Below, one piece after another: positions 1-64,000 of a stretch of DNA of 64,000 nt (the stretch's first letter is position 1; every line of letters starts with the position of its first letter). The stretch spans positions 1-64,000 of the forward strand of contig JARGPR010000001.1 of assembly GCA_029210125.1 (NCBI GenBank), in the 5' to 3' direction. The translations under genes were made by a program, and so were the position numbers. The stretch comes from Pseudomonadales bacterium. Its GTDB lineage: Bacteria > Pseudomonadota > Gammaproteobacteria > Pseudomonadales > JAHRWD01. The notes beneath the pieces were generated by a model. The model did no database searches. It saw only the letters and a program-made list of their open reading frames with translations, and was not told where the DNA came from.

Positions 1-31
1 TCCATATAGGTTATCTAACTATATAGGGTGT

Positions 32-1045
32 CTACTGTTTGTGGGTAACACGGTTGCCTAAGTATAGGTCTTTGAAAGTAATGACTAGTAGGTAGTTATT
101 TTGACTGCTTGGTATTTCTCTAGCGTTGCTATCTTCAATTTTACGTATTACATCATGAGCTTGTTTGATAGCTCTTAATATTGATTTTTTCGTTTTGTTA
201 CGAATGATTTCAGATGAGTGTGTTGTTTTTCCTTGGGCGTTCATTTCAACCGCTTTTGCATCAATGAAAATGTTTGATGACTCGTCCTGTACAAGGAAAT
301 CTATTTGGTTTCCCTTTTTTCCCAGTAGTCTCTCAATATCTTGTTCATTCAAAAAGTTTGTTTTGGAATGCTCGAGTGATTTTTCAACGTATCTCTCAAA
401 TAGAATTCCAAATTTCTCCATAAACTTTTCGGCATCTAAATTTCTCATGAGGTCGTAAATGAAATATTCAAACCGTCTATACAGAATATTCTTATGGGTG
501 AGTATATATTTACCTTTAATTTTAATTAGTGGGAATTCAATAAAAGGGGTTAGCTCGCTATATTCAACGGCGGGTCGTTTTCGATCATCATTTGTTACTA
601 GCGTTTCCCTAATCCCATCTATGTCTTTTGATATGGTTGCTAGAAAGCTATCTACTTTCTGATTAGAATGGCTATTTCTTACGGTTGAAAACCAATTTTC
701 TGGGAGAAATGATTCATTAGTGCTAAGGAATCTCGAAACTGTTACAAATGAGAGATCCAAATACTCCTGAACCTCTAGTCCTGTACTGTCTTTAAATGCT
801 TTGTAGATATAGTGGTTCTTTTCTAAGCCTGAAAAAATTATAGATTGTCTCGATAAATGAGCGTAATTAAAGTCAATTTGGTATAGGAATTGCTGAAACG
901 CAATGGTTCGTAAAAATAGGGTGTAATGATCATATTCATTTGGCATGCGTTGCTTGTCTGCCATCTCCCATATTGATTGTAGAATAGAATGTATCTCACC
1001 TTTAGTTAGTGGCTGTTTTTCCTTTGCTGTTGGGGTAGTTATCAT
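32..1045 (-). CDS. Hypothetical protein with PD-(D/E)XK nuclease-like C-terminal region
   Basis: I do not recognise the family as a whole. The first ~200 residues look mostly helical. The C-terminal third has the layout of a PD-(D/E)XK nuclease core: a helix with FERYVEKSLE, then QIDFLV (Asp near residue 247), then FIDAKAVE (Asp-Ala-Lys near 260-262), then a helix with IKQAHD. ATG at 1045 is preferred over the TTG directly before it. The gene overlaps the small upstream gene by 44 bp, so the two are probably co-transcribed and translationally coupled. The DNA is visibly AT-richer than everything to the right, which suggests horizontal transfer. A role in restriction or phage defence is possible but inferred only from the fold-like motif. 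The downstream partner, if any, lies outside the window. Confidence 0.6.
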   Translation of the reverse strand: MITTPTAKEKQPLTKGEIHSILQSIWEMADKQRMPNEYDHYTLFLRTIAFQQFLYQIDFNYAHLSRQSIIFSGLEKNHYIYKAFKDSTGLEVQEYLDLSFVTVSRFLSTNESFLPENWFSTVRNSHSNQKVDSFLATISKDIDGIRETLVTNDDRKRPAVEYSELTPFIEFPLIKIKGKYILTHKNILYRRFEYFIYDLMRNLDAEKFMEKFGILFERYVEKSLEHSKTNFLNEQDIERLLGKKGNQIDFLVQDESSNIFIDAKAVEMNAQGKTTHSSEIIRNKTKKSILRAIKQAHDVIRKIEDSNAREIPSSQNNYLLVITFKDLYLGNRVTHKQ

Positions 1046-1229
1046 CAAGCATTACCCACTTAATAAAAAGCATAACCAGCCAGGGATGCCGTTTTAGAGA
1101 CTCAATTTTGTCGTCAACACGAGTGTTCATGTATTCAAGGGCCCCTTCAATGAGGCCGTAATAATGGTATTTTCTAAATTTGTTTCTGATTTTCTTGAAT
1201 GCTGCATAATATTCGTCTTCGCTGAACAT
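1002..1229 (-). CDS. Small hypothetical protein, partner of the nuclease-like gene
   Basis: A 75-residue protein rich in Lys, Tyr and Asp with no recognised domain. It looks helical, with a short hydrophobic stretch (WLVMLFIKWVML) near residues 49-60 that is too short and interrupted for a confident membrane helix. The ATG at 1229 has an AAGGA ribosome-binding site at good spacing; a TTG eight codons earlier would place that site inside the gene. The 3' end overlaps the nuclease-like gene by 44 bp in another frame. It shares that gene's AT-rich composition. It could be an antitoxin-like or accessory subunit of the nuclease, but nothing in the sequence proves this. Confidence 0.5.
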   Translation of the reverse strand: MFSEDEYYAAFKKIRNKFRKYHYYGLIEGALEYMNTRVDDKIESLKRHPWLVMLFIKWVMLDDNYPNSKGKTATN

Positions 1230-1316
1230 GTTGCATTCCTTCTTCTTAATCAAGTTTTGGTTGATGGTGTTAAGTGTGAATATTCTGAAAGAGGGTGGAT
1301 GTTCCTATGGTCATAG

Positions 1317-1381
1317 TAAAAAAAGGCCGCCACCATTACCCGGCAATATAGTTTGCGTAAGGTAACGGCGGCGGCCTTTTT
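1317..1381 (-). terminator. Bidirectional Rho-independent terminator after fklB
   Basis: A 16-bp stem (GGCCGCCACCATTACC against GGTAACGGCGGCGGCC, two mismatches) closes a ~20-nt loop. It is flanked by A-runs on the left and T-runs on the right, so it can stop transcription from either side. It ends the ybiT-fklB unit and insulates it from the AT-rich genes to the left. Confidence 0.85.
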
Positions 1382-1415
1382 GTGCTGAAATTTTACTGGC
1401 TTTTAAAAGCAGGCA

Positions 1416-2036
1416 TTAACCTACTATAGCCAGTAGCTCAACATCAAATACCAAAGCTGAGTAGGGGCCAATATCGCCACCGGCACCATTTTCACCATAG
1501 GCGAGTTGGTAGGGCAGGTAGAGTTTCCATTTTGCACCGACTTCCATCATTTGAAGTGCTTCAGTCCAGCCGGCTATTACGCCACCAACGGGAAATTCAG
1601 CCGGTTCGCCACGATCATAGGAGCTGTCGAAAACTTTTCCGGTAATCAATGTGCCGTGGTAGTGGGTACGTACGGTTGAGCTGGCGCTGGGTTTTTCACC
1701 GTCGCCAGCATTGATGATTTCGTACTGAAGGCCGGACTCCGTAACGGTGACCTCTGGGCGTTTGGCATTTTCCGCCAGGAATTCTTCCCCGTCACCAGCC
1801 AACTCTAATGCCTGTTCGGTTTGTTTGGCTTGCATCCGTGCGCTGATATCTTTGAACGCTGCGTCTAAAACGGCTGGTTCTATAGGCATAGGGTTTTTGT
1901 TGAGTGAGTCGGTTAAGCCTTCAATGACCGCTTCAGCTACCATTCCATCAAAGGGGTTGCCGATGAGTTGGTCGCCCATTTGGCGGCCAATGCCGTAACT
2001 GACCTGCAGTTCTACTGTGTTGTATTTGTCTGACAT
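1416..2036 (-). CDS. fklB: FKBP-type peptidyl-prolyl cis-trans isomerase (FklB/FKBP22-like)
   Basis: Catalyses cis-trans isomerisation of X-Pro bonds and assists folding. The N-terminal ~100 residues (VSYGIGRQMGDQL...) are the helical dimerisation domain of FkpA/FklB proteins. The C-terminal half is the FKBP fold, with the conserved VRTHYHGTLITGKVFDSS and the AYGENGAGG...IGPYSALVFDVELL ending. At 206 residues it matches E. coli FklB, and no signal peptide is visible, so it is cytoplasmic. The ATG has an AAGGT site six bases upstream. It lies 64 bp downstream of ybiT on the same strand and is followed by a strong terminator. Confidence 0.93.
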   Translation of the reverse strand: MSDKYNTVELQVSYGIGRQMGDQLIGNPFDGMVAEAVIEGLTDSLNKNPMPIEPAVLDAAFKDISARMQAKQTEQALELAGDGEEFLAENAKRPEVTVTESGLQYEIINAGDGEKPSASSTVRTHYHGTLITGKVFDSSYDRGEPAEFPVGGVIAGWTEALQMMEVGAKWKLYLPYQLAYGENGAGGDIGPYSALVFDVELLAIVG

Positions 2037-2100
2037 GTTTTTACCTTTATATGTATTTAATACGGTTGTGGTTTAAGAGCTAATTATTCGCCCTGGCTTC

Positions 2101-3690
2101 TTATTCACCTTGGCTACGTAGGTACTCTTCATAGCTGCCTTTGAAATCGACTACACCTTCGGGGGTGAGTTCGATAACGCGGGTGGCCAGGGATGAAACA
2201 AACTCCCGGTCATGGCTGACAAAAAGCAACGTACCGGGGTAGTTGTCCAACGCCAGGTTGAGGGATTCAATCGATTCCATATCCAGGTGGTTGGTGGGTT
2301 CGTCCATCAATAGTACGTTGTCTTTTTGTAGCATCAATTTGCCAAACAACATACGGCCCTGTTCACCACCGGAAATTACTTTGACGGATTTCTCTGACTC
2401 GTCACGGGAGAACAGTAGCTTGCCGAGAATACCCCGTAGCACCTGTTCGTCGTCGCTTGGTTTTCCCCACAGGCCGATCCAGTCGAACAGACTCATGTCG
2501 GTTGCAAATTCGTCACTGTGATCCTGTGCGTAGTAGCCTTTGGTGGCGTTTTCGGACCACTTTACTCGGCCATTCAGTGGTGCTATTTCGCCCAGAAGTG
2601 CTCGCAGCAATGATGTTTTACCGGCCCCGTTGGGGCCGATGATGGCAACTCGTTCGCCCGCTTCGATCATCAGGCTCAGGTCTTTGAACAGAATCAGGTC
2701 ATCAAAACCTACCGTTAGATCTGCTACTTCGAGGGCCTGACGGTGTAATTTCTTTTCCTGATCAAATCGAATGAAGGGGTTCACCCGGCTAGAGGGCTTC
2801 ATCTCGTCGAGTTTGATTTTGTCGATCTGTTTGGCACGGGACGTAGCCTGTTTGGCCTTAGAAGCATTCGCAGAGAAACGACTGACAAATGCCTGCAGTT
2901 CCGCAATTTGGGCTTTTTTGCGGGCATTTTGGTTTTGCTGCAGTTCACGAGCCTGGGTTGCAGCGATCATGTACTCATCGTAGTTGCCGGGGAACAGTCT
3001 CAACGCACCGTAATCCAGATCAGCCATGTGGGAGCACACGGTGTTCAGAAAGTGACGGTCATGGGAGATGATAATCATGGTGCAGCTGCGGCTGTTGAGT
3101 TCGTTTTCCAGCCAGCGAATGGTGTTGATGTCGAGATTGTTAGTCGGCTCATCGAGCAACATAATATCGGGATCAGCAAACAGTGCCTGCGCTAGCAGGA
3201 CTCGTAACTTCCAGCCTGGGGCTACGGCGCTCATTGGGCCTTCGTGCTGTTCTAACGGAATACCAACGCCGAGTAGCAGCTCGCTGGCACGGGATTCAGC
3301 AGAGTAGCCATCCATTTCACCAAACTCTACCTCGAGATCAGCGACCTTCATTCCTTCCTCTTCGCTCATCTCGGGCAGAGAATAGATTCGTTCACGCTCC
3401 TCTTTCACAGCCCATAGCTCGGCGTGGCCCATGATGACGGTATCGACTACTTTGTACTCTTCGTAGGCAAATTGGTCCTGCTTAAGCACTCCGATCCGCT
3501 CATTTGGGTCAGTCGATACGTTGCCACCGGTGGGTTCAAGTTCACCACTGAGAATTTTCATCAGGGTTGATTTTCCACAACCATTGGCGCCGATCAGGCC
3601 GTAGTGGTTGCCCTCGCCAAATTTGGCGGAGATATTTTCAAACAGGGGTTTTGCCCCAAATTGCATGGTGATATTGGCTGTAGAAATCAA
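2101..3690 (-). CDS. ybiT: ABC-F family ATPase YbiT
   Basis: A soluble twin-ATPase ABC-F protein, a family that acts on ribosomes; YbiT's exact role is poorly defined. Two nucleotide-binding domains are visible: Walker [10 protein letters not shown] (~36-44) with Walker [11 protein letters not shown], and Walker [10 protein letters not shown] with ISGGEQGRM and [10 protein letters not shown]. The linker between them is charged. The first domain has [15 protein letters not shown] in place of the LSGGQ signature, as in E. coli YbiT. The 529-residue length fits. The start is a TTG at 3690: the resulting N-terminus ([11 protein letters not shown]) lines up with that of E. coli YbiT. It is followed by fklB on the same strand. 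Confidence 0.95.
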
Positions 3691-3833
3691 GATGGTGTTC
3701 CGGAAGTGATTAGGCGTTTGTATTGGCGCGGCATTCTAACATATTCGAGCCGATATGCTGGTATCATCGCGTCGGTAAAAATCCGGCTCTGGCGCCGGGT
3801 ATCACCGATTGGTTTGAAGCTGGGGAGATGGCG

Positions 3834-4145
3834 ATGAATGACGAAGTATCAGAAGCGGATCTGTTGCGAGCAAAGTTGAATGGTGAGACAGCCGTAATTG
3901 GCTGGATGGAGCTTCAACGGCACCATGCTGCGGGTAAAGTGATACAGGTGGGTTCCGCTCTTGATCTTGTGGATGTCGCGGTGCAGTTGGCGATGGATAA
4001 CGGAGCGAAAATTGAATCCTGGATCAAATCCGGTGATATTGAAGTTGTGCAAGATACACAGGCGGCCGCATGGGTCGTCGTCAATCAGCCGCTTTGGGCG
4101 ATAGTGGTTTCGCCCTGGGTGTTGGTACAAGATAAAGTTGAGTAA
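3834..4145 (+). CDS. DUF2288 family protein
   Basis: A ~103-residue protein of unknown function. It has the DUF2288 pattern: LRAKLNGETAVIGWMELQRHHAAGKV..., a central LDLVDVAVQLAMDN, and the ending LWAIVVSPWVLVQ. ATG at 3834 is chosen because GGGGAG lies six bases before it; ATG at 3828 is two codons upstream, and a further upstream extension would add unrelated sequence. It is divergent from ybiT and 43 bp upstream of slyX, so the two may be co-transcribed. No catalytic residues can be named. Confidence 0.8.
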   Translation: MNDEVSEADLLRAKLNGETAVIGWMELQRHHAAGKVIQVGSALDLVDVAVQLAMDNGAKIESWIKSGDIEVVQDTQAAAWVVVNQPLWAIVVSPWVLVQDKVE

Positions 4146-4188
4146 TTTATGTACCTTATGCATCTTAAAGTAGCGGAGGTGAAATATT

Positions 4189-4392
4189 TTGGAAGATAGA
4201 TTAGCGAATATTGAGACTCAATTAGCTCACCAGGAAGAGACGATTCACCAATTAAATCAGGTTATCTATCAGCAGCAAAAGCAGATAGACGCGCTGGAGC
4301 TGGGTACTAAACATCTGATGGGTCGGATCCAGTCTTTGTCAGAGGGGGTTCCGGAAACCCCGGAGGAAAATGAGGTACCGCCTCATTATTAA
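4189..4392 (+). CDS. slyX: SlyX family protein
   Basis: A 67-residue coiled-coil protein of unknown function. The heptad-like region LANIETQLAHQEETIHQLNQ...QQQKQIDALE and the acidic, proline-rich tail ending PPHY are typical of SlyX. The start is TTG at 4189, supported by a GGAGGT ribosome-binding site eight bases upstream. It sits just downstream of the DUF2288 gene. The next 140 bp to the glk stop hold nothing I can identify. Confidence 0.9.
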   Translation: MEDRLANIETQLAHQEETIHQLNQVIYQQQKQIDALELGTKHLMGRIQSLSEGVPETPEENEVPPHY

Positions 4393-4533
4393 ATGGGAGT
4401 ACACTGATATAAAATGCCAATTCGAGTGGGGGATATACACACCGAAAATAAGGTTGTAATATCCGAGTCATGACAGTCTGCAGCATGCTTAAATCGTTAC
4501 AGATGGTCAAGGTTTGATTTCTGACTTCATCGT

Positions 4534-5523
4534 TTAGTAATGCAGAGCGCCTATCATGGGTGCGTTGGTGTTGGTGCAGATCCGCACGGGAGTGCGTTCG
4601 AGTAGAGCTCTAAATCTACCCTTAGCCTCGAAGTGTTTTAGAAAGTCAGAAGACTGAATCAGAGGCAGGATTTTCGGTGGAATACCTCCGGCCAATATTA
4701 ATCCGCCGGTTGCCATGGATTGAAGTACCAGGTTGCCAGCCGCCGCTCCGAGTAAGTGGATATAGAGTTTCATAACTTTTGTGTAAAGTGGGTTATTACC
4801 CGATAGTGCCAGCTGGCTGATATTGGCGGCAGCATCGCCACCTAACAGCGCTTTGTCAGGTGGATAAAATTCTTTTTCTGTTTCAAGAAAAAATTGCAGA
4901 ATCAATGGAATACCGGAGCCCGATAGTAAACGTTCGATACTGACATGGTCTGGGAACTGTTTCTGGGTAAATCGAAGTAGTTCAATTTCCTGTTCATTGC
5001 GCGGAGCAAAATCAACATGTCCGCCTTCGCCGGGATAGGCACGATACTTTTGACCATCCCCGTAGAGCGTAGCCGTGCCCAGGCCTGTTCCCGGGGCCAT
5101 AATAGCCAGGGTTTGATGGTGATGTTCTGGTGTTGGCGTACGTAGATTTACGAAATCCCGGGCGGGTAGATGGGGAATGGCTATTGCAGTAGCCTCGAGA
5201 TCATTCAGTAGCTTAACCGCGTGACCATCAATACGCAGTTGTTGAGCAACATCAGTGCTGGATATATTCCACGGAAGGTTGGTGGTGGTGCAGCGATCGT
5301 TTTTAATCGGGCCAGCGATCGCGAAATTGCAGGATTCAATGACCGGGCTTCCAACCTCGGCAAGAAAATGTTCGAGCAGCTGATCAAATCGAGAAAATTG
5401 CTGGCTTGGGTAGCATCTCTCCAAAATTAAACGGTTTGTTTTTAGTGAGGAACTTTGAACCGATCTGTCGAATATAGCAAAACGGCTGTTCGTGCCACCA
5501 ATATCACCACATAAGGCCTTCAT
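4534..5523 (-). CDS. glk: Glucokinase
   Basis: Phosphorylates glucose to glucose-6-phosphate with ATP in the cytoplasm. It belongs to the proteobacterial Glk family (not a classical ROK repressor). The N-terminal phosphate loop is GDIGGTNSRFAIF; the second glycine-rich motif APGTGLGTA lies near residue 140; the sugar-binding region includes NLPWNIS and the EGGHVDFAPR segment. The C-terminal ATP site GGLILAGGIPPKIL is present. At 329 residues it is close to E. coli Glk (321). It is divergent from glgP with a 110-119 bp shared upstream region, which fits joint control with glycogen turnover. Confidence 0.95.
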   Translation of the reverse strand: MKALCGDIGGTNSRFAIFDRSVQSSSLKTNRLILERCYPSQQFSRFDQLLEHFLAEVGSPVIESCNFAIAGPIKNDRCTTTNLPWNISSTDVAQQLRIDGHAVKLLNDLEATAIAIPHLPARDFVNLRTPTPEHHHQTLAIMAPGTGLGTATLYGDGQKYRAYPGEGGHVDFAPRNEQEIELLRFTQKQFPDHVSIERLLSGSGIPLILQFFLETEKEFYPPDKALLGGDAAANISQLALSGNNPLYTKVMKLYIHLLGAAAGNLVLQSMATGGLILAGGIPPKILPLIQSSDFLKHFEAKGRFRALLERTPVRICTNTNAPMIGALHY

Positions 5524-5642
5524 GTTGTAGCTACCTGAGGACTATACTTGCGAAAGATTATACATAAGGGCGATGAACAGACCATTAACCATTTTCTTTG
5601 CGGGTTTTAACCATCACGTAACATTTTATATGGGTGAACAAA

Positions 5643-8201
5643 ATGTCAGGAACCTTATTCTCACTGGAAGTAGAACCTCAGATACCTGAGCAGCTGACCC
5701 GCCTTTCAGAGCTGGCCAACAACCTGTTGTACAGTTGGGATCGCCAGGTGCGTGGATTATTTTTCAGGCTTGATCGTGACCTATGGGAGAGTTGTGGACA
5801 TAACCCGAAACTTTTTTTGCGCCGTATTGAGCAGGAAAAATTGGAAACCGCTGCTAGCGATCCAATCTATATGCAGGATTACAATCGTGTCCTTTCCTCC
5901 TTTGATACCTACCTAAGTTTCCGTAATTTTGAAGGGGTTGAGGGGCTGTTGGATCCAAACCAGGATCTGGTTTCCTACTCCTGTGCGGAATTCGGTTTAC
6001 ATGAGAGTTTTCCGATCTATTCCGGTGGCCTGGGTATTTTAGCGGGCGATTACTGCAAGGCGACCAGTGATCTTGATATCCCTATGGTGGCAATTGGGAT
6101 TCTTTATCGCCGCGGATACTTCCATCAATCGATTGATGGTGAAGGTAATCAGCAAGCGGGTTATATCTCTAGTCGCTTCTCTGACCTCCCGGTACAGCCT
6201 GTATTGGACTCGACTGGTGTCCAGATTATGATACCGATTGACATTCCAGACCACTCGATTCAGCTGCGGTTGTGGGAGGCAAAAATTGGACATGTCCGGT
6301 TACTGTTACTGGATTCAGATACCCCTGAAAACTCTGAAGAGGACCGTAAGATCACCTATCAATTGTATGGAGGTGACGGTCATACTCGTCTGTTGCAGGA
6401 GATCGTGCTGGGGGTCGGTGGAGTGCGGGTGCAGAGAGCCCTTAATATTGAACCAACGGTTTGGCATATCAATGAAGGTCATGCGGCTTTTCAGGTGATA
6501 GAGCGGTGCCGGGAGTTAGTCCAGTCGGGGCTTGATTTTTCTGCAGCGCTAGAGGTTGTGGCGGCCAGTACAGTATTTACTACCCATACGCCGGTACCTG
6601 CGGGTCATGATGTTTTTGATAACGATATGATTCTCCACTTCTTGGCGGATATTGTGCGGGATTTGAAAATCGAACCAGAGCAGTTTCTGGCCCTTGGCGC
6701 CAGTCCGCTAAATGCGAAAGGTTTTAATATGACCGCATTGGCGCTGCGTGGTTCTAGGTACTGCAATGGCGTCAGTGAAATCCACGGAGGCGTGGCCTCT
6801 GTGATGGAATCTTATATCTGGCCGCAGATAGCTCCCCATGAAAACCCCATGAAATATGTCACCAATGGGGTCCATGTACCCACTTTTTTGGCCAGTGAGT
6901 GGATGCATTATTTCGACCTTACCTTCGGTGGCGGCTGGCGTTTTGAGTTGCGTAACGAGGAGTACTGGGAGCGGATTGAGTCAATTCCTGATTATACCTA
7001 CTGGAGTACCCGGGAAGCCCTTAAATCAAAAATGATCGAGGCGGTGTTACAAAGGATTACCCAGCAGCATCAGCGCAACGGATGCAGTGAATCCCAGATT
7101 GGACGGCTGACACAGTTTTTGGAACCAAAACAGACGGATGTATTGACCATTGGATTTGCTCGTCGTTTTGCCACCTACAAACGGGCCATGCTGATCTTTA
7201 CCGATGAGGCACGCTTGGCTCGTCTTTTAAATGATCCTGAACGCCCGGTGGTGTTGATTTTTGCAGGTAAGGCGCACCCCAGTGATCACCCAGGCCAGGA
7301 GCTGATTCGTAATATCCATCGAATGTCTCGAAAACCAGAGTTTGAAGGAAAAATCATCCTGGTAGAAAGCTACGATATCTCGCTTGCCAGAAAACTGGTG
7401 AGTGGCGTGGACGTCTGGCTTAATAATCCAGAATATCCCATGGAAGCTAGCGGTACCTCGGGGCAAAAAGCAGCTATTAACGGTGTGATTAATTTAAGCG
7501 TGCTAGATGGCTGGTGGGCCGAGGGCTATAACGGTAACAATGGCTGGGCCATTCGGCCCCACGGTTCGAATTATTCTGCAGAGTTCCGAGACAGGGAAGA
7601 GTCGCTTGAATTGCTGGATATTCTTGAATACAAGGTGATCCCCTGTTACTACCATCGGAATGGCCACGGTTATTCGGCAGGTTGGATAGAGAAATCCAAG
7701 TCTTCGATGAAGTCGATGTTGCCGCGTTTCAACGCGCAGCGAATGGTGATGGATTATGTGAAAATGTTTTATACCCATGCCGCGGAAAGAGGTAAGCAAC
7801 TAAATGCTTCCGAGTTTCAGGGTGCAAAGGAATTAGCACAGTGGAAAAAAGAAGTGTTAGAACGCTGGCCTCAGGTTTCGGTTGCGAGAATAGATGAACC
7901 TGTCTCGACTTTGATGAAAGGCCAACCGCTGGTGATCGAAGTGGCTGTTCAGCTTAACGGGTTGAGGCCTGAAGATATCAATGTAACCTGTCTGATTGGA
8001 TCGGAAAATCACGACGGCGAAGTGCAACGAGACTCCAGAAACCTGTTGACGTTCAACAAAATTCTGGAGGATGGCAGGGCCCTTTATTGTCTTTCGTTGA
8101 TTCCCAACTTACCTGGGCTTCAAGCTTACATGATACGTATCTATCCTTACCACAGGTTGCTGAGTCAGGAGTTTGAGATGGGGCGTATGCTCTGGGTCTG
8201 A
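5643..8201 (+). CDS. glgP: Alpha-glucan phosphorylase (GT35, DUF3417 type)
   Basis: Releases glucose-1-phosphate from the ends of glycogen or maltodextrin, using phosphate and pyridoxal phosphate. The protein begins with the DUF3417 region (LANNLLYSWDRQVRGLFFRLD) and belongs to the bacterial/archaeal alpha-glucan phosphorylase group rather than the E. coli GlgP/MalP type. The PLP lysine is in ASGTSGQKAAINGV (~residue 607); the preceding FARRFATYKRA and VWLNNPEYPMEASG segments are also conserved. A short beta-rich C-terminal region follows the catalytic part. ATG at 5643 has a weak GGGTGA site; GTG at 5634 is an alternative adding three residues. It converges on malQ with only 43 bp between stops. 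Confidence 0.95.
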   Translation: MSGTLFSLEVEPQIPEQLTRLSELANNLLYSWDRQVRGLFFRLDRDLWESCGHNPKLFLRRIEQEKLETAASDPIYMQDYNRVLSSFDTYLSFRNFEGVEGLLDPNQDLVSYSCAEFGLHESFPIYSGGLGILAGDYCKATSDLDIPMVAIGILYRRGYFHQSIDGEGNQQAGYISSRFSDLPVQPVLDSTGVQIMIPIDIPDHSIQLRLWEAKIGHVRLLLLDSDTPENSEEDRKITYQLYGGDGHTRLLQEIVLGVGGVRVQRALNIEPTVWHINEGHAAFQVIERCRELVQSGLDFSAALEVVAASTVFTTHTPVPAGHDVFDNDMILHFLADIVRDLKIEPEQFLALGASPLNAKGFNMTALALRGSRYCNGVSEIHGGVASVMESYIWPQIAPHENPMKYVTNGVHVPTFLASEWMHYFDLTFGGGWRFELRNEEYWERIESIPDYTYWSTREALKSKMIEAVLQRITQQHQRNGCSESQIGRLTQFLEPKQTDVLTIGFARRFATYKRAMLIFTDEARLARLLNDPERPVVLIFAGKAHPSDHPGQELIRNIHRMSRKPEFEGKIILVESYDISLARKLVSGVDVWLNNPEYPMEASGTSGQKAAINGVINLSVLDGWWAEGYNGNNGWAIRPHGSNYSAEFRDREESLELLDILEYKVIPCYYHRNGHGYSAGWIEKSKSSMKSMLPRFNAQRMVMDYVKMFYTHAAERGKQLNASEFQGAKELAQWKKEVLERWPQVSVARIDEPVSTLMKGQPLVIEVAVQLNGLRPEDINVTCLIGSENHDGEVQRDSRNLLTFNKILEDGRALYCLSLIPNLPGLQAYMIRIYPYHRLLSQEFEMGRMLWV

Positions 8202-8244
8202 ACCTGGTGATGCGCGGCTACCCACTTTTTTCCTTCCAGAGATT

Positions 8245-9795
8245 TTAATCCAGAGTGTCGATGAGTTCGTCGGTTGCCGTGGGTTCCGGTAAATGGGTTG
8301 GGGTGCGCCCCGATCGCTCGATCATCTCTTTAACCTGGCCCTTCAACTGCTCTGATATTTGTGACCAGTGAAAGCGCCACTTCCAGTTGTCTTCGGGTCG
8401 TCCTGGCGTATTCATGCGGTGATCCCCATCCAGTCCAAGTAGGTCCTGCAGCGGCAGAATCACCAGCTTTGCGACGGAACCCAGAGCGGTTTCGATCAAT
8501 GACCAGGGCATAGGTTGCTCAGGCTGACCTAGATAATCCAGCACGCGGTGTTTCTGTGCTTGATCCAGCGACTGAAACCAGCCGAGGGTGGTATTGTTGT
8601 CGTGGGTGCCGGTGTAGACCACCGAATTAACGGTGTGATTGTGGGGCAGGTAGGGGTTCGCATCGTCGCTATCGAAGGCAAATTGCAGGATCTTCATGCC
8701 CGGTAGGTTATATTTGTCGCGTAGCTGATTAACCTCTTCGGTAATCACGCCTAGATCTTCGGCGATTAGCGGCAATGGTTGATATTTTTGCTGCAACCGC
8801 TGTAGCAGGGCATCCCCTGAGCTTTTGTCCCAGTGGCCGTTTATTGCGGTGGTTTCATGCGCTGGAATTTCCCAACATGCCTCGAAACCGCGAAAATGAT
8901 CGATTCGTACCAAGTCGTAAAGTTGAATGGCGTGTTCGATTCGGCGCTGCCACCACTGAAAACCATCCAATTCCATATGTTTCCAATTATATAGAGGGTT
9001 TCCCCAGTACTGGCCGGTGTCGGAAAAATAATCAGGAGGTACGCCCGCGACGCAGTGAGGATTGCCCTGGTGGTCAAGCCTGAACTGTTCCGGATCAGCC
9101 CAAACATCAGCGCTATCGTGATCTACGAAAATCGACAGGTCTCCAATCATTTGAACATTATTGATATGGGCGTACTGTTTCAGTGCATCCCATTGTTGAA
9201 AAAAAATAAACTGGCTAAAACAGATCCGTTGAAATTCCAGAGGATATTGTTTGAGCCACTTTTCAAGCGCCTGGGGGTCGCGGTCACGTAATGGCGCGGG
9301 CCATTGTGTCCAGGGTTGAGGGTGTTGCAGTTTGATCAGTTCAAAAAAGGCAAACATCTCCAGCCAGTCATCATTCTGGTTTTTGAACAGAGAGAACTGA
9401 TCGCAAAGCGGATTGGATTTGTCTTTTTTAAGGCGCAGATAAGCCTGGTCGATCAACGCGTCCAGTTGTGTGTAGTCCGAAACCGCCAGCGCTTCTGTGC
9501 GTTTGATCAAACCGGTGTCGGCTAACAAAAGCGGAGAGATAAAATGTCTGTTTCCAGCAAAGGCAGAGTGGCTTTGGTAGGGAGAAAAATGTTGGTTGGG
9601 GGGTACCAGCGGCAACATCTGCCAGAAACGGATGCCGGTCTGAGCCAGGAAATCGATAAAACGATAGGCGTTGGGACCGAAACCGCCGAGGGGTAGAGGG
9701 CCGGGTAATGAACTTGGATGTAGCAAAATACCGCAGCTTCTTTCATTCAGTGGGCTATTTGAATTGTCTGAATCACAAGAAGCCGAATCGTTCAT
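8245..9795 (-). CDS. malQ: 4-alpha-glucanotransferase (amylomaltase, GH77)
   Basis: Transfers alpha-1,4-glucan segments between maltodextrins and frees glucose, recycling short chains from glycogen breakdown. GH77 hallmarks are visible: the N-terminal GILLHPSSLPGPLPLGGFG; nucleophile Asp in VRIDHFRGFE (~297); acid/base Glu in LIAEDLGVIT (~345); third acid in YTGTHDNNT (~398). The 516-residue length is that of the short bacterial amylomaltases (E. coli MalQ is longer at its N-terminus). Its ATG overlaps the stop of the upstream GH57 gene by four bases, so glgC, the GH57 gene and malQ form one operon. Confidence 0.96.
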   Translation of the reverse strand: MNDSASCDSDNSNSPLNERSCGILLHPSSLPGPLPLGGFGPNAYRFIDFLAQTGIRFWQMLPLVPPNQHFSPYQSHSAFAGNRHFISPLLLADTGLIKRTEALAVSDYTQLDALIDQAYLRLKKDKSNPLCDQFSLFKNQNDDWLEMFAFFELIKLQHPQPWTQWPAPLRDRDPQALEKWLKQYPLEFQRICFSQFIFFQQWDALKQYAHINNVQMIGDLSIFVDHDSADVWADPEQFRLDHQGNPHCVAGVPPDYFSDTGQYWGNPLYNWKHMELDGFQWWQRRIEHAIQLYDLVRIDHFRGFEACWEIPAHETTAINGHWDKSSGDALLQRLQQKYQPLPLIAEDLGVITEEVNQLRDKYNLPGMKILQFAFDSDDANPYLPHNHTVNSVVYTGTHDNNTTLGWFQSLDQAQKHRVLDYLGQPEQPMPWSLIETALGSVAKLVILPLQDLLGLDGDHRMNTPGRPEDNWKWRFHWSQISEQLKGQVKEMIERSGRTPTHLPEPTATDELIDTLD

Positions 9796-11549
9796 GTGAT
9801 TTCGTTGCCGCGTCGCATGGCACCACCGCCTTCCGGATCTCCACGCCCTACCGAAAGTGGTTCATCCAGTTCCCGCGGTGGAGGTACTTCGAGTAAGCAG
9901 TACAGATGGCGCAGATGGTTGCGATAGAGCAGATCAAAATCTCGAACCGCCTCTGCTGAGTTGTAGTCTCCAAACCACCAGAACCAGTCGGAGGCCTCAC
10001 AAATCGCTAGTTGTTTTTCTATTTCACGTGTTTTGGTTTGGTCTCCTGTTTGTTTGTTGAGAATTTTATCGACCTGTAGTTTTGCATTACAAAGCAGGTC
10101 CCAAGCCCGATTTTTATCGGGATCACCGATCCAGGTGGTAAAGCTTCCGTATACCCAGCTACCTGCTTTTAGCTGTTTGATGGCCGCTTTTTTCATATCG
10201 TCACGGAGGCACTCAGAAAAGGTGCTGGGGTGCAGGTCTGGATGTTCATCCAGTGCCTGGTATAGCGCGGTGAGGAAGTGATAGCCATTGTCTGGATAAT
10301 GCTCCCAGCAGTTTTCGCCATCAAGAATGATGGATACCACCTTATTTGGATCAGCTTCGCAGGCTTTATGGATCTGCTCAAGGTTGTGAATCAGATTTGC
10401 GACCGCATCGTTGGCGTGCCATTTGGAATAGTTAAATCCAATCATATCGGAGAGGTTGTCATCCCTGAAGAAGCAGTCGATATTATATTCACCGACCCGA
10501 TAGGGGTGATGAATACAATCCTGTGGTGGATGGTCACTCTCGGTCAGGCTGTGATGCAAAACCCCTTCGCCGCTGGCGGTCCATTTAAATCCAGCGTTGA
10601 CCAGCTGGCCTAGTGTCGCATCACTTACTCCGCCCTCCGAAGGCCAGCACCCGACCGGTTTAACACCAAAAAAATTCTGGAAGGATTCGATCGCCCACTC
10701 CAGTTGCTGGCAAGCTCGAGCGTCGCCACCAGGGTATGAAAATTCTGGTAATAAAATATCGTGTTTAGCGTCACGTCCGGACTCCATGTCAATCATCAAT
10801 GGTAAGATCGGATGACTATAGGGCGTTACGCTGAGTTCAATTTTGTTCTGATCCGCTAGTTTTCGGTAACGGGGGATGATGGTGCCGAGTTGTTCACCGA
10901 TCAGTTTTAGAAGTTGTTTACGGTCTTCCAGGCTATATCGAGATCCTTGGCGCATTAAATGGGTCAGTAGATCGCTGTCACGACGTACGGTCTCGCCAAA
11001 CCAGGCGATGTGATACCACATGATCAGATCATGAAAGTATTGATCATTTAGATAGCTCAAATAGCTCCAGTCCTTCATTGCTTGGTTAGCAAGCCCTGCC
11101 AGACGTAAATAATCGGGAAACCGTTTGATTAGTCGTTCTTCGTTAGCCCGAAGACATTTTTCGATGATTCCAGCACGTTGTTCGTTTTCAACTGGAATCT
11201 GTTCTGCAATCAATTGGGTGAGCAGGTCATCCCGAGGTACGGAGCCCTCAGAAAAATAGGCATCGATCTGGTTAACATAATCGTCAATCTGTTCCAGCAG
11301 AAGCGGACTGAAATTTACCACAGCACGCGCACCTGGGTCGGCTTCGATAATCGCAGCCATGTCCACGTAATCTTTGATCCCGTGAAGGTAAACCCAGGGT
11401 TGTTGGTAGCGCCCATTTGCAGGGTTTTGATAACTGGGTTGGTGCATATGCCAACAGAGTACAACGCGAGTTGGCGATGGTTTTAGTGAGACCGGCCCGA
11501 GGCTATCTTGAGGGGTGTCGTGGATTTTTTCTTCATTTGGCGTGTGCAT
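9792..11549 (-). CDS. Glycoside hydrolase family 57 protein (alpha-amylase/glucanotransferase-like)
   Basis: A cytoplasmic GH57 enzyme (585 residues, no signal peptide). The family includes alpha-amylases, 4-alpha-glucanotransferases, amylopullulanases and branching enzymes, so the exact reaction cannot be read from the sequence. Visible GH57 motifs: VLCWHMHQPSY near the N-terminus; AVVNFSPLLLEQ; the nucleophile Glu in GCWPSEGGVS (~304); and the acid/base Asp in IILDGENCWEHY (~409). It starts four bases after the glgC stop, with a GAGGT site inside the end of glgC, and overlaps malQ by four bases. That tight coupling says it works on glycogen or maltodextrin. No glgX (debranching enzyme) lies in the window, so it may fill that gap; this is inference. 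Confidence 0.9.
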   Translation of the reverse strand: MHTPNEEKIHDTPQDSLGPVSLKPSPTRVVLCWHMHQPSYQNPANGRYQQPWVYLHGIKDYVDMAAIIEADPGARAVVNFSPLLLEQIDDYVNQIDAYFSEGSVPRDDLLTQLIAEQIPVENEQRAGIIEKCLRANEERLIKRFPDYLRLAGLANQAMKDWSYLSYLNDQYFHDLIMWYHIAWFGETVRRDSDLLTHLMRQGSRYSLEDRKQLLKLIGEQLGTIIPRYRKLADQNKIELSVTPYSHPILPLMIDMESGRDAKHDILLPEFSYPGGDARACQQLEWAIESFQNFFGVKPVGCWPSEGGVSDATLGQLVNAGFKWTASGEGVLHHSLTESDHPPQDCIHHPYRVGEYNIDCFFRDDNLSDMIGFNYSKWHANDAVANLIHNLEQIHKACEADPNKVVSIILDGENCWEHYPDNGYHFLTALYQALDEHPDLHPSTFSECLRDDMKKAAIKQLKAGSWVYGSFTTWIGDPDKNRAWDLLCNAKLQVDKILNKQTGDQTKTREIEKQLAICEASDWFWWFGDYNSAEAVRDFDLLYRNHLRHLYCLLEVPPPRELDEPLSVGRGDPEGGGAMRRGNEIT

Positions 11550-11553
11550 CTTA

Positions 11554-12825
11554 TTAGACCTCGTTGAGGGCTACTTTGAGCATTTCGGCTGATACCAATA
11601 CCACTCCAGCCGGTGAAACGTGATAGCGTTGGCTATCCTGTTCGAGGTCTTCCCCGATCACGGTTCCGGGAGGAATTACGCAATTTTTGTCGATGATCAC
11701 TTTGCTGAGCCGGCAGTTACGGCCTATATCAACGTCGGGCAGAATGACACAATCGGATAGGATGCAGTAGCTGTGAACCCGCACGTTATTGGAGAGTATG
11801 GATCGGCGCACAGCACTCCCCGAAACGATACATCCTGCAGAGACCATAGAATCTACCGCATAACCACGGCGCCCGTCATCATCAAAAACAAACTTTCCCG
11901 GAGGTAGTTGTTCCTGGTAGGTCCAGATCGGCCAGCGTTGATCATAAAGGTTGAGCGGCGGTGTAACGGCGAGTAGCTCCATATTAGCCTCGTAATACGC
12001 ATCGACGGTGCCCACGTCGCGCCAGTAGCCGCCTTCTTCTCGCTCTTCGTTGCGGAACCGAAAGGCTGAAACGGGATATCGATGAATGAGCGCGGGGATA
12101 ATATCCTTGCCAAAATCATGGCTAGAACCCTCTTTCAATTCGTCCTCATTCAGGGTGCGGCTGAGGAACTCACGATTAAAGATATAGATCCCCATCGATA
12201 CCAGTGCGACCTCTGGGTTGTCGGGGGAGGGTTGGGGGTTGTCCGGCTTTTCATTAAACTCCATGATCTGGTCGTTATTGTTGACCGACATTACACCAAA
12301 CTCTTTAGCATCCTCCAGTGGAACCTCAATGCAGCCAACCGTCATCTCGGCACCGGTGTTCATATGGGCACGAATCATCTCTTTGTAATTCATCTTGTAA
12401 ATATGATCGCCTGCCAGTATCAACACAAAAGCGGGATCCAGTTCTTCAATAATATCGAGGTTTTGAAATACAGAATCTGCAGTGCCTCGATACCACATCT
12501 CTTTGATCCGTTGCTGTGCAGGGATCAGTTCGACAAATTCACCCAGTTCTGCACGAAGAAAATTCCAGCCCCGCTGGATATGTCGATTAAGCGAATGGGA
12601 TTTGTACTGGGTAAGAATAAAAATCTTGCGGATGTTGGAGTTAATACAATTTGAGAGAGGAAAGTCGATGGTTCGATACTTGCCACCGAAGGGAACCGCT
12701 GGCTTAGCATGCCAGCGGGTTAGATCCTTGAGTCTGGAGCCGCTGCCGCCGGCCATGATAATTGCGAGCGTTTCCTGTGAAACGCGACCAGTTTTTTTTG
12801 GGACTGAACTGTGAGTTTTCAACAC
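11554..12825 (-). CDS. glgC: Glucose-1-phosphate adenylyltransferase (ADP-glucose pyrophosphorylase)
   Basis: Makes ADP-glucose from glucose-1-phosphate and ATP, the committed step of bacterial glycogen synthesis. The nucleotide-binding loop IIMAGGSGSRL is followed by AKPAVPFGGKYR and IDFPLSNCINS. LILAGDHIYKMNY carries the catalytic Asp region, and GGYWRDVGTVDAYYEANM the sugar-phosphate site. A C-terminal left-handed beta-helix repeat region (SGSAVRRSILSNNVRV...) follows. The AGGAGA ribosome-binding site at 12829-12834 would lie inside the gene if a TTG at 12837 were used, so the start is GTG 12825 or TTG 12822. It is the first gene of glgC-GH57-malQ and is divergent from glgB. Confidence 0.96.
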   Translation of the reverse strand: MLKTHSSVPKKTGRVSQETLAIIMAGGSGSRLKDLTRWHAKPAVPFGGKYRTIDFPLSNCINSNIRKIFILTQYKSHSLNRHIQRGWNFLRAELGEFVELIPAQQRIKEMWYRGTADSVFQNLDIIEELDPAFVLILAGDHIYKMNYKEMIRAHMNTGAEMTVGCIEVPLEDAKEFGVMSVNNNDQIMEFNEKPDNPQPSPDNPEVALVSMGIYIFNREFLSRTLNEDELKEGSSHDFGKDIIPALIHRYPVSAFRFRNEEREEGGYWRDVGTVDAYYEANMELLAVTPPLNLYDQRWPIWTYQEQLPPGKFVFDDDGRRGYAVDSMVSAGCIVSGSAVRRSILSNNVRVHSYCILSDCVILPDVDIGRNCRLSKVIIDKNCVIPPGTVIGEDLEQDSQRYHVSPAGVVLVSAEMLKVALNEV

Positions 12826-13129
12826 ATATCTCCTCAAACGGCCAACAATTAATCGTTTAGATTATTTTATAACTCACTTTAATGACTCTGTTATGACGTA
12901 ATACCTGTTACTTCTGTAAACTAACCTTTAATGTTCCAATAATAGGGTTACTCTCTCCAGCGAGTAAACAACTATTTAAAGTCATGTAGTGGGTTTAACT
13001 CTTGCAGAGATAAAGTTTTGAGCTGATCTTGAATAATTATGCAAAATAACAGCCAGTATTTATTAGATCTCCCCCAATTGATGAGCGGTTATACATTGCC
13101 AAATACGCAGAAGAAATCAGGAACAGTTA
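12826..13129. other. Divergent glgC/glgB control region
   Basis: About 300 bp of AT-rich DNA between the starts of glgC and glgB. It must hold promoters for both the glgC-GH57-malQ and the glgB-glgA units. I see no clean -35/-10 pair at 17-bp spacing, no terminator and no open frame of interest. The glgB ribosome-binding site AGGAA lies six bases before its ATG. Confidence 0.6.
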
Positions 13130-15352
13130 ATGAACAACTCCGCCAGTATTAAAAAAGTTCTGGACGATGATTGGCGTCTTCTTTTGAATGGGGAGCATCA
13201 TGATCCATTGCGTTTTCTCGGTATTCATCAACAGGAAAATAGAGTTCGGTTACAGGTTTTCAGGCCCTCTGCCAGCCGTGTTTTTTTGCAGACCAGTGCG
13301 GGTTTGAGCCAGCTTGAGCAAGTTTACGAGGGTTGTTTTCGATGGATCTCTGACCATGAAGAAAATGCCAACCATGAACCATTGCTGGGCTCGCACCCGG
13401 AAATGGTTCAGGAGAATACCGATGGTTCAAGATCCAGTTTTTTTGACCCTTATACTTTCTTTCCTGAGATCGATAATGACGCGTTAACAGGCTTTAGTGC
13501 GGGGACTAGCTGGCAAGCGTATCGGATATTTGGAGCACACCGAAGGTGCATAGACGGTATCGAAGGAGTGCGTTTTTCGGTTTGGGCACCCAATGCGGGT
13601 CGGGTGAGTGTGGTTGGTGATTTTGATGGATGGGATGGCCGGGTCTATCCAATGCAAAGTCGCGGTGGCAGTGGAGTATGGGAAATCTTTATTCCAGGCC
13701 TGGATCAATACACGCTCTATAAATATGAAATTCGTAACCGAGACAGTGGTCAGATTCTTATCAAAGCCGATCCCTTTGGTCAGCAGTTTGAGCTACGACC
13801 CAACACCGCCTCAGTAGTGAATGGTGTAAATAAGTTTGAATGGCATGATCAGTCGTGGCTGGATAAGCGTAGTCGCTGGGACTGGCTTCACAGCCCGATG
13901 TCGGTTTATGAGCTGCATCTGGGTTCATGGCAGCGAGATGAAGGTGGCGGTTTCCTGAATTACCGGGAGCTTGCATCAAGGTTGGTTCCCTACGTAAAAG
14001 AGCTTGGGTTTACCCATGTCCAGTTAATGCCAGTTACTGAACACCCTTTTGATGGCTCCTGGGGGTATCAGGTAACCGGTTATTTTGCGCCGACTCGACG
14101 TTTTGGTAGCGCCGATGATTTTCGATATCTGGTGAACCACTGCCACGAAAACAATATTGGGGTGCTGCTTGATTGGGTTCCCGCACATTTTCCCCGTGAT
14201 GAGCACGCGCTTGCTAATTTCGATGGTACTGCATTGTTTGAACACGATGACCCTCAGAAAGGCGAACATCGGGATTGGGGAACTCTGATCTTTAATTATG
14301 GCCGCAGCGAAGTAAAAAGTTTTCTGCTTTCGAGCGCATTCTTTTGGCTGGACGAGTTTCACATCGACGGCTTAAGGGTTGATGCGGTAGCTTCAATGAT
14401 CTATCTGGATTATTCCCGCGACGAAGGAGAGTGGACCCCCAACAAATACGGCGGGCGTGAAAACCTGGAGGCGGTTGATTTTCTGAGACAGCTGAATAAC
14501 GTGCTTCATGAGCAACATCCGGGAGCGCTGGTTATTGCCGAAGAATCGACCTCCTGGCCGATGGTTTCCCGGCCGGTTTATCTTGGCGGATTGGGTTTCA
14601 GCATGAAATGGAATATGGGTTGGATGAACGATACCCTGGCCTATTTTCAGGAAGACCCGATCCATCGCCCCTACCATCATGACAAGCTGACTTTTAGTTT
14701 GTTATACGCGTTTACCGAGAATTTCGTATTGCCCTTTTCACATGATGAGGTGGTGCATGGGAAACGTTCACTACTGAATCGAATGCCAGGCAGTGATTGG
14801 CAACGGTTCGCCAATTTGCGCTTGCTCTATTTTTACATGTATACCCATCCAGGCAAAAAACTAATGTTTATGGGTAGTGAGTTCGCGCAGGGTAATGAAT
14901 GGAATCATGATAAAGCACTGGATTGGCAACTGTTGGATTTTTCATTTCAACAAGGTGTTAAAAAACTGGTGGCGGATCTGAATCACCTCTATCGAGATGA
15001 AACTGCATTGCATCGAATCGATTTTGGCGAAGAGGGGTTCCAATGGCTGGACTGTCACGATCATAGTCAATCTGTGATCAGTTTTTTGCGTAGAGATGGT
15101 GAGCACTTTGTAGTTGTTATTCTTAATTTTACCCCGGTGCCTCGGCATGATTACCGTATTGGGGTTCCAGAATCCGGCTGTTATTCAGAGCTGTTAAATT
15201 CAGACTCGATCTATTATCGAGGCAGTAATATTTCAAATGGTACCGCTATTAATACACAGGCTGTTGAGTGCATGGGGCAACCCTGTTCGCTATCGCTTAC
15301 GCTGCCACCGCTGGCCGGAATTGTTTTAAAAAAACACAGTGAGACCAGATAG
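13130..15352 (+). CDS. glgB: 1,4-alpha-glucan branching enzyme
   Basis: Cuts alpha-1,4 chains and re-attaches them by alpha-1,6 bonds, branching glycogen. Domain order: N-terminal region (~20-110), CBM48 domain ([25 protein letters not shown], ~145-240), GH13 catalytic barrel, C-terminal all-beta domain. Catalytic residues: nucleophile Asp in [10 protein letters not shown] (~417), Glu in [10 protein letters not shown] (~471), Asp in [11 protein letters not shown]. At 740 residues it is close to E. coli GlgB (728). It is 38 bp upstream of glgA on the same strand. Confidence 0.97.
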
Positions 15353-15390
15353 AAAAAGTTGTTTGTACTCTGGAATAGACGGAATATTTG

Positions 15391-16908
15391 ATGGGTGATC
15401 CAAAAAAAATACTATTTGTTGCCAGTGAAGTTTTTCCGCTCGCAAAAACTGGCGGGCTCGCAGATGTATCGGGTAGCTTGCCGCTGGCGTTAGGTGAATT
15501 AGGGGTGACGGTACAGGTTTTATTGCCAGCCTATCCCGGAGTGTCGGAAAAAACCCACGGGATGAAAATCGTTTGCGAGTTTGTTGAGGAAACCTCGGGC
15601 TTTTCCGCTCAACTGTTATCGGGTGAAATCGCTCTAAATGGTCAAAAGGTCTGGTTGCTGGATATTCCTGAACTATTTGATCGAGATGGCGGTTTATATT
15701 CCGATAATAATCAACAGGACTGGCCGGACAACCCGCTGCGTTTTGCTGCGTTAAGCCGCGTTGCCTGCCAGCTTGCAGTGGGTGAATTGGTTCCCGGCTG
15801 GAAGGCCGATTTGGTGCACTGTAATGATTGGCAAACCGGGTTGATTCCAGCCTATCTTTCATTGATCGACCTGCCCAGGAGTGAAAAACCCGCCACGCTG
15901 TTTACGATTCATAATCTCGCCTATCAGGGAGTATTTAGTCGTGATCAATTCGACTTCCTAAAAATGCCGGAGGACTGGTGGCAGCCTGATTGCCTTGAAT
16001 ATTACGGCAATTTTTCCTTTCTAAAAGCCGGTTTGGTTTTTTCAGACTGGATCAATACGGTAAGCCCAAGCTATTCGAATGAGATTCTTGAACCGGAGAC
16101 GGGTATGGGTATGGAGGGGTTGTTGCAGTATCGACAGAACTGCTTGTCGGGCATTCTAAACGGTGCCGATTATGATGTCTGGGATCCAGATCATGATCCC
16201 TTGATTAAATTCCCTTACTCCACCCAGGACCTAACAGGAAAACAGCACAATAAATCGGCCCTCCAACGGCAGATGAGTCTGACTATGAGTAGGGATAGTA
16301 TGTTGGTAGGCATGGTCAGTCGGTTGGTCGGGCAGAAAGGTTTCGATCTAATTATTCCACTAATAGAGGCGGTGATGGATGAGCAGTCGCAACCATCAAC
16401 TCAACAGTCCCCCCAAGATAGAAAAGAGCCGTTGGTTCAGTGGGTCTTGCTGGGAACTGGGGAGCCTGAATATCAGCAAAGCATAATTGAATTAAATCGA
16501 CGCTTCCCCAATCAGGTTGCTATCCACCTGGGATATGACGAAACACTAGCGCACCGTATTGAAGCTGGCTGCGACCTGTTTCTAATGCCATCACGGTATG
16601 AGCCCTGTGGTCTAAACCAGATGTATAGCTTACGTTATGGGGCGTTGCCCCTGGTGCACGCCACTGGAGGCCTTGGTGACAGCGTGGTGGATAGTAATGC
16701 TAAAACTATTGCGGACGGCACCGCTACTGGGTTTTCATTTGCGGATTACAAACTGGAAAACCTTCGGGAAACGTTCAAACGGGCGAGGGAGATGTATAGA
16801 GCGCCGGAAACCTGGGGAAAAGTTCAGCAAAATGCAATGAAACAGGACTTCAGTTGGGCGCAAAGTGCTAAACAATATCTGATGTTATATAAGCAGTTGG
16901 GTATTTAA
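15391..16908 (+). CDS. glgA: Glycogen synthase (GT5, ADP-glucose)
   Basis: Adds glucose from ADP-glucose to the non-reducing end of glycogen. The ADP-glucose-binding KTGGLADV motif is at residues 19-26, DLVHCNDWQTGLIPA lies in the N-terminal Rossmann domain, and the C-terminal domain carries LFLMPSRYEPCGLNQMYSLRYG with the catalytic Glu region. A Gln/Ser/Pro-rich insert (~residues 331-346) interrupts the start of the second domain and is probably a surface loop. ATG 15391 is used; a TTG directly before it is less likely. It is the last gene of glgB-glgA; the next gene is convergent after 48 bp. Confidence 0.97.
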   Translation: MGDPKKILFVASEVFPLAKTGGLADVSGSLPLALGELGVTVQVLLPAYPGVSEKTHGMKIVCEFVEETSGFSAQLLSGEIALNGQKVWLLDIPELFDRDGGLYSDNNQQDWPDNPLRFAALSRVACQLAVGELVPGWKADLVHCNDWQTGLIPAYLSLIDLPRSEKPATLFTIHNLAYQGVFSRDQFDFLKMPEDWWQPDCLEYYGNFSFLKAGLVFSDWINTVSPSYSNEILEPETGMGMEGLLQYRQNCLSGILNGADYDVWDPDHDPLIKFPYSTQDLTGKQHNKSALQRQMSLTMSRDSMLVGMVSRLVGQKGFDLIIPLIEAVMDEQSQPSTQQSPQDRKEPLVQWVLLGTGEPEYQQSIIELNRRFPNQVAIHLGYDETLAHRIEAGCDLFLMPSRYEPCGLNQMYSLRYGALPLVHATGGLGDSVVDSNAKTIADGTATGFSFADYKLENLRETFKRAREMYRAPETWGKVQQNAMKQDFSWAQSAKQYLMLYKQLGI

Positions 16909-16956
16909 AAAGCTATTAACGGAGCGTGAATTCAGAGGGCCGTGGATACCGAGCGC

Positions 16957-18330
16957 TTATACTTTTCGCGAAACACGGGTATTGGCGTTATCTGAAAAAC
17001 GATGAAAGCTAAAGGCAGATAGTGCGCAACAAAATAGCCCGACCAGGGAGCTGCCCATCACGTCGCTAAACCAGTGGACATCCAGGTAGAGTCGGCTAAT
17101 CGCTACCATCAAAATGGGCACTGCTGCGGCCAGGTAGGTTTTCCAGTGGTGTCGTTGCTCTATATACTGATTGATCAGGTAGCTACCAAAACCGAATAAT
17201 ATGATCGCCGAAACTGTATGGCCACTGGGAAAGGAGTACGAGTCGACTCCTACCGACAGGGCTGAAGGTCTGGGGGCCTGTATCAGGCCTTTTAGCCCAA
17301 ACACCGCCAGCGCAGCAATCAAAGCAGCTGCCCAGGCATGAATGGCTATCCAGTAATTCCGAATGACGAGTGAAATAACCGTTAGCATTGTCAAAGCCGC
17401 CAGTGCCAATCGAGGATCCCCGAGGGTGGTCACATATTCGAAAAATAGCTCCGCATCGCTGGTTTTTGTGACGATGCCTGTACGCAACTCCTGAGATAGC
17501 TGGCGAAGCTGAAGGTCGAGTCGGAACAGCTCTGGCAGCTCCAAGCTAACCGCAGCAATCAGAATGGTGAGCAAAATCCCACACAGAGCCAAAAGCCCTA
17601 GCGCACCCAGGGGGAACCAGTTTTCACTATTGGGTTGCTGGTAACGCTTCCAGATAAATTGTCGCACGCCTCCATTTTGCACCCAAAGCTCAACCTGTTT
17701 GTACAGATTTCCGCCGTAACTGAGTTGATGTGATACGCGCCGGAAGAACCAGAAAACTGCCCAGCCAATTAGAGTGCCAAACAGTATCCAGAGCATGATG
17801 GTACGAGTGATTTCATCTCCGGCCTGTATTGATGAGCCGAGATAGTAACCGGGTAATAGGTAAGCGGGCGCCCAGCCAATTGCAGAAATGATATTGGTAA
17901 ATATAAAGCGATTGGTTGGCATATCCAGCATGCCCGCCACCATCGGGATAAAGGGTCGAATTGGTCCAATAAAACGGCCGAGTACAATGCTTTTTCCGCC
18001 GTGTCGCTGGAAAAAGCGTTCGCCATTTTCGATCCATTGCGGATGGCTGCGAAAGGGCCAGAAATCCTTTATATGCTGGTGGAAGTAACGCCCTAAAAAA
18101 AAGCTTAAACCATCGCCTAGTACAGCGCCGAAAAATGCAGCGCCCAGAGTTGTCCAGACATCTAATATGCCGCTTCCGGCAATGGCTGCGATACCGAACA
18201 AAAGCACCACACCGGGAACTAGTATGCCGATGACCGCCAACGACTCCGAGAGAGCGATGAAAAAAATAAGCCAGCCGGTCCATCCAGGGTTAGCCTGTAG
18301 CCAGTCGAATATCGGTTGTACATCGGGCAT
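16957..18330 (-). CDS. DedA family / PAP2 phosphatase fusion membrane protein
   Basis: An inner-membrane protein of ~457 residues joining two families. The N-terminal ~200 residues are a DedA/VTT domain, with the conserved ESLAVIGILVPG, GAVLGDGLSFFLGR and the RFIGPIRPFIPMVAGM motif. The C-terminal ~200 residues are a PAP2-type acid phosphatase: KGLIQAPRP, SFPSGHT and SRLYLDVHWFSDV match its three signature blocks and carry the catalytic His residues. DedA members include undecaprenyl-phosphate flippases and PAP2 members include undecaprenyl-pyrophosphate phosphatases, so a role in lipid-carrier recycling is a fair inference. ATG 18330 is preferred over a GTG at 18504, which would overlap the proA promoter area. 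Confidence 0.9.
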   Translation of the reverse strand: MPDVQPIFDWLQANPGWTGWLIFFIALSESLAVIGILVPGVVLLFGIAAIAGSGILDVWTTLGAAFFGAVLGDGLSFFLGRYFHQHIKDFWPFRSHPQWIENGERFFQRHGGKSIVLGRFIGPIRPFIPMVAGMLDMPTNRFIFTNIISAIGWAPAYLLPGYYLGSSIQAGDEITRTIMLWILFGTLIGWAVFWFFRRVSHQLSYGGNLYKQVELWVQNGGVRQFIWKRYQQPNSENWFPLGALGLLALCGILLTILIAAVSLELPELFRLDLQLRQLSQELRTGIVTKTSDAELFFEYVTTLGDPRLALAALTMLTVISLVIRNYWIAIHAWAAALIAALAVFGLKGLIQAPRPSALSVGVDSYSFPSGHTVSAIILFGFGSYLINQYIEQRHHWKTYLAAAVPILMVAISRLYLDVHWFSDVMGSSLVGLFCCALSAFSFHRFSDNANTRVSRKV

Positions 18331-18440
18331 GGTGAGGCGGAGGCGCTCCTGAACTATAGATAGCGTAAAGATAATATTGGACAGGCGCGCAGTATATCGG
18401 CTTTCCTTGTGGTTTCGTAACGGTTTGGTTGCGCTCCATG

Positions 18441-18446
18441 TATAAT
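18441..18446 (+). promoter_or_regulatory. Candidate -10 element of the proA promoter
   Basis: A perfect TATAAT lies 84 bp before the proA ATG. The hexamer 17 bases upstream (TAACGG) is a poor -35 match, so this is a candidate only. It would serve the proA-nadD-rsfS-rlmH-mrdA-rodA series. Confidence 0.4.
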
Positions 18447-18529
18447 GCGCGAAAACTTGATTGAGGCCGGTGCACGGTTGCTGGTTGGTCTCCTTCTGTT
18501 CCACATTTTAAAATGTTACAGGCAATACA

Positions 18530-19804
18530 ATGGTCTCCAATATTAAGAGTTATATGGCTGAGCTTGGCAGCAAAGCGCGCCTTGCGTCGCGCAAAATGGC
18601 TAGTGCTTCAACCGAGCAAAAAAACCAGACATTGTTTGCGATTGCTAAACATCTCGAATTGCAGACTGAAGCGCTGTTGGTAGCCAACCAAAAAGATATG
18701 CAGGCCGGTGTTGAAAAGGGTCTGGATGCAGCGTTGCTTGATCGACTTGAACTGAATCCTGCTCGCATTGATAGCATGATCGAAGGGCTAAAACAGGTCG
18801 CTAGCCTGTCTGATCCAATCGGCGAAGTGAACGGCATGAAATATATGCCCAGCGGGATTCAGGTTGGCAAAATGCGAGTGCCTTTGGGCGTAATCGGCAT
18901 CATTTATGAGTCACGTCCAAACGTGACGATTGACGCCGCTAGTCTTTGCCTGAAATCAGGAAACGCAACTATTTTACGTGGGGGCTCCGAAGCACTGCAC
19001 TCCAACCAAGCGATAGCAGCCTGTATTTATACAGGGTTTGAAGAAACCGGAATGCCATCGGACGCGGTTCAGGTGGTCAACACTACCGACCGAGAAGCAG
19101 TGGGCGAGCTGATCACCATGCCTGAGTTTGTGGATGTCATTATTCCCCGCGGTGGTAAAGGATTGATCGAGCGAATCAGCCGGGATGCCAGAGTACCTGT
19201 AATTAAACATCTTGACGGAATTTGCCACGTGTATGTGGATGATCGCGGCGATCTTGAAAAGGCTATTAAAGTGGCCTTCAACGCCAAAACCCAGCGCTAC
19301 GGCACCTGTTGTACCATGGAAACCCTGTTGGTGAATGAAGCGATTGCCGCGGATCTATTGCCTAACCTGGCAAAACTGTACGCTAAGGAAAAAGTTGAAT
19401 TAAGGGGCTGTCCAAAAACCACCGGCATATTGGCTGGTGCAGGGTTTGATGTGGTCGCGGCTACCGAGGAGGACTGGAGTACAGAATATCTTGCGCCGGT
19501 TTTGTCGATTAAATGCGTAGCGGATATGGAGGAAGCGATCGTACATATCAATCAATACGGCTCCCATCATACCGATTCGATTATTACTGAGGACTATACC
19601 CGCAGTCGTCAATTTATTACCGAAGTGGATTCCAGTTCAGTGATGGTGAATACCTCAACCCGTTTTGCCGATGGTTTTGAGTATGGGCTTGGTGCTGAAA
19701 TTGGTATATCAACCGATAAAATTCATGTGCGCGGCCCCGTCGGCCTTGAAGGGCTAACATCGGAAAAGTACGTGGTGCTGGGTGACGGCCATATTCGCCA
19801 GTGA
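18530..19804 (+). CDS. proA: Gamma-glutamyl phosphate reductase
   Basis: Reduces gamma-glutamyl phosphate to glutamate-5-semialdehyde with NADPH in proline synthesis. This is an aldehyde-dehydrogenase-fold protein of 424 residues. Conserved segments: [27 protein letters not shown], and the catalytic-cysteine region [14 protein letters not shown]. The ending [15 protein letters not shown] is typical of ProA. The ATG start gives the family's usual length. Its last four bases overlap the nadD start. proB is not in the window. Confidence 0.97.
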
Positions 19805-20481
19805 GTGAACAGTCTGATACAACTAAACCGGTGAGCGATGCACGCTCCGTGGTCGCTTTTATGGGTGGTACCTTTGATCCAGTGCATTTCGGTCACCTGC
19901 GAATGGCGCTCGAACTTAAGCAGGCCTTGAAAGCAGATCAGTTTCGGCTGATTCCATGCGGTGATCCATACCATAAAAGCAAACTCGTTAGCGCCGCTGA
20001 TGTCCGTTATGAGATGCTTGATTGGGCGCTGCGGGATGATCCGGAATTGATGCTGGATGATCGGGAACTTAACCGTCAGGGTCCAACCTATAGTTACGAT
20101 ACATTGGTATCATTGCGAGAAGAGCTTGGCTCTGAAACAAGCCTGGTGATGGTGGTGGGCATGGATAGTTTTTTATCCCTGCCCCATTGGCATAACTGGC
20201 AGCAATTAACAGAATTAGGTCACATTTTAGTGGTGCATCGACCAGGTTCAGACTTGGAATTAACTGAACCCCTGAAAAGCTGGTATGTGGCACATAAAGC
20301 GGCTGAACTCGAGCAACTGCGCAGCAACGCTAACGGCTTTGTATTTGACCTTAAGAAGACTATGCTGGAAATTTCAGCAACTCAAATCCGTGGGTTATTG
20401 TCAGCGGGACAATCACCACGATATTTAATACCAGGTAGTGTGCTTGAATATATAAACCATAACGGTTTGTACCGCGCATAA
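19801..20481 (+). CDS. nadD: Nicotinate-nucleotide adenylyltransferase
   Basis: Adenylates nicotinate mononucleotide in NAD synthesis. The nucleotidyltransferase motif [20 protein letters not shown] near residues 20-39 and the [13 protein letters not shown] motif (the ISSTxIR type) near the C-terminus identify it. The start is GTG at 19801, four bases inside proA, so translation is coupled. The first ~17 residues before the conserved core are polar and family-variable. Pseudomonas keeps the same proA-nadD-rsfS order. Confidence 0.96.
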
Positions 20482-20519
20482 CCCCAAACAACCTGAACGA
20501 CTACGCTACGGCCCTGAAT

Positions 20520-20888
20520 ATGATGACACCTGATCAACTGAAACAACGCATCCTTGGATTACTCGATGAAATTAAGGCTAAGGACGTGCTCTGTATCGAT
20601 GTGAAAGAAAAGACCAGCGTTACTGACTATATGATTATTGCCAGTGGTACTTCTAGTCGTCATCTTAACTCTATTGCCGAACATGTGGCGCTGGAAACCA
20701 AACGAGAAGGCGAATCAGCTTTAGGTGTTGAGGGCAAAGGTAGTGCCGAATGGGTACTGTTGGATCATGGTTGCGTCATCACCCATGTTATGCTGCCGGA
20801 AGCGCGGGAGTTTTATGACCTTGAGCGCCTGTGGCAGCCATTGGCTCCAGGGGTTAGCGAACCGGCAGCGGATGGAGAAGAGCTTTAA
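20520..20888 (+). CDS. rsfS: Ribosomal silencing factor RsfS
   Basis: Binds ribosomal protein L14 and blocks subunit joining under nutrient limitation (the YbeB/Iojap family). Conserved segments: VTDYMIIASGTSSRHLNSIAEHV, EGKGSAEWVLLDHG and the ending VIVHVML-like VITHVMLPEAREFYDLERLW. The C-terminus carries a short acidic tail. It is 38 bp after nadD and 33 bp before rlmH. Confidence 0.96.
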   Translation: MMTPDQLKQRILGLLDEIKAKDVLCIDVKEKTSVTDYMIIASGTSSRHLNSIAEHVALETKREGESALGVEGKGSAEWVLLDHGCVITHVMLPEAREFYDLERLWQPLAPGVSEPAADGEEL

Positions 20889-20921
20889 TCTGTAGCGATA
20901 CCTTCACTATATCTTGTAACT

Positions 20922-21389
20922 ATGCGTGTACGATTAATCTGTGTTGGAACCCGGATGCCTCAATGGGTTACCACGGGTTTTGAAGAGTATAAAAAACGTC
21001 TGGTAAACGATCTTCGGCTTGAATTGGTTGAGGTGAATGCCGGGGTCAGAAATAAAAATGCTGACCTAAAAAAAATTGTCGCCAAAGAAGGTGAAGCGCT
21101 ACTTAAAGCAGTTCCCAAAGGAGATTTACTGATTGCGCTGGATTTGACCGGCAAGCAATGGAGTACCGAGCAGCTTGCGGATGATATTATTGATTGGCAG
21201 GGTCAGGGTCGGGATGTCAGCTTGCTGGTTGGAGGCCCGGATGGATTGCACGCTAGTTGTTTGCAGCGGGCGGAATTTAGCCGATCGTTATCCAAATTAA
21301 CCCTTCCGCACCCACTAGTGCGCGTCCTGATGGCGGAACAAATTTACCGCGCATGGAGCCTTGGGAAAGGGCACCCTTATCACCGCTAA
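20922..21389 (+). CDS. rlmH: 23S rRNA pseudouridine(1915) N3-methyltransferase
   Basis: Methylates pseudouridine 1915 of 23S rRNA on the assembled ribosome, using S-adenosylmethionine. It is a 155-residue SPOUT protein with the SAM-binding knot LLVGGPDGLH and the invariant ending EQIYRAWSLGKGHPYHR. The length equals that of E. coli RlmH. It lies directly downstream of rsfS, another ribosome factor, and 28 bp before mrdA. Confidence 0.97.
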   Translation: MRVRLICVGTRMPQWVTTGFEEYKKRLVNDLRLELVEVNAGVRNKNADLKKIVAKEGEALLKAVPKGDLLIALDLTGKQWSTEQLADDIIDWQGQGRDVSLLVGGPDGLHASCLQRAEFSRSLSKLTLPHPLVRVLMAEQIYRAWSLGKGHPYHR

Positions 21390-21417
21390 CCGACCTTGTT
21401 ATCGATTGTGTTGAATC

Positions 21418-23292
21418 ATGCCCGAGCCGTTACACCTCAATAATCCCCTTGCCGAACGCAGATTATTTAATGCGCGGATGGCGATCTGTTTGTTGTTGGT
21501 AGTGCTGATGGCAGCGGGTCTGATTGCCCGTGCTGCCTATCTACAGCTTTTTCAGCATGATCAATACGCTACTCTTTCCGACGAAAACCGCCTTAGACTC
21601 CAGCCGGTCGCCCCTACTAGAGGATTGATCTATGATCGAAACGGCATTTTACTGGCGGATAATCAACCCAGTTTTACCTTGGTAGTGGTACGCGAACGTG
21701 CCAAGGATCTTGACCAGTTGTTGCTTGATCTACAGGAGATCATTGAGATCTCCGACCGGGAGATCCAACGCTTTCAGAAGCGCAGAAAAAGGTCAGGTGC
21801 TTTTTTTGCCTCCTTACCGCTTAAGTTCAAGTTAAGCGATGAGGAGATCGCTACGCTAGCGGTGAATCAGCACCGGTTACCCGGTGCAGAAATACGTGCT
21901 CAATTGGTTCGCAACTACCCGGTTTCTGAGTTAACGACCCACGTGGTGGGTTATGTCGGCCGCATCAACGAGCGTGAACTTAAAAAAATAGACCGGGTTC
22001 AATACAGTGTCACCAACCATATTGGAAAAACTGGTATTGAGAAATTTTACGAATCGGTTTTGCATGGGCAGGTCGGCAACCAAAAGGTCGAAACAGATGC
22101 CCAGGGTCGGGTATTACGCACTCTGGACAGAATCGACCCGGTTCCCGGCGATGATATATATCTGCAACTTGATATTGAGTTGCAACGGGTTGCGGATAAA
22201 GCGCTTGAGGGTCGCCGCGGTGCAGTGGTTGCAATCGAGATCGAGAGCGGTGGTGTGCTGGCAATGGTCAGCAAACCCTCCTTTGACGGCAATAAATTTG
22301 TCACCGGTATCGATAGTAAAAGCTATAACCAACTTCGAGATTCACTGGATCTTCCGATGTTTAATCGTGCGATCCGTGGCGTATACCCGCCAGGCTCGAC
22401 CATTAAACCATTTATTGGCCTAGCGGGTCTGGATACCAGAGTTGTGAACTACTACAGTCGAGTTCGTGACCCAGGCTGGTATCAACTGGAAAATGATGAG
22501 CGTTTCTATCGGGACTGGAAAAAAGGCGGCCATGGCTGGACCGTTAATTTATCCCAGGCCATTATTGAATCCTGCGATACCTATTTTTATGATCTGTCGT
22601 TTAAGTTGGGTATAGACCAAATACACAACTACCTTGGCCAATTTGGATTTGGCCAGCCTAGTTTGCGGGATCTGCCAGGCGAAGCATCTGCTACTCTACC
22701 ATCCAGGGGCTGGAAGAAAACAACCTATGGAAAAACCTGGTATCACGGCGAAACATTATTAGCTGGTATTGGTCAGGGTTATTTTTCAGCTACTCCGATG
22801 CAGTTGGCAACTGCAACTGCAACTTTCGGTAATAAAGGCAAAACGGTTCAAGCTCGATTATTGATGACTGATCAAAGTAGCCATTGGTCAAAATTGGATC
22901 GTCAAAAATTGCCCGACGTAGAATTAAAGAATCCACAGGATTGGGATTACCTGTTTAAGTCTATGGAGCGGGTCGTGCATTCGCCTAAGGGTACTGCGCG
23001 TCGTATTGGGGTGGGTAGCGAATATCGAATAGCAGGTAAGACCGGAACAGCACAGGTGGTCGGTATCCGACAGGGCGAGGAGTACGACGGCGAAGCACTG
23101 GAAGAGCATCAACGAGATCATGCGTTGTTTGTTGGCTTTGCTCCGGTGCAAGCGCCAAAAATAGCGGTAGCGGTTGTCATTGAAAATGGCGAGCATGGTA
23201 GTTCAGTTGCTGCTCCAGTCGCACGTAAGCTATTTGATGCCTATTTGTTGAATGGCCTAATTCCAAGCTTAAGCTCAGAAGAAAAACTATAG
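21418..23292 (+). CDS. mrdA: Penicillin-binding protein 2 (elongation transpeptidase)
   Basis: The peptidoglycan transpeptidase of the rod (elongation) complex, working with RodA. One N-terminal membrane helix (~residues 21-42) anchors a periplasmic protein. It has the PBP dimerisation domain, then the transpeptidase domain: active-site Ser in PPGSTIKP (~328), ESCDTYFYD (the SxN-type motif as SCD) and KTGTAQ (~540). The 624-residue length fits E. coli PBP2 (633). rodA follows after 13 bp. Confidence 0.97.
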   Translation: MPEPLHLNNPLAERRLFNARMAICLLLVVLMAAGLIARAAYLQLFQHDQYATLSDENRLRLQPVAPTRGLIYDRNGILLADNQPSFTLVVVRERAKDLDQLLLDLQEIIEISDREIQRFQKRRKRSGAFFASLPLKFKLSDEEIATLAVNQHRLPGAEIRAQLVRNYPVSELTTHVVGYVGRINERELKKIDRVQYSVTNHIGKTGIEKFYESVLHGQVGNQKVETDAQGRVLRTLDRIDPVPGDDIYLQLDIELQRVADKALEGRRGAVVAIEIESGGVLAMVSKPSFDGNKFVTGIDSKSYNQLRDSLDLPMFNRAIRGVYPPGSTIKPFIGLAGLDTRVVNYYSRVRDPGWYQLENDERFYRDWKKGGHGWTVNLSQAIIESCDTYFYDLSFKLGIDQIHNYLGQFGFGQPSLRDLPGEASATLPSRGWKKTTYGKTWYHGETLLAGIGQGYFSATPMQLATATATFGNKGKTVQARLLMTDQSSHWSKLDRQKLPDVELKNPQDWDYLFKSMERVVHSPKGTARRIGVGSEYRIAGKTGTAQVVGIRQGEEYDGEALEEHQRDHALFVGFAPVQAPKIAVAVVIENGEHGSSVAAPVARKLFDAYLLNGLIPSLSSEEKL

Positions 23293-23305
23293 GAGCTTTG
23301 GGGCT

Positions 23306-24448
23306 ATGCGGAAGACTTATCAACATCAATTTCCGGATTACCAAAGCCGCAAACCGCTGCCTGGTCCTCTTAAAACAGTTGCGAATCTGGATTTTATCCT
23401 GCTGTTTATGATTGTATTGCTAAGCGGTTTTGGGTTGGTAGTGCTCTACAGTGCCAGTGAACAGAGTGATGCGATTATGGTGCGCCAATCCAGCTATTTG
23501 GCCGCTGCATTTGGCGGTATGTTTATTCTTGCGCAGATTGATCCTCGACATCTGGAACGCCTAGCTACCCCGCTGTTTATACTCGGAACCGCATTATTGA
23601 TTGCCGTTTTGCTAATGGGGACCGGTGCCAAGGGAGCTCAACGCTGGTTAGCAATCCCGGGTTTACCGCGGTTTCAACCATCAGAACTGATGAAGCTTGT
23701 TGTGCCTATTATGGTGGCGAGTTATCTTGCTCGACGTCCATTGCCACCCTCGTTAAAGCATTTATTCTTTTCATGTTTTTTTATCTTGGTTTCTGTAGGC
23801 CTGATCGCCAGACAACCGGATCTGGGTACTTCCATTTTGATCGGTGCGTCGGGCCTGTTTGTGATATTTCTAGCTGGGGTACCCTGGAAGGTGATCTCTA
23901 TAGCACTTATTGCGGCGCTGGCTTCGTTGCCGGGTTTGTGGTTTTTGATGAGGGATTATCAGCGTCAACGAGTTTTGACGCTGCTCGACCCCGAACGAGA
24001 CCCACTCGGTGCTGGCTGGAATACCATTCAGTCTAAGATCGCAATTGGCTCCGGCGGCATGGAAGGTAAAGGTTGGTTAAACGGAACCCAGTCACACCTT
24101 GATTTTTTACCAGAGGGGCACACAGATTTTATTATTGCGGTATTAGGAGAAGAGCTTGGTTTTTTGGGTGTACTGTCGGTTATGGTGTTGTATCTTTTAA
24201 TTGTTGCTAGAGGTTCCTATATTGCCTTGACGGCTGATGGCACATTTAATCGGTTATTGGCGGGTAGCATCACCCTCACTTTTTTTGTCTACGTATTCGT
24301 TAACGTCGGAATGGTGAGTGGATTACTACCTATTGTGGGAGTGCCGCTGCCGCTGGTGAGCCAGGGTGGCACTTCACTAATTACCTTGATGGCGGGTTTT
24401 GGTATTCTAATGTCGATCCATTCGCATCGATCTTTAATGCAGCAGTAA
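23306..24448 (+). CDS. rodA: Rod shape-determining protein RodA (SEDS glycosyltransferase)
   Basis: Polymerises lipid II into glycan strands in the elongation complex with PBP2. This is a multi-spanning SEDS protein of 380 residues. Conserved parts: GLVVLYSAS, FQPSELMKLVVP, RQPDLGTSILI (with the catalytic-Asp region), the loop LPEGHTDFIIAVLGEELGF, and GLLPIVGVPLPLVSQGGTS. A short basic N-terminal tail precedes the first helix. The close mrdA-rodA pairing is conserved across proteobacteria. Confidence 0.97.
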   Translation: MRKTYQHQFPDYQSRKPLPGPLKTVANLDFILLFMIVLLSGFGLVVLYSASEQSDAIMVRQSSYLAAAFGGMFILAQIDPRHLERLATPLFILGTALLIAVLLMGTGAKGAQRWLAIPGLPRFQPSELMKLVVPIMVASYLARRPLPPSLKHLFFSCFFILVSVGLIARQPDLGTSILIGASGLFVIFLAGVPWKVISIALIAALASLPGLWFLMRDYQRQRVLTLLDPERDPLGAGWNTIQSKIAIGSGGMEGKGWLNGTQSHLDFLPEGHTDFIIAVLGEELGFLGVLSVMVLYLLIVARGSYIALTADGTFNRLLAGSITLTFFVYVFVNVGMVSGLLPIVGVPLPLVSQGGTSLITLMAGFGILMSIHSHRSLMQQ

Positions 24449-24477
24449 ATGCTGCTCATATTTGGAGTTTTAATCTA

Positions 24478-25494
24478 TTGAACACTTTATATAAAACCCA
24501 AGAATCCTGGTGGTTTGCACGGTTACTAGGATTGTCGTTGGCCTGGGCTGTGTCATCGTCATCAATAGCCGCATCGGATCCAACTCCCTACCGAGGCTAT
24601 CCGGCTGTGCAGGAATTTATCGGTTCTATGGTGAAGGATCATGGTTTTGAGCAAGCTGCTTTGGAGCAGGTTTTTGGAGCCGCTAAACGTAAGCAATCGA
24701 TACTCGATGCGATTGCTCGACCGGCAGAAAAAACCAAAGAATGGTGGGAATACCGCAATATTTTTATAAAAAATAAGAGGATCGCCCAAGGTAAGGCTTT
24801 TATGAAAGAACACCGCGTTCTTTTGGAAAATGCCGAGCAGAAATTTGGTGTACCCAAGGAGATTATTGTTGCAATCCTGGGGGTGGAAACTCGTTATGGG
24901 CGATACACCGGAGGTTATCGGGTCATCGATGCGCTCACCACACTCTCATTTGATTACCCTGCTAGGCAGAAGTTTTTCCGGAAACAACTGGTTGAGTTTC
25001 TATTGCTGGCAAGGGAAGAAAATCAAAACCCGTTAGATTTGATGGGGTCTTATGCGGGCGCTATGGGGTACGGCCAATTTATGCCGAGCAGTTATCGCGC
25101 ATACGCGATCGATTTTGATGGCGATGATAAACGGGATATCTGGAGTAATCCGGCGGATGCCGTGGGTAGTATTGCAAACTATCTTAAGCGTCATGGCTGG
25201 AAAGCGGGCCAGCCTATTATTAGCAAAACCACGACCACTGGAAACCGTTTCGAATCAATTGCTAATAAAAGCTTGAAGCCTGCCCACAGCGTTAAAGAAC
25301 TTTCGGAATTAGGTGTTAACCCGGTCGGTTCATACCAAGACGATATGCTCGCATCACTGGTGAAACTGAAAAATAAACAGAGCTACGAATATTGGATGGG
25401 GTTTCAAAATTTCTATGTGATCAGCCGCTACAATCACAGCCGTTTATATTCCATGGCGGTGTTTGAGCTTTCTCAACTTGTTAGCGAACGATGA
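24478..25494 (+). CDS. mltB: Lytic murein transglycosylase B family (SltB1/MltB-like)
   Basis: Cleaves the glycan backbone of peptidoglycan with formation of 1,6-anhydro ends. The catalytic Glu is in ILGVETRYGRYTGGYRV (~137), followed by GAMGYGQFMPSSY and the DGDDKRDIWSNPADAVGSIANY block. The N-terminus has a hydrophobic leader ending SSSSIAA without a lipobox Cys, so the protein is predicted to be soluble in the periplasm, like the Pseudomonas SltB1 found at this gene position, and unlike lipoprotein MltB of E. coli. The start is a TTG at 24478 behind GGAG. It overlaps rlpA by four bases. Confidence 0.93.
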   Translation: MNTLYKTQESWWFARLLGLSLAWAVSSSSIAASDPTPYRGYPAVQEFIGSMVKDHGFEQAALEQVFGAAKRKQSILDAIARPAEKTKEWWEYRNIFIKNKRIAQGKAFMKEHRVLLENAEQKFGVPKEIIVAILGVETRYGRYTGGYRVIDALTTLSFDYPARQKFFRKQLVEFLLLAREENQNPLDLMGSYAGAMGYGQFMPSSYRAYAIDFDGDDKRDIWSNPADAVGSIANYLKRHGWKAGQPIISKTTTTGNRFESIANKSLKPAHSVKELSELGVNPVGSYQDDMLASLVKLKNKQSYEYWMGFQNFYVISRYNHSRLYSMAVFELSQLVSER

Positions 25495-26309
25495 AAAGGG
25501 CCGTTAGATTTTTAGCTAAATGGCCGTTACCGACGGTGGTTGTTTTGGGGTTTTATGGTTGCGCTCAAGTGCAAAAAGATGGCGCTCCTGCTGGTGGACT
25601 TGCTTTAAGTGACATCAAACCGATTACCGCCAAATATGAGCCGAGATCCCGAGGTGGCAACAGTAATCCCTATACGGTTTTGGGGCAGACGTATCAGTTG
25701 CTTCCCAGCAATCAGAGCTATCGAGAGCAGGGTACCGCATCTTGGTACGGTACCAAATTTCATGGCCGAAAAACCGCGAATGGCGAGCCATACGATATGC
25801 GTGGATTATCCGCAGCTCATCGTAGTTTACCGATCCCTACCTATTTAAAAGTGACAAACCTGGAAAACCGTCGCTCGGTGGTGGTTCGGGTGAATGATCG
25901 AGGGCCCTTTCACAGCGAGCGGATCATTGATCTTTCCTATGGCGCCGCGACAATGCTCGGTTTTGCCGATCAGGGTACCGCTCCAGTTTTGCTTGAATCG
26001 ATAGATTTCCCTGAAGTGACGAGCAATTCTGCGTCGTCTGGGCAAGAATCTGCTAATCACTATCTTCAAATTGGAGCTTTTTCCAGCGAGAGATCAGCTT
26101 TGGCTCTGAAACAGCGGATGGAAACGCTGATTCAGCAACCGGTTGAAATTAAGCAGGTTTTGGGCAAGGTAAACTCAGGAGTTAGATCACACGTCTATCG
26201 TGTTTATATTGGTCCGTTTGCTACGCCGGATGCTCTGGGTTTGGTGAAGCAGCAGCTGCCTTCAAAAGGCATACGGCAGTCACACCGGGTATCTTCCCAA
26301 GAGTATTGA
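25491..26309 (+). CDS. rlpA: Septal ring lytic transglycosylase RlpA (rare lipoprotein A)
   Basis: An outer-membrane lipoprotein that cuts peptidoglycan strands lacking stem peptides (shown for Pseudomonas RlpA). The lipobox region VLGFYGC puts the lipidated Cys at residue 24. The double-psi beta-barrel domain spans GTASWYGTKFHGRKTANGE to VRVNDRGPFHSERIIDLS. A C-terminal SPOR domain (HYLQIGAFSSERSALALKQ ... VYIGPFA) binds denuded septal glycan. The ATG overlaps the end of the upstream transglycosylase gene by four bases (ATGA), so the two are coupled. Confidence 0.96.
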   Translation: MKRAVRFLAKWPLPTVVVLGFYGCAQVQKDGAPAGGLALSDIKPITAKYEPRSRGGNSNPYTVLGQTYQLLPSNQSYREQGTASWYGTKFHGRKTANGEPYDMRGLSAAHRSLPIPTYLKVTNLENRRSVVVRVNDRGPFHSERIIDLSYGAATMLGFADQGTAPVLLESIDFPEVTSNSASSGQESANHYLQIGAFSSERSALALKQRMETLIQQPVEIKQVLGKVNSGVRSHVYRVYIGPFATPDALGLVKQQLPSKGIRQSHRVSSQEY

Positions 26310-26353
26310 AAACAGTCCTTTCCCGTAAACCCCATCAACTTGTGTACTCATTA

Positions 26354-26388
26354 GAAAAAAAGCCCGGTTACGAAATCGCAAGCCGGGC
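26354..26388 (-). terminator. Rho-independent terminator (minus strand)
   Basis: On the minus strand, a GCCCGG/CCGGGC stem with a 15-nt loop is followed directly by a run of seven Ts. It is the second of two hairpins downstream of the TorF-like gene and also separates it from convergent rlpA. Confidence 0.75.
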
Positions 26389-26417
26389 CGTATACACAGG
26401 TATTAAAATTTAAAAAG

Positions 26418-26469
26418 CTGAACTACGCAGGGTCTCGTCAAGAAGCAGAAAGGACCCAACGTAGTTCAG
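26418..26469 (-). terminator. Long hairpin, probable first terminator of the TorF-like gene
   Basis: Arms CTGAACTACGCAGGGTC and GACCC-AACGTAGTTCAG pair over about 17 bp with two central mismatches and a 17-nt loop. Read on the minus strand it is followed by CTTTTTAAATTTTAA, a U-rich tail. It begins 24 bp after the stop of the TorF-like gene. Confidence 0.6.
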
Positions 26470-26492
26470 AGGCGGGCTTCAAAAAATACTGA

Positions 26493-27152
26493 TCATAGTT
26501 TGCTAAGGTCGATAGGTAGACTTAGCGAAGCGACAAAGATGGTGTCTCCTTCGTCTGTGGCACCGGCTCCGGTAGAGGTATCCACTACGGTGCTGGCTGT
26601 AAACGACAAGTAATCATTGTAGCTATAACTCAAATCCAGATGAGTGTAGTCCATGCTTGAAAAGCCTGTATCAGCGGTACCCAGGCTAACGCCGAATTTA
26701 TCGAAGCTGGCTGCAAGCGTATAGTAAGCATAACCACTTCCACCCGCGATATTATCGTAGTAGGTAAAAGAAACAGGGCCTACGGAAGCCGAGACAATAA
26801 TTTCGGTGAGCTCTCCAAAGGAATCAAATGTTGTGTCCGATGGGTAGATGTAGTTCCATATACTGACATCCAGTGAGACCGGACCCAGGTCGCCCCCCCA
26901 GCCAGCATAGAGATCGTATTCCTCGCCGCCACTTTCGCTGGCGATCCATATTCCAGAATAAATCCCTGAGCCCAGGTCTGTTGATAGCGTGACATCGAAC
27001 AGTGGACTACCTGCACTTACATCCTGACCACGCCACAAATAAACGGTGGAGATGTTTGCAGAAGCATCAAGCTCCACAGCGCTTGCGCTTTGAGGAAGAA
27101 GCATGGCTGTCGTGAGTGCAGTTGCTATTCCAAGGGTTGATAGTTTGTTCAT
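26493..27152 (-). CDS. TorF family putative porin (gcw_chp, TIGR02001-like)
   Basis: A predicted outer-membrane beta-barrel of ~219 residues; the substrate is unknown. The signal peptide MNKLSTLGIATALTTAMLLP...ASA precedes the mature start VELDASANIS. Alternating beta-strand sequence follows, with the family's YLWRGQDVS near the start and GIYSGIWIAS after it. ATG 27152 is chosen over a longer frame because GGAG lies seven bases before it and the signal peptide starts there. It interrupts the otherwise conserved rlpA-dacA order on the opposite strand. A paralogue lies at 31098-31724. Confidence 0.85.
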   Translation of the reverse strand: MNKLSTLGIATALTTAMLLPQSASAVELDASANISTVYLWRGQDVSAGSPLFDVTLSTDLGSGIYSGIWIASESGGEEYDLYAGWGGDLGPVSLDVSIWNYIYPSDTTFDSFGELTEIIVSASVGPVSFTYYDNIAGGSGYAYYTLAASFDKFGVSLGTADTGFSSMDYTHLDLSYSYNDYLSFTASTVVDTSTGAGATDEGDTIFVASLSLPIDLSKL

Positions 27153-27644
27153 AAAATACTCCACGGTGTAAAAAAATATAAGTTTTTGACTGTATGTAAA
27201 CCAATGTCTATATATACAGGCCAATTGAATGCAGTATTACTTGCAGATGAATGCTGCTTATATTGCATCGTTAAAATAAAAGCATATACCATGCCATATC
27301 TTTTCGTTCGTGTTGTTTCTGGCTTTTTGGTCCTGTATCTAGTGATGCGCGAGGGAATAGAACGTCGCTTGTTGTAGGCAATCATATGGTGAATGGGCTT
27401 TTTTTGTGCGCGCTTGTTTGAATTCGGTGCAATCGAATCACTAATAGCAGATAGTTTGAGGCGTGATAATGAGGATTAGATATAGGTGTTATATTGCTGG
27501 AAGGGCTGTGTTGGTCATGCACCTGCGGTCTCGCTCCAGGAGCAATTACATAAAAGTAGCGTTTAATATATAATAATTGCCAATTTTTACGGGCGTTTAG
27601 CACCGATTACAGTTGCGGTTTGTCGAACCTTCATGTTGGATTCT
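27153..27644. other. Non-coding stretch between the TorF-like gene and dacA
   Basis: About 490 bp, AT-rich, between divergent genes. It must contain the promoters of both. I see no convincing -35/-10 pair, terminator, RNA gene or credible reading frame; short open frames here lack ribosome-binding sites and protein-like composition. Confidence 0.5.
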
Positions 27645-28820
27645 ATGGTTAAAATTTACTCTTTAAAGTGTTCGCTACTCGCTTTGGTAGCGCTGTTTTT
27701 TACATCAACGGTCTGGGGTAGCTCGCTGATCCCAGCGGCACCCAAATTAGCGGCTAGCGCGTTCTATTTGGTCGATGCCCATAGCGGTAAAGTCATCGCC
27801 TCCAAGGATGCTGATAAACGATTACCCCCCGCCAGTCTTACCAAAATGATGACCAGTTATATAGTCGCACAAGAGGTAAGCAAGGGCCGAGTGAGTCTGG
27901 ATGATATGGTGCCGGTGAGTGTAGCCGCCTGGAAAAAAGGCGGTTCAAAAATGTATATTCGTGAAGGCACCAAGGTCAAACTGTCTGACCTTCTAAAAGG
28001 CATTATTATTCAGTCTGGAAACGATGCCAGTATTGCCGTGGCAGAATTTATTGCTGGTAGTGAAGATGGGTTTGCAGAGTTGATGAATCACCAGGCTTTG
28101 CAACTTGGAATGCACGATACCCATTATGTGAATGCGACCGGGTGGCCCGCTAAGGACCATTATTCCACCGCAAAGGATCTTGCTATTTTGGGTATGGCTG
28201 TGGCGCGGGATTTTCCTGAACACTATAAACTTTATTCACAAAAGTACTTTACCTATAACAATATTCGCCAGCCTAACCGAAATAAATTGTTGTGGGCTGA
28301 CAGCACCGTCGATGGTCTGAAAACAGGCCATACTGAAGAGGCAGGGTATTGCTTGGTTGCTTCAGCAGTTCGAAAGAATATGCGTCTTGTTTCGGTGGTA
28401 ATGGGTACACAGTCAGAGAAATCGCGGGCCCAGGAGAGTCAAAAATTACTTAATTATGGGTTTAGATTTTATCAAACTCATCGGCTGTACGAGCAGAACG
28501 AAAAAATCCATGAAGCGCGAATATGGGGTGGAACACAGGATGATCTGCAGTTAGGGGTGCAGGATGATCTGTATGTATCGATAGCACGTGGCGAATATAA
28601 AAACCTCAAACCATCAATTGAATTGAATGGTGTTATAAAAGCGCCGATTAAAAAGGGCCAGAAACTGGGTTTGGTTCGGGTAATGCTGGACGGTGACTTG
28701 GTGGCGCAGCGACCATTAGTATCGCTCAACGATATAGAACAGGGTGGTTTTATTAAGCGCATAGGTGATTCTGCGGAAAGGTTTTTTTCGGAGTCCTTTG
28801 AATCAATTTTTTCTGATTAG
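27645..28820 (+). CDS. dacA: D-alanyl-D-alanine carboxypeptidase (PBP5/6 family)
   Basis: Removes the terminal D-Ala from peptidoglycan pentapeptides in the periplasm. Signal peptide KIYSLKCSLLALVALFFTSTVWG, then the penicillin-binding motifs: SLTK with the active Ser near 64, SGN (QSGNDAS, ~124) and KTG (GLKTGHTEEAG, ~225). The PBP5 C-terminal beta domain follows, and the last ~22 residues (IKRIGDSAERFFSESFESIF) form the amphipathic membrane-anchor helix. ATG 27645 is preferred; an ATG four codons upstream is possible. Pseudomonas names this position dacC. Confidence 0.95.
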   Translation: MVKIYSLKCSLLALVALFFTSTVWGSSLIPAAPKLAASAFYLVDAHSGKVIASKDADKRLPPASLTKMMTSYIVAQEVSKGRVSLDDMVPVSVAAWKKGGSKMYIREGTKVKLSDLLKGIIIQSGNDASIAVAEFIAGSEDGFAELMNHQALQLGMHDTHYVNATGWPAKDHYSTAKDLAILGMAVARDFPEHYKLYSQKYFTYNNIRQPNRNKLLWADSTVDGLKTGHTEEAGYCLVASAVRKNMRLVSVVMGTQSEKSRAQESQKLLNYGFRFYQTHRLYEQNEKIHEARIWGGTQDDLQLGVQDDLYVSIARGEYKNLKPSIELNGVIKAPIKKGQKLGLVRVMLDGDLVAQRPLVSLNDIEQGGFIKRIGDSAERFFSESFESIFSD

Positions 28821-28844
28821 CGTCATTTCATATAGAGCAATTGT

Positions 28845-29111
28845 ATGGATCAAGAACCGCCAAAGATTGAGTTTCCTTGCCAGTATCCTATTAAGGTAAT
28901 GGGTGAGGCCGCGCCTGACTTCAAAATGTTTGTTTACGACACCATTAAAAAACATGCTGATGGGCTTGAGCATCAACACGTCTCAATCAGGGAGAGCCGT
29001 ACCGGAAAATTCCATGCAGTTACCGTTACTATTGAAGCTACGGGTACTAACCAACTAGAGGCCATTTTTGAAAGCCTTAAAGAAAGTGGCCGAGTAAAGA
29101 TGGTGCTGTGA
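28845..29111 (+). CDS. ybeD: YbeD/DUF493 family protein
   Basis: An 88-residue ACT-like-fold protein of the DUF493 family, found next to lipB in many proteobacteria and named a lipoate regulatory protein; its function is unproven. Typical segments: KIEFPCQYPIKVMGEAAPDF and the ending LESLKESGRVKMVL-like FESLKESGRVKMVL. Its stop codon is directly followed by the lipB ATG, so the two are translationally coupled. Confidence 0.93.
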   Translation: MDQEPPKIEFPCQYPIKVMGEAAPDFKMFVYDTIKKHADGLEHQHVSIRESRTGKFHAVTVTIEATGTNQLEAIFESLKESGRVKMVL

Positions 29112-29759
29112 ATGGCCCCTAAGGCGTTATCGATGGTTACCGTACGGGATCTGGGGTTGCAGGATTATTCACAAACACTTGAGCAGATGCGCGCGTTTAC
29201 CGATGCGCGAACCGACCAAACCCAGGATGAAATATGGCTGCTGCAGCATCACCCGGTGTTTACTCAAGGGCAGGCCGGAAAGTCGGAACATTTGTTAAAT
29301 CCAAATGGAATTCCCGTCGTGCAATCGGACCGCGGCGGTCAGATAACCTACCATGGCCCTGGTCAGCTGATTATCTATTTGTTGATCGATATTAAGCGAT
29401 TGAAGCTAGGTGTAAGACAGTTGGTTGATCTGATTGAGCTGAGTCTCATGAGTATGCTTTCTGATTTGGGTGTCGAGTCTCATGCTAGAAAAGATGCGCC
29501 GGGTGTCTATATTGGCGCGTCAAAAATAGCCGCATTGGGATTAAGGATTCGACAAGGTTGTAGTTATCACGGACTCAGCCTGAACGTAGATATGGATCTA
29601 TCACCCTTCAGTCAAATCAACCCCTGTGGCATGGAAGGACTCGACGTGACCCAGATGAGTACCCTGGGGGTTTGTTCGGATATCGAGAGCATCAGTGAGT
29701 TGCTGGTCACCAAATTAACAGATCAGCTTGGCTTAAGTGAAGACCGCCCGGCCTCATAG
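29112..29759 (+). CDS. lipB: Lipoyl(octanoyl) transferase
   Basis: Moves the octanoyl group from acyl carrier protein to lipoyl domains, the first step of lipoate synthesis. Conserved segments: [20 protein letters not shown], the catalytic Lys in [11 protein letters not shown] (~137), and the catalytic Cys in [13 protein letters not shown] (~172). At 215 residues it matches E. coli LipB (213). It begins immediately after ybeD and precedes lipA by 80 bp. Confidence 0.97.
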
Positions 29760-29760
29760 T

Positions 29761-29799
29761 TCCGGGATATAGTCCTAGGATATAGAGCCGGGATATAAA
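29761..29799. repeat. Three imperfect short tandem repeats between lipB and lipA
   Basis: Three consecutive units of about 13 bp share the core GGATATA: CCGGGATATAG, CTAGGATATAG, CCGGGATATAA. The array also contains the palindrome TCCTAGGA. It lies in the 80-bp lipB-lipA gap; no function is apparent. Confidence 0.5.
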
Positions 29800-29839
29800 G
29801 TCAGGAATTCAAACACATCTAAACGGGTATTGAGCAACA

Positions 29840-30859
29840 ATGGAAAAAACCCCCGATAACTCTCCGTCTCAAGGTGAGGCTAAAGCTTCATCATCGGTGC
29901 GCAAACCCGCGAAAATTAAAGCCGGGGAAAAATTACGCGGCGCTGAGAAAGTTGCCCGAATTCCCATCAAAGTAATTCCGACGGATAAAGTTCCACGCAA
30001 ACCTGACTGGATTCGTGTGCGTATTCCGGCCTCTAACGAAGTAAATCAGCTGCGTAAACTGTTACGTAAACATAAGCTAAGTTCAGTATGTGAAGAGGCC
30101 TCCTGCCCCAATCTTGGCGAGTGTTTTCAGAACGGTACCGCGACTTTTATGATTATGGGTGAAGTCTGCACCCGTCGCTGCCCCTTCTGTGATGTTGCAC
30201 ATGGCCGTCCCAATCCGCTTGATCCAAATGAGCCAATTGAGCTGGCCGAAGCGATCACAGAGATGAAACTGCAATATGTGGTGATCACATCGGTGGACCG
30301 AGATGATCTTCGTGATGGCGGGGCGGCGCATTTTACCGATTGTATTCGTGAAATTCGCAGGAGAATGCCGCTGATCAAGATCGAGGTCTTGGTGCCTGAC
30401 TTCCGTGGCCGGTTGGAAAAGGCGATGCAGATTCTGTCGGAAATGCCAGCGGACGTTTTTAACCATAACATGGAGACCGTTCCGCGTTTGTATAAAAAGG
30501 CCCGGCCTGGCGCAGATTATCAGTGGTCGCTAGACCTGTTGAAGAAACATAAACAGGATGTCCCCTCTGTGCCGACTAAATCAGGCTTGATGTTGGGGTT
30601 GGGTGAAACCGATGAAGAGATTGTTGAGGTAATGAAAGACCTTCGCGCTCATGACGTAGAGATGATCACATTAGGGCAATATCTGCAGCCAAGCCGCAAC
30701 CATCTGCCCGTTGAGCGATTTGTTACCCCCGAGGCCTTTGATAGACTGGGCAGCATTGCTAAGAAATTGGGTTTCACCAGTGTGGCTAGCGGACCGTTAG
30801 TCAGGTCTTCCTATCACGCAGATCAGCAAGCAAAAAGCGCAGCTAATGAAAAATATTAA
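29840..30859 (+). CDS. lipA: Lipoyl synthase
   Basis: A radical-SAM enzyme that inserts two sulfur atoms into protein-bound octanoyl groups. The auxiliary cluster motif [12 protein letters not shown] lies near residues 84-95 and the radical-SAM motif CTRRCPFC near 110-117. The C-terminal RSSYHADQ carries the Ser that ligates the auxiliary cluster. The ~60-residue N-terminal extension is Lys/Pro-rich and variable. It is the last gene of the dacA-ybeD-lipB-lipA series. Confidence 0.97.
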
Positions 30860-31097
30860 ATTTGTCCTGTAGGCTTTTTTATCCTCAACACACACAAAAA
30901 GCTTCGAATAATTTTTGCGATCGTGAATTTGAAAACAATAGATTGATGACAAGGTCACCATGATGAATTTATGGTGTTTAAAAAATAGATGATTGGTCAT
31001 GAAATTGCTTTATACTATTGCTCGGACCGACTTTAATAGTTGAAAAACTACGTTTGATCGACCAAACCATTATAAAAAAATGTAGAGGGGCTTTTAC

Positions 31098-31724
31098 ATG
31101 AAAAAAATGATTTTAACCTGCGCGACCACTGGCATCCTGCTGGCGACTCCAGTTATGGCTGAAGTTACAGTCGGAGCTGCTCTGACAAGCAACTATATTT
31201 GGCGTGGTTTTAGCCAGACTCAGGATGATGCTGCCCTTTCTGGTAGTGTTGATTATAGTAACGAAAGCGGCTTTTACGCTGGTGTTTGGGCATCTAGAGT
31301 TGATTTCGCTGATGCTGATGTCGAAGTGGATGCTTATTTTGGTATGTCCGGTGACATCAACGATGACTTTTCATGGGATGTTGGCTTGTTAAGCTACAAT
31401 TACCCTGGTGCAAAAGGTCGGTTTGATGAAGTTTATGTTGGCGTAGGGTATGGTGTGTTTAGTTTTACCTACTATCTTGATGTTGATATTCGTGCCGACG
31501 GAATTGGTGATTATGCAGAGCTTGGCGCTGATTTTGAGGTTGGCGACCTAGGTTTGAGCCTACATGTAGGTAACTATGACGTTGATTTCGGGTACTCTGT
31601 AATTGACTATAAAATAGCTGTTTCCAAAGAGATTGAAGGATATGGAGTTGAGTTGGCAGTTACTGATACTGACGCAGCTAAGAGCAAATCTGAGGTTGTT
31701 TTAACGGTCTCTACAGAGTTTTGA
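31098..31724 (+). CDS. TorF family putative porin (second copy)
   Basis: A predicted outer-membrane beta-barrel of 208 residues. Signal peptide KKMILTCATTGILLATPVMA, mature start EVTVGAALTS. The family's NYIWRGFSQ near the start and GFYAGVWAS after it parallel YLWRGQDVS and GIYSGIWIAS in the copy at 26493-27152; overall similarity is modest. It is rich in Asp and Tyr and ends with Phe, as outer-membrane barrels often do. AGAGGGG lies eight bases before the ATG. The 238 bp upstream hold a near-palindrome (TTTGATCGACCAAA, 31053-31066) that could be an operator. Substrate unknown. Confidence 0.85.
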   Translation: MKKMILTCATTGILLATPVMAEVTVGAALTSNYIWRGFSQTQDDAALSGSVDYSNESGFYAGVWASRVDFADADVEVDAYFGMSGDINDDFSWDVGLLSYNYPGAKGRFDEVYVGVGYGVFSFTYYLDVDIRADGIGDYAELGADFEVGDLGLSLHVGNYDVDFGYSVIDYKIAVSKEIEGYGVELAVTDTDAAKSKSEVVLTVSTEF

Positions 31725-31762
31725 TTTGTATCTCTTCCTAGCGGAGGAGATCGTATTAAAAA

Positions 31763-31799
31763 CAAAAAATCCCCGCATTTAGTCGGGGATTTTTTTTGT
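31763..31799. terminator. Bidirectional terminator shared by the TorF-like gene and nifJ
   Basis: A 7-8 bp stem, ATCCCCG and CGGGGAT, with loop CATTTAGT is flanked by A6 on the left and T8 on the right. It serves the TorF-like gene on the plus strand and nifJ on the minus strand. The nifJ stop codon lies in the loop, so one arm also encodes the end of NifJ. Confidence 0.9.
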
Positions 31800-34700
31800 C
31801 TCAATTGCATCGATAGTACCGGCGAGTGCAGTGGATTTTTTCTTCTCAAGAATTTCATTTTTTTCACGCCAGTCCAGCGCTGCAAGTTGCTCATAGCGGT
31901 GGTAACGTTCGGTGATTTCATGCTGGGCTGCATCCAGTAGCTCTTCAGCATGTTCTGGATGAGTTCGCATCAGCATATTAAAACGACCCTCGGTTTTTAC
32001 GTATTCTCGATAGGGAATTGAGGGCGGTTTGGAATCCAGTAATAGTGGGTTTAACCCGCGTTCCGCTCTCCGTGGATCGTATCTAAACAGCGGCCAGTGA
32101 CCACTTTTGACCGCTAAATCTTGTTGCCGGTGATTGAACTTTAGATCGATACCATGCGCGATGCAGGGAGCATAGGCAATGATGAGTGACGTGCCTGAAA
32201 ATGATTCCGCTTCCAGGAAAGTGTGCAGTGTATGTACATCTTTTCCCGCGTAGGCGACGTGGGCCACGTAGACGCTTTCGTAGCTCATCGCAATACGTGC
32301 CAGATCTTTTTTGGCGGTGGGTTTGCCGGCCGCGGAAAATTTTGCCGATGCTGCTCGGGGGGTCGCTTTTGAGGTTTGTCCTCCGGTGTTGGAGTATACC
32401 TCAGTATCCAGCACCAGAATGTTGACATTTTTGCCTGATGCCAGCACATGATCAAGGCCGCCGTATCCAATATCGTAAGCCCAGCCGTCACCCCCAATGA
32501 TCCAGACCGATCGTTTAGTGAGAAAGTCGGCTATGGCGTTGAGTTGTTGAGCATCAGGGTTATCGATTTTTTCCAGTTGCTGTATGAGCTGATCTACCCT
32601 TTGACGTTGCTCGTATATTCCGGTTTCGTCGGACTCGTCCGCATTCAGCAGCTCGTCAACAAATTTTGGGTTTAGTTGAGGAGAAAGTTTAAGTAATTGT
32701 TCAGACGCGGATTCCCGTAATTTATCCACCGCAAGCCGTATCCCCAGCCCAAATTCGGCGTTATCTTCAAACAATGAGTTGTTCCATGCCGGGCCCCGGC
32801 CTTCGCTATTTTTACTCCATGGGGTGGTGGGCAAATTGCCACCATATATGGATGAACAGCCAGTCGCATTGGCAACCAGCATGCGGTCGCCAAACAGTTG
32901 ACTCGCCAGTCTGATATAGGGTGTTTCACCACAACCGGAACAGGCGCCGGAAAACTCGAACAGTGGCTTAGCCAGCATTGAACCCTTCATGGTATTGATT
33001 TTAAGATTTTGACGATCAAGGTCGGGAAGTTGTTCGAAAAAAGCCCAATTGGCCCGCTCCTGTTCCCGTACCGGAGGCTGTGGAACCATATTGATTGCCT
33101 TGTGCTCAGGATTCTTTTTGTCGCGGATAGGGCAAATATCAACACAAAGGGAACAGCCGGTACAATCTTCAGGTGCAACTTGATAGCTGATGTGAAGGCC
33201 TTCGGGATAGTCCTTTCCCTTAATTTGAACATGCAGGAAAGTATCCGGTGCATCCACAACTAATTCAGCGGGAAAAGCTTTGCTGCGTATTGCGCTGTGG
33301 GGGCAAACAAATACACATTTTCCGCAATGGGTACAAAGATCATAGTCGAGAGCTGGAATTTTATCGGCTAGATTCCGTTTTTCCCATGCTGACGTTCCGG
33401 TTGGGTAGGTGCCATCGGCGGGCAACAGGCTCACCGGAATCAGGTCTCCATGACCACCGATAATCTCTCCTGTTACGGTTTTAACAAACTCCGGCGCCGC
33501 TGGATCTACGGTTGGTTTTCGGCTAATGGCGCTAGAAACCTGAGCAGGAATACTTACCTTCGAAAGTGCCTTCAAACTATCATCAATGGCGAGGCAGTTT
33601 TGCTGAACAATCTGATCGCCCTTTTTACCGTAGCTGATTTTCACCGCATTTTTAATCGCGTCCAGTGCCTGCTGTTTCGGCATTAAATCGGCAAGCTCAA
33701 AAAAACAACTCTGCATAATGGTATTGATACGGCTACCCATACCGTGTTCGCGGGCGAGTTTGTCGGCATCAATGCAGTAAAACTGAATATTTTTGTCGAT
33801 AATAGTTTGCTGCATTTTGGCAGGTAAAATATCCCAGACGTGCTCAGCCGGTGTGGCACAGTTCAGCAAGAACAGTGCATGTTTCGCAGCCATATCGAGC
33901 ATGTCGTAGCGTTCCAGAAAAATAGCCTGGTGGCAGGCAATAAAATCTGCATCGCCTTCACCTATCAAATAACTGGATTGAATCGGATCTTTACAGAAGC
34001 GAAGGTGTGAAATGGTAACTGCACCGGTCTTTTTGGAGTCATAAACAAAATAACCCTGTACTTCTAGATCGGTTGAATCACCAACAATTTTTATCGAGTT
34101 TTTATTTGCGCTGACGGTACCGTCTGAGCCAAGGCCGTAAAATACACAGGAACGGGCCTTTTGGCTGGCACGAGTGCGAAAAGATCGATCCCAGTCGAGA
34201 CTGTGATGGGTCACGTCATCGGTAATGCCGATGGTAAAATGATTTTTAGGTTGTGGATTCTTCAATTCATCAAAGATGGCCTGCACCATCCCCGGGGTGA
34301 ATTCTTTGGACGATAATCCAAACCTGCCGCCAATAATCTTCGGAAGTGTTTGGAAGGGGGGATTTTCAGCGCTGAGCTGTTCGGCTAATGCTGTGACAAC
34401 CTCTTTATATAGGGGTTCTCCACGGGCACCTGGCTCCTTGGTTCGATCCAGAATCGCGATTGCAGAGACCTTTTTTGGAAGAGCTTCAACTAAGCGAACC
34501 GGATCAAAGGGCCGGAATAGTCGCACCTTCAGTACACCGTATCGATGGCCCTCGGAATTTAGGTGCTTCACGGTTTCATCAACGGTTTCAGCGCCGGATC
34601 CCATCAGTACAATTACCTGCTCGGCATCCTTCGAACCGCTGTATTCAAATAGATGGTAGTGGCGACCGGTTATCTCCGCGAACTGATCCATTTTTTGCTG

Positions 34701-35432
34701 AAGGATGTCGGGAAAGGCATCGTAATAGGGGTTGACGGTTTCTCTGGCTTGAAAGAAAACATCGGGGTTTTGTGAGGTTCCCCGCACGACCGGGTGGTTG
34801 GGGTTGAGGGCTCGTTCGCGAAAGCTGGCGATATCCGCTGGATTGAGCATATTCAAAACAACGTTATCCGCAAGCATCTCAATTTTGGTGACTTCATGGG
34901 ATGTCCGAAAACCATCGAAGAAGTGGATGATCGGAATCCGTCCCCGCAGCGTTGCCGCTTGGGCAATAAGTGCAAAATCGTGAGCTTCCTGAACCGAATT
35001 AGAGGCCAGTAGTGCGAAACCAGTCGCTCGGGTTGCCATTACATCGCTATGGTCGCCAAATATGGATAGTGCCTGTGCCGCAATTGAGCGTGCCGCGACA
35101 TGAAAAACCGTTGGTGTCAGCTCCCCTGCAATTTTATACATGTTGGGGATCATCAATAACAATCCCTGGGATGCGGTAAAGGTGGTAGTCAGTGCACCGC
35201 CCTGAAGAGCACCATGAATAGCGCCGGCAGCACCACCTTCGCTTTGCATCTCCACAACCAGAGGCACTGTACCCCAGACGTTTTTTTCGCCCTCGGCTGA
35301 CCAGAAATCGGCGTGCTCACCCATTGGTGACGCGGGCGTGATCGGGTAAATCGCGATGACTTCATTAGTTTTATGTGCGACCAGGGCGGTCGCCTCGTTG
35401 CCATCAAGGGTTTTTTTGCTGGGGGAAAGCAT
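31779..35432 (-). CDS. nifJ: Pyruvate:ferredoxin (flavodoxin) oxidoreductase
   Basis: Oxidises pyruvate to acetyl-CoA and CO2 and passes electrons to ferredoxin or flavodoxin; TPP and three [4Fe-4S] clusters are expected. It is a single-chain enzyme of ~1217 residues. Order: pyrimidine-binding domain (YPITPASPMGEHAD), transketolase-like C-terminal domain, gamma domain, a two-cluster ferredoxin domain (CTHCGKCVFVCPHSAIR; CTGCSLCVDICP), then the TPP-binding domain with CSGCGETPY and NATGCSSIYGGN. ATG 35432 has GAGG five bases upstream; a GTG two codons earlier is possible. E. coli YdbK and Klebsiella NifJ are close in length. Such enzymes are often oxygen-sensitive, so it suggests low-oxygen metabolism or flavodoxin reduction under stress. 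It stands alone, not in a nif cluster. Confidence 0.97.
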   Translation of the reverse strand: MLSPSKKTLDGNEATALVAHKTNEVIAIYPITPASPMGEHADFWSAEGEKNVWGTVPLVVEMQSEGGAAGAIHGALQGGALTTTFTASQGLLLMIPNMYKIAGELTPTVFHVAARSIAAQALSIFGDHSDVMATRATGFALLASNSVQEAHDFALIAQAATLRGRIPIIHFFDGFRTSHEVTKIEMLADNVVLNMLNPADIASFRERALNPNHPVVRGTSQNPDVFFQARETVNPYYDAFPDILQQKMDQFAEITGRHYHLFEYSGSKDAEQVIVLMGSGAETVDETVKHLNSEGHRYGVLKVRLFRPFDPVRLVEALPKKVSAIAILDRTKEPGARGEPLYKEVVTALAEQLSAENPPFQTLPKIIGGRFGLSSKEFTPGMVQAIFDELKNPQPKNHFTIGITDDVTHHSLDWDRSFRTRASQKARSCVFYGLGSDGTVSANKNSIKIVGDSTDLEVQGYFVYDSKKTGAVTISHLRFCKDPIQSSYLIGEGDADFIACHQAIFLERYDMLDMAAKHALFLLNCATPAEHVWDILPAKMQQTIIDKNIQFYCIDADKLAREHGMGSRINTIMQSCFFELADLMPKQQALDAIKNAVKISYGKKGDQIVQQNCLAIDDSLKALSKVSIPAQVSSAISRKPTVDPAAPEFVKTVTGEIIGGHGDLIPVSLLPADGTYPTGTSAWEKRNLADKIPALDYDLCTHCGKCVFVCPHSAIRSKAFPAELVVDAPDTFLHVQIKGKDYPEGLHISYQVAPEDCTGCSLCVDICPIRDKKNPEHKAINMVPQPPVREQERANWAFFEQLPDLDRQNLKINTMKGSMLAKPLFEFSGACSGCGETPYIRLASQLFGDRMLVANATGCSSIYGGNLPTTPWSKNSEGRGPAWNNSLFEDNAEFGLGIRLAVDKLRESASEQLLKLSPQLNPKFVDELLNADESDETGIYEQRQRVDQLIQQLEKIDNPDAQQLNAIADFLTKRSVWIIGGDGWAYDIGYGGLDHVLASGKNVNILVLDTEVYSNTGGQTSKATPRAASAKFSAAGKPTAKKDLARIAMSYESVYVAHVAYAGKDVHTLHTFLEAESFSGTSLIIAYAPCIAHGIDLKFNHRQQDLAVKSGHWPLFRYDPRRAERGLNPLLLDSKPPSIPYREYVKTEGRFNMLMRTHPEHAEELLDAAQHEITERYHRYEQLAALDWREKNEILEKKKSTALAGTIDAIETKKIPD

Positions 35433-35517
35433 CGGCACCTCGGCTTGACTTCGCTGCGTATGTAAGTGGCTTTGTCGGTGGTCATAAACCTAACCTTAAT
35501 CACATTACCACAGTGAC

Positions 35518-35531
35518 CATATTTAAATATG
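35518..35531. promoter_or_regulatory. Perfect 14-bp palindrome upstream of nifJ
   Basis: CATATTTAAATATG is a perfect inverted repeat 86 bp upstream of the nifJ start, in an otherwise non-coding 280-bp gap. It could be an operator for a dimeric regulator. It does not match the FNR site layout. Confidence 0.3.
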
Positions 35532-35653
35532 AGTTTGACTAATTCTCCATGTGTTTAATCAATGAATGATCTGATCAAAAAAAATTAAATCTGAATGGTT
35601 TAATAGGTTGTGTAAGAAGAGGACTTGAAAAGGCGGAACTGATAGGGAAAAGG

Positions 35654-35685
35654 ACAAAAAAAACCGCCGGATGATACCGGCGGTT
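35654..35685 (-). terminator. Rho-independent terminator after purD
   Basis: A perfect 9-bp stem AACCGCCGG/CCGGCGGTT with a 6-nt loop is followed on the minus strand by a T-run. It closes the long prmA-to-purD gene series. Confidence 0.9.
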
Positions 35686-35721
35686 GGTTATGGCTATTTG
35701 TAGTACTGCAAAGATCGTAAT

Positions 35722-37017
35722 CTATGAGTTACTTTCCCGTTCAATAGCCCGATAACCAATATCCGTGCGGTAGTAAAGGTCCTGCCAATTGATTTTCTTA
35801 ACCGCCTGGTAGGCTTTTTGCTGGGCCTCGGCAACACTATTTCCAAGGGCTGTTGCACATAGTACTCGTCCACCATTGGTGACCACCTGCCCGTCGGACT
35901 CGGTAGTACCTGCGTGAAATACTTTTACATCTGAACTATCCTGTTCTGGTAATCCAGTTATCGGTAAGCCGGTGGCGTATGCTTCTGGGTAACCACCTGA
36001 AGCCAGCACAACTCCAAGTGCACAACGGCTATCCCATTTCGCATCAATTTCATCAAGGCGCTGGTCTATGGCATGGCCGCATAGTTCGAAAAGGTCTGAT
36101 TGAAGTCGCAACATAATAGGTTGGGTTTCAGGATCACCAAACCGGCAGTTATATTCCAGTACCTTAGGTACGCCACTGTCGTTAATCATCAATCCAGCAT
36201 AAAGGAACCCGGTATAGCGATTACCCTCAGCCGCCATGCCTGCAACCGTAGGAACAATGACCTCTTTCATGACCCGTTGGTGAATTTCATCAGTGACCAC
36301 CGGTGCCGGTGAATACGCACCCATGCCTCCGGTGTTTGGCCCAAGATCACCATTGTCACGTGCCTTGTGATCCTGTGAGGTCGCCAGGGGAACTATATTT
36401 TCACCATCTACCATGACAATAAAACTGGCTTCTTCACCCAGTAGAAATTCTTCGATGACCACTCGATGTCCCGCTTCGCCAAACTGATTTCCGCTCAACA
36501 TATCAGTGACGCTATCAATCGCCTGTTGCTCGGTGTCCGCCAGAATGACACCTTTGCCCGCAGCCAGGCCATCGGCCTTGACGACAATTGGAGCACCTTT
36601 TTCACGGATATATTCAATGGCTGGCGCAACCTCGGTGAAGCTCTGATACCAGGCGGTAGGAATATTATGACGAGCCAGAAAATCCTTGGTAAAGGTTTTT
36701 GAGGCTTCAAGTTGCGCAGCTCCCTTGGTAGGCCCAAAGCAGCGTAACCCTGCCTCTCTAAAGGAATCAACAATTCCGGCGACCAGCGGCGCCTCTGGGC
36801 CGATTAGGGTCATTTCTATATTGCGGCTCTTTGAAAACGCTATTAATCCATCAAAATCCATCGAGTCGATGGCGATGTTTTCGATACCTGGCTCAAGGTT
36901 GGTTCCGGCATTTCCCGGTGCTACATATACCGTAGCCACCTGATCTGATTGCGCGAGTTTCCAGGCTAGTGCGTGTTCGCGACCACCATTTCCAACTACG
37001 AGTACATTGGCAGGCAT
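35722..37017 (-). CDS. purD: Phosphoribosylamine-glycine ligase
   Basis: Joins glycine to phosphoribosylamine with ATP in purine synthesis. It has an ATP-grasp fold with N-terminal VLVVGNGGREHALAWKL, GPEAPLVAGIVD, the ATP-binding IVVKADGLAAGKGVILA, and the metal-site region LEYNCRFGDPETQPIMLRL. At 431 residues it matches E. coli PurD (429). It follows purH by 72 bp, the usual purHD arrangement. Confidence 0.98.
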   Translation of the reverse strand: MPANVLVVGNGGREHALAWKLAQSDQVATVYVAPGNAGTNLEPGIENIAIDSMDFDGLIAFSKSRNIEMTLIGPEAPLVAGIVDSFREAGLRCFGPTKGAAQLEASKTFTKDFLARHNIPTAWYQSFTEVAPAIEYIREKGAPIVVKADGLAAGKGVILADTEQQAIDSVTDMLSGNQFGEAGHRVVIEEFLLGEEASFIVMVDGENIVPLATSQDHKARDNGDLGPNTGGMGAYSPAPVVTDEIHQRVMKEVIVPTVAGMAAEGNRYTGFLYAGLMINDSGVPKVLEYNCRFGDPETQPIMLRLQSDLFELCGHAIDQRLDEIDAKWDSRCALGVVLASGGYPEAYATGLPITGLPEQDSSDVKVFHAGTTESDGQVVTNGGRVLCATALGNSVAEAQQKAYQAVKKINWQDLYYRTDIGYRAIERESNS

Positions 37018-37089
37018 GTTTAGATTCCTTTATTCGGTTACGCTGTTTACAGCAGCGTTGGATATTTTAGTATGTGAAATCACTCTGGT

Positions 37090-38664
37090 TTAGTGTCGGA
37101 AATGGCGCATGCCGGTAAAGACCATTGCCATACCCGCTTCGTTGGCTGCTTGAATCACCTCGTCGTCGCGAATGGAGCCACCGGGTTGTATTACAGCGGT
37201 GATACCCGCTTCAGCTGCGGCATCAATGCCATCCCGAAATGGGAAAAAGGCATCGGAGGACATGACGGATCCTTTGACAATCAGCCCTTCATCCTGCGCC
37301 TTAATACCGGCGATTTTTGCGCTGTAGATTCGGCTCATTTGGCCCGCTCCCACCCCGATAGTCTGGCCATTTTTGGCGTATACAATCGCGTTGGATTTAA
37401 CATACTTGGCAACTTTCCACGCGAACAACAGGTCGGCCAGCTCTTGTTTTGTGGGTTTTCGATCGGTCGCGGTAGTAAGTTGCTCCAGCGTTACCTCAGC
37501 TATATCCCGGTCCTGTACCAAAAGTCCGCCGTTGACACGCTTGAAATCGAAATCAGAAGCCCTTTGTACGGGCCACTCCCCGGTTGCTAAAACTCGAATA
37601 TTCTTTTTAGTTGCCAGTATCGGCAGGGCGTCATCGAGGATGGAGGGGGCTATCAATACTTCCACAAACTGTCGGTCCAGAATGACTTGGGCCAGGGAAG
37701 CTGTTAGCGGTCCATTTAGTGCGATGATGCCACCAAAGGCTGAGGTAGGATCGGTCTGGAATGCTTTGTCGTAGGCCTCCTGCAAACTGGAGGCCGTTGC
37801 AACACCGCAAGGGTTGGCATGTTTTACAATTACGCAGGCGGGCCCGTCAAAACTGCGAACGCATTCGATCGCAGCATCCGAGTCCGCTAAGTTATTGTAG
37901 GAAAGCTCTTTACCCTGAATTTGTGTTGCGGTCGAAATACCCGCTTCCTGGGGCTGATGTTCTTTATAAAATGCCGCATTTTGGTGAGGGTTTTCGCCGT
38001 AGCGAAGATCCTGAACTTTAATAAATTGTTGATTAAAAGTTTCGGGGAACTGGCTCTGTTGGTCACGTGAACCTAGATAATTTGCAATCGCGCCGTCGTA
38101 TCGAGCGGTATGTTCAAAGGCTCTACACGCGAGTTCAAAACGTGTTGAGTCGCTCACTGAGCCGTTTTTATCGGCGAGTTCCTGTAGTACCCGGTCATAG
38201 TCTTCACTATTGACCACGATCGTGACGTCTTTGTGGTTTTTAGCGGCTGAGCGGATCATGGTTGGTCCGCCAATATCGATATTTTCAATCGCCTCGGCGA
38301 GACTGCAGTCGTCCTTTGCAATAGTTTGCTCGAATGGGTAAAGGTTGACCACGACCAGGTCGATAAAATTGATATCGTGTTTTGATGCGACCTCATTGTC
38401 GGTGCCGCGTCGCCCTAAAATTGCACCATGAACTTTAGGGTGCAGAGTTTTAACCCTTCCTGCCATGATCTCGGGGAAAGCGGTGTAGTCAGAAACTTCC
38501 TGAGCTGGTACCCCGTTGTCATTTAATAATTTGTGGGTGCCGCCGGTAGATAAGATCTGCACGCCTAGTTTGTGCAAGCCCTGTGCAAAGGGAACCAGGT
38601 TGGTTTTGTCGGAAACACTGATCAATGCGCGTTTAACGGGCGCATAATTTTCAATTTCGCTCAT
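37090..38664 (-). CDS. purH: Bifunctional AICAR formyltransferase / IMP cyclohydrolase
   Basis: Carries out the last two steps of IMP synthesis. The N-terminal MGS-like cyclohydrolase domain ([17 protein letters not shown] ... [29 protein letters not shown]) is followed by the AICAR transformylase domain ([15 protein letters not shown], the catalytic Lys-His region [12 protein letters not shown], and the ending FTGMRHFRH). At 524 residues it matches E. coli PurH (529). It lies 162 bp downstream of fis. A weak stem (GGCCTGGCA/TGCCGGGCC, 38781-38803) in that gap has no T-tract. Confidence 0.98.
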
Positions 38665-38826
38665 ATGTTGGTTGTCTAGTCTGCAAATATAGTGAAAGGG
38701 GGTTGTTATTCGTTATACGGGTTGCTTAAACGATGCAGGTGGGAGAGGAACTGATTTTAGGAATCAAAATAGCTGAAGCGGGCCTGGCAAAGGTTGCCGG
38801 GCCCGGTATCTCAAGTAACTGATCGT

Positions 38827-39117
38827 TTATAACATGCCGTAAGTTTTTAGTTTCTTGCGTAGTGTTCCGCGGTTTAAACCAAGCACTTCGGATGCTTTGG
38901 TTTGGTTACCACGAGTGTGCTTCATGACCGCTTCCATCAGCGGTGCTTCTACTTCTGACATCACCAGCTGGTAGACATCTGTAACCGCTTGCCCATCGAG
39001 ATGTGCAAAGTAGTTTGCCATGGCAACTTCAACACTTTCCCTTAACGAATGGGTCGTATTGACCGGCTCGTCGACGGGCGTAATGTTCTGTTCCAATACA
39101 ATATCCAATTCACTCAT
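38827..39117 (-). CDS. fis: DNA-binding protein Fis
   Basis: A nucleoid protein and growth-phase regulator that bends DNA as a dimer and activates stable-RNA promoters. The C-terminal helix-turn-helix [24 protein letters not shown] is diagnostic. The N-terminal part is variable, and the 96-residue length matches E. coli Fis (98). Its ATG overlaps the dusB stop by four bases (ATGA), the dusB-fis arrangement known from enterobacteria. Confidence 0.97.
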
Positions 39118-40145
39118 GCTGCTGCTCCCTTTGGCGGCTCGATATTTTTAATAATATTTTCTATAAATTTATTTTGATCATCTGCTGTGGTTAGCGTGTG
39201 AAAACTTTGTACAAATGAGTGCGAGTTTTGTTTCGATTGTTCAAAGTCAGCTACGCTGGCAAGGGCTTTTTCGGCATACCAGGCTAAATGTTTCCTGGCG
39301 ATTCGAACACCAATGCGTTCACCATAGTGGTCGTGTATTTGCCGGATATGATTCTGTGCAATCTTTCCTTTTTCGAGGACGGATAATTCCTTTTTAAGTT
39401 GTCCCGTTTTCAGGAAATATGAGATCTCACCCAACAGCCAGGGCTGACCCTGAGAACCACGTCCAACCATAATGGCGTCACAGCCCGTGTATTCTAACAC
39501 CACTTTCGCCTGTTTGGGTGTAGTGATATCGCCGTTTGCAAAAACCGGTATATTTATCTTTGATTTTACTTCAGCAACCGTGTCGTATTCAGCGGTTCCG
39601 GTAAAGCGGCTGGCACCTGTGCGACCGTGAATGGCGATGGCTTGAATACCACAATCCTCTGCAATTTTGGCGATGGAAAGAGCGTTCTTTTTATCCTCAG
39701 TCCAGCCGGTTCGGGTTTTTAGTGTAACCGGTATGTTAACTGCTTTAACTACCGCATCGAGTATTTCTGCGATCAATTTTTCGTCACGCATGAGTGCTGA
39801 ACCAGCCGCTTTTTTACAGACTTTTTTCGCGGGGCATCCCATATTAATATCGATGATCTGGGCACCTTGCTGGGCATTTAATTTGGCCGCCTGAGCCATC
39901 AATTCTGGGTCGTTACCAACGATTTGAATCGAACGAGGTTCGTTGTCATCAGGTAGTAATAATCGTTGCTGGGTTTTTCGGCTATTCCAGAGTTCCACCT
40001 TTGATGTGATCATTTCCGAAGTGGCCAAACCAGCGCCCATCTTCATAACCAGTTGCCGAAATGGCCGATCTGTAATACCTGCCATCGGTGCAAGCAGAAC
40101 TGGTGATACAAGTTGATATGGGCCGATTTTCGGGAGTTTGTCCAT
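39114..40145 (-). CDS. dusB: tRNA-dihydrouridine synthase B
   Basis: An FMN enzyme that reduces uridine in the tRNA D-loop (U17 in E. coli). Conserved parts: [24 protein letters not shown], the catalytic Cys in [20 protein letters not shown], the substrate region [15 protein letters not shown], and the FMN-phosphate site [21 protein letters not shown] 40145 gives the usual N-terminus ([16 protein letters not shown]); an ATG at 40193 would add 16 atypical residues. No clear ribosome-binding site precedes either. It is coupled to fis. Confidence 0.96.
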
Positions 40146-40276
40146 GTGGGCTAAATGACATTTTTTTTGATGATCTGGTAGTGGGTTACGCATGATTATT
40201 GATGAATATCACGGGAGGTAATGTTGCCGATAAATGGCGGCCTCTATTATTGGATTCTAAAATAGGGGCTTGAAAA

Positions 40277-41389
40277 TTATGGAACAACCTTGACACTAAA
40301 GTTTGAAGCTTCTTCGCCAGGATGTTTTATTTCAAAAGATAGATAAATAGGTGTCGCAATCGGCATGGTGTCCACACTACTGAAATCGGCATTTAAATAT
40401 TCCTCTGGCTTGAACACTCGGCTGGCGACCGGGGTTTGATCAAGGCTACTAAAGTTCAGTTGGACTTTAGGGAACGACTGCGGGAATGAAGCATTGTTTG
40501 TGAGAATTAGATCGACAGTCAACGCATCGTAGAGTTTTGGATGGGGTTGGATGCTTAGGCCAGAGCTGGAGATGCTGTCGATATCTCGTTGAACGGGTAA
40601 CTCACAGCCAAATGTGTCGCAAATGAACTGATAGGCTGGCCGTAGACGGTAGTCTAGTGCGAGCCGATCAAAGTAAAAGAAACCGATCTGCCCAATCAAT
40701 GCTATCAATGCTAAAAAAGTCAAAAAGCCCCATAGTAAACTATTGCTTTTAGGGGCGGCTGGAGGGGGCTCGCTTATATCGTCAACATCGAGCTCTAGAT
40801 CAGGTATATGAAATTCATCGCTCTGATCATTGCCGGTCGCGGTATCCAGTAAAGTTGAATCAGGATTCCATTGGTCATCGCCATCGTCGTTTAACCTAGA
40901 GTCGCTTGAAATATCGGAAGTTTTTTCAGGCTCTGGTTTTGCAGATTTTTTGGAATCAGCAGCAAGAAGCGCGAGAGCCCACTCGTCTTCACTTACAGTA
41001 TCGTAGCTTTCGTCGGCGTATTGATTTTTATCCTTCTCAAAATCAGCGCTCGTTGTATGCCCTAAAGAGATTGATTTGAATGATTCACTGAACTCATCGT
41101 CATCGATCAGTTCGGCACTGCAGATGTCCTGGGGGAGAGCGAGATCGGCATCAGGTTGAGTTGTTGTGGGTTGCTCAACTGCAACTTTTGTCTCAGCGGG
41201 TGTATCGATATCAGGGTATTTACCGGTTTCCTCTGTCGGCTTGCTCGCTTGTTGTTCGAGGACCTGACATTCGGTAGCGGAAAATATATGTTCACATAGT
41301 CCACACCTTACGGTTCCCAGGGCGGCACTTAACTGCGTATCCGTGACACGGAAGGTTGTTTTACACTTTGGGCACTGGGTATGAATCAT
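40277..41389 (-). CDS. Zinc-ribbon and DUF3426 domain membrane protein
   Basis: A 370-residue protein of unknown function. It starts with a zinc ribbon of the MJ0042 type (CPKCKTTFRV ... VRCGLCEHIF; four Cys). A long acidic, low-complexity cytoplasmic linker (~50-215) follows, then one membrane helix (LLWGFLTFLALIALIGQIGFFYF) and a C-terminal DUF3426 domain that includes TFGCELP and a long beta-rich segment. Proteins with this domain order sit between prmA and dusB in many gammaproteobacteria, so the context is conserved even though the role is not known. Confidence 0.9.
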   Translation of the reverse strand: MIHTQCPKCKTTFRVTDTQLSAALGTVRCGLCEHIFSATECQVLEQQASKPTEETGKYPDIDTPAETKVAVEQPTTTQPDADLALPQDICSAELIDDDEFSESFKSISLGHTTSADFEKDKNQYADESYDTVSEDEWALALLAADSKKSAKPEPEKTSDISSDSRLNDDGDDQWNPDSTLLDTATGNDQSDEFHIPDLELDVDDISEPPPAAPKSNSLLWGFLTFLALIALIGQIGFFYFDRLALDYRLRPAYQFICDTFGCELPVQRDIDSISSSGLSIQPHPKLYDALTVDLILTNNASFPQSFPKVQLNFSSLDQTPVASRVFKPEEYLNADFSSVDTMPIATPIYLSFEIKHPGEEASNFSVKVVP

Positions 41390-41476
41390 GAAATGTTCTA
41401 CGTATGGTTACGCTAAGTTCGATTACCCAATAGTTTCGGTGAAATTGCAGAAAAACGCCAGAGTGTGAATAGTTCT

Positions 41477-42358
41477 CTATCTTCGTTTTGCGGTTAACAG
41501 AACCCATTCATCTTTTATTTCGGCTGGATCGAAGTCAAACCAGGCTTCATATGCGGATTGAACGCTCTCAATCTGTTCGGTCAATATTCCGGACAGCGCA
41601 AGTAATCCATTAGGGGTAACCAGCGTGGAAAACTGTTTTGCGAGCTCGATCAATGGGGTTGCGAGTATGTTGGCTACTAAAACATCACATTGAGTATTCG
41701 GGAATGACTCAGGTAGGTAACACACAATTTGTTGTTTATTAAGACTATTGAGTTGGGCGTTTTGAGTAGTGGCTTCCAGTGCCTGAGTATCGATATCGAT
41801 CATGTGGTTAGTGCTGCTCCCAAGTAGGCATGCGGCGATGCCGAGGATTCCGGATCCACAGCCATAATCGATGACTGTTTTATCTTTCAGGTTTTGTTGA
41901 GCTAACCATTCCAGGCATAGGGCGGTGGTCGGGTGGCTGCCGGTACCAAAAGCGAGGCCAGGGTTAAATAGGACGTTAATGGCCTTTGGGTCTGGAATAT
42001 CAAACCCCTGGGGTATGATCCATAAATGATCACCGAAGGCTAGTGGTTTGATATGCTTCATCCACTCAGTTTGCCAGGCTTTGTCTTTTAATATTTGGAT
42101 TTGATACCTGAGAGGTGTCGGCCCCGGGTATTGTTGGATCAACTGTTCGGTGAGTTGCTGCTGATCGGTATCAGCATCGAATAGCGCAGTGACGCGCGTG
42201 CGATGCCAAAGAGGGTTGGTGCCTAAAGGTGGCTCGTAAAGCGGCTGTTCGGCCGCGTCTTCAAAGGTGATTGAGATCGCTCCCAGAAGATCGAGAATGA
42301 GTTCGATAGCGCTGGTTTGAGTTTCGTTTGTTTCGATCCGTAATTGTAACCAGGTCAT
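41477..42358 (-). CDS. prmA: Ribosomal protein L11 methyltransferase
   Basis: Trimethylates ribosomal protein L11 using S-adenosylmethionine. The N-terminal substrate-binding domain (WLQLRIETNETQTSAIELIL) is joined to a Rossmann methyltransferase domain with motif I VIDYGCGSGILGIAA and CDVLVANILATPLIELA. ATG 42358 gives 293 residues, the same as E. coli PrmA; a longer frame upstream would add 30 non-conserved residues. It is first in the prmA-DUF3426-dusB-fis-purH-purD series. In many relatives accBC precedes prmA; here rne does. Confidence 0.96.
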   Translation of the reverse strand: MTWLQLRIETNETQTSAIELILDLLGAISITFEDAAEQPLYEPPLGTNPLWHRTRVTALFDADTDQQQLTEQLIQQYPGPTPLRYQIQILKDKAWQTEWMKHIKPLAFGDHLWIIPQGFDIPDPKAINVLFNPGLAFGTGSHPTTALCLEWLAQQNLKDKTVIDYGCGSGILGIAACLLGSSTNHMIDIDTQALEATTQNAQLNSLNKQQIVCYLPESFPNTQCDVLVANILATPLIELAKQFSTLVTPNGLLALSGILTEQIESVQSAYEAWFDFDPAEIKDEWVLLTAKRR

Positions 42359-42447
42359 GGGGTGTGAAGTAAGCTCGCGGATTGAATAAGGGGGTGGGTG
42401 GATACAGCCAACGGATAGAGGCTTGTAGGATCGCTTAGGGAAGAGCA

Positions 42448-42482
42448 ACAGGTTGCTGAAACGATTGGTTTCAGCAACCTGT
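42448..42482. repeat. Perfect 15-bp inverted repeat between rne and prmA
   Basis: Arms 42448-42462 (ACAGGTTGCTGAAAC) and 42468-42482 (GTTTCAGCAACCTGT) are exact complements around a 5-nt loop. It begins 20 bp after the rne stop. Neither side carries a T-tract long enough for a standard Rho-independent terminator, so it may be an RNA-stabilising or processing hairpin. Confidence 0.85.
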
Positions 42483-42502
42483 ATTCAAACTAGCAGTAAA
42501 AC

Positions 42503-45163
42503 TTATTGTTCCGTTGGTTTTACTGCCTCAGTTGGTTTTAACGCAAACTCAGCGGGTTCGCTTTTAGTTTCCGTAGCCTTCGGTTTTTCATCGCGTGATC
42601 GTCGTGGATCATTGGATGCGCGACGAGGTTTTTTGGGTGTTTCCTGTTTTGGTTTTTCGGAAGCGGGCTTCGCAGCCTGATCCGCTTTTTCAAGACTGGA
42701 AGCTTTTGGCTCGCTACTAGCAACTTCTGCCGATCTAACAGGCTTGGGGTCCTGAGGTTTAGGCGGTTTCGGGGTAGTACTTTGTTCAACGTTCGGTTCG
42801 GGAGCCGCTTTCGCCTCGGGCTTTGGTATTTGTTTTGGTTCGCTGTTTTGTGCCTGAGGGCTATCCTTACGTTCAGCTTTAGTTTCTTGTTTAGCTTTTG
42901 CTTTGTTTTCTACTTTGGTATCAGCCTTATCCACCATTGAAGTTTCTGCTACTGGTCGAGGTTTTGACTGCCGGGTTTTAGCCTTGTTTGGATTCGGGTT
43001 TTGATCACTCTTGGTATTTGCCTGGGTTGCCTCACTGGCGGAGGTTTTTGGTTCAGTGGATTTTACCTGAGCGGCTGATTGATCAGGCTTTTGGTCATTT
43101 TTACGTGAGGCATTGTCTGAATCCTTGCGCTGGTTGTGGCTGGTTCGTGGTTTGCGTTGGGCTGGGCGCTTATTGGATTGTTGGCGGGTGCTATCACCTT
43201 TCTTTGAACTTTGCTCTTCGTTGCGTGTGCGTTTTGGGCGATCATCCTGTTTTCTCTGATTGTCAGAGTTGCTGGATGATTTGCGCTGCTGAGGACGATC
43301 CTGTTTTTGTTGTCGCGATTTATTTTGAGATGAGCTCTGCCCCCGCTTATCTCTGGATCCGTTTGGTTTGTTACCGGACTGATCATTGGAATTTTTTTGC
43401 TGGCGTCGTTGACTTGATCCTTTGCCACGATTGTCTTGAGACTGAGGCTTTTTTGGTTTAGGTTCGGTTTTTGCTACTTTTGGCTCTGGTTTTTCTGCTG
43501 AGCTAACACCAAAAATTTTACCCAGTACACCACCAATTCGACCACCTAAACCAGTGCTAGCAGCGCCCGAAGCAGGAGGCGGTTCTGATGCTTTTACGGT
43601 TGAAACAGCGGGCTGCTGGCGATCATGGGTTTCATCTTGATTAATTGCCTCAGGTTTTGAGAACTTCACTTCATGGCTGAGTACGTTGGTTTCGCCATCT
43701 TTAAGCTTGAAGACTTCGTGCTCTGGTGCTTCCATGTGAGGGTTGGGGATTACAGTAATTGTTGAGTTATGTGTGGCTTCAAGTTCGCTGATGCTGGCAC
43801 GTTTTTCATTAAGTAAGAATGAGGCGATCGGCAGGGGTACGACGGCACGAATATGCGCGCCCGATTCACGAACGATGCTTTCTTCAATCAAACGCATTAC
43901 CGAAAGCGCAAGGGATTTATCCGCTCGAATGGTGCCCTGGCCATTGCAGCGTGGGCATACAATTGCGCTGGTCTCTCCGAGCGATGGTCGCAAGCGTTGG
44001 CGTGACATCTCCAGTAAGCCGAAGCGGGATATGCGGCCGGTTTGCACCCGTGCTCGATCATCTTTCAGTGCATCGCGCATGCGGTTTTCAACTTCTCGCT
44101 GATTACGGGTAGGTCCCATGTCGATGAAGTCAATAACGATTAAGCCACCGACATCTCGAAGTCGAAGCTGTCTGGCGATTTCATCAGCGGCTTCGAGATT
44201 GGTGTTGAGGGCGGTGTCTTCAATATCGCTGCCGCGGGTTGAGCGCGAGGAGTTGATATCGATGGAAATTAAGGCCTCGGTTTGGTCAATTACGATGGAG
44301 CCACCGGAGGGCAATTTAACTTCATGCTGATATGCGGTTTCGATCTGACTCTCAATCTGAAAGCGATTGAATAGCGGCATTGGGTTGTTATACAGTTTGA
44401 TGCGGTCTTCAAATGTTGGCATTACCTGCCGGATGAAGTTAACGGCTTCCTCGTAGGCGCTTTCTGTGTCGATGAGCACTTCATCGATATCCTGCCGTAG
44501 GTAATCCCGAACGGTACGGATGATGACGTTGCTTTCCTGGTATATCAAAAATGGTGACGGTTTGTCCGCCGCGGCAGTAATCGCTTCCCAAAGTTGTACC
44601 AGGTATTGAAGATCCCACTGGAGCTCCTCCTGGCTGCGGCCAATTCCTGCGGTGCGAACGATGATGCCCATACCCTCAGGGATTGGCAGCCCAGCTAAGA
44701 TTTCCCGCAGCTCATTACGTTCATCGCCTTCGATTCTTCGAGAGATGCCACCTGCTCGAGGGTTGTTTGGCATCAATACAAGGTAACGTCCGGCCAAACT
44801 GATGAAACTGGTAAGGGCAGCACCCTTATTTCCGCGCTCTTCCTTGTCGACCTGAATAATCAGCTCTTGCCCTTCGGAGAGCACGTCTTGAATATTGAAA
44901 CGACCTTTGATGTCTGAAGGAGATTTTTTGAAGTATTCGCGGGAAATTTCCTTGAGAGGGAGGAAACCGTGACGATTGCCGCCGTAGTCTACAAAAGCAG
45001 CTTCGAGGCTGGGTTCAATACGGGTGATACGGCCCTTGTAAATATTGGCCTTTTTTTGTTCTCTGGATCGATTTTCGATGTCCAGATCATACAGTCGTTG
45101 TCCATCGACAAGAGCAACGCGCAATTCTTCTTTGTGAGTTGCATTGATAAGCATTTTTTTCAT
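42503..45163 (-). CDS. rne: Ribonuclease E
   Basis: The main endoribonuclease for mRNA decay and rRNA/tRNA maturation. The catalytic half (~1-520) has the N-terminal [27 protein letters not shown], the S1 domain ([24 protein letters not shown]), DNase-I-like Asp motifs [12 protein letters not shown] and [10 protein letters not shown], and the Zn-link CPRCNGQG. An amphipathic segment [17 protein letters not shown] (~535-550) is a candidate membrane anchor like that of E. coli. The rest (~550-886) is Lys/Pro/Gln/Glu-rich and disordered, presumably the RNA- and partner-binding scaffold. It is divergent from rluC, as in E. coli. Confidence 0.97.
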
Positions 45164-46137
45164 GTTGTACCGCTACTAAATAATTAGGTTGGAGCGCTAG
45201 CAACATATGGAGCAGACAATGAACAGCCTGTGGCTGGTGTGATATCAGAAGTAGATATAAGAGATTTGCAGGGCGGCAAGGAGGGTAAACTCCATCCTTT
45301 TTGCACCTCTATCCAGGTATATTATCTAGCTTCTTGTTTTTAAAATAACAGCTCGTTAATTGGCATATTGGGTACGCATTTGCCAGTACAGTGACTGAAT
45401 GAGTCAAAGGCGCTGCGTATTGTTGTACTGTTACCATGCGGCGTTGCCGTCATGTTGATCAGTAACACTAAAATCGAGGGGCTGCCAGAGTATGTTTGTC
45501 TGTGGAGCACTTCGGTTAGGGTCCAAAAAACGAGTGGTTATGTGATCGTCACACAACTACAAAATGAGACTTTGGCGGAGGAGCAGTTTCGTTCCGTTGC
45601 ATGAAGTCTCAACTGCGCATTTATGTTGGCGCAGGTATAAATCTATTTGTCAGCTCGGATATGTTGTTGCCCGAGTAAATAATGTATCAACGACCATTGC
45701 AGATGGTCGAAGTATAAATCCTGTTTTTGTTCGTTCCGCGTACCCTAGTTTGAGTTGGTTATGTTGAACCAAATAAAGTGCTTCAGGCACGAATGTAAAT
45801 AAATTTGTCGGGGGGTGTGCATCTCTCTAATGAAGGCACCCATTTGTAAATCGACTGGAAGAATCATCACTTGAAAACTGTGATCTCAAAGTAATATCGT
45901 TAAAGTCACCGTGCCCCAGACCGAAGCAGGGTCAACCCAACTATGTCGGAATATAGCACCTTTTATTAAGTCCTTCAAACTTAACGTATTTATGGTTGGA
46001 AAAGCATTCTGATTGATTGGTTGTAGTGAGTTTTAAATTATCCGGGATTAATTGATATTCGGTGTAGAATGGTAGCCCGCTTGCGAAAAGGGAGCGGGTC
46101 GCATTAGATGGCCGCAGAATTTTCCGGAGTTATATAG
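45164..46137. promoter_or_regulatory. Long rne-rluC intergenic region, probable rne leader
   Basis: About 970 bp without a credible gene. In E. coli rne has a 361-nt 5' leader whose hairpins let RNase E control its own mRNA, and rne and rluC are divergent in the same way; the same logic is inferred here. Small stem-loops are visible: CAGCC/GGCTG (45224-45236), ACCAT/ATGGT (45692-45706), GTGC/GCAC (45778-45790), and near rluC CCCGC/GCGGG (46076-46098). No -35/-10 pair is convincing. Short open frames here look random. Confidence 0.55.
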
Positions 46138-47103
46138 ATGGGCGAACCGTCCAAAACAACAAGGTTTCAAGTGGCGATGGTTGATGTGCCTGAGGAGTCA
46201 ACTGGGCAGCGGCTTGATAACTTTCTGATGTTTTATTGGGATGACATCCCGAAAACCAGAGTCTATAGAGCTATTCGCAAGGGTGAAGTGCGAGTAAACA
46301 GCGGGCGAAAAAATGCTCAGTATCGCTTGAAAGCTGGGGATTGTGTCCGGGTGCCACCGATAGGTAATGGTTCTCTCGATAAAAAGTCATATGGTGATGC
46401 GCTGCCTAATTGGGTCAGCTCGGCGCTTAAAACGGGCGTCCTCTATGAAGATGAAAATCTGTTGGTGGTCAATAAGCCCTCAGGTTTGGCTGTTCATGGT
46501 GGTAGTGGTGTCAGTTTTGGTTTGATTGAGGCGCTGCGTAAGTTGCGCCCGGATCAGCCGGGCCTGGAATTGGTGCATCGGTTGGATCGAGACACTTCCG
46601 GTTGCATCATAGTGGCAAAAAACCGTAAGAGCCTAAGAGCCCTGCAAAATCAGCTTCGTTTCAGCTCAATGAAGAAAACCTACCAAATGCTAGTAGTTGG
46701 TCGATGGCCCGCCAGAAAGCGGCGGGTTGAAGTAGCGCTGCAAAAGAATGTATTGAAATCAGGTGAGCGCATTGTCGTGGTGTCTGCCGATGGTAAGGCG
46801 AGTCGCACAGACTTCCAGGTGATTAAGCGTTTTGCGCAGGCTACTCTGCTGGAGGCTAATCTGATTACAGGGCGAACCCATCAGATTAGGGTGCATACCC
46901 AATACTCAGGTTTTCCTATTGTTGGCGATACTAAGTATGGTGATGATGCGGCCAATCTGATGTTTGCTGGTTCCGGTATCAAGCGGTTGTTTCTGCATGC
47001 TATGCGGCTAAAATTTCAGGATCCTGATACGGGGGGGGTGATTCAAGTAGAAGCGCCGCTTGATCAAAAGCTGCTTTCCGCTCTGGAATCGCTTCCGCCG
47101 TAA
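46138..47103 (+). CDS. rluC: 23S rRNA pseudouridine(955/2504/2580) synthase
   Basis: Converts three uridines of 23S rRNA to pseudouridine. An N-terminal S4 RNA-binding domain (RLDNFLMFYWDDIPKTRVYRAIRKGEVRVN) is followed by the RluA-type catalytic domain with the active Asp in VHRLDRDTSG (~149), ENLLVVNKPSGLAVHGG, and the ending TGRTHQIRVHTQ. At 321 residues it matches E. coli RluC (319). The ATG has GGAG eight bases upstream. It is divergent from rne. Confidence 0.96.
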   Translation: MGEPSKTTRFQVAMVDVPEESTGQRLDNFLMFYWDDIPKTRVYRAIRKGEVRVNSGRKNAQYRLKAGDCVRVPPIGNGSLDKKSYGDALPNWVSSALKTGVLYEDENLLVVNKPSGLAVHGGSGVSFGLIEALRKLRPDQPGLELVHRLDRDTSGCIIVAKNRKSLRALQNQLRFSSMKKTYQMLVVGRWPARKRRVEVALQKNVLKSGERIVVVSADGKASRTDFQVIKRFAQATLLEANLITGRTHQIRVHTQYSGFPIVGDTKYGDDAANLMFAGSGIKRLFLHAMRLKFQDPDTGGVIQVEAPLDQKLLSALESLPP

Positions 47104-47229
47104 GAGTCCTGATCTAGCGTTATTTATCTACTATTATTGTGGTGAATACTGGAAAGTTCGGTTATCGATTGATAAACCATCAACTAGGTGGGTCGATTGG
47201 ATTTTTAAACCTCGTTTGAGAACAACTGT

Positions 47230-48249
47230 ATGAGTGATGATCAATGGCGTGAAAACACCACAACGGATTCAGTCGTTGCTGGTCCTGAAAGCGCAAGTAA
47301 GAACAGTAAAGAGTGGAAACTGATCGAAAAAACAATGGGGTCAATGCTCAAGGAGCAACGTCGCTCCAGGCGCTGGGGGGTGTTTTTTAAGCTGCTGGGC
47401 TTTGGTTATCTTCTTTTTGTGGTGTTAATGTTTTCTTCTAAAAATGAAGTATTCGATGAAGCCATGCCCGGTAAAGGAGCTCACACCGCATTTGTCGATA
47501 TTGAGGGGATGATCGCTGCAAATCAGGAAGCCAATGCTGATGCAATTGCAGGCGCGTTACGTAAAGCCTTTGAGAGCCGAGATAGCGTTGCGGTGATGTT
47601 ACGGATTAACAGTCCGGGAGGATCGCCTGTTCAATCTGGTTATGTTTATGATGAAATTAAGCGTCTGAGAGCTAAATATCCCGAGAAGAAGCTTTATTCG
47701 GTGATCAGTGATTTAGGTGCCTCTGGAGCCTATTATATTGCAGCAGCCTCTGATGAAATTTGGGCAGACAAAGCGAGTCTGGTCGGGTCGATTGGTGTTA
47801 CCGCTGCAGGGTTTGGCTTTACCGAAACGATTAATAAGCTTGGTATAGAGCGGCGAAAATTCACTTCAGGCCAGCACAAGGCGTTTTTAGATCCGTTCTC
47901 CCCGTTAGTTGAAGAAGAAAAGGTATTTTGGGAGGGGGTGCTGCGTACTACCCATGACCAGTTTATCGGCAAGGTAAAAGAGGGGCGCGGCAATCGCCTG
48001 AAGCTTACAAAAGGTCACCAACTGTTTAGCGGGTTAATCTGGACCGGCGAGCAATCCCTTGAGCTGGGTTTGATCGATGGCCTGGGCAGTCCCGGATTTG
48101 TTGCTCGAGAAGTTATTGGCGAAGAGGAAATGATTGATTACACCGTTAGGCCGAGCCCCTTTAAGCGATTTACTGATCGTTTGGGGGTGAGTATTGGTAA
48201 CGCCCTGGCGCGCAACCTGGGTTTAGCTGAATTCAGATCATTGCAATGA
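47230..48249 (+). CDS. sppA: S49 family signal peptide peptidase (SppA-like)
   Basis: A membrane-anchored serine peptidase that degrades signal peptides left in the membrane. One N-terminal membrane helix (WGVFFKLLGFGYLLFVVLMF, ~50-70) precedes a periplasmic domain. Catalytic Ser lies in DLGASGAYYIAAASDEI (~164) and Lys in SGQHKAFLDPFSP (~216). NSPGGSPVQSG and SLVGSIGV are also conserved. At 339 residues it is the short, single-domain type (E. coli SppA is a 618-residue tandem form). It sits between rluC and yceD. Confidence 0.93.
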   Translation: MSDDQWRENTTTDSVVAGPESASKNSKEWKLIEKTMGSMLKEQRRSRRWGVFFKLLGFGYLLFVVLMFSSKNEVFDEAMPGKGAHTAFVDIEGMIAANQEANADAIAGALRKAFESRDSVAVMLRINSPGGSPVQSGYVYDEIKRLRAKYPEKKLYSVISDLGASGAYYIAAASDEIWADKASLVGSIGVTAAGFGFTETINKLGIERRKFTSGQHKAFLDPFSPLVEEEKVFWEGVLRTTHDQFIGKVKEGRGNRLKLTKGHQLFSGLIWTGEQSLELGLIDGLGSPGFVAREVIGEEEMIDYTVRPSPFKRFTDRLGVSIGNALARNLGLAEFRSLQ

Positions 48250-48293
48250 TCTAAAAGATCATCGCGACAATCGCGAGAAGCTACTAAAAATTT

Positions 48294-48322
48294 TTGACAG
48301 TGTTGGTCAATCTCCCTATGAT
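48294..48322 (+). promoter_or_regulatory. Near-perfect sigma-70 promoter directly before yceD
   Basis: TTGACA (48294-48299), a 17-bp spacer, and TATGAT (48317-48322). The expected transcription start falls at about 48328-48332, at or within a few bases of the yceD ATG at 48332. It should drive the yceD-rpmF-plsX-fab cluster. Confidence 0.75.
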
Positions 48323-48331
48323 TACGCGGCT

Positions 48332-48850
48332 ATGCAATCGGAGCGTCTCCCACATACAGTTAGTCCTGCCAAACTGGCGCAGCGGCGTATCATTTTGGAT
48401 GGGAATATTCCGCTTGGTAAGCTAGATCGTTTATCCGAACAGCTAGTCAAGATAGATACAGATGGATTGGTTGCTCTGCGGCTAGAGTTTGGTAAGGATA
48501 AGCAGGGTTTTACAACCATTGTGGGTTCTGCCTCAACTCAAGTTGAGTTGATCTGCCAGCGCTGTATGGAAGCGATGACATTTGATTTGAACGCGGTAAT
48601 CAGCCTTGCGTTGGTTGCTAATGATGAAGCGGCTAGCGAGCTTCCGGATAGATACGATCCGATACTGGTTGAGAGTTCGGGATTGATACCATTACGATCA
48701 TTGGTTGAGGATGATCTGATCCTTGCTCTGCCTATCGTTGCTTATCATGATTCTCCATGTGGTTATGTAGATGATAAGCAGACAGAAGAATCTGGTGTCG
48801 AGGCTTCGGTGGAAAATCCTTTTAGCGTGTTAGAGATTCTAAAGCACTAA
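48332..48850 (+). CDS. yceD: 23S rRNA accumulation protein YceD (DUF177)
   Basis: A 172-residue protein needed for normal 23S rRNA accumulation in E. coli and plants. Conserved parts: the N-terminus MQSERLPHTVSPAKLAQRR, the Cys pair in LICQRCMEAM, LVEDDLILALPIVAYHD, and the ending NPFSVLEILK. The start lines up with E. coli YceD (MQKVKLPLTLDPVRTAQKR), yet no ribosome-binding site precedes it and the promoter ends ten bases upstream. It is followed by rpmF after 34 bp, the conserved order. Confidence 0.94.
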   Translation: MQSERLPHTVSPAKLAQRRIILDGNIPLGKLDRLSEQLVKIDTDGLVALRLEFGKDKQGFTTIVGSASTQVELICQRCMEAMTFDLNAVISLALVANDEAASELPDRYDPILVESSGLIPLRSLVEDDLILALPIVAYHDSPCGYVDDKQTEESGVEASVENPFSVLEILKH

Positions 48851-48884
48851 ATTTTGTTAAAGAAAAGATTAAGGTATATAAGTC

Positions 48885-49067
48885 ATGGCTGTACAAAAAA
48901 GTAAAGTGACCCGCTCACGACGTGGCATGCGACGTTCTCACGATGCGCTGTCTGGACCCACACTTTCAATCGATCCAACAACCGGTGAAACTCATCGTCG
49001 TCACCATGTGACTGCAGACGGTTTTTATAAAGGTAAAAAAGTACTTGAGATCAGCTCCGAAGATTAA
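48885..49067 (+). CDS. rpmF: 50S ribosomal protein L32
   Basis: A 60-residue protein of the large ribosomal subunit. Its start [21 protein letters not shown] and the later [20 protein letters not shown] are typical of the Cys-free proteobacterial L32. It sits between yceD and plsX, with the plsX start only three bases after its stop. Confidence 0.97.
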
Positions 49068-49070
49068 ACT

Positions 49071-50093
49071 TTGGATTCCGTCATTCATCTGGCGGTAGAT
49101 GTTATGGGCGGGGACTTCGGCCCTGCCATAACGGTTCCCGCTTCTCTGGCTGCCCTGCAGCAGAATCAAAATTTGTTCCTCACTCTGGTTGGCGATCAGT
49201 CGCAGATTGAGGGATTGATCCCCTCGAAAGGGGATGCTCTCAGTGAGCGAATAGGTATCATCCATACTCCGGATATCATCGGAATGGATGAAAAACCATC
49301 TGCAGCTCTGCGAAAAAAACAAAACTCTTCGACCTACTGCGCTATTGAGCTAGTCAGCCAGGGTCATGCCGACGCCTGTGTCAGTGCTGGTAATACCGGT
49401 GCGCTGATGGCGATTGGTTGTCATCTGCTGAAAACCTTTCCTACAGTGGATCGTCCCGCTATCGTCAGTGCTTTTCCGACCCTTGAAGGGCGTTGCTTTG
49501 TGCTTGATTTAGGCGCAAACGCCACCGCGCAGCCACACTATCTGTCTCAGTTTTCCGTTATGGCAAACGCGATGCTTACATCTGTTTATGGCGTTGCGTC
49601 GCCACGCATTGGCCTGCTAAACATGGGTAAGGAGGCGGGCAAAGGTAACGAATTGGCGCAGCGGGCTGATGGCTTGATTAGCGATATCGAAGATCTTAAC
49701 TATATTGGTTTTATTGAGCCAGAGGATATCTTTGAAGGGCGGGTCGATATTGCCGTTTGTGATGGTTTTGTAGGCAACATGATGCTTAAGACCATGGAAA
49801 GTGTTGCGGCGATGGTGGATCAATTGATTGCACGGCAAATGGCGAAAGAGCCACTTTCCGTTGTAGATTCGGATACTATAGCGCCCTTATTGGGCCGGGT
49901 TCGCGAAAACATAGATCCTGGTCAGCACAATGGCGCCAGCTTTCTTGGGTTGCAAGGTATTGTGGTGAAGAGCCACGGGGGTGCTGATCAGCTTGGGTTT
50001 GAGCAGGCGCTTTGTACTGCAGCATCTGAGGTTGAGTATGATTTGCCATCACGAATCCAGCAGAAGATTGCCCGGTTGAGCGCCGTTAACTAG
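49071..50093 (+). CDS. plsX: Phosphate acyltransferase PlsX
   Basis: Makes acyl-phosphate from acyl-ACP for phospholipid synthesis. Conserved parts: LAVDVMGGDFGPAITVPASL, EKPSAALRKKQNSS, VSAGNTGALMAIG and ICDGFVGN-like VCDGFVGNMMLK. The start is TTG at 49071, three bases after rpmF; it places the DVMGGDFGP motif at the usual distance from the N-terminus. The next gene is fabD, whereas fabH lies here in E. coli and many relatives. Confidence 0.96.
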   Translation: MDSVIHLAVDVMGGDFGPAITVPASLAALQQNQNLFLTLVGDQSQIEGLIPSKGDALSERIGIIHTPDIIGMDEKPSAALRKKQNSSTYCAIELVSQGHADACVSAGNTGALMAIGCHLLKTFPTVDRPAIVSAFPTLEGRCFVLDLGANATAQPHYLSQFSVMANAMLTSVYGVASPRIGLLNMGKEAGKGNELAQRADGLISDIEDLNYIGFIEPEDIFEGRVDIAVCDGFVGNMMLKTMESVAAMVDQLIARQMAKEPLSVVDSDTIAPLLGRVRENIDPGQHNGASFLGLQGIVVKSHGGADQLGFEQALCTAASEVEYDLPSRIQQKIARLSAVN

Positions 50094-50119
50094 CTTGATT
50101 AGTGAATAGTTAAAGTTGG

Positions 50120-50148
50120 TTGGCTTTGAATAATGTAAAAAATAATAG
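50120..50148 (+). promoter_or_regulatory. Candidate promoter before fabD
   Basis: TTGGCT (50120-50125), 17 bp, TAATAG (50143-50148). Just downstream, GCCTC/GAGGC arms (50151-50179) followed by TTTT could form a weak stem-loop at the start of the transcript. Both are modest matches. Confidence 0.4.
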
Positions 50149-50207
50149 CAGCCTCTCCGAATTTATTTCAGGCGGAGGCTTTTAATAGAACTACCACGAG
50201 GTTTAGC

Positions 50208-51152
50208 ATGAGTAACAACATCGCATTTGTATTTCCCGGTCAAGGTTCTCAGCATGTAGGTATGCTTGCGGATTTAGCTGCGGATAGTTCTATTATTCAG
50301 CAGTGCTTTGCCGAAGCCTCGGAGGTGCTTGGGTACGACCTGTGGGATCTTTGTCAAAATGATCCGGATTCGAGCCTTGCGAAAACCGAAATCACGCAGC
50401 CAGCATTGTTAACCGCCAGCGTTTCTCTCTGGAGGCTTTGGCAGGATCGCAGTGATATTCAACCAGCTATGATGGCTGGCCACAGTTTGGGCGAGTATTC
50501 CGCTATGGTTTGCTCCGGTGCACTTGGGTTCAGTGATGCGGTGAAACTGGTTCAGTCCCGTGGTCAGTATATGCAGGCTGCAGTCCCGCAGGGTGAAGGA
50601 GCAATGGCCGTCATTATAGGGCTTGAAGATGATGCGGTAGTTGCGGTCTGTGATGAAGCGGCCCAGGGGCAGGTAGTTGCGGCGGTGAATTACAATTCAC
50701 CTGGGCAAATTGCCATTGCAGGTAACGCTGAAGCAATTGATCGGGCTATGGTAATCGCGAAGGATAAGGGCGCAAAACGTGCGATGCCTCTTGCGGTTAG
50801 CGTGCCTTCACATTGTGCGTTGATGAAACCGGCCGCTGTACAGTTGGCCGCTGATCTCGAATCAATCCAGATCAATAAACCAACTATAACAGTAGTGCAG
50901 AATGTCACTGCAGAACCCTGCGATAACCCAGATCAAATTCGAGAAAACTTGATTGCGCAGCTATACAGCCCGGTGCGTTGGTCCGAGTCGGTAAAGCTGA
51001 TGGCCGGCAAAGGCATTAATGCATTGGTGGAAGCTGGCCCAGGTAAAGTGCTGTGTGGTCTCGCCAAGCGAATTGATCGTGAGATTGCTGCGTACCCAAT
51101 TGCAGAAGCTGATAGTTTTTCAGGGGCATTGCACGCGCTTTCCGCAGAGTAA
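50208..51152 (+). CDS. fabD: Malonyl-CoA:ACP transacylase
   Basis: Loads malonyl groups onto acyl carrier protein. Conserved parts: AFVFPGQGSQHVGML, the active-site Ser in AGHSLGEYSAM (~93), the Arg-bearing VQSRGQYMQAAVP, and the active His region VSVPSHCALM. At 314 residues it matches E. coli FabD (309). An ACGAGG site lies before the ATG. It is 47 bp before fabG. Confidence 0.97.
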   Translation: MSNNIAFVFPGQGSQHVGMLADLAADSSIIQQCFAEASEVLGYDLWDLCQNDPDSSLAKTEITQPALLTASVSLWRLWQDRSDIQPAMMAGHSLGEYSAMVCSGALGFSDAVKLVQSRGQYMQAAVPQGEGAMAVIIGLEDDAVVAVCDEAAQGQVVAAVNYNSPGQIAIAGNAEAIDRAMVIAKDKGAKRAMPLAVSVPSHCALMKPAAVQLAADLESIQINKPTITVVQNVTAEPCDNPDQIRENLIAQLYSPVRWSESVKLMAGKGINALVEAGPGKVLCGLAKRIDREIAAYPIAEADSFSGALHALSAE

Positions 51153-51199
51153 ACGATTAATACAGATACCAATAACTGCCGATATATTTGGAGTTTGAA

Positions 51200-51943
51200 A
51201 TGAGTTTGGAAGGAAAAGTAGCCTTAGTAACCGGAGCCAGTCGTGGTATTGGTCGAGCCATAGCCGCAGGGTTAGGCGCTCAGTCTGCCTGCGTGGTTGG
51301 TACAGCGACTACAGATGCCGGGGCGGCGGCAATAACCCAGAGATTCAACGAAGAGGGAATTAAAGGCAGCGGGTTTAAGCTTAATGTAACCAATAGCGAA
51401 GAGGTCCAGGCTGTTCTAAAACAGATTCAGGAGCAATTTGGCGCGCCTGAGATTCTGGTGAATAACGCTGGAATTACTAAAGACAATCTTCTAATGCGCA
51501 TGAAAGAAGATGAGTGGCAGGACGTGATCAGTACTAACCTTGGTTCAATGTACAGCGTTTCAAAGGCCTGTTTACGAGGTATGAGTAAAGCTCGATGGGG
51601 ACGTATTGTAAACGTCAGCTCCGTAGTTGGATCGATGGGCAATGCGGGGCAAACTAACTATGCCGCATCCAAAGCGGGTGTAGAAGGATTTACCAGAGCC
51701 TTGGCTAGGGAGATTGGTAGCAGAGGTGTCACAGTAAATTCGGTTGCTCCCGGTTTTATTGATACGGATATGACCAAGGCGCTTGAGGAAAGTCAGCGAG
51801 ACTCGCTGGCCTCCCAGATACCTTTAAACCGTCTCGGATCGCCGGAAGAAGTGGCAGCAGTTGTTGTATTTCTGTGCTCTGATTCGGCGGGATATATTAC
51901 CGGTGAGACCCTGCACGTAAATGGCGGCCTATATATGGCGTAA
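51200..51943 (+). CDS. fabG: 3-oxoacyl-[ACP] reductase
   Basis: NADPH-dependent reduction of beta-ketoacyl-ACP in fatty-acid elongation. It is a short-chain dehydrogenase with cofactor loop VTGASRGIGRAIA, NNAGITKDNLLMRM, the catalytic Ser in NVSSVVGSMGN and YAASK. ATG 51200 has GGAG six bases upstream and gives 247 residues (E. coli FabG, 244); a TTG four codons earlier would put that site in the gene. Confidence 0.97.
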   Translation: MSLEGKVALVTGASRGIGRAIAAGLGAQSACVVGTATTDAGAAAITQRFNEEGIKGSGFKLNVTNSEEVQAVLKQIQEQFGAPEILVNNAGITKDNLLMRMKEDEWQDVISTNLGSMYSVSKACLRGMSKARWGRIVNVSSVVGSMGNAGQTNYAASKAGVEGFTRALAREIGSRGVTVNSVAPGFIDTDMTKALEESQRDSLASQIPLNRLGSPEEVAAVVVFLCSDSAGYITGETLHVNGGLYMA

Positions 51944-52182
51944 TTGGGCAGCTGATGGTGTTGATTCGGAGCTGAAAACTGAATTTATGATGATTCCGAG
52001 CAACAAAAACATCGAAACAGATTACATCGTTTTTAAAAAAAGTTAGAATTAGCCCATCCAACGGCTAAGTTGATTAGAATTTGAACGAATTGTTGTTACT
52101 TTAAACATAATTAGCGATTCCTCGATATTTGCATTATTCATAAATTGATAAGACCACCTAGGTTAGGAGTGTTTGAACAACC

Positions 52183-52416
52183 ATGAGCACCATAGAAGAG
52201 CGTGTAAAGAAGATTGTTTGTGAGCAGCTGGGCGTTAAGGAGGAAGAGGTTGTAGGTACAGCATCTTTCGTTGAAGATCTCGGCGCTGACTCATTGGACA
52301 CTGTTGAATTGGTAATGGCTCTCGAAGATGAATTCGAGACTGAAATTCCTGATGATGATGCAGAAAAAATCACCTCTGTTCAGGAAGCGATTGATTACGT
52401 GGAAGCGAACAGCTAA
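52183..52416 (+). CDS. acpP: Acyl carrier protein
   Basis: Carries growing acyl chains on a 4'-phosphopantetheine attached to the Ser of [15 protein letters not shown] (~37). It is a 77-residue acidic helical protein, the usual size. The nearest ribosome-binding site (AGGAG) is an unusually long 13 bases before the ATG, but no in-frame alternative exists. The 239 bp upstream probably hold its own promoter, as in E. coli; I cannot pin it down. Confidence 0.98.
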
Positions 52417-52528
52417 ATCTATACCGCGATAATTGCTTGTTAAGTAGTGGTAGTTAGGTAGTATCGTGAAGCCGTTCTTGCATTTGTAAGGCGGCTTTTC
52501 TTTTGGGTTGAAGATGAGGAGTTCGGAA

Positions 52529-53770
52529 GTGTCCAAGCGTCGTGTGGTTGTGACTGGTATGGGTATGGTGAGCCCCCTGGGTAACACTGTTGATGAGTCC
52601 TGGAAAAACATTATTGAGGGGAAAAGTGGTGTAGCTACTATCGAGGCCTTTGATGTTTCGGGGCTTGGTACTCAGTTTGCCGCATCCGTAAAAGACCTTG
52701 ACGTCTCCGAATATTATTCTGTAAAAGATGCCAAAAGGCAGGACTTGTTTATTCAATACGGGCTTGTTGCCGGTATCCAGGCGATACAGGAAGCAGGGCT
52801 CGAAATCACCGAAGAGCAGGCTGACCGCGTCGGTGTAGCCATTGGCTCTGGAATCGGTGGTCTACCGAATATCGAAAGCAATCGTGATTTGTATCGCGAT
52901 AAAGGCCCTAAACGAATTTCACCGTTTTTTATTCCTGGTTCGATCGTAAATATGATCGCTGGGAACCTCTCTATCATCTATGGCTACAAAGGCCCTAACA
53001 TTGCGATTGCAACCGCCTGCACTACCGGTACTCACAATATTGGCATGGCTGCTCGTATGATTAGCTATGGTGATGCGGATGTGATGATTGCTGGTGGTGC
53101 TGAAATGGCTACCTCTGAATTAGGTGTTGCCGGATTCGGTGCGGCACGTGCACTTTCAACACGTAATAATGATCCGCAGGCTGCTAGCCGTCCATGGGAT
53201 CGTGATCGAGATGGTTTTGTACTGGGCGACGGTGCAGGTGCAATGGTTCTCGAAGAATACGAATTCGCAAAAGCACGTGGTGCCAACATTCTTGCCGAGC
53301 TTACCGGTTTTGGTATGAGCGCAGATGCGTTCCACATGACCTCGCCACCGGAAAATGGACGTGGTGCAGCATCAGCGATGAAAGCTGCCATCGCTGATGC
53401 GGGTATAAACCCTGATCAGATGGACTATATCAATGCTCACGGAACCTCAACGCCCGCCGGTGATATTGCTGAGTCCCAGGCTGCAGAATCTGTGTTTGGT
53501 GATCACGCCAAAAAATTGGTGATGAGTTCTACTAAATCCTCTATCGGTCATCTACTAGGCGCTGCCGGGGCAGTTGAAGCGATTTTTTGTATCAAGGCGC
53601 TACTTGATCAAGTAGCACCGCCGACTATTAATCTAGATAATCCCGACGAAGGCTGCCATCTAGATTATGTCGCTAACACCGCGCGAAATTTGAAGCTGGA
53701 TACTGTGATTTCAAATTCCTTCGGTTTCGGCGGTACCAACGGTTCAGTGATCTTTAGTAAATTACGCTAA
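52529..53770 (+). CDS. fabF: 3-oxoacyl-[ACP] synthase II (KAS II)
   Basis: Condenses acyl-ACP with malonyl-ACP. The active Cys is in [12 protein letters not shown] (~163), with the two His residues in [11 protein letters not shown] and [19 protein letters not shown] at 52529 is chosen: GAGGAG lies seven bases before it, the N-terminus [11 protein letters not shown] matches E. coli FabF, and the 413-residue length is identical. A TTG at 52508 would extend through that site. Confidence 0.97.
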
Positions 53771-53816
53771 TCCACTAGGCGCTAGATCCCGTTCCTGGTT
53801 GTGGGGTTAGAAAATC

Positions 53817-54701
53817 ATGTCAGCAAATGGCAGTACTGTTTTAGTTAATGGGGTCGAGTCCAGCTCGATCTCCGTTAGTGACAGGGGGCTGGCGTATGGT
53901 GATGGTCTATTTGAAACCCTTCGGATTCGCGATAAGAAAATCCCTCTTTGGAGTTATCACCAGGGGCGACTGGAGTCTGGTTGCCAGCGTTTAGGCATAA
54001 AACTCGATTTAAAAACTTTGGAGTCTGAGCTGCAGCAATTGCTCGACGGTATTGGTCGCCCTGGCTATCCAGCTACCCGGGATCAGCTAATCAAAATTAT
54101 CGTCACCCGAGGTCCAGGTCAGCGTGGTTACTCCTCTGAGGGAGCGAATAACCCCACCCGTATTCTATTTCATTCTGAATACAGTGCTGCTGGGCCTGAT
54201 TATTATCAGTCCGGTGTAGCGGTGCGAATCTGTAGTACACCATTAGCCCTTAATCCCAGCTTGGCAGGTATCAAACACCTGAACCGTTTAGAGCAAGTAT
54301 TAGCCCGCTCAGAATGGAGTGGCAGTGATTATGCCGAAGGGCTGATGTGCGATATCCAGGGTGCTGCAGTGGATGGGACGATGAGCAACTTCATCGTGGT
54401 CAAAAATGGTCAGCTATACGCGCCAGAGCTTAGTCAAGCCGGTGTGGAGGGAGTGATGCGTCGTTATATCTTCGAGCACGCAAATAGTTTGGGGCTGATT
54501 TTTCATATAAAAAAACTTACGCTTGATGAACTGTTTAGTGCCGATGAAATATTTATTTGTAACAGCGTATTTGGTGTTTGGCCACTACGATCACTTATCG
54601 ACGATACTGATGAGTACAGCCGGCAGCGACAATGGTCAACCGAGTTTCCTGTTGCGAAGGCACTCCAGTCTTCTATTGAGCTGAAACTGTTTCCGCAGTG
54701 A
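53817..54701 (+). CDS. pabC: Aminodeoxychorismate lyase
   Basis: Releases pyruvate from 4-amino-4-deoxychorismate to give p-aminobenzoate for folate. It is a fold-type IV PLP enzyme: SVSDRGLAYGDGLFETLRI at the N-terminus, PLP Lys in AGIKHLNRLEQVLAR (~152), and the E(A/G)LMCDIQGAAVDGTMSN segment that replaces the usual EG..SN motif. At 294 residues it is slightly longer than E. coli PabC (269). Its end overlaps mltG by four bases. Confidence 0.94.
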   Translation: MSANGSTVLVNGVESSSISVSDRGLAYGDGLFETLRIRDKKIPLWSYHQGRLESGCQRLGIKLDLKTLESELQQLLDGIGRPGYPATRDQLIKIIVTRGPGQRGYSSEGANNPTRILFHSEYSAAGPDYYQSGVAVRICSTPLALNPSLAGIKHLNRLEQVLARSEWSGSDYAEGLMCDIQGAAVDGTMSNFIVVKNGQLYAPELSQAGVEGVMRRYIFEHANSLGLIFHIKKLTLDELFSADEIFICNSVFGVWPLRSLIDDTDEYSRQRQWSTEFPVAKALQSSIELKLFPQ

Positions 54702-55747
54702 AAATTAATGGCTGGAAGCTCGGTGTTTCGATACTAGCGTCTATTTTTTTGACTGTTGCTGCAGCTGTTTTTTTATTTGAGCGTGCGATAACAGCCCCGA
54801 TGAATACAGATGACGCTGGATACAGGGTTGTACTAAAACCCGGTGCGACCATGGACTTTGTAGCCAGAGAACTGAGTAAAAACGGCGTTATCCCGATTCC
54901 TCAGCCATTAATCTGGTACGCCCGACTGAAGGGCCTGGCTCATCGAATACAGGCTGGAGAGTATTGGATCCCCCCAGGTATGACGCCAGTTGATTTGGTT
55001 GAGGCACTGGTTTCAGGCAGAGTGATTCAACACCCGGTGACTTTTATCGAAGGTTGGACCTTTAGAGAGGTTTTGGCGGTGCTTGCGGCTCAACCTCAGT
55101 TGCAATCAAAGATCTCAGGGATGAGTTATCAGCAGATTATGGCTGCAATCGGAATGGAGGGTATATCCCCCGAGGGTCGCTTTTTCCCCGATACCTATCT
55201 TTATGCTGCGGGTACGACTGATCTTGATCTGCTCATGCGCTCGGCAACTCGAATGCAGCAGTTTCTGCAGAATGCCTGGGTATCACGCGATGCCGGGTTA
55301 CCCTACGCTGATGTCGACGAAGCGTTGGTGATGGCTTCAATTATCGAAAAAGAAACCGGCTCAGAGGGTGAGCGAAATAAAATTGCTGGCGTGTTTGTCC
55401 GCCGCCTGCATTTGGGGATGCGGTTACAGTCGGATCCGACGGTCATTTTTGGAATGGGTGACAACTATAAAGGTAATATTACTCGCGCTGATTTAAAGCG
55501 CTTGACCGCCTACAATACCTATCGAATAAAGGGCTTACCCCCAACCCCGATTGCCATGCCTGGCGAAGCCTCAATTGAGGCTGCTTTACATCCGTCGGAG
55601 GGGAGTGAGTTGTATTTTGTTGGCAAGGGCGATGGCAGTCACCATTTTTCAGATACTCTGGCGCAACACCGGCAAGCCGTTGAAAAATACCAACGCTCTG
55701 GACGCAAAAAAGACTATCGTTCACGGCCCACAAAGAGTGTGCACTAG
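54698..55747 (+). CDS. mltG: Endolytic murein transglycosylase
   Basis: A membrane-anchored lytic transglycosylase (YceG family) that ends nascent glycan strands. One N-terminal helix (LGVSILASIFLTVAAAVFLF) precedes a LysM-like part and the YceG domain. The catalytic Glu lies in MASIIEKETGSEGERNKIAGVF (~217), with LQSDPTVIFG and YNTYRIKGLPPTPIAMPG downstream. The start is GTG at 54698, overlapping the pabC stop. The pabC-mltG-tmk-holB order matches E. coli. Confidence 0.96.
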   Translation: MKINGWKLGVSILASIFLTVAAAVFLFERAITAPMNTDDAGYRVVLKPGATMDFVARELSKNGVIPIPQPLIWYARLKGLAHRIQAGEYWIPPGMTPVDLVEALVSGRVIQHPVTFIEGWTFREVLAVLAAQPQLQSKISGMSYQQIMAAIGMEGISPEGRFFPDTYLYAAGTTDLDLLMRSATRMQQFLQNAWVSRDAGLPYADVDEALVMASIIEKETGSEGERNKIAGVFVRRLHLGMRLQSDPTVIFGMGDNYKGNITRADLKRLTAYNTYRIKGLPPTPIAMPGEASIEAALHPSEGSELYFVGKGDGSHHFSDTLAQHRQAVEKYQRSGRKKDYRSRPTKSVH

Positions 55748-55762
55748 GTTAAGGGTCATTTG

Positions 55763-56404
55763 ATGACGAATATTCCAGCGGGTCGTTTTATCACTGTAGA
55801 AGGTACCGAAGGTGCCGGTAAATCGACCTGTATTCAGCACGTAGAGCGATGGGCAACCTCCCGTTCAATCTCAATGCTCTGTACTCGCGAACCCGGAGGC
55901 ACGCCTTTGGCTGAACAAATCCGTGATATTTTGCTCGAAACCCGTACAGAAAACGTTGATAGTTTAGCCGAATTATTATTGGTATTTGCGGCCAGGGCAC
56001 AACATCTAAATACATTGATTAGGCCTAATTTAGAAGCTGGAAAATGGGTGTTAAGTGACCGTTTTACCGATGCGACCTACGCCTACCAGGGTAGCGGTCG
56101 TGGTTTAAATATCCAGCAAATCTCGCAGTTGGAGGGTTTGGTGCAGGGGAGTTTTCAACCAGACCTCACACTGTTGCTGGACCTGCCTGTCGAATTGGGT
56201 CTTGAGCGTGCTCGACAACGCAGCCAACCCGACCGATTTGAGTTAGAGCAGGAAATGTTTTTCGAAAAAGTCCGATCTGGCTACAGGGAACGCGCCGCTG
56301 CCCAGCCCGACCGAATTAAAATCGTTGATGCCAGCAAATCTCCAGAGCAGGTATCTCAACAAGTCTTAGATATATTGGACCAATGGTTGGCTGGAATTGG
56401 CTGA
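55763..56404 (+). CDS. tmk: Thymidylate kinase
   Basis: Phosphorylates dTMP to dTDP. P-loop ITVEGTEGAGKST at residues ~11-23, DR(F/Y) motif LSDRFTDATYAYQGSGRG, and the LID region RQRSQPDRFE. The 213-residue length is that of E. coli Tmk. ATG 55763 is used; a TTG directly before it is less likely. Its TGA stop overlaps the holB ATG (TGATG). Confidence 0.97.
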   Translation: MTNIPAGRFITVEGTEGAGKSTCIQHVERWATSRSISMLCTREPGGTPLAEQIRDILLETRTENVDSLAELLLVFAARAQHLNTLIRPNLEAGKWVLSDRFTDATYAYQGSGRGLNIQQISQLEGLVQGSFQPDLTLLLDLPVELGLERARQRSQPDRFELEQEMFFEKVRSGYRERAAAQPDRIKIVDASKSPEQVSQQVLDILDQWLAGIG

Positions 56405-57438
56405 TGGTAATTGAGTCTGGAAATGAGTTGAAGAGTCCCCCGTTGGATATCCCGTTGCCGTGGCAACGTTCACAATGGCAAAGGCTGGTCGATGGATTTG
56501 AGCGTGACCTGATGCCCCATGCACAGATATTTTGCGGTAACCAAGGTTTGGGAAAGGGTCAGTTCGCTGCGGCCCTGGGCTTATATATATTTTGTTCCTC
56601 GCGGAGAAATGGTCAGGGATGTGGGGAATGTCGAAACTGCCGGTTGATACGCTTAGAAACACATCCTGATTTTTTGGAAATTCGCCCGGAAAAACCGTCA
56701 AGCCCAATAAAAATTGATAACATCCGGGCTCTAAATGACTTTGTAAATCGAACGTCTGAATCCGGCGTGGCGAAAATCGTATTGATCGAACGTGCGGATC
56801 AAATGAATCGTAGCGCTGCCAATGCATTGCTTAAAAATCTGGAGGAACCTCCTGCGGGCACCTTCTTTTTTCTAGTCACAAGCCGAGAAATGCAGTTGCC
56901 TGTTACGATACGAAGCCGCTGCCAACTCACCCGTTTTTCTGTGCCCGATCGGGGTGCGGCTCTGGAGTGGTTAGGTCAGCAAACAAGCGATATAGATAGT
57001 TGCGAGCTGCCGATACTGTTGGCTGCCGGCGCGCCGCTGGTCGCGCTGAAATTGTCGTCGGAGGAATATCAGCGGCGATACAATCAGTTATTTTCGACAT
57101 TGGATAAGCTGATGATGGGGTATTCGAACCCGGTGACTGAAGTGAAGTTGCTGCTGGATGTAGACTTAACAGAGTTACTCGGTTGGTTTTCCGGTTGGGT
57201 GGGCAGTCTGATAAGGGCGCAAAATAGCTCTTGTGTGGATATTGTTGAAACCGGCTATGAAGGTCTTGAACAACTAACTGATAAGCTAGGACTCACTGAG
57301 TTATTGAAGTTTCAAAATCTAATCCAACGAGCTTTCAATGATAGCCTTGCGGCCTCTAATATCAATAAGCAGCTTATACTTGAAAATGTATTGCTGAGTT
57401 GGCAGCAAGCTGTAGGTGGGATCAAGCGAGATAACTAG
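56404..57438 (+). CDS. holB: DNA polymerase III subunit delta'
   Basis: A clamp-loader subunit. The AAA+ fold begins with the degenerate P-loop GNQGLGKGQFA, followed by the zinc module CGECRNCRLIRLETHPD, the Walker-B-like IVLIERADQMNRSAANALLKNLEEPP, and the SRC motif IRSRCQ used for trans contacts. ATG 56404 overlaps the tmk stop by one base; an upstream in-frame start inside tmk is unlikely. At 344 residues it matches the family (E. coli 334). A weak GCAGG/CCTGC stem follows the stop. Confidence 0.95.
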   Translation: MVIESGNELKSPPLDIPLPWQRSQWQRLVDGFERDLMPHAQIFCGNQGLGKGQFAAALGLYIFCSSRRNGQGCGECRNCRLIRLETHPDFLEIRPEKPSSPIKIDNIRALNDFVNRTSESGVAKIVLIERADQMNRSAANALLKNLEEPPAGTFFFLVTSREMQLPVTIRSRCQLTRFSVPDRGAALEWLGQQTSDIDSCELPILLAAGAPLVALKLSSEEYQRRYNQLFSTLDKLMMGYSNPVTEVKLLLDVDLTELLGWFSGWVGSLIRAQNSSCVDIVETGYEGLEQLTDKLGLTELLKFQNLIQRAFNDSLAASNINKQLILENVLLSWQQAVGGIKRDN

Positions 57439-57596
57439 ATATCCTCTCGCCGCAGGCTCGCGACCTGCCCCCATAACAGTACAATATATGTGTTGGAACT
57501 AGAATTGGACTATAGTTAAGCTCCTAGGAGTAATTTCCCACTAGAGCAAACGGTAGGCCAATAAAATGGAAAGCCGGTGAAAAAAATAGACTATCA

Positions 57597-57959
57597 GTGA
57601 GTAATTCAAGAGTGAGACCTAAACAAGCCGCAGGAAACGGGATTTTATCTTTGACTATTAAAGATAAGGCGATCCTATATGCGGCCTACATGCCCTTTAT
57701 CACTAATGGTGGATTGTTTATTCCAACTGGCAAACAATATCGTCTTGGTGACGAGGTGTTTATGTTGCTTAATTTGATGGACGAGCCTGAGAAGCTGCCA
57801 GTTGCCGGAAAAGTTGTATGGGTGACTCCGCAGCGCGCGCAAAACAACCGTGCAGCAGGAATTGGTGTGCAGTTTGCGGACGACAGTGTAGCGAGGCAAA
57901 AAATCGAAAACTACCTGGCTGGATCCCTCGAGTCAGGAAGACCTACCCATACGATGTGA
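57597..57959 (+). CDS. pilZ: Type IV pilus assembly protein PilZ
   Basis: A 120-residue protein closely resembling Pseudomonas PilZ: ILSLTIKDKAILYAAYMPF, NGGLFIPTGKQYRLGDEVF, LLNLMDEPEKLPVAGKVVW, and the ending RPTHTM are nearly invariant. This founder of the PilZ fold lacks the RxxxR c-di-GMP motif and acts in pilus assembly through protein contacts. The start is GTG at 57597. holB-pilZ adjacency is conserved in pseudomonads. The other pil genes are not in the window. An upstream 158-bp gap holds no clear promoter. Confidence 0.96.
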   Translation: MSNSRVRPKQAAGNGILSLTIKDKAILYAAYMPFITNGGLFIPTGKQYRLGDEVFMLLNLMDEPEKLPVAGKVVWVTPQRAQNNRAAGIGVQFADDSVARQKIENYLAGSLESGRPTHTM

Positions 57960-58142
57960 GTTTAATAGTTTGCTTGTGCGTCGATGGTTATTGTGGCAGA
58001 ATCCTGCGCTCGATTTAGCCATCGAAACCCCGTTTGATGATCAAGCAAAGCGGGGGGTGTCAAGTTATTCTACGATGGTTCAGCGGTACGCTATTTAAAG
58101 TCCGTTATCGTAGCTTGATCTCAGTACATTCAAAACTAAATA

Positions 58143-58228
<86 letters not shown>

Positions 58229-58262
58229 TTTATTCCCTTTAAAAACAATGAGCTGTCTTTTG

Positions 58263-58294
58263 TTGATGGCTGATTTAAATTTTTGCCCCATTTA
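58263..58294 (+). promoter_or_regulatory. Candidate sigma-32 (heat-shock) promoter before tig
   Basis: TTGATGG (58263-58269), a 16-bp spacer and CCCCATTTA (58286-58294). The second block fits the sigma-32 -10 consensus CCCCATNT exactly, while the first shares only the TTGA core. A start near 58301 would leave a short leader that still contains the GAGGA ribosome-binding site. Confidence 0.45.
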
Positions 58295-58314
58295 TTCTCC
58301 TGTGAGGACAACAG

Positions 58315-59631
58315 ATGCAAGTTTCAGTGGAAAGCCTTTCTGGCTTAGAGCGTAAGCTAACGATTACCGTTCCTGCGGATCGGATCGAAGGTGAGGTCAA
58401 TAACAGAATCCAGAAAGCCACTAAAACAGCATCACTCAATGGTTTTCGGGCTGGAAAAGTGCCCGCCCGTATTATCCGTCAGCGCTATGGCGATAGCATT
58501 CTCAATGAGGTGCTGGGAGAAGTAATTCAGGAGAGCTATTTCGGAGCGATTCAGCAAGAAGAGCTGAACCCAGTCAGCGAGCCGGTGATTGATCCTGGTG
58601 CCGTAGAGATGGGTAAAGATGTTGAGTTTACCGCAGTATTTGAAGTGTTCCCCGAAATTACACTTAATGATTTCTCGGACCTCGAGGTTGAAAACCCTGT
58701 TGCTGAATTAAGCCAGGAAGATCAGGACGAACTAATTGAAAACCTCAGGAAGCAAAAGGCTGAATGGGTAGAGGTTGATCGTGAAGCAGCTCAAGGTGAT
58801 CAGGTAAAAATTGATTTCGAAGGGTCAATCGACGGTGAGTCATTCGAGGGCGGTAGTGGTGAAGGCGTAGATCTTGAGCTAGGTGGAAACACCATGATTG
58901 ACGGGTTTGAGGCTGGGTTGATTGGCGCAAAGTCAGGTGACGAAAAGGCGCTTAATCTTAAATTCCCTGAGGATTACAAGACTGAAGAGCTTGCGGGTAA
59001 AGCAGTTCTATTTAGTGTAAAAGTTCATCAGGTCAATGAATCAAAGCTGCCTGAAATCGACGAAGAATTTATCAAAGAGTTTGGTTTTGAAGACAAAACT
59101 ATTGCGGAGTTCAAAGAAAAACTGAAAACTAACATGGAGCGTGAGCTTGAAAACGCTATGGTTAGTCAGAAAAAGAAAAGCGCTTTTGAGCAATTGGTTG
59201 AAAAAAATGAAGTTGAGGTACCTAAGGCGCTGGTAGAGCGCGAGGTTGCCCAGTATGGTCAACAGTTCAGCTCGCAAATGGGGACAGAGGGAATGTCCGA
59301 GGTCATCGATACACTGATGGATGGGTTTAGAGAAACCGCTGAACGTCGGCTAAAGCTGAGTTTATTGGTAGGTGAGATCGTTCGGGAGCATAGCATCGAA
59401 GCTGATGCGGCTCGGGTCCGAAAAAAGATTGAAGAAACCGCTAGCGCATACCCTGAACCACAGCAGGTGATCGAGTGGTACTATAATAACGATAAAGAGC
59501 TAGCCTCAGTCGAGTCTGCTATATTAGAAGAATTGGTTGTGGAAAAGTTGCTTGAATCGGCTAAAACCGTTGACAAGACCTATAACTATAAAGATTTGAT
59601 GACGCAGAGCGCGGATAACGGCTCCTTCTAA
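58315..59631 (+). CDS. tig: Trigger factor
   Basis: A ribosome-bound chaperone with prolyl isomerase activity. The N-terminal ribosome-binding domain carries the signature GFRAGKVPARIIRQRYG (~44-60). The FKBP-like domain (GDQVKIDFEGSIDGESFEGG) follows near 160-245, then the helical C-terminal chaperone arms. At 438 residues it matches E. coli (432). It heads the tig-clpP-clpX-lon block. Confidence 0.97.
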   Translation: MQVSVESLSGLERKLTITVPADRIEGEVNNRIQKATKTASLNGFRAGKVPARIIRQRYGDSILNEVLGEVIQESYFGAIQQEELNPVSEPVIDPGAVEMGKDVEFTAVFEVFPEITLNDFSDLEVENPVAELSQEDQDELIENLRKQKAEWVEVDREAAQGDQVKIDFEGSIDGESFEGGSGEGVDLELGGNTMIDGFEAGLIGAKSGDEKALNLKFPEDYKTEELAGKAVLFSVKVHQVNESKLPEIDEEFIKEFGFEDKTIAEFKEKLKTNMERELENAMVSQKKKSAFEQLVEKNEVEVPKALVEREVAQYGQQFSSQMGTEGMSEVIDTLMDGFRETAERRLKLSLLVGEIVREHSIEADAARVRKKIEETASAYPEPQQVIEWYYNNDKELASVESAILEELVVEKLLESAKTVDKTYNYKDLMTQSADNGSF

Positions 59632-59691
59632 TTTGGGGAGTAAACCGAGCTGCTGTAAATAAATACTCATTTTATATAAGGAAAAAGCAGA

Positions 59692-60297
59692 ATGGCTCTG
59701 GTACCAATGGTTGTAGAACAAACCTCGAGAGGGGAGCGATCCTACGATATATTTTCGAGACTGCTAAAAGAGCGAGTAATTTTTCTGGTTGGCCCAGTTG
59801 AAGATCATATGGCAAATCTGGTAGTTGCCCAGTTACTGTTTCTTGAGTCTGAAAACCCAGATAAAGATATCCATCTGTACATTAATTCCCCCGGTGGGTC
59901 GGTAACTGCGGGAATGGCTATATACGATACGATGCAGTTCATTAAGCCAGATGTGAGCACGCTCTGTGTAGGCCAGGCTGCTAGCATGGGGGCTTTGTTG
60001 CTGGCGGGTGGTGCTGCGGGTAAACGGTACTGCTTGCCTAATTCTCGAGTGATGATTCACCAACCACTTGGCGGTTTTCAGGGGCAGGCGTCGGACATCG
60101 CCATTCATGCTCAGGAAATTATCGATATCAAAAATAAATTGAATCGAATACTTGCGGATCATACTAAGCAGGATATCGAAACGATAGCTGTAGATACTGA
60201 TCGCGACAATTTTATGGACAGCGCAGCCTCAGTTAAATATGGTTTAGTTGACGAGGTTCTTGAACATAGACTTGCGGTTCCAATTAGTGAGGAATAG
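59692..60297 (+). CDS. clpP: ATP-dependent Clp protease proteolytic subunit
   Basis: A serine peptidase forming the 14-mer chamber that works with ClpX. Catalytic Ser in [14 protein letters not shown] (~98) and His in [13 protein letters not shown] (~123), with the Asp further on; IYINSPGG-like [18 protein letters not shown] is typical. The N-terminal ~14 residues include the propeptide region. At 201 residues the length fits. AAGGA lies nine bases before the ATG. Confidence 0.98.
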
Positions 60298-60419
60298 CTG
60301 CTCGGAATTAGTGAATTGAGTCTTGGCATTGTCCGGAACAATCTAATCGGATCTAGACTCATGTTGGTATAAAAGAATCGACAGGCTCTTAGATATATTG
60401 AATACGGTAGGGTATAACG

Positions 60420-61718
60420 ATGGCTGATGATCGCGGTGGTAAAAATGAAGATGGCGGTAAACTTCTGTATTGTTCTTTTTGCGGAAAGAGCCAGCACGAA
60501 GTACGCAAACTAATTGCTGGACCGTCGGTATTTGTCTGTGATGAATGCGTAGATCTCTGTAACGATATTATTCGTGAAGAAATTGAGGAAAGCTCCACTG
60601 AAATTGAGCGGGAAAAACTACCTACTCCAATAGAAATTAGTGAAATTCTTGATCAGTATGTGATTGGTCAAGGTTGGGCTAAAAAAGTCTTATCGGTGGC
60701 GGTGTACAATCATTACAAACGCTTGGATCATGGCTCCAGTAGCAAAAATAAAGATGAAGTTGAATTAGGTAAAAGTAACATACTTCTGATCGGCCCGACC
60801 GGTAGCGGTAAAACTTTGCTTGCCGAAACCCTAGCGCGTCTTCTCAATGTGCCTTTTACCATTGCTGATGCAACCACCCTGACAGAAGCAGGATATGTGG
60901 GTGAAGACGTTGAAAACATCATCCAAAAGTTATTGCAGAAGTGCGATTACGATGTAGACAAAGCTCAGCGTGGGATTGTCTATATTGATGAGATCGACAA
61001 GATTTCCAGGAAATCAGACAACCCATCTATCACCCGTGATGTTTCGGGCGAAGGTGTCCAGCAGGCTTTGCTTAAATTGATCGAAGGTACCGTTGCCTCC
61101 GTCCCTCCTCAGGGTGGCCGAAAACACCCGCAGCAGGAGTTTTTGCAGGTTAACACCGCGGATATTCTATTTATCTGTGGAGGTGCTTTTTCTGGGTTAG
61201 AAAGGTTGATACAGGATCGCTCCAAAAAAGGTGGAATCGGTTTTTCTGCCGAGGTAAAGAGCAGCAAAAATGACAAAGCGGTTGGAGAAACATTGCGAGA
61301 TGTTGAACCGGAAGATTTGGTCAAATTTGGGTTGATCCCTGAGTTTGTAGGTCGTTTGCCCGTTATTGCGACCCTTGAAGAGCTTGATGAAAATGCGCTG
61401 ATTCAGATTCTTACCGAGCCAAAAAACTCGTTGACCAGGCAGTACGGTAAACTGTTTGAGATGGAGGAAGTTGAGATTGACTTCCGGGAAGACGCGTTGC
61501 GCGCAATTGCTGCTAAGGCGATGGAGCGGAAAACAGGAGCTCGTGGACTACGCTCAATTCTGGAAGGTGTATTGTTGGAAACCATGTACCAACTGCCAGC
61601 TAAGGAAGGTGTTAAGAAGGTTGTCGTTGATGAAAATGTTATCAGTGGTGAATCAGAGCCATTACTGGTCTATGAGCAGGCAACTGACGATAAAGTAGCA
61701 GCTCAGGATGCTAATTAG
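60420..61718 (+). CDS. clpX: ATP-dependent Clp protease ATP-binding subunit ClpX
   Basis: A hexameric AAA+ unfoldase that feeds substrates to ClpP. An N-terminal zinc-binding domain with four Cys (CSFCGK ... CDECVDLC, ~16-45), then Walker A GPTGSGKT (~124) and Walker [11 protein letters not shown] (~185). The pore loop GYVGED is present, as are the ClpP-docking loop region and sensor-2 [15 protein letters not shown]. At 432 residues it matches the family (E. coli 424). A dyad ATTGT-N5-ACAAT (60328-60342) lies in its 122-bp upstream gap. Confidence 0.98.
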
Positions 61719-61740
61719 TAGGAATGATCTCCACAATTGA

Positions 61741-61780
61741 AAACCAAAAAAAAGGGCTATTTAGCCCTTTTTTTGGTTTT
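61741..61780 (+). terminator. Rho-independent terminator after clpX
   Basis: An AAAAGGGCT/AGCCCTTTT stem with loop ATTT, extended by flanking A and T runs, lies 22 bp after clpX. It separates clpX from lon, which then needs its own promoter. Confidence 0.9.
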
Positions 61781-61785
61781 AAGAG

Positions 61786-61814
61786 CTTGTAATTGTCGTG
61801 CTGGGTACCCATTG
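61786..61814 (+). promoter_or_regulatory. Candidate sigma-32 (heat-shock) promoter before lon
   Basis: CTTGTAA (61786-61792), a 15-bp spacer and CCCATTG (61808-61814) resemble the sigma-32 consensus CTTGAAA/CCCCAT. It starts six bases after the clpX terminator and about 93 bp before the lon ATG. lon is a classic sigma-32 gene in E. coli. Confidence 0.45.
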
Positions 61815-61906
61815 TTGTTGCTATGACTAAATGCTTTGTTTTTCTCGTGACTCCTGCCCTCAGCGAGAAATATAGGTGTTATGAGCTATCGTTTGGAGTT
61901 TGTTGA

Positions 61907-64000
61907 ATGACTGAAAATACGCTAGAACTGCTGCCGCTGTTGCCGCTACGTGATGTGGTGGTATTTCCGAATATGGTAGTCCCACTGTTTGTTGGACGAG
62001 ATAAGTCGATTGTCGCCCTTACGGAGGCGCGAGAAACCGAGAAGAAAATTTTTCTGGTAGCACAGAAAGAAGCTTCGGTTGATGATCCAGGGTTTGACGA
62101 TCTTCATAGCATAGGAACCATAGCAACTCTGCTGCAAATGATCAGGCTGCCTGACGGCACTGTCAAAATTTTGGTTGAAGGCGAGCACCGGGCACGACTC
62201 ACAGACTTCATCGATGAGCCAAACCTGTATCAGGCCAGGGTTGATCGCTTAACTGAAGCCACCGACGTTTCAAATAATCGAGAACTAGATGTTCTTTCGA
62301 GATCTCTTCGCAGTCGTTTTGACCAATACGTTCAAGTCAGTAAGAAAATCCCATCCGAAGTAATTGATTCTGTTGCTGATATAGATGATGTCAGTCGCAT
62401 GATAGATACCATTACGGCTCATATGACACTAGGTCTGGCAGAGAAACAGCAAATCCTCGCCGTTGAAAGCCTTGCTCAACGAATCGAAAAACTGCTTGAA
62501 TTAATCGAAACCGAGATTGATCTTATACAGGTTGATAAAAGGATTCGTGGTCGGGTTAAAACTCAGATGGAAAAGAGCCAGCGCGAGTATTATCTCAACG
62601 AGCAAATGAAAGCGATCCAGAAAGAGATGGGTGACTTGGATGCCGGCGGAAACGATATGGAGCAATATGAAGCTCGTATCGAGGAAGCTGGCATGAGTGC
62701 CGAGGCGGTCGATAAAGCCAACGCTGAACTCGCTAAATTGAAGATGATGTCACCCATGTCAGCTGAGGCGTCGGTGGTGCGTGGATACCTTGACTGGATC
62801 CTTGGGTTGCCCTGGAAAAAACGTAGTAAGATCAGTTCTAACCTTGATCGAGCGGAGAAAATCCTCAACGAAGATCATTACGGGTTAGCAGATGTTAAAG
62901 AACGGGTGACTGAATACCTGGCAGTTCAGAAACGAGTCCGGAAAATCAAAGGTCCAGTCCTCTGTTTAGTGGGGCCTCCCGGCGTAGGTAAAACTTCGCT
63001 GGGAGAGTCGATCGCTCGAGCCACCAATAGAAAATTCATCCGGATGTCCCTTGGTGGGGTACGTGATGAAGCGGAAATCAGAGGACATCGTAGAACCTAT
63101 ATTGGATCGATGCCGGGTAAGCTTGTGCAAAAAATGTCGAAGGCTGGTGTTAAAAATCCGCTATTCCTGCTTGATGAAATCGATAAAATGGGTATGGATC
63201 ACCGCGGTGATCCCGCATCCGCTTTGCTTGAAGTATTAGACCCTGAACAAAATAGTACCTTTAACGACCACTATCTGGAGGTTGACTACGATCTTTCGGA
63301 TGTGATGTTCGTTTGTACCTCAAACACCATGAATATCCCCGGCCCTTTACTCGATCGAATGGAAGTAATTCGTATCCCCGGGTATACCGAAGATGAAAAA
63401 CTGAATATTGCTAACCGATATTTGATACCGAAGCAGATCAAAAACAGCGGTCTTAAAAAAAATGAGCTGAAGCTTGATGATAATGCTGTTCGCAGTGTGA
63501 TCCGGTTTTACACTCGAGAAGCCGGTGTTCGAGAGCTTGAGAGACAAATAGCCAAACTTTGCCGTAAGCTGGTGAAAGAGAATACCCTGGCCAAGACCCA
63601 TGAGCCGGTCGAAGTGAATAATGATAACCTTGAACACTATTTGGGTGTCCACAGGTATACCTATGGGCGTGCAGAAGAAGATAACCAGATAGGGCAGGTG
63701 ACTGGCCTTGCCTGGACGCAGGTTGGTGGTGAGCTACTTACAATCGAAGCAGTTGCGATGCAAGGTACGGGCAAAGTATTTAGTACCGGTTCCCTTGGTG
63801 ACGTGATGCAAGAATCGATTCAGGCTGCAAGAACCGTAGTGCGTAGTCGCGCAGATGCGCTTGGTATTGAATCAGGTTTTCATGAATCCACCGATATTCA
63901 CATTCATGTGCCTGAAGGTGCAACACCGAAGGATGGACCTAGTGCTGGTGTAGGGATGTGCACCGCATTAGTGTCGGTGCTAACTGGAATTCCTGTTCGT
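61907..64000 (+). CDS. lon: ATP-dependent protease Lon (3' end beyond window)
   Basis: A homohexameric AAA+ serine protease that degrades misfolded and regulatory proteins. The frame is open for 698 codons and continues past the window edge. N-terminal substrate domain: LELLPLLPLRDVVVFPNMVVPL. Walker A GPPGVGKT lies near 355, followed by GGVRDEAEIRGHRRTYIG and Walker B LFLLDEIDKM. The proteolytic Ser is in KDGPSAGVGM (~679); the partner Lys lies outside the window. GGAG is eight bases before the ATG. Position 679 agrees with E. coli Lon numbering, so no large insertion or deletion is present. Confidence 0.97.
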   Translation, partial: MTENTLELLPLLPLRDVVVFPNMVVPLFVGRDKSIVALTEARETEKKIFLVAQKEASVDDPGFDDLHSIGTIATLLQMIRLPDGTVKILVEGEHRARLTDFIDEPNLYQARVDRLTEATDVSNNRELDVLSRSLRSRFDQYVQVSKKIPSEVIDSVADIDDVSRMIDTITAHMTLGLAEKQQILAVESLAQRIEKLLELIETEIDLIQVDKRIRGRVKTQMEKSQREYYLNEQMKAIQKEMGDLDAGGNDMEQYEARIEEAGMSAEAVDKANAELAKLKMMSPMSAEASVVRGYLDWILGLPWKKRSKISSNLDRAEKILNEDHYGLADVKERVTEYLAVQKRVRKIKGPVLCLVGPPGVGKTSLGESIARATNRKFIRMSLGGVRDEAEIRGHRRTYIGSMPGKLVQKMSKAGVKNPLFLLDEIDKMGMDHRGDPASALLEVLDPEQNSTFNDHYLEVDYDLSDVMFVCTSNTMNIPGPLLDRMEVIRIPGYTEDEKLNIANRYLIPKQIKNSGLKKNELKLDDNAVRSVIRFYTREAGVRELERQIAKLCRKLVKENTLAKTHEPVEVNNDNLEHYLGVHRYTYGRAEEDNQIGQVTGLAWTQVGGELLTIEAVAMQGTGKVFSTGSLGDVMQESIQAARTVVRSRADALGIESGFHESTDIHIHVPEGATPKDGPSAGVGMCTALVSVLTGIPVR

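Follow-up and report, generated by a model that had tools for sequence, protein, structure and literature searches.

The left edge of the window (the whole 64,000-nucleotide stretch of DNA analysed, part of contig C2) holds, with very high probability as regards both identity and broken state, a single gapS1 gene, an accessory anti-phage nuclease gene that has decayed. The family is already described, and the copy here is a known kind of defence gene in a decayed form. In the history that we propose, a short duplication would have broken the gapS1 reading frame after approximately 75 codons, and an IS3-type element, arriving before or after the frame break, would have cut off the last approximately 110 codons, which now lie on contig C5. 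The original prediction read the locus as a two-gene module because of the frame break and the contig edge. The features on which the argument depends are collected in Table 1.

Family assignment and base composition

Two overlapping ORFs on the same strand were present in the ORF listing, as first described; their overlap measured 47 bases, not 44 bp. Both strongly matched just one NCBIfam family, NF047931 (antiphage_GapS1), and the two matches follow one another along the model. The large ORF scored 327.5 bits, above the curated cut-off of 320, and its gapS1 piece scored 332.6 bits when the genome was searched; the small ORF matched with E 2.5e-12. A search of the organism's own genome with NF047931 located the missing C-terminus (model positions 377-455) at C5:125897-126136, 51 bases from the end of that contig (126,187 bases), and no further gapS1 copy was found beyond the three pieces. 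The 455-position model was fully covered only by the three pieces together (1-59, 49-379, and 377-455), which also tile the closest intact relative (L005/L026, 500 residues, from JAPYNQ010000069.1) in order. This relative is 46% identical to the large piece, and the small ORF aligns to its residues preceding the middle piece. In the frame of the middle piece, homology starts near 1002. Thus, the small protein, which had been proposed as the partner of a nuclease, corresponds to the N-terminus of the same protein, and the unit that had not been recognized as a described system belongs to the known anti-phage protein GapS1. The likeness to GapS1 lies in the score above the curated cut-off, the coverage of the whole model by the three pieces and the retention of the D...DxK, E and Q residues; the difference is that the copy here is disrupted, once by a frame break and once by an insertion sequence, and is hence probably inactive, with core genes on both sides.

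All 30 complete members scanned matched NF047931; NF038001 (HYExAFE) was also matched by four of them (best E 1.5e-5), and Pfam gave weak matches in one or two members only (Glyco_hydro_57, TPD, SfsA, and DUF4720). Searches with both window proteins found nothing significant in Pfam or PADLOC. In PHROGs, both pieces matched phrog_14259 and phrog_34771, two families of unknown function, and the large piece alone matched two further, weaker families.

The unit is AT-rich relative to the rest of the window, as had been claimed: GC content was 0.354 across 52-1253 and 0.477 across 1383-64000, and a value as low was found in 0 of 1229 stretches of the same length (50-base steps, 1383 onward). At third codon positions, only the large ORF had a low GC content (0.32); the small ORF (0.49) was close to the neighboring FKBP gene (0.50). 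The description of the unit as foreign-looking and defence-related was right. A promoter scan of 1-2200 returned three sites, all on the + strand, compared with 5.3 in shuffled sequences.

Table 1 Positions of features at the left edge of the window, and the paired IS copies of the genome
Feature	Position	Strand	Remarks
Large ORF	32-1048	-	338 codons; ORF listing
Small ORF	1002-1253	-	83 codons; ORF listing
gapS1 middle piece	54..1048	-	Model 49-379; holds nuclease motif; ORF listed as 32-1048
gapS1 N-terminal piece	1002..1229	-	Model 1-59; likely start codon ATG at 1227-1229
D263-A-K265	254..262	-	DxK of PD-(D/E)XK core; alignment
D250	299-301	-	PD-(D/E)XK core residue
E218	395-397	-	PD-(D/E)XK core residue
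Q296	161-163	-	PD-(D/E)XK core residue
Tandem 4-bp duplication	1003..1010	.	Printed sequence; coincides with frame change in homology
End of IS3-type insertion sequence	1..53	.	Terminal repeat core at 28-51
Target-site duplication	54..57	.	GCAA on - strand; equals only the C5-end flank among five right flanks compared
FKBP gene terminator	1317..1381	-	Flank, outside gapS1; both arms conserved at same place in G001
FKBP-type peptidyl-prolyl isomerase	1416..2036	-	PF01346/PF00254; conserved right flank of insertion spot
IS pair C2/C5			4-bp target duplication GCAA
IS pair C14/C24			4-bp target duplication TATC
IS pair C23/C27			4-bp target duplication AGAA
IS pair C31/C18			4-bp target duplication AGGC

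The frame break and its possible origins

Of 44 related loci in the genome and viral collections, which encode 36 distinct proteins, 41 have a single complete ORF of 498-534 codons. The remaining three were one locus cut by a contig end and two fragments; the latter, in a Pseudomonas genome (L043) and a viral contig (L068), have open frames of 162 and 271 codons only. Homology in the window follows one frame up to KTAT and shifts to a second at KGEIHSILQ; the two stretches line up with KTAT-DDDLEALLQ in the relative. We infer that the 4-bp duplication at this point, a unit too short to be reported by a direct-repeat search with a minimum length of 8, caused the frame break. Intact members have one ORF of approximately 500 codons; here the frame is broken at approximately 1002-1010 and an insertion sequence lies at 54-57. 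The broken ORF lowers the probability that the gene works, not that it descends from gapS1.

An error of assembly or sequencing might have produced the break, in which case the IS insertion would be the sole real lesion. In favor of an error, the break amounts to one short event, and conservation remains good in the residues around it and in the nuclease motif; however, it is a clean tandem duplication rather than a homopolymer slip at the contig edge, and a 4-bp duplication approximately 1 kb from a contig end is not typical of errors. We consider an error unlikely. A programmed frameshift or reversible switch, with the full product made before the arrival of the IS, could draw on the 47-base overlap of the frames and on the homology that continues on both sides. 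It is very improbable, given that 41 of the 44 relatives are unsplit and the other three are the two fragments and the contig-end cut, that two copies of the 4-bp unit are few for a phase-variable tract, and that the gene is cut by the IS regardless. A genuine two-gene module, in which a small helical regulator or antitoxin overlaps a nuclease, would resemble the overlapping same-strand ORFs of many toxin-antitoxin operons, but such a module was rejected and retains scarcely any probability, the small ORF being the GapS1 N-terminus by both model match and alignment to a single-ORF relative, and the relatives being overwhelmingly one complete ORF.

The IS3-type element and the genomic setting

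For the single decayed gapS1 gene, the second lesion lies at the left edge of the window. The first base of the window is the first base of contig C2, so that the edge is an assembly break. An imperfect 24-base repeat occurs at window positions 28-51 and at C5:126135-126158, the two copies facing each other. When up to three mismatches were allowed, the repeat had ten occurrences in the genome and its reversed control had none. Eight of the ten were located at contig ends, and two bracketed a diverged complete element of approximately 1.2 kb at C1:125972-127134, the larger ORF of which carries rve and HTH_21 transposase domains. We take this element to be of IS3 type on the basis of its domain content and its two-ORF layout. 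The boundary of the element in the window was set at 53 from two further bases common to the left ends.

The eight contig ends comprised four left and four right ends, and the four bases beyond the element at each left flank equaled those of exactly one right flank, which gave four IS copies (Table 1). The diverged copy on C1 had no 4-bp target duplication at its flanks. Because the repeats and flank duplications pair C2 with C5, the last codons and the stop of the large ORF come from the insertion sequence, and the true 3′ part of gapS1 is on C5. The left edge of the window is therefore an IS insertion inside gapS1. The adjacency of C5 and C2 rests on the repeats, the target duplication and synteny; the assembly breaks there, and the body of the IS is unseen.

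Another of the copies, with the TATC duplication, interrupts a gene that matches PDC-M36B, a candidate in PADLOC, and leaves it in two pieces at C24:56-253 (-) and C14:56-259 (+) (loci L084 and L083); one piece corresponds to model positions 1-66 and the other to 66-124. A second, related ORF follows the piece on C14 (273-617), and beside the piece on C24 is a 477-residue protein with a D...ExK-like layout by eye. The copies at C23/C27 and C31/C18 (L085-L088) interrupt none of the listed ORFs of at least 90 codons but fall between them.

The next gene on C5 beyond the gapS1 piece encodes a ygjP-like metallopeptidase, and the next gene in the window encodes the FKBP. In the one genome of the same genus that was searched (G001), the ygjP-like gene (82% identical) and the FKBP gene (86% identical) were on one contig, in matching orientation and 1.4 kb apart, a synteny that supports C5 and C2 adjoining. 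The large piece had no match in G001, and blastn similarity with that genome stopped at or near the two genes, the terminator excepted. Since the core flanks are common to both genomes and gapS1 was not found in G001, the spot between these core genes is variable and gapS1 is accessory. The gap between the two genes in G001 holds a DUF4345 gene (L076:4458-4865), and this small site may be subject to gene turnover.

A strong terminator had been proposed as the border of the foreign unit. The inverted repeat with a T run at approximately 1317-1381 is there to be read by eye (a terminator scan listed only part of it, 1327-1346), but the border role does not hold: the terminator belongs to the FKBP gene, because it is conserved behind that gene in G001, where gapS1 was not found.

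The gapS1 gene is without an in-frame start region and without approximately 110 C-terminal codons, and for these two reasons it is most likely dead in this genome, a pseudogene. In the numbering of the relative, the lost C-terminal part contains F463 and F465, both invariant, the nearly invariant H468 and one strand.

Nuclease fold, relatives and proposed mechanism

The layout IDFLV...IDAKA had been read as that of PD-(D/E)XK nucleases, and the D and DxK proved common to relatives. Residues D250, D263, K265, E218 and Q296 were invariant in 31 of 31 aligned rows (window included), an invariance partly built in for D263, K265 and Q296, since 30 of the rows were found with patterns including N..ID.K or QAH; D250 and E218 fall outside the search patterns. 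The D and (D/E)xK were also kept, by eye, in all eight relatives from other whole-genome searches, four of which have E for D.

AlphaFold2 modeled the intact relative with pLDDT 88.8 and pTM 0.88. The N-terminal half is predicted to be helical and the C-terminal half alpha-beta; in the latter, two neighboring strands bear or adjoin the acidic residues and the lysine (D309 immediately precedes strand 310-314, and D322 and K324 fall within strand 317-324). The predicted fold thus contains the expected nuclease core, and nucleases with this fold head the structural matches. In the model of the window piece (pLDDT 78.1), the equivalent strands are at 251-255 and 258-265.

By sequence, searches of the PDB matched no solved nuclease significantly; the large window protein returned nothing significant there, and no profile match to Upx was found. 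By structure, the best Foldseek hits of the intact relative in the PDB were Upx (E 4.5e-5, probability 1.00), the only hit below 0.001, and N.BspD6I (E 1.2e-3), and Upx was also the top hit of the window piece (E 4.1e-4, probability 0.99); whole-model TM-scores by query length were low (0.35 for Upx and 0.20 for N.BspD6I). VIA-align ranked Nt.BspD6I first for the intact relative (Z 10.7), followed by its small partner subunit (9.2), Upx (9.1) and FokI (7.7). The best value for the window piece was 7.4, to Upx, and the weight is placed on the top three names and the motif, since Z below 8 may reflect merely a common arrangement, more so for helical models. Shedu SduA is a PD-(D/E)XK anti-phage nuclease; its match (8ps4, 8ps5, and 8ti9) was weak, with Z 5.5-5.6, within the range of common arrangements.

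The cleavage domain of Nt.BspD6I (6qnz, 5liz, and 2ewf) shares the PD-(D/E)XK core, with Z 10.7 over 173-179 residues and rmsd 4.2-4.5 in the top three rows. It differs in that the match is mostly to the C-terminal half (model residues 254-481 in four of five rows) at 11-13% identity, and in being a restriction-type enzyme. For Upx (cryo-EM structure 9wuf), which we take to be an anti-phage system, residues 767-1272 matched residues 1-444 of the intact-relative model (365 aligned), so that the match covers only its C-terminal part; the solved chain has 1212 residues, and the rmsd was 8.9. The domains of Upx and GapS1 may be arranged differently, or only part of the two may be alike. None of the 30 members matched PADLOC-DB at E 1, a library that may lack a Upx model.

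In nearby genomes gapS1 was rare, with matches in 4 of the 194 genomes of the relatives search and in 6 of the 369 of the class search (own genome included in both), two of the latter, again including its own, being over the cut-off. In the control for the family search, none of 14 genomes matched at E 1e-3, and one genome, E. coli, matched at E 1 with a score under the cut-off. Scanning the genome and viral collections with single sequences gave no relatives; the alignment query picked them up. Seventeen records of the phage collection matched, 16 of them named Klebsiella phages and many of equal length and score, as did five plasmid records at 20-25% identity. In Klebsiella phage ST437-OXA245phi4.1, the GapS1-like gene (L014:4689-6239) directly follows an integrase gene with a few-base overlap.

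The neighbor survey comprised 62 hand-picked ORFs from 16 of 18 non-viral loci (L037, the protein of which equals that of L036, the fragment L043 and 26 viral loci were left out). In Pfam (E 1e-5), the commonest among the best 25 of 87 families (integrase, GNAT, YaaC, and HMBD) occurred in 2 of the 62 ORFs, so that these families gave no sign of a conserved housekeeping context. In PADLOC (E 1e-10), the best 25 of 49 families each matched one member, the strongest matches among them being to the candidates PDC-S05, PDC-S23 and PDC-M68A. Some neighbors of the relatives appear defence-like, and no constant partner gene was found among the families listed for the 62 ORFs. As far as neighbors tell, GapS1 looks like a single-gene system.

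A conference report (PMC12908700) states that K. pneumoniae GAPS1 confers protection against many phages. A second paper (PMC12774648) describes a Klebsiella prophage protein as GAPS1-like in fold, with a TM-score of 0.87, and the same protein was a hit (H19) in our searches.

Intact GapS1 most likely acts alone. Its helical N-terminal part would sense or bind something made in infection, and sensing would release or position the C-terminal PD-(D/E)XK nuclease. The nuclease, whose fold is related to that of the Nt.BspD6I DNA-cutting domain, would then cut or nick what is presumably DNA, and the phage would be stopped. We regard this mechanism as moderately probable. A wider proposal is more doubtful and is offered tentatively: that a single helical-sensor-plus-nuclease design underlies both GapS1 and the C-terminal half of Upx, with GapS1 as a minimal Upx, and that one IS family knocked out two defence loci (gapS1 and the PDC-M36B gene) by transposition.

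The analysis corrects the reading of this locus, in which a single known defence gene took on the look of a new overlapping pair through a contig edge and a frame break, and terminal repeats with target duplications at contig ends offer a route by which such cases can be recognized. Two modest leads emerge, the Upx fold link and the recurrence of IS hits. If the former is true, two anti-phage proteins would be tied to one design; the latter, which struck one defence gene and one candidate for such a gene, would be consistent with the view that defence genes are easily lost.
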